A stretch of 13,808 bases of DNA from Tannerella sp. (GTDB lineage: Bacteria; Bacteroidota; Bacteroidia; Bacteroidales; Tannerellaceae). Under the pieces are notes generated by a model. That model had not been told where the DNA came from and searched no databases. It was given only the letters and a program-made list of their open reading frames with translations. Positions 1-13,808 of this stretch are shown here, in pieces; position 1 is the first letter of the stretch; each line of letters opens with the position of its first letter. Position numbers and translations under genes: made by a program. The stretch covers positions 1 through 13,808 of the forward strand of contig JAIRXI010000366.1 in assembly GCA_031268395.1 (NCBI GenBank). The letters run 5' to 3'.

Positions 1-254
1 GATAGCGGAAAGCTGCAAACACAGTAAAATCTTCCGGCCACCATGCCGCCCGGATTACGCTGTCTGCTCCCTGCTCCACAACTTCCCGCCATGACGGCGG
101 CGGGTGTTTCTAACGAGGAACGAGGAACAGGGGGATCGTTGAAAGGTAAGACTGCGGGTAAGGTTTGAGGAAAATCGAACGAAAAACTAATTTGTATGGA
201 TTACAGCATCGGCCCGGCACTTGTTTGATGTCTTCGCTGCCTTTTTGGTATACA
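1..254. other. Left-edge intergenic region, no gene recognised
   Basis: I see no convincing gene here. The minus strand is open from an ATG at 93 to the window edge (about 30 codons), and one plus-strand frame is open from the edge to a stop at 91-93. Neither translation looks like a known family, and both could be chance. The stretch contains a short tandem repeat (AACGAGG twice plus AAC, 112-128) and a possible GC-rich hairpin (CCCGCC at 85-90 with GGCGGG at 99-104). A partial gene running off the left edge cannot be excluded. Confidence 0.5.
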
Positions 255-291
255 AACAAAAAACCCGGAGAAGAAGCAGGTTCTTCCCCGG
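255..291 (-). terminator. Rho-independent terminator, minus strand
   Basis: Arms 265-275 and 281-291 pair with a 5-base loop. The stem is 11 bp and contains one position that is a G.U wobble in the minus-strand RNA but an A.C mismatch in the plus-strand RNA. That asymmetry, and the six-A run at 258-263 which becomes a U-tract only on the minus strand, show it acts on minus-strand transcripts. It lies about 95 bases beyond the stop of the small membrane gene at 387-560 and probably ends its transcript. Confidence 0.75.
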
Positions 292-330
292 TAACTGTAC
301 TTTTCCCCATCCGCTGATGTCGTTTTCAGG

Positions 331-370
331 CAGGCGATTTCAAAAACAAACTTGAAATGCTTCCCGCCTG
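331..370 (-). repeat. Hairpin in the 3' region of the small membrane gene
   Basis: CAGGCG (331-336) pairs with CGCCTG (365-370), and ATTTCAA (337-343) pairs with TTGAAAT (352-358). The loop is 8 bases, and there is a 6-base one-sided bulge (359-364). No U-tract follows on either strand, so this is not a standard terminator. It lies just past the stop codon of the gene at 387-560 and before the terminator at 255-291, so it could be a stabilising or processing structure in the 3' untranslated RNA. That role is inference. Confidence 0.4.
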
Positions 371-386
371 TGCTCCTGTCCGGTAC

Positions 387-560
387 TTACGATTCCTGTA
401 TCTTGTTAAGCACAATGTACACCAGATAGCCGACAACGATCAAAGACAATCCTACCGCCAGATGCGTATTCGTTACTTGTCCGCCAATCGTCGGTATGGC
501 AAGCACTGCCACACCGGCCAGCTGGATAAATACACCCACATATTTCAATACTGCATTCAT
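387..560 (-). CDS. Small two-helix membrane protein (57 aa), function unknown
   Basis: The ATG at 560-558 opens a 57-codon frame ending in TAA at 389-387. The protein begins MNAVLKYVGVFIQLAG and ends VYIVLNKIQES. It has two hydrophobic stretches, roughly residues 5-25 and 33-52, separated by a short polar turn (GGQVTNTH), so it should be a hairpin inner-membrane protein with little outside the bilayer. Codon use is ordinary, and a good minus-strand terminator follows about 95 bases downstream. Its general form resembles short uncharacterised membrane proteins common in Bacteroidales; that similarity is from memory and not tested. It is divergent from plsC, with 136 bases between the starts. 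I found no clear TAnnTTTG box for it. Confidence 0.75.
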   Translation of the reverse strand: MNAVLKYVGVFIQLAGVAVLAIPTIGGQVTNTHLAVGLSLIVVGYLVYIVLNKIQES

Positions 561-668
561 AGTTGAATATTTTTTATCAGTTTAAATTTTGCACGCAAAT
601 AACGTAATAATAACTTGACTGGAAAAATATTTTCTCCAAAAAAAGATGAAAGGCTCATATTTTGCCCT

Positions 669-676
669 TATCTTTG
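669..676 (+). promoter_or_regulatory. Candidate -7 box of the plsC promoter (TATCTTTG)
   Basis: TATCTTTG matches the Bacteroidetes housekeeping -7 consensus TAnnTTTG exactly, and it is the same octamer as in front of purL. It ends 20 bases before the ATG at 697. No good TTTG -33 box sits 19-21 bases upstream, so the call is weaker than for purL. The box lies within an imperfect direct repeat (TTTGCCCT at 661-668 and 673-680). If it is real, transcription would begin near 683, and a translation start at 646 would be impossible from this promoter. Confidence 0.5.
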
Positions 677-696
677 CCCTCAGAAAACAAAATGAC

Positions 697-1437
697 ATGA
701 GGAGACTATTCTATTTGATGTATTTCTGGCTGATTGCAATGCCGGTTTTTTTCGTGTCCACCATCCTGACGGCATTGATTGTCATGGTCGGTTGCCTGTC
801 GGGGGGCGAGAAGTTTTTCTCCTTCTATCCGGGAATGATCTGGTCCAGGCTCACCTGCCTGATCACCCTGTGTCCGGTGAAGGTACGCGGGCGAGAACAC
901 CTGAAGCCTGAACAGTCGTATATATTCGTAGCCAATCATCAGAGCGCCTTTGATATTTTCCTGATATACGGACACATCGGATACCCCATCAAATGGATGA
1001 TGAAAGCCGGGCTATCCAAAATCCCGCTGGTCGGGACGGCTTGCCGTATGGCCGGTTTTATTTTTGTAGACCACTCGTCGCCACGTGCCGCTCTCCGCAG
1101 CATTGCCGAGGCCGAACATCAACTCAAAAACGGCGCATCGCTGGTCGTTTTTCCCGAAGGCTCGCGCACCGCTACCGGCAAAATGGCGCGCTTTCACAAG
1201 GGCGCCTTCCAGATGGCGCTGGATCAGCGACTGCCAATCGCACCTCTTACTCTCAACGGGCCTTTTCGGGTGCTGCCGATCGGCTCGCTCAACGCATCTC
1301 CCCACCGGGTAGAAATGGTGATTCACCCGCCTGTCTCCGTCAGCGAACAGACCATTGCCGAACACGGCAGTATGCAGGCGCTTACAAACCACGTGCGGGA
1401 CGTCATCGCCTCGGCGCTGTGGGAAGAATTTCGATAA
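697..1437 (+). CDS. plsC: 1-acyl-sn-glycerol-3-phosphate acyltransferase (PlsC)
   Basis: It transfers an acyl chain to lysophosphatidic acid to form phosphatidic acid, the common precursor of membrane phospholipids, at the cytoplasmic face of the inner membrane. With the ATG at 697 the protein has 246 residues, usual for the family. An N-terminal hydrophobic segment (about residues 4-33) should anchor it. The catalytic HX4D motif is in NHQSAFD (His81, Asp86), and the glycerol-phosphate-binding block is FPEGSRT (152-158), followed by the LPIAPL block near 179. An upstream in-frame ATG at 646 would add 17 residues. I prefer 697 because MRRLFYLMYFW resembles the family N-terminus and a TATCTTTG -7 box sits between the two starts. 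purL follows 78 bases downstream with its own promoter, so co-transcription is not required. Confidence 0.93.
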   Translation: MRRLFYLMYFWLIAMPVFFVSTILTALIVMVGCLSGGEKFFSFYPGMIWSRLTCLITLCPVKVRGREHLKPEQSYIFVANHQSAFDIFLIYGHIGYPIKWMMKAGLSKIPLVGTACRMAGFIFVDHSSPRAALRSIAEAEHQLKNGASLVVFPEGSRTATGKMARFHKGAFQMALDQRLPIAPLTLNGPFRVLPIGSLNASPHRVEMVIHPPVSVSEQTIAEHGSMQALTNHVRDVIASALWEEFR

Positions 1438-1459
1438 ACGCAACACGTTGCCGGAAACC

Positions 1460-1491
1460 TTTGAACATCTCATCAAAAAGCCATATCTTTG
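1460..1491 (+). promoter_or_regulatory. purL promoter (TTTG-N20-TATCTTTG)
   Basis: TTTG at 1460-1463, a 20-base spacer, and TATCTTTG at 1484-1491 match the Bacteroidetes primary-sigma consensus (TTTG, 19-21 bases, TAnnTTTG) at every fixed position. Transcription should start near 1497, giving a leader of about 20 bases before the ATG at 1516. The box also settles the start codon, because an alternative in-frame TTG at 1489 lies inside the -7 element. No purine riboswitch fits in so short a leader. Confidence 0.8.
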
Positions 1492-1515
1492 TCCGGTGAA
1501 TTATCTTTTAATCCT

Positions 1516-4500
1516 ATGATATTATTCTTTCAATCTCAGACAAAGACAGTACTGGCAGTAGAAACGGCATCCGTTTTCCCGCAGGAAGATATGGCCAAAC
1601 TGGTTTGGCTATTCGGCGGTGCAGCGCCTGTCGCGGCGGAAACAGTGACGGGGTGGTACGTCGGGCCACGGCGTGAAATGATCTCTCCCTGGAGCACAAA
1701 CGCGGTGGAAATTACGCAAAACATGGGCTTCACCGGCATCTCGCGTATCGAAGAATATGCCCCGGCCGCATCAGGCGAAGCAGCACACGACCCCATGCTC
1801 CAGCGCATCTACAACGGGCTGGATCAAACCCTTTTCACGGTCGACAAACAGCCCGACCCTATCCTGTATATCGACGACATCGCCGCCTGCAATGCACGGG
1901 AAGGCCTGGCCCTGAGCGACGAAGAAATCGCCTATCTGAATGATACCAGCCGCAGAATCGGACGCAAACTGACGGACAGCGAAGTCTTCGGCTTTTCGCA
2001 GGTCAATTCGGAACACTGTCGGCACAAAATTTTCGGCGGTGTTTTCGTCATTGACGGCAAAGAGAAGGAGTGTTCGCTCTTCGACCTGATAAAGAAGACT
2101 TCGGCAGAAAACCCCAACAGGTTGGTCTCGGCATACAGAGACAACGTCGCCTTCAGCGAAGGTCCCGTCATCGAACAGTTTGCTCCCCTCGAAAGCGACC
2201 GGCCCGGTTTCTATCGCGTCAGAAAAATTCACACCGTGCTCTCTCTGAAAGCCGAGACACACAATTTCCCCACGACCGTCGAACCGTTCAATGGCGCAGC
2301 CACCGGCACGGGCGGCGAAATACGCGACCGTCTGGGCGGCGGCATGGCTTCGCTGCCCGTCGCGGGAACAGCCGTGTACATGACCGCATACCCCCGCACC
2401 GGCGGCACGCGCGAATGGGAAAAAATACTCGACCCGCGTCCCTGGCTCTACCAGACGCCCGAACAGATACTGATCAAAGCTTCGAACGGCGCGTCCGATT
2501 TCGGAAACAAATTTGGCCAGCCGCTCATCTGCGGCTCCGTCCTGACTTTCGAGCACAAAGAAAACGGGAAAAACTATGCCTATGACAAAGTCATCATGCT
2601 GGCCGGGGGCATCGGCTACGCCAACCGTCGCGATGCGCTGAAGGGCGTTCCGGAGCCGGGCCAGAAGATTGTCATTCTCGGTGGCGACAACTACCGTATC
2701 GGCATGGGGGGCGGCTCCGTCTCCTCTGTCGACACGGGCCGGTATGCCAGCGGCATCGAATTGAATGCCGTCCAGCGGGCAAACCCTGAAATGCAGAAAC
2801 GCGTGGCTAACGTCATTCGTGCGCTGGCCGAATCGGACGACAACCCGATTGTTTCTATCCACGACCACGGAGCCGGCGGACATCTGAACTGCCTCTCCGA
2901 ACTGGTGGAAGCCACCGGCGGACATATCGACATGCGCGAACTCCCCGTAGGCGATCCAACCCTTTCTGCCCGCGAAATCATCGGTAACGAAAGCCAGGAA
3001 CGGATGGGACTGCTGGCCGGCGAAAGGGATGTCGAGCGCATCCGACGCATCGCCGAGCGCGAACGCGCACCCGTCTACATCGTGGGAGAAACAACCGGCG
3101 ACATGAAATTCGTGTTTGAACAGGCCGACGGCGCGAAACCGATAGACCTCCCGCTCGAATACATGTTCGGCAAGCCGCCGCGTACAGTGATGACCGACCA
3201 AGCCGTCGCGGAAAACCGCCGCGCGGTCGCCTGCGAAATCTCCCGCCTGTCTCGCTATATTGAAAACGTGCTTCAACTCGAAGCTGTTGCCTGCAAGGAC
3301 TGGCTGACGAACAAGGTCGACCGTTCGGTCACCGGACGGGTAGCCCGCCAGCAGTGCCAGGGCGAACTGCAACTTCCGCTGAGCGACTTGGGCGCCGTGG
3401 CGCTGGATTTCCGGGGAGAAGCGGGGATAGCAACCTCCATCGGTCATGCGCCGCAGGTGGCGCTGATTGACCCCGCGGCCGGCTCGGTGATGGCCATCGC
3501 CGAGGCGCTGACGAACATCGTTTTCGCTCCCCTGACCGACCGCCTGGCCGGCGTATCGCTCAGTGCCAACTGGATGTGGCCATGCCGCAACGAAGGCGAA
3601 GATGCCCGCCTGTACACTGCCGTCGAAGCCGCCTCCGCTTTTGCCTGTGCGCTGGGCATCAATATCCCGACCGGTAAGGACAGCCTTTCCATGACGCAGA
3701 AATACGACGGGGAAAAAGTCCTTTCGCCCGGAACGGTGATCATCTCCGCGGGGGCGGAAGTCAGCGATGTAAAAAAAATCGTTTCGCCGGTTTCGGTACC
3801 GGACAGCTATACCTATTATATAGACTTTTCTTCCTGTGCATTGAAACTGGGCGGTTCGGCTTTTGCGCAGGCACTGAACTGCCTGGGCGACGAAACGCCG
3901 ACCGTGAAGGACGCCGGTTATTTTCGCGACGCTTTCAACACCGTGCAGGAGGCCGTCGGCAAAGGCTGGATACTGGCCGGACACGATATTTCGGCAGGCG
4001 GGATGATTACGGCCCTGCTGGAAATGTGCTTTGCCAACACGACCGGCGGACTGGAAGTGAACCTGGATACGCTGGCAGAGCCGGACATTGTGAAAATCCT
4101 GTTTGCCGAGAACCCGGGCGTGCTTGTACAGGTTCGGGAGAAGGAACCGTTTGAAGCGTATCTGAAAAAAGCCGGCATCGGCTGTGCGCTGATCGCCCGT
4201 TCCATGGCCGAACGCTGCCTGCAGATTTCCGGAGACGGGATGCAGTTCCACTTCGACATCGACCACCTGCGGGACGTTTGGTACTCCACATCGTACCGGC
4301 TGGATGCGAAACAGAGCGGGAGCGTCTGCGCCGAAAAACGCTTCGCAAATTACGGGCGGCAACCGCTGACATTCCGCTATCCGGAAGACTTCACGGGCAA
4401 GCTGGCCTCATACGGCCTCACGGCCGGCTTCCGTGAACCGTCGGGCATCCGGGCCGCCGTCATTCGCGAAAAGGGGTCGCAGTGCGAACGCGAAACGGCA

Positions 4501-5202
4501 TACGCACTGTATCTGGCCGGTTTCGACGTGAAGGACGTACACATGACGGATTTGGCTACCGGCCGTGAAACGCTGGACAATGTAAATTTCATTGTCTTTT
4601 GCGGAGGCTTTTCCAATTCCGACGTCCTGGGTTCGGCGAAAGGCTGGGCCGGCGGATTTCTGTATAACGGACAGGCCAGAGAGGCGATCAAACGCTATTA
4701 CGCTCGCAGGGACACGCTGAGCATGGGCATCTGCAACGGCTGTCAGTTGATGGCCGAGTTGGGATTGCTCCATCCCGGGCATGAACAGAAATACCGGATG
4801 CTTCACAACGATTCGCACAAATTCGAGTCGGCATTTGTCACACTGGAGATTCCGGAGAACCATTCCATACTGTTCGGATCGCTAAGCGGCTCGAAACTGG
4901 GCGTCTGGGTGGCGCACGGCGAAGGGAAATTTTCGTTCCCCAGCGACGAAGCCTGCCACGTTGCAGCGCAGTACGCCTATGACGATTATCCCGCCAATCC
5001 GAACGGCTCGCCACAGGCTGTGGCAGGCATCTGCTCAGCCGACGGCCGCCACCTGGCCATGATGCCCCATCCCGAACGGGCGATTTTCCCGTGGCAATGC
5101 GCCTGTTATCCGGCAGACCGACACAGGGACGAAATTACGCCCTGGATCGAAGCATTTGTCAATGCCCGACGCTGGATAGAGCAGCAAAATGACATAAAAT
5201 GA
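1516..5202 (+). CDS. purL: Phosphoribosylformylglycinamidine synthase (FGAM synthetase), single-chain PurL
   Basis: It catalyses the fourth step of purine synthesis: FGAR plus glutamine plus ATP gives FGAM, in the cytoplasm. From the ATG at 1516 it is 1,228 residues, the large fused form rather than the small PurL that needs PurS and PurQ. The order is an N-terminal PurS-like domain, a linker carrying the SEHCRH motif (residues 165-170), a first AIR-synthase-type ATP domain beginning around the KAETHNFPTT block (245 onward), a second, degenerate copy (roughly 640-940), and a C-terminal class I glutaminase. The glutaminase triad is present: Cys1073 in GICNGCQ, then His1185 and Glu1187 in MPHPERA. 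An in-frame TTG at 1489 extends the frame by nine codons but falls in the promoter, so I reject it. No frameshift is seen. No strong terminator follows. Confidence 0.98.
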   Translation: MILFFQSQTKTVLAVETASVFPQEDMAKLVWLFGGAAPVAAETVTGWYVGPRREMISPWSTNAVEITQNMGFTGISRIEEYAPAASGEAAHDPMLQRIYNGLDQTLFTVDKQPDPILYIDDIAACNAREGLALSDEEIAYLNDTSRRIGRKLTDSEVFGFSQVNSEHCRHKIFGGVFVIDGKEKECSLFDLIKKTSAENPNRLVSAYRDNVAFSEGPVIEQFAPLESDRPGFYRVRKIHTVLSLKAETHNFPTTVEPFNGAATGTGGEIRDRLGGGMASLPVAGTAVYMTAYPRTGGTREWEKILDPRPWLYQTPEQILIKASNGASDFGNKFGQPLICGSVLTFEHKENGKNYAYDKVIMLAGGIGYANRRDALKGVPEPGQKIVILGGDNYRIGMGGGSVSSVDTGRYASGIELNAVQRANPEMQKRVANVIRALAESDDNPIVSIHDHGAGGHLNCLSELVEATGGHIDMRELPVGDPTLSAREIIGNESQERMGLLAGERDVERIRRIAERERAPVYIVGETTGDMKFVFEQADGAKPIDLPLEYMFGKPPRTVMTDQAVAENRRAVACEISRLSRYIENVLQLEAVACKDWLTNKVDRSVTGRVARQQCQGELQLPLSDLGAVALDFRGEAGIATSIGHAPQVALIDPAAGSVMAIAEALTNIVFAPLTDRLAGVSLSANWMWPCRNEGEDARLYTAVEAASAFACALGINIPTGKDSLSMTQKYDGEKVLSPGTVIISAGAEVSDVKKIVSPVSVPDSYTYYIDFSSCALKLGGSAFAQALNCLGDETPTVKDAGYFRDAFNTVQEAVGKGWILAGHDISAGGMITALLEMCFANTTGGLEVNLDTLAEPDIVKILFAENPGVLVQVREKEPFEAYLKKAGIGCALIARSMAERCLQISGDGMQFHFDIDHLRDVWYSTSYRLDAKQSGSVCAEKRFANYGRQPLTFRYPEDFTGKLASYGLTAGFREPSGIRAAVIREKGSQCERETAYALYLAGFDVKDVHMTDLATGRETLDNVNFIVFCGGFSNSDVLGSAKGWAGGFLYNGQAREAIKRYYARRDTLSMGICNGCQLMAELGLLHPGHEQKYRMLHNDSHKFESAFVTLEIPENHSILFGSLSGSKLGVWVAHGEGKFSFPSDEACHVAAQYAYDDYPANPNGSPQAVAGICSADGRHLAMMPHPERAIFPWQCACYPADRHRDEITPWIEAFVNARRWIEQQNDIK

Positions 5203-5434
5203 TGGAAATATGACAGTTCCTGCATCAAAAAATATTCATTTTTATAAGACCGGCAGTTAAGGGCTCGCCTGAATCTAAATTTGCATATTAAAATATTTTT
5301 ATACATATTTGATGCGTGATTAATATGCTGTTTATAAGCCTGCTGAATCCGCCTTCTTTGCAAAGTCAAAAGATTTACATGCTATTCTTATATGAATAAT
5401 TAACTGATAGACCCCTCATTTTTTACATTCGTTG

Positions 5435-5466
5435 TGTGAATATTAAACTAAAACATACTACATTTG
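5435..5466 (+). promoter_or_regulatory. Candidate upstream promoter of rprXY (TGTG-N20-TACATTTG)
   Basis: TACATTTG at 5459-5466 is an exact TAnnTTTG box. TGTG at 5435-5438 matches three of four bases of the -33 TTTG box at the expected 20-base distance. Transcription from here would leave a leader of about 110 bases before the rprX ATG. It is the best-supported of the three candidate boxes in this gap. Confidence 0.45.
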
Positions 5467-5565
5467 TGTTATCAAAAAATAAGCTCCGGAAGGCAGTTAA
5501 AAAATAATAGGTCTGAAACAGGATGACGATAACTGTTTTTACGGGATTTTAAAGCTAAGAGTATG

Positions 5566-5573
5566 TATTTTTG
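5566..5573 (+). promoter_or_regulatory. Candidate proximal -7 box next to the rprX start (TATTTTTG)
   Basis: TATTTTTG matches TAnnTTTG exactly and ends only nine bases before the ATG at 5583. If used, the transcript would begin near 5580 and be almost leaderless. No TTTG-like -33 box lies at the right spacing, so it may be chance in AT-rich DNA. Confidence 0.3.
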
Positions 5574-5582
5574 CGAATAGTC

Positions 5583-7124
5583 ATGATGAAAAAGTCGATT
5601 ATTTGGTTACTTGCCGTTGTTATGGGATTTGCGTTTGCCGGTTTGCTTTACCTGCAGGTAAACTACGTCAACATTATCCTGAAAACAAGCAGCGAACAGT
5701 TCGATTCGACTGTCAAACGCTGTCTGGAGAAGGTATCCGATGCATTGAAGTATGACGAAGCCCGTAAATACATGGAAGAAGATATGAATTATTTCAGATA
5801 TAAAAATGCGCCGGACAAGCAAAGGCTGAACCAGACGATCTCCGCGGAGAGTCGCTACCATCACTTTCAGATCACGGAATCGAACGGCGTAATCCGGCAG
5901 TTTGAGATGAACCATACCGGGATTTCTCAAAGAAGCATTTCCCCGAAAGATGTCATCATCAAGGAATCGGAGGAATACCGGAAGAATTTGTGGAAACGCT
6001 ACCAGTATCAGGCCGGGCTGCTCGAAGAAGTAGTCTATGACATGCTTTACACCGCGCATACGAAACCGATCGAAAAACGGGTGGATTTCAATACGCTGAA
6101 CAGTTATCTGAAAACGGAACTGGTCAACAGCGGCCTGAATATCCCCTACATCTGCATGGTGGTGAATATGGACAACGAAGTCGTATACCAGAATGAAGCG
6201 TTCGAAAAACCGCCCAAACTGGCAGAGATGCGCACGGTCGTGCTGTTTCCGAACGATCCTCCCTCGAAACAGAACTACCTCAAGGTATATTTCCCGACAA
6301 AAAGTGCCTATATCTCAAGCTCGATCTCGTTCCTGGTGCCCTCGGCAATCTTTTCGGGGATTCTGCTGCTGACGTTCACCTTTACGATTTACGCTATCTT
6401 CCGGCAGAAAAAACTGTCGGAGATGAAAAACGATTTCGTAAACAACATGACACACGAACTGAAAACGCCGGTCTCGACCATTTCACTGGCCACGCAAATG
6501 CTCCGGGATACGGACATCACGAAAAATCCCGACAGCTTCAAGCATATATCCGGCGTGATCTACGACGAAACGCGGCGACTGGGCTTCCTGGTAGAGAAAG
6601 TGCTTCAAATCTCGCTCTTCGAGAAGCAGAAAGCCATGCTCAAACTCAGGGAACTTGATGCGAACGACCTGCTGGCAGGCGTTGCAAGCACGTTTGCCCT
6701 GAAAGTGGAAAAATACGGCGGGACAATCGACATCGACCTGCAGGCGGAAGATTCGACCATCCAGGCCGACGAGATGCACATCACAAACGTCCTGTTCAAC
6801 CTGCTCGACAACGCGGTGAAGTACAAGCGAAGCGACGTGCCCCTGCGGCTGATGGCACGGACAAAAAACGAAAACGGGAAACTGTATGTTTCCATTGAAG
6901 ACAACGGCATCGGCGTCAGGAAAGAACACCTGAAAAAGATTTTCGACCGGTTCTACCGGATACCGACCGGCAATCTGCACGACGTGAAAGGATTTGGCCT
7001 CGGACTGGCCTATGTCCGGAAGATCGTGGAAGAGCATGGCGGCTCCATCCGCGCCGAACAGCAGGATGAAGGAACACTTGGAACTAAGTTCATTATTATA
7101 TTACCTCTAATTAAAAACAAGTAA
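5583..7124 (+). CDS. rprX: Sensor histidine kinase, RprX type
   Basis: This is a membrane-bound sensor kinase that should phosphorylate the regulator encoded next. From the ATG at 5583 it has 513 residues. Transmembrane helix 1 is about residues 4-27, the periplasmic sensor domain spans about 28-242, and helix 2 is about 245-273. The HisKA domain carries the H-box in NNMTHELKTP (His291). The ATP-binding domain has the N-box NLLDNAVKY (Asn406, Asn410), the G1 box DNGIG (440-444) and the G2 box GFGLGLAY (from 470). No HAMP or PAS domain is evident. A TTG four codons upstream (5571) lies in a TAnnTTTG box and is unlikely to be used. The signal is unknown. The order and architecture match Bacteroides RprX/RprY. 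The stop is two bases before the rprY start, so the two are co-transcribed. Confidence 0.92.
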   Translation: MMKKSIIWLLAVVMGFAFAGLLYLQVNYVNIILKTSSEQFDSTVKRCLEKVSDALKYDEARKYMEEDMNYFRYKNAPDKQRLNQTISAESRYHHFQITESNGVIRQFEMNHTGISQRSISPKDVIIKESEEYRKNLWKRYQYQAGLLEEVVYDMLYTAHTKPIEKRVDFNTLNSYLKTELVNSGLNIPYICMVVNMDNEVVYQNEAFEKPPKLAEMRTVVLFPNDPPSKQNYLKVYFPTKSAYISSSISFLVPSAIFSGILLLTFTFTIYAIFRQKKLSEMKNDFVNNMTHELKTPVSTISLATQMLRDTDITKNPDSFKHISGVIYDETRRLGFLVEKVLQISLFEKQKAMLKLRELDANDLLAGVASTFALKVEKYGGTIDIDLQAEDSTIQADEMHITNVLFNLLDNAVKYKRSDVPLRLMARTKNENGKLYVSIEDNGIGVRKEHLKKIFDRFYRIPTGNLHDVKGFGLGLAYVRKIVEEHGGSIRAEQQDEGTLGTKFIIILPLIKNK

Positions 7125-7126
7125 CT

Positions 7127-7855
7127 ATGGAAGAAAAATTGAAGATCTTCTTTTGCGAAGATGATGAGAACCTGGGTATGCTTTTAAGAGAATACCTGCA
7201 GGCAAAAGGGTTTATAACCGATCTGTTCTCCGACGGAGAAGCTGGTTATAAGGGATTTACGTCGGGTTCGTATGACCTGTGCGTACTGGATGTGATGATG
7301 CCGAAGAAAGACGGCTTTACGCTGGCGCAGGAAATCCGCTCCATCAATTCGGATATTCCCATTATTTTCCTCACGGCCAAAACCATGAAGGAAGATATTC
7401 TGGAAGGATTCAAACTGGGTGCGGACGACTATCTGACCAAACCGTTCAGCATGGAAGAACTGCTGCTGCGTATCGAAGCCATTCTGAGGCGTGTAAAGGG
7501 CAAAAAGCTCAAGGATGTGCCGTTCTACAAACTGGGGAATTTCACGTTCGACACCCAGAAACAGACGCTGACCATCGGCACGGAAGTGACCAAGCTGACA
7601 ACGAAGGAATGTGAGCTGCTGAGTTTGCTCTGCGCCCATGCCAACGAGATTCTGGAGCGCAACTATGCCCTGAAGACGATCTGGGTGGATGACAACTACT
7701 TCAACGCGCGGAGCATGGACGTGTATATCACGAAATTGCGCAAGCTGCTGAAGGCCGATCCGGACATTGAGATTATCAATATCCACGGAAAAGGCTACAA
7801 ACTGATCACCCTTTCCGGCGAGGACCAGGCTCGCGAAGACGGCATCGAACTGTAA
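7127..7855 (+). CDS. rprY: Response regulator, OmpR/PhoB family, RprY type
   Basis: This 242-residue DNA-binding regulator is the likely partner of the upstream kinase. The receiver domain (about residues 5-122) has the acidic pocket Glu11-Asp12-Asp13, the phospho-acceptor Asp55 in VLDVMMP, Thr83 in FLTAKT, and Lys105 in LTKPFS. The C-terminal winged-helix domain (about 135-233) includes LTTKECELLSLL and ends with the wing motif IHGKGYKL. All key residues are present, so it should be active. In Bacteroidales, RprY homologues are linked to envelope and stress responses, but the targets here are unknown. Nothing shows that it controls the convergent susC-susD operon. A strong terminator begins 25 bases after the stop. 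Confidence 0.93.
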   Translation: MEEKLKIFFCEDDENLGMLLREYLQAKGFITDLFSDGEAGYKGFTSGSYDLCVLDVMMPKKDGFTLAQEIRSINSDIPIIFLTAKTMKEDILEGFKLGADDYLTKPFSMEELLLRIEAILRRVKGKKLKDVPFYKLGNFTFDTQKQTLTIGTEVTKLTTKECELLSLLCAHANEILERNYALKTIWVDDNYFNARSMDVYITKLRKLLKADPDIEIINIHGKGYKLITLSGEDQAREDGIEL

Positions 7856-7880
7856 CGACGACCTGTTTGACAGTGAAGGA

Positions 7881-7911
7881 AAAGGGCTGTCCGGAAAGCG
7901 GACAGCCCTTT
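7881..7911 (+). terminator. Strong hairpin terminator of rprXY, probably bidirectional
   Basis: A perfect 13-bp stem pairs AAAGGGCTGTCCG (7881-7893) with its complement (7899-7911) around the 5-base loop GAAAG. The plus-strand RNA continues UUUCUGUUU. On the minus strand the same hairpin is followed by UUUUCC, so it could also stop the convergent susC-susD transcript, whose last stop codon is at 8039. Confidence 0.85.
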
Positions 7912-7959
7912 CTGTTTCGATGCGGACACGCGGCGGGAAAAACTCCCGGAAAAAGATGC

Positions 7960-7999
7960 GTGAAAGACGCTTTCACCGAAACGTGAAGTGTGACTTCAC
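7960..7999. repeat. Pair of 17-nt hairpin palindromes, 23-nt phase
   Basis: GTGAAAGACGCTTTCAC (7960-7976) and GTGAAGTGTGACTTCAC (7983-7999) are each perfect 7-bp inverted repeats around a 3-base centre. They share the GTGAA/TTCAC ends. Their starts are 23 bases apart, the same period as the larger array at 13236-13346. They lie in the short region between the convergent rprY and susD genes, on the 3' side of susD. They could protect the 3' end of the susCD transcript or bind a protein; neither is shown. Confidence 0.6.
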
Positions 8000-8038
8000 T
8001 TCAATGGATTTTACAGACAGCGTCATGTCCGGCAAGAG

Positions 8039-9841
8039 TCACTTCCATAGCGGATGCTGCTGCAATGCTTTCGTCGGGCTTGCATTGATGGCTGATTCCG
8101 GAATGGGCCATACCCAGTATCTGCCGCCGGGAAAGGCGGTCGTATTGACCAACTCTCCGCCATTCGCCCCGTTCGGAATTTCAAACGTTTCCGTTTTACT
8201 GCCGTCCAGACTGACGGGCACGGTCAGTTCCTCCAGCCAGGAAGCCGGCGTGCCGTCGGGATTGAACGTTTTGGCGATGCTGATGGAGTATTGCTGAAAA
8301 TTGTTCAGCCTCTCTTCGAGCAGACGCCAGCGCTTCAGATCCCAGTAACGCTTCCCCTCGCAGAGCAGTTCCACCACCCGTTCGTTACGGATCAGCGTCC
8401 GAAGGCTTTCCGTCGTCGGATTCGTGGCAGCGGTAACGGCCGGCATCCCGACGCGCGCACGCAGCTCGGTCAGGGCATTGCGCACCTCGTCCGAGGCGCC
8501 GCTGGCCTCGTTCATCGCTTCGGCATACATGAGCAGCAGTTCTCCGAACCGGTAATTGATATAGCTGGTATAACCGCCTCCGCTGCCCGTATACCGGTCC
8601 CAGTACTTGATGTTGATGTAGCCCGTCGGGGAACGGTCGATCGACGAAAGAAGCGTTTTTATATAATTGACGTTTTGAACAATCGTCTTGTTGCCGTCAT
8701 TGTCGTAATGAAATTCCGAAAGCGTGTTGCCCACCCACTGGCTGCCGTCCTGCGCGGTACAGATCCGTCCCGGATAGATCGTCGTCAGGCCGAATCGCGG
8801 GTCGCGGCTGTCGAACGGCTTTTCCGGGTCGTAGAGCTGACTTTTGCTTATGGGCAGTCCGTCCGTACACTCGTACATGTCTACACATTCCTGCGTCGGG
8901 GAAAAATCGCCCCAGCCAAGGGTGGAATAGGGCACATGAGGGCCGAAATTGTAGTAGCAGAAAGAAGTGGTGGCGACATCTTTCAGGCGCACCCATTCGT
9001 ACACGATTTCTTTCTGCGGCTCCGCTTCCGCCTGCCGGTCGGCAATGAACAGACTGTTGTAGTCGCTGCTCAGGCCGTAGCCCTTGCTTCTTGCCTCCGC
9101 CAGCATGGCCTGTGCCGCCGTTGCCGCGTCGCTGTATCGTGCGCCGGAAAGCGTTTCTTCATAGTAGCCGGCGGTATAGAGCAGCAGTTCGGTTTTCAGC
9201 GTCAGGGCGACCAGTTTGGTCAGCCGTCCCCTTTCGCGCTCGGCCGGTCCCAGGCTTGGCAGCAGTTCGATGGCCCGGTTGATGTGGCTCAGTGCTTCCG
9301 CAAACACTTCTTCCTTTGGCGAAGAAGGGATGTCCGATTCGGCGATGTCGAGCACCTTGCGGACAATGGGCACGCTTTCATACGCCCTGAACATCACAAA
9401 GTAGCGATACGCCAGCAGATAATAGGCCGTTCCCATGTACAGGTTTTTATTCTCTGCGCTCAGCTCGATGTTGTCGATATTGTCGAGCAGCGTGTAGGCG
9501 TTGCGGATTGACGACCAGTTCCAGTACAGTCCCGCGGCGCCGGAAGAAGCCGTCATGGCGCCGTTGTGCAGCTCCGCATAGCTCCGGTTGCCCGATTTGG
9601 AGGACCAGACGCCGAAGAGGTCCGAACGGAAGTCGAACCAGATCGAAGTGGCCTGATCGGTAAAAGAGGAATATAATCCGTCGGCATAGAGTTTGAAGTC
9701 TCCGTCCGATTTGAAATAGGAGTCGACCGACAGATTGTTTTCAGGCAGTTTGGTCAGGTAATCCTCACACGACGTCATGCCTGTCATCGCAGCGATGGCC
9801 AGGAGCCAAAGGCATTTTGCATATTTTCTATAAGTATTCAT
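8039..9841 (-). CDS. SusD/RagB-family outer-membrane nutrient-binding lipoprotein
   Basis: This 600-residue surface lipoprotein should act as the lid of the SusC-type channel encoded just upstream, capturing substrate at the cell surface. The N-terminus is a lipoprotein signal (hydrophobic core about residues 10-22, then TSC with Cys25 as the lipidated residue), followed by acidic residues typical of surface export in this phylum. The family's helical repeat region occupies roughly 35-330, with YLLAYRYFVMFR a clear SusD helix. The C-terminal RagB/SusD region contains FGELLLMYAEAMNE and the hallmark RNERVVELLCEGKRYWDLKR near 483-502. The end, HPLWK, is a variant of the usual NPGW-type ending. 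It lies 30 bases behind susC in the same operon. The substrate cannot be inferred because no glycan-degrading enzyme or peptidase is linked within the window. Confidence 0.95.
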   Translation of the reverse strand: MNTYRKYAKCLWLLAIAAMTGMTSCEDYLTKLPENNLSVDSYFKSDGDFKLYADGLYSSFTDQATSIWFDFRSDLFGVWSSKSGNRSYAELHNGAMTASSGAAGLYWNWSSIRNAYTLLDNIDNIELSAENKNLYMGTAYYLLAYRYFVMFRAYESVPIVRKVLDIAESDIPSSPKEEVFAEALSHINRAIELLPSLGPAERERGRLTKLVALTLKTELLLYTAGYYEETLSGARYSDAATAAQAMLAEARSKGYGLSSDYNSLFIADRQAEAEPQKEIVYEWVRLKDVATTSFCYYNFGPHVPYSTLGWGDFSPTQECVDMYECTDGLPISKSQLYDPEKPFDSRDPRFGLTTIYPGRICTAQDGSQWVGNTLSEFHYDNDGNKTIVQNVNYIKTLLSSIDRSPTGYINIKYWDRYTGSGGGYTSYINYRFGELLLMYAEAMNEASGASDEVRNALTELRARVGMPAVTAATNPTTESLRTLIRNERVVELLCEGKRYWDLKRWRLLEERLNNFQQYSISIAKTFNPDGTPASWLEELTVPVSLDGSKTETFEIPNGANGGELVNTTAFPGGRYWVWPIPESAINASPTKALQQHPLWK

Positions 9842-9871
9842 AATTGCGTTGTTTTACTGAATGAATATGGA

Positions 9872-12800
9872 TTAAAAAGTAATGGACACTCCTCCGCTGA
9901 ACACTTTCGAAGGCCCGTAGTATACTGTCCCGCTGTTGCCGCCGTCCGTCGTGCTCAGCACGGATTCCGGATCCGTGTATTCGGTGTATCCAGGCGCATG
10001 GTAGAACAGGTTTTCACCGGTGAAGAAGACCCTCAGTCGGGAAACGTAGCATTTCTCCGTCAACTGCCGCGGCAGCGTGTAGCCTGCCTGCAGGTTTTTC
10101 AGACGGATGTACTTATAATTCCGCAGGTGATATTCGGTGGGAGAACCGAACAGGGTACTGAACTCGCCACTGATCCAGTTGTTGTCCGTCAAACGCGGCT
10201 GATCGGCCCATTTGTCGGGATTCTCCGGACTCCAGCGATTGTCGTAGTTACTTTGGAACAGGTTAAAGTGATGCCTGTTCCCGGTCGTATAGTGTCCGTC
10301 CCCGACTCTGATATCCCAGCGTTCGCCTACGCCATTGAATACGGCGGTAAAATCGAAACCTTTGTATTCGGCGCCGAGATGGAAGCCGTAAAAGTAGTGA
10401 GGCGTCGTTGTCTTTGTCGAGAAGTAGCGGTCGTCGCTGTTGAGCTGGTTGTCGCCGTTTCGGTCGATAAATTTAATGTCGCCCGGACGGGTCAGGCCAT
10501 TCGGAGGAATGACGGAGTTGTCTATTTCGTTCTGATCCACGAACAGGCCGTCGGTCTGGTACAGATAGAAACCGTTGCGCGGCCGTCCTTCCGCATAATA
10601 AGTCGTCCCTCCTATCACGATGTGTCCGCCGTCATAGCGCGGATCGGTGGATCCCAGTCCGCCAAGACTGACGACCTTGTCGCGACTGTCGGAAATGTTT
10701 CCGCCGACAGTGTATGTCACATCGCCGATCCTGTCCCGCCACGTCAATTCCAGTTCCCAGCCGCGATTGTCGATCGTGTAGGTATTCTGCACCGGCGCCG
10801 AGGCACCGAAGAGACTTGAAACGGTTGGTGTTCCGATAATGTCTTTGGTACGGTCGTAATACCAGTCGAACGAACCCGACAGGCGACTGTCCAGCAGACC
10901 GAAATCAAGCGCAAGGTTGGCGGTCGTTTTCGTTTCCCACGACAAATCCAGGTCGGGCGGCGTCCCTGTGGAGGTCGTCGTTACGGTACCGCCGCCAAAG
11001 GCATAGCTGCCACGTCCGACCGTCGTGGCAAACGGATAAAGCGCCGATCCCTGATTGCCCAGTTTCCCCCATGTGGCACGGAGTTTCAGGTTGCTCAGCC
11101 AGTCGACGTCCTTCATGAAAGCCTCTTCCCTGATCCGCCAGGCCGCGGATGCGGAAGGAAACAGCGCCCAGCGCTGTTTGGGCGAAAACCGCGACGAGCC
11201 GTCATAACGTACCGTTCCTTCCAGAATATAACGGTCTTTGAAGGCATACGTAGCGCGACCGATCAGCGAAGCCATCGCCCATTCGTCGGCCGAAGAATTG
11301 CCCGTAAAGTCAAGACCCGATCCGACGGAAGCCGACAGTTCCCGCAGTTCGTTATTGATAAACCGGTTGCGGCTGGCGGAAATATTGTCCTGCCGGTTGG
11401 TTTCCGCCTGAAATCCGGCGAAGGCGGTGATCGAATGGTCGCCCGTTCGGATACTGTAGTCCAGCGAAACGAGGTGGCTCAGGTATTGCGTCGCGCCCCA
11501 GCTTTCCGAAGCCGTCGAATAGGCGCGGTTTGTACCGGTGATTCCTCCTGCCTCATCATAAAGTGCATAGATCCGCGTAAATGAATTTTCCCGATTAAAG
11601 AAATTATTGGACGAAAGCGTATACTTCAGGAATAAATCCTTGAACAGTTCAAATTTCAAATCGGCCGAAATACGGTAGCGGTCGTAGTCGTAAAGTATAT
11701 TTCCTCCTTCGGCTAATGACTGATACGCAGTTCCGGTATAATAATGCCCGTTCGGATAATAAAACGGGTAGATGGGAGCCGCTATCAGCAGCGCGCGCAC
11801 TTGCTGCCCAACCCCGCCGCCGGCAGGACGTGTTGTGTTCTCTTTTGAATAAAATGCGTTAACGGCGATTTCCAGTCGCTCGAACGGTTTCCAGTTCAGA
11901 TTGCCCAGAAACGTGAACTTGCGGTAGTCGTCGTTCGGCAACAGGCCGTCCTGCGACAGGTATCCTGCCGAGAGATACGTTTTGAGTTTTTCCGTACCGC
12001 CCCGTACACTGATGTCATGCTGATACTGCATGGGCGTCTCCATCCAGTCAAACACCTGCGTGCGAGCCGGTTTTGCCGGATCGGAACCGTCATACTGCGC
12101 GATCATTTCTTCCGTATAGGGAGCCGTGCCGCCGTCGTTCAGAAAGGCTTCGTTATTGGCCCGCATCCATGTCTGCGAATCCACGAACTTGTTTTTCCAG
12201 TTGGCCAGCATGGATTGCTGGGCGCCGAACGTACCCTGATAGGTCACGGTCGTTTTGCCCGCCGTACCCTTTTTGGTCGTGATCAGCACCACGCCGCCGG
12301 TTGCCCTGGAACCGTAGATGGCCGCCGCCGCCGCGTCCTTCAGGATGGAAATGTTTTCAACATCGTTCGGATTCACGTCGTCGATTCCGCCGACCACCCC
12401 GTCAATCAGCACCAGTGCTCCGTTGGAAGAAAACGTACCCATCGAGGCGCCGCGAATATCTACGGTTGCCGCGCTGTAGCCGGGACGTCCCACGGTCTGA
12501 CGGATGTACACGCCGGGCGTGATGCCCTGCAGCGCCGTTGCCAGCTTGGGGATCGAGCGGCTTTCAAGCAGTTCGGTATTGACCGACGTGATGGCGCTGG
12601 TCAGACTTTCCTTTCGCTGGGTGCCGTATCCGACAACCACCACTTCTTCCAGCACCCTGGTATCTTCTTCCAACGTTATGTTCAGGGTTGTCCGGTTCGC
12701 CACGGCCACCTCCAGCGTCACATAGCCGATGTAGGAAACCGTCAGTGTCGCACCGGGAGACACCTCCAGCGAGAATTTCCCGTCCACGTCGGTGATGCTT

Positions 12801-13042
12801 CCATTGATGGCAACACCCTTCTCCACTATATTGGCGCCAATTACCGGCTCACCCGTCCGGTCGACAACCGTCCCGGTGATGCGGCTCTTTGCCTGCTGCG
12901 GTTCGGGCGTTTCCGCCGGACTGCCGTCGCGGGCATTCGTTATGCCCGTCCCCGCCGCCAGCAAAAAGGCGCACAGGATCAGGACACTTTTCATTCTGTT
13001 ACGTTTGGCATTTTTCATGCCTTCAATCACTTTGTTTATCAT
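9872..13042 (-). CDS. SusC/RagA-family TonB-linked outer-membrane transporter
   Basis: This 1,056-residue outer-membrane protein should import oligosaccharides or peptides using TonB energy, paired with the SusD lipoprotein downstream. A signal peptide core lies at about residues 17-37. A carboxypeptidase-D-like regulatory domain follows (about 54-126, ITGTVVDRTGEPVIGANI), then the TonB box and family motif LEEVVVVGYGTQRK (131-144), the plug (about 145-258, including ILKDAAAAAIYGSRATGGV) and a 22-strand barrel to the C-terminal aromatic VSITF. There is no N-terminal STN signalling domain, so FecR-type sigma control through this protein is not expected. The start at 13042 gives a long n-region; in-frame ATGs at 13018 and 12994 are alternatives, the last giving the most standard signal peptide. 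No TAnnTTTG box is visible in its leader. Confidence 0.96.
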   Translation of the reverse strand: MINKVIEGMKNAKRNRMKSVLILCAFLLAAGTGITNARDGSPAETPEPQQAKSRITGTVVDRTGEPVIGANIVEKGVAINGSITDVDGKFSLEVSPGATLTVSYIGYVTLEVAVANRTTLNITLEEDTRVLEEVVVVGYGTQRKESLTSAITSVNTELLESRSIPKLATALQGITPGVYIRQTVGRPGYSAATVDIRGASMGTFSSNGALVLIDGVVGGIDDVNPNDVENISILKDAAAAAIYGSRATGGVVLITTKKGTAGKTTVTYQGTFGAQQSMLANWKNKFVDSQTWMRANNEAFLNDGGTAPYTEEMIAQYDGSDPAKPARTQVFDWMETPMQYQHDISVRGGTEKLKTYLSAGYLSQDGLLPNDDYRKFTFLGNLNWKPFERLEIAVNAFYSKENTTRPAGGGVGQQVRALLIAAPIYPFYYPNGHYYTGTAYQSLAEGGNILYDYDRYRISADLKFELFKDLFLKYTLSSNNFFNRENSFTRIYALYDEAGGITGTNRAYSTASESWGATQYLSHLVSLDYSIRTGDHSITAFAGFQAETNRQDNISASRNRFINNELRELSASVGSGLDFTGNSSADEWAMASLIGRATYAFKDRYILEGTVRYDGSSRFSPKQRWALFPSASAAWRIREEAFMKDVDWLSNLKLRATWGKLGNQGSALYPFATTVGRGSYAFGGGTVTTTSTGTPPDLDLSWETKTTANLALDFGLLDSRLSGSFDWYYDRTKDIIGTPTVSSLFGASAPVQNTYTIDNRGWELELTWRDRIGDVTYTVGGNISDSRDKVVSLGGLGSTDPRYDGGHIVIGGTTYYAEGRPRNGFYLYQTDGLFVDQNEIDNSVIPPNGLTRPGDIKFIDRNGDNQLNSDDRYFSTKTTTPHYFYGFHLGAEYKGFDFTAVFNGVGERWDIRVGDGHYTTGNRHHFNLFQSNYDNRWSPENPDKWADQPRLTDNNWISGEFSTLFGSPTEYHLRNYKYIRLKNLQAGYTLPRQLTEKCYVSRLRVFFTGENLFYHAPGYTEYTDPESVLSTTDGGNSGTVYYGPSKVFSGGVSITF

Positions 13043-13135
13043 ACGTCATTAAATTAAATGTGAGTTTGAGTTTACTGTTAAAATGGTACTGTTTTCGCTG
13101 TTAAGCGTATCCGGCCGGAAAGTCATACCGCCCTT

Positions 13136-13170
13136 TTCCGTCCGTTTCCGTGTTTTGATTCATTCCGTGT
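13136..13170. repeat. Direct repeats TTCCGTSY upstream of susC, possible operator
   Basis: TTCCGTCC (13136-13143), TTCCGTGT (13146-13153) and TTCCGTGT (13163-13170) form three near-identical copies at 10- and 17-base steps, about 95-130 bases upstream of the susC start. Nearby, TCCGGCCGGA (13110-13119) is a 10-bp perfect palindrome. This is a plausible place for an activator that works without a standard promoter box, but no regulator can be assigned. The rest of 13043-13235 shows nothing else I can name. Confidence 0.3.
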
Positions 13171-13235
13171 CCATAGGCCTCTGTTTTATAATGTGATACA
13201 TTCACTTTCTTCTGTTTCCTGCCCGTCTGCCTTCT

Positions 13236-13346
13236 TCAGTGAAGACTCTCACCTTATAAGGTGGGAGTCTTCCACCTTATAAGGTGAGAGTCTTCCACCT
13301 TGCAAGGTGAGAGTCTTTCACCTTGCAAGGTGAGAGTCTTCACTGA
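13236..13346. repeat. Phased palindrome array: four 14-bp dyads on a 23-bp period, bounded by inverted repeats
   Basis: Palindromes CACCTTATAAGGTG (starts 13250, 13273) and CACCTTGCAAGGTG (starts 13296, 13319) repeat at exactly 23 bp. The 9-bp spacers are nearly identical (AGAGTCTTC with single changes). The array is bracketed by a perfect 14-bp inverted repeat, TCAGTGAAGACTCT (13236-13249) and AGAGTCTTCACTGA (13333-13346). With the outer half-palindromes, the arms reach 20 bp (13236-13255 and 13327-13346). The central dinucleotide changes from AT to GC in units 3 and 4, and each version keeps perfect dyad symmetry. It lies between the small gene at 13363-13608 and susC. No U-tract follows on either strand, so it is not an ordinary terminator. 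It may be a protein-binding array, an mRNA structure or a dispersed palindromic repeat. Confidence 0.9.
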
Positions 13347-13362
13347 AATCAGGCAGGAGACC

Positions 13363-13608
13363 TCAGACGACCGTGACGGGGTTTGGATACACATATTCGC
13401 GCACGTCTTTGGTGAGGGTGGAGCCGCTTGCCGTAGACTGCGTGGCCACTTTCCCGTTAACGTTCTTTGTAGCGATCTGCTTGCTTTCCATCCGGTGGAT
13501 GACGTCGTCAATATACAGCGTTCCGCGCGAGGTCGACAGCAGATAGTAGCTTACCGGCTTTTCTTTTGTAAGCTCATTCTGATGAGCAGTTGCTTTTACT
13601 AAATCCAT
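13363..13608 (-). CDS. Small hypothetical protein (81 aa)
   Basis: The ATG at 13608-13606 opens an 81-codon frame ending in TGA at 13365-13363. It is preceded by an AT-rich, A-rich leader (AAATGAAACAACA before the ATG) typical of Bacteroidales genes, and the codon use is ordinary. The protein is soluble, with no signal peptide. The first 53 residues (KPVSYYLLSTSRGTLYIDD, then VIHRMESKQIATKNVNG) look like a folded basic domain, while the last part (KVATQSTASGSTLTKDV, then REYVYPNPVTVV) is Ser/Thr-rich. The front half has a faint similarity in pattern to the N-terminus of HU-like DNA-binding proteins of this phylum; I could not verify this and do not assign the function. No frameshift is apparent. 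It is on the same strand as susC but separated by the palindrome array and a 320-base gap. Confidence 0.6.
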   Translation of the reverse strand: MDLVKATAHQNELTKEKPVSYYLLSTSRGTLYIDDVIHRMESKQIATKNVNGKVATQSTASGSTLTKDVREYVYPNPVTVV

Positions 13609-13621
13609 TGTTGTTTCATTT

Positions 13622-13629
13622 AAAAGTTA
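13622..13629 (-). promoter_or_regulatory. Weak candidate -7 box for the 81-aa gene (TAACTTTT)
   Basis: On the minus strand TAACTTTT matches five of six fixed bases of TAnnTTTG and lies 13 bases before the ATG at 13608. No good TTTG -33 box is found at the expected spacing. It is recorded only as the best candidate in this AT-rich leader. Confidence 0.2.
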
Positions 13630-13719
13630 ATATATATATGATTATGGTTGTTATACAGACTGAACCGGGTGTATTTTCAGGTGGTCGCGTACCATCATGG
13701 CGAGGACGTCCGGCGTGCC

Positions 13720-13774
13720 CGCAATGACGAATTGGATATGCGCCGTCATTGCGAGGAGGAACGACGAAGCAATC
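13720..13774. repeat. Dispersed palindromic intergenic repeat (CGTCATTGCG family)
   Basis: CGCAATGACG (13720-13729) and CGTCATTGCG (13744-13753) form a perfect 10-bp inverted repeat around a 14-base loop. The right arm continues as GAGGAACGACGAAGCAATC (13756-13774), giving a unit of the kind CGTCATTGCGAGG...GAAGCAATC. This is recognisable as a class of short repeat scattered through the intergenic DNA of many bacterial genomes. The stretch 13691-13729 looks like a second, degraded copy in reverse orientation. It has no coding potential I would accept. Confidence 0.7.
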
Positions 13775-13808
13775 GCCAAAGCAGGAAGCCCAACGCAATC
13801 CGTGCCCG

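Follow-up and report, generated by a model that had tools for sequence, protein, structure and literature searches.

A phased palindrome array between an HU-like open reading frame and susC in Tannerella sp., and the coupling of such arrays to HU-DUF4469 genes

A gene for a DNA-binding protein accompanied by its own repeat array is a known kind of module. REP/BIME elements are short palindromes that adjoin the gene of a DNA-acting protein, the RAYT; their sequence is class-specific, and solitary copies occur elsewhere. Iterons are tandem sites spaced about two helical turns apart beside the gene of their binding protein, and they differ between replicons. HU proteins, for their part, favour distorted DNA. 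In P. gingivalis, the gene of the HU protein PG0121 and an inverted repeat lie beside a surface-polysaccharide operon, and the authors discuss the formation or suppression of a cruciform at this inverted repeat, which is 77 bp long and belongs to the capsule locus; in the portion of the article accessible to us, PG0121 is said to resemble E. coli HU closely and to have no strong preference for distorted DNA, and DUF4469 is not mentioned for it (PMC3969353). The PF14848 and PF14734 protein TDE_2259 of Treponema denticola has been called similar to HU, and its expression drops in a trtA mutant; the accessible portion of that source mentions no array for it (PMC12724145). The word DUF4469 itself was not found in the open-access literature searched, where PF14848 and PF14734 turned up together in one article, that on TDE_2259.

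The array described here was found in a stretch of 13,808 nt from Tannerella sp. (contig JAIRXI010000366.1 of assembly GCA_031268395.1), referred to in the following as the window. As with REP elements and RAYTs, its palindromes adjoin a gene of a putatively DNA-acting protein and sequences differ between loci; arrays that may be solitary copies occur elsewhere in the window genome, but the partner is an HU-DUF4469 protein instead of a Y1 transposase, and the units stand in tandem with a period near 23 bp. As in iterons, sites repeated in tandem at about two helical turns lie next to a protein gene, whose product would by analogy bind them; the units are, however, mostly inverted repeats, there is no Rep, and most of the sequence is replaced between loci whose proteins are still 60-80% identical. 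The likeness to the PG0121 locus, an HU-like gene with inverted symmetry beside a surface-polysaccharide operon, is limited by the single long inverted repeat there, as opposed to a tandem array here (PMC3969353), and TDE_2259 shares the PF14848 and PF14734 domains (PMC12724145). The features of the window are as follows.

13363 to 13608, minus strand: HU-like open reading frame (ORF) of 81 aa (PF14848 with E 0.00099 and 19.6 bits, under the cut-off of 30)
13235 to 13347, no strand assigned: palindrome array, with 21-bp perfect inverted ends at 13235-13255 and 13327-13347
13250 to 13263, no strand assigned: palindrome unit 1, CACCTTATAAGGTG
13273 to 13286, no strand assigned: palindrome unit 2, CACCTTATAAGGTG
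13296 to 13309, no strand assigned: palindrome unit 3, CACCTTGCAAGGTG
13319 to 13332, no strand assigned: palindrome unit 4, CACCTTGCAAGGTG
13043 to 13234, minus strand: leader from array to susC, about 190 nt
9872 to 13042, minus strand: susC, TonB-dependent receptor (CarbopepD_reg_2 and Plug)
8039 to 9841, minus strand: susD (SusD_RagB, SusD-like_3)

A sequence-only reading of the window had described the array as standing in front of susC. This position is right, but the nearer neighbour is the stop codon of the HU-like ORF: on the minus strand, the ORF (13608-13363) is followed after 15 nt by the array, then by the leader, susC (13042-9872) and susD (9841-8039). The four perfect 14-bp palindromes with a 23-bp period and no drift that had been reported were confirmed, as CACCTTNNAAGGTG matched exactly at the four sites 13250-13263, 13273-13286, 13296-13309 and 13319-13332, the dyad centres at 13256.5, 13279.5, 13302.5 and 13325.5 give an exact period of 23 bp, and TRF returned a period of 23 with 4.0 copies and 0% indels. 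The same holds for the letters at the dyad centres (AT, AT, GC, GC) and for the near-invariance of the spacers, which in the window array are nearly identical (GGAGTCTTC, AGAGTCTTC and AGAGTCTTT). The ends had been given as 14-bp perfect repeats extending to 20-bp arms in a block of 111 bp; the perfect inverted ends in fact measure 21 bp and the closed block is therefore 113 bp long. The array is beyond chance: at least four palindrome matches (with at most two mismatches) occurred in 0 of 200 dinucleotide shuffles of the window, with a shuffle mean of 0.33.

The array is no CRISPR, its spacers being nearly identical instead of unique, and no intrinsic terminator, as a T run is absent 3' of it on both strands; both points had been anticipated. 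Rfam 15 gave 0 matches at gathering score over the window. Neither a transposase nor, among the five window ORFs scanned, a Y1 transposase gene or rep gene adjoins the array, the neighbours being the HU-like ORF and susC. Folded as RNA, positions 13230-13350 reach -76.3 and -79.2 kcal/mol on the two strands (z -12.3 and -11.5). The two folds that had been drawn, four small hairpins or one long hairpin, are the lowest-energy fold on neither strand; on both, this fold consists of two long hairpins, formed by units 1 and 2 and by units 3 and 4 and closed by the inverted ends.

The susC leader (stretch 13043-13249) recurs in the window genome, with 8 matching places that include the leader itself and are otherwise 83-91% identical to it; of 60 other genomes searched, 1 gave one weak match. 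A conserved RNA structure in this leader was considered and rejected: the prediction was weak, with two-sided paired change in 1 of 11 predicted pairs and a slightly unfavourable covariation term. Upstream of the same leader on contig C153 of the window genome (locus L055, 3706-3873) lies a different array, TTCACGTGAA, with a period of about 21 bp.

The 81-aa ORF corresponds to the beginning and the end of an HU-DUF4469 protein, with about 160 internal residues gone in frame compared with its paralogues on contigs C402 and C396. Both paralogues match PF14848 and PF14734 (HU-DNA_bdg and DUF4469) above the Pfam cut-off, and neither matches the canonical HU/IHF family PF00216 at E up to 1. The window ORF shows a sub-threshold PF14848 match only, short of membership in the HU-DUF4469 family. 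Cut down to 81 codons, this gene is probably inactive; the array would therefore depend on protein supplied in trans from a fuller copy, and the copy on C396, which carries the same palindromes, is a candidate supplier. An AlphaFold2 model of an HU-DUF4469 protein (mean pLDDT 89.1, pTM 0.55) was used for a Foldseek search, in which 4FMR came first, followed mostly by Ig/TIG-type domains; canonical HU/IHF proteins were absent from the best 50 matches listed, a point against the site-array reading proposed below. 4FMR, BVU_2165 of Bacteroides vulgatus, has the same domain types, was deposited as a putative DNA-binding protein; no other solved relative emerged from the sequence search. A phage link was considered, but a scan of viral contigs with A1, an alignment of close relatives, turned up no relative. 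Beyond the ORF, positions 13707-13808 of the window begin like CGTCATTGCGAGG, resemble a stretch in L098 and look like another dispersed repeat.

The exact window-array sequence, searched across 123 family genomes, was found in its own genome (G000) only. This search misled because the arrays on C402, C386 and C153 carry other sequences. Within the window genome, the window palindromes also occur on C396, beside an open HU-DUF4469 frame running off the contig end, and, together with the shared leader, at the contig ends C102, C255 and C371. On C402, C386, C251, C147 and C278, HU-DUF4469 genes are followed by arrays of other sequence with the same 23-bp period. On C364, an HU remnant still shorter than the window ORF also adjoins the array; far from this remnant, the same contig carries a palindromic 42-bp array of 9.7 copies (L019, 8307-8714).

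Arrays also occur apart from such genes. The CTTATAAG core at 23-bp spacing gave 31 forward matches in the window genome versus 2 for the reversed control, and the arrays with this core have core and spacer letters in common with the window array. On C46, C300, C200, C7, C129 and C316 they lie beside unrelated genes, which we take by eye to include galactokinase, phosphofructokinase and malate dehydrogenase, and on C48 and C73 the contig ends inside the array, with one side out of view. The DUF4469 and HU-DNA_bdg matches include none of these contigs. Among 23-bp arrays whose flanks are visible on both sides, at least seven (C316, C46, C300, C200, C7, C129 and C20) have no adjoining HU-DUF4469 gene. 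The solitary same-core arrays may be trans targets or dispersed copies. On C20, which has no HU-DUF4469 match, a palindromic 21-bp array of 9 copies was also noted (L079, 16048-16235).

To the extent that same-core arrays of variable unit number lie beside unrelated genes in the window genome, the dispersed palindrome suggested by the sequence-only reading stands. It would be a REP-like element that slippage or a mobile function has amplified and for which HU-DUF4469 is a partner or a favoured place of insertion, and both the contigs that end inside arrays and the arrays that persist beside shortened HU copies on C283 and C364 fit it. We nevertheless regard this explanation as improbable: arrays have their own sequence at most loci, a transposase is absent next to the window array, 183 kb of arbitrary contigs, taken from four relatives rich in HU-DUF4469 genes, contained no array to which TRF gave a period of 23, and amplification alone leaves the order-wide period unexplained.

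The coupling of arrays to genes was analysed across the genus, where DUF4469 is found in 29 of 41 genomes. A scan of genome contigs with an HU alignment added 12 named loci, all from MAGs labelled as Tannerella sp., Prevotellaceae bacterium or Bacteroidales bacterium. Because TRF alone missed diverged arrays such as that of L056, arrays were detected as a 40-nt self-match at fixed lag and called at 29/40 or more. The sample of 86 distinct 3' flanks comprises 75 flanks (from 80 examined of 140 DUF4469 matches) and 11 of the 12 named loci; left out were L088 and L100 (less than 90 nt of 3' sequence), L114 and L185 (no stop codon in the stretch), L134 (a duplicate of L056) and L066 (cut by a contig end). 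L100, outside the count, nevertheless has a 23-bp array. An array is present in 77 of the 86 flanks, with a period of 22 (2 flanks), 23 (59), 46 (15) or 47 (1), the 15 cases of period 46 fitting the earlier suggestion that units were duplicated in pairs. Six further flanks have a best period of 23 but stay below the threshold (L059 among them is not above its own shuffles), and L099, L170 and L191 have no array.

By comparison, 23-bp arrays were found in 0 of 42 stretches upstream of HU-DUF4469 genes and in 0 of 66 distal stretches 500-800 nt downstream. They follow 1 of 30 ordinary HU (PF00216) genes among the matches listed; the single case, L216, has its array 130 nt after the stop codon. 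TRF detected no period-23 array in 231 kb from four genomes without DUF4469 or in 84 kb of genome G078, of which 0 of 544 tiles had a 23-bp array. In arbitrary contigs of the window's own genome, 2 of 419 tiles were positive, both from one array on C20. Genome G080, which has no DUF4469 match, yielded 0 tiles at period 23, 5 at 22, 1 at 44 and 2 at 46 among 1320 tiles. Palindromic arrays of about 22 bp lie beside other genes in this genome (for one of them TRF gave a period of 23 with a 22-nt consensus), so that such arrays can exist without an HU-DUF4469 protein. G080 and the arrays without a gene in the window genome speak against an exclusive rule of one gene to one array. G080 (L118-L127) is, moreover, very rich in 41/42-bp arrays, many palindromic and some maybe coding.

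Beyond the genus, arrays are less tightly coupled to the gene, and their period shifts to 22, 24, 44 or 45. The DUF4469 domain occurs in 26 of 295 genomes of the order, and among 25 flanks from other families (25 of 29 new loci, L159-L162 being excluded as weak matches in long proteins) arrays are strong in 13, weaker in 8 and absent in 4. At the level of the phylum, with DUF4469 in 15 of 395 genomes, 14 of 21 flanks have strong arrays, 15 of the 21 loci coming from five genomes of one genus; this sample leaves out 5 of 26 new loci (L320 and L326, from the own genome, and L314, L315 and L322, weak or long). The shuffle comparison of arrays covers the genus-level flanks.

To a large part, what is retained in the arrays is their symmetry. 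A stem of at least 5 bp is present in 58 of 83 array units versus 7.9 expected from shuffled units, the best stem being shorter than 5 bp in the other 25. Within arrays, stems diverge by 8.8% and loops by 21.4% (53 arrays; stem lower in 43, higher in 10), and pairing is kept in 15 of 23 double changes (P 0.0017 against one third). These counts lean toward structure because the consensus of each array served to define its stems. Between arrays, unit similarity at 60-80% protein identity averages 11.8-12.1 of 23 positions versus 10.6-10.8 for shuffled units, rising to 14.4 of 23 above 80% identity. Stem excess, low stem divergence and unit similarity near that of shuffled units together bear out the proposal that symmetry is kept rather than exact sequence. 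Single array pairs at 60-80% identity reach 17-19 of 23, so some sequence memory remains, and a reading by structure alone leaves the homogenisation of letters within each array unexplained. A co-variation of HU subfamily with array core, plausible by eye, was dropped, the mean similarity being near shuffled except for very close proteins.

Whether the element acts as DNA or RNA was assessed from the stem deviations and the flanks. The array could be the 3' end of the HU-DUF4469 transcript and the leader of the next gene, its tandem hairpins acting as a terminator, attenuator or stability element, and the sequence-only reading had proposed an RNA switch. The very stable folds on both strands agree with this, as do the double changes that keep pairing in excess of expectation and the three loci L063, L173 and L204, where a hairpin at the array itself is followed by a T run. 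For the majority of the genus-level flanks, the array has no terminator-like hairpin ahead of it and may therefore be transcribed. The stem deviations, however, comprise 65 GT (G.U-type) versus 72 AC mismatches (binomial 0.61) and thus do not indicate that RNA of the HU strand has been under selection; ordinary HU genes, in addition, are mostly without arrays. In a minority of relatives, a terminator-like hairpin does lie between stop codon and array (5 of 86 genus-level, 7 of 25 order-level and 7 of 21 phylum-level flanks, counted without a chance control and by two scripts, one for genus and order and one for phylum, with slightly different criteria), some of these hits, such as L158 and L309, having a T-rich or weak array. 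The lack of RNA-strand bias and the arrays lying beyond such a hairpin favour a DNA-level element, which for the genus-level cases without a preceding hairpin is not proven; a role as RNA appears rather unlikely to us.

The sequence-only reading had also considered a multimeric operator for the susCD operon. For a susC-specific operator read by another regulator speak the same-sequence arrays on C283, C396, C102, C255 and C371, which lie upstream of the shared leader. Other copies of this leader (C153, C386), however, have quite different arrays, and elsewhere arrays follow the HU-DUF4469 gene whatever comes next. Among 30 hand-picked of 41 same-strand downstream neighbours that were scanned, 6 are of the TonB/SusC type (L104, L179, L195, L052, L129 and L057); others are glycoside hydrolases, a sulfatase, glucosaminidases, TIG proteins and housekeeping genes, and 7 of the 30 have no Pfam family. 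Specificity for susC therefore seems very unlikely, and a regulatory effect, if there is one, would reach beyond susCD.

From the observed coupling, period, symmetry, sequence turnover, lack of RNA-strand bias and position of some arrays beyond a terminator-like hairpin, we infer binding, a mode of recognition and regulation: the array would offer a row of sites to the HU-DUF4469 protein encoded next to it, and through these the module or the adjoining gene would be controlled, an explanation to which we give an even chance. The module would have two parts, an HU-DUF4469 gene and, behind it, tandem short inverted repeats with a period of 22-23 bp. On these, the protein would assemble at the DNA level, with each dyad taken up by a single protein or dimer; the dyads lie about two helical turns apart and would be presented at regular phase by their inverted half-sites. 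Recognition might depend less on a fixed sequence than on the geometry of the dyads or on an extruded hairpin, as a mostly free sequence combined with a fixed geometry fits recognition of structure. The resulting nucleoprotein block could regulate its own gene, the next gene (here susC) or both, or shield one from the other. More tentatively, and in our view doubtful though possible, this may extend to a system throughout Bacteroidota in which an HU-like architectural protein reads an adjacent array by geometry while the array evolves freely at each locus.

Although the kind of module is known, it would be categorically new if recognition by structure alone held true. In the open-access literature searched, the coupling of arrays to HU-DUF4469 genes appears not to have been described, and a DNA element whose dyads or cruciforms, phased at about 23 bp, are read by structure apparently has no described counterpart. 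If the protein reads the array, this would give the orphan family DUF4469 a function, open a way to study how operons for polysaccharide uptake and other surface operons are controlled, and provide a test case for sites on DNA that are recognised by their structure and not by their sequence. The association is regular enough for a test with one protein and its own array.

Upstream of the HU-DUF4469 genes, a different kind of repeat was observed. Runs of (AG/CT) with at least 8 repeats stand about 200-430 nt before the presumed start in 8 of the 40 loci with enough upstream sequence (L056, L057, L059, L060, L090, L091, L094 and L103), as against 0 runs in 349 kb of other stretches, and phase variation of these genes is possible.
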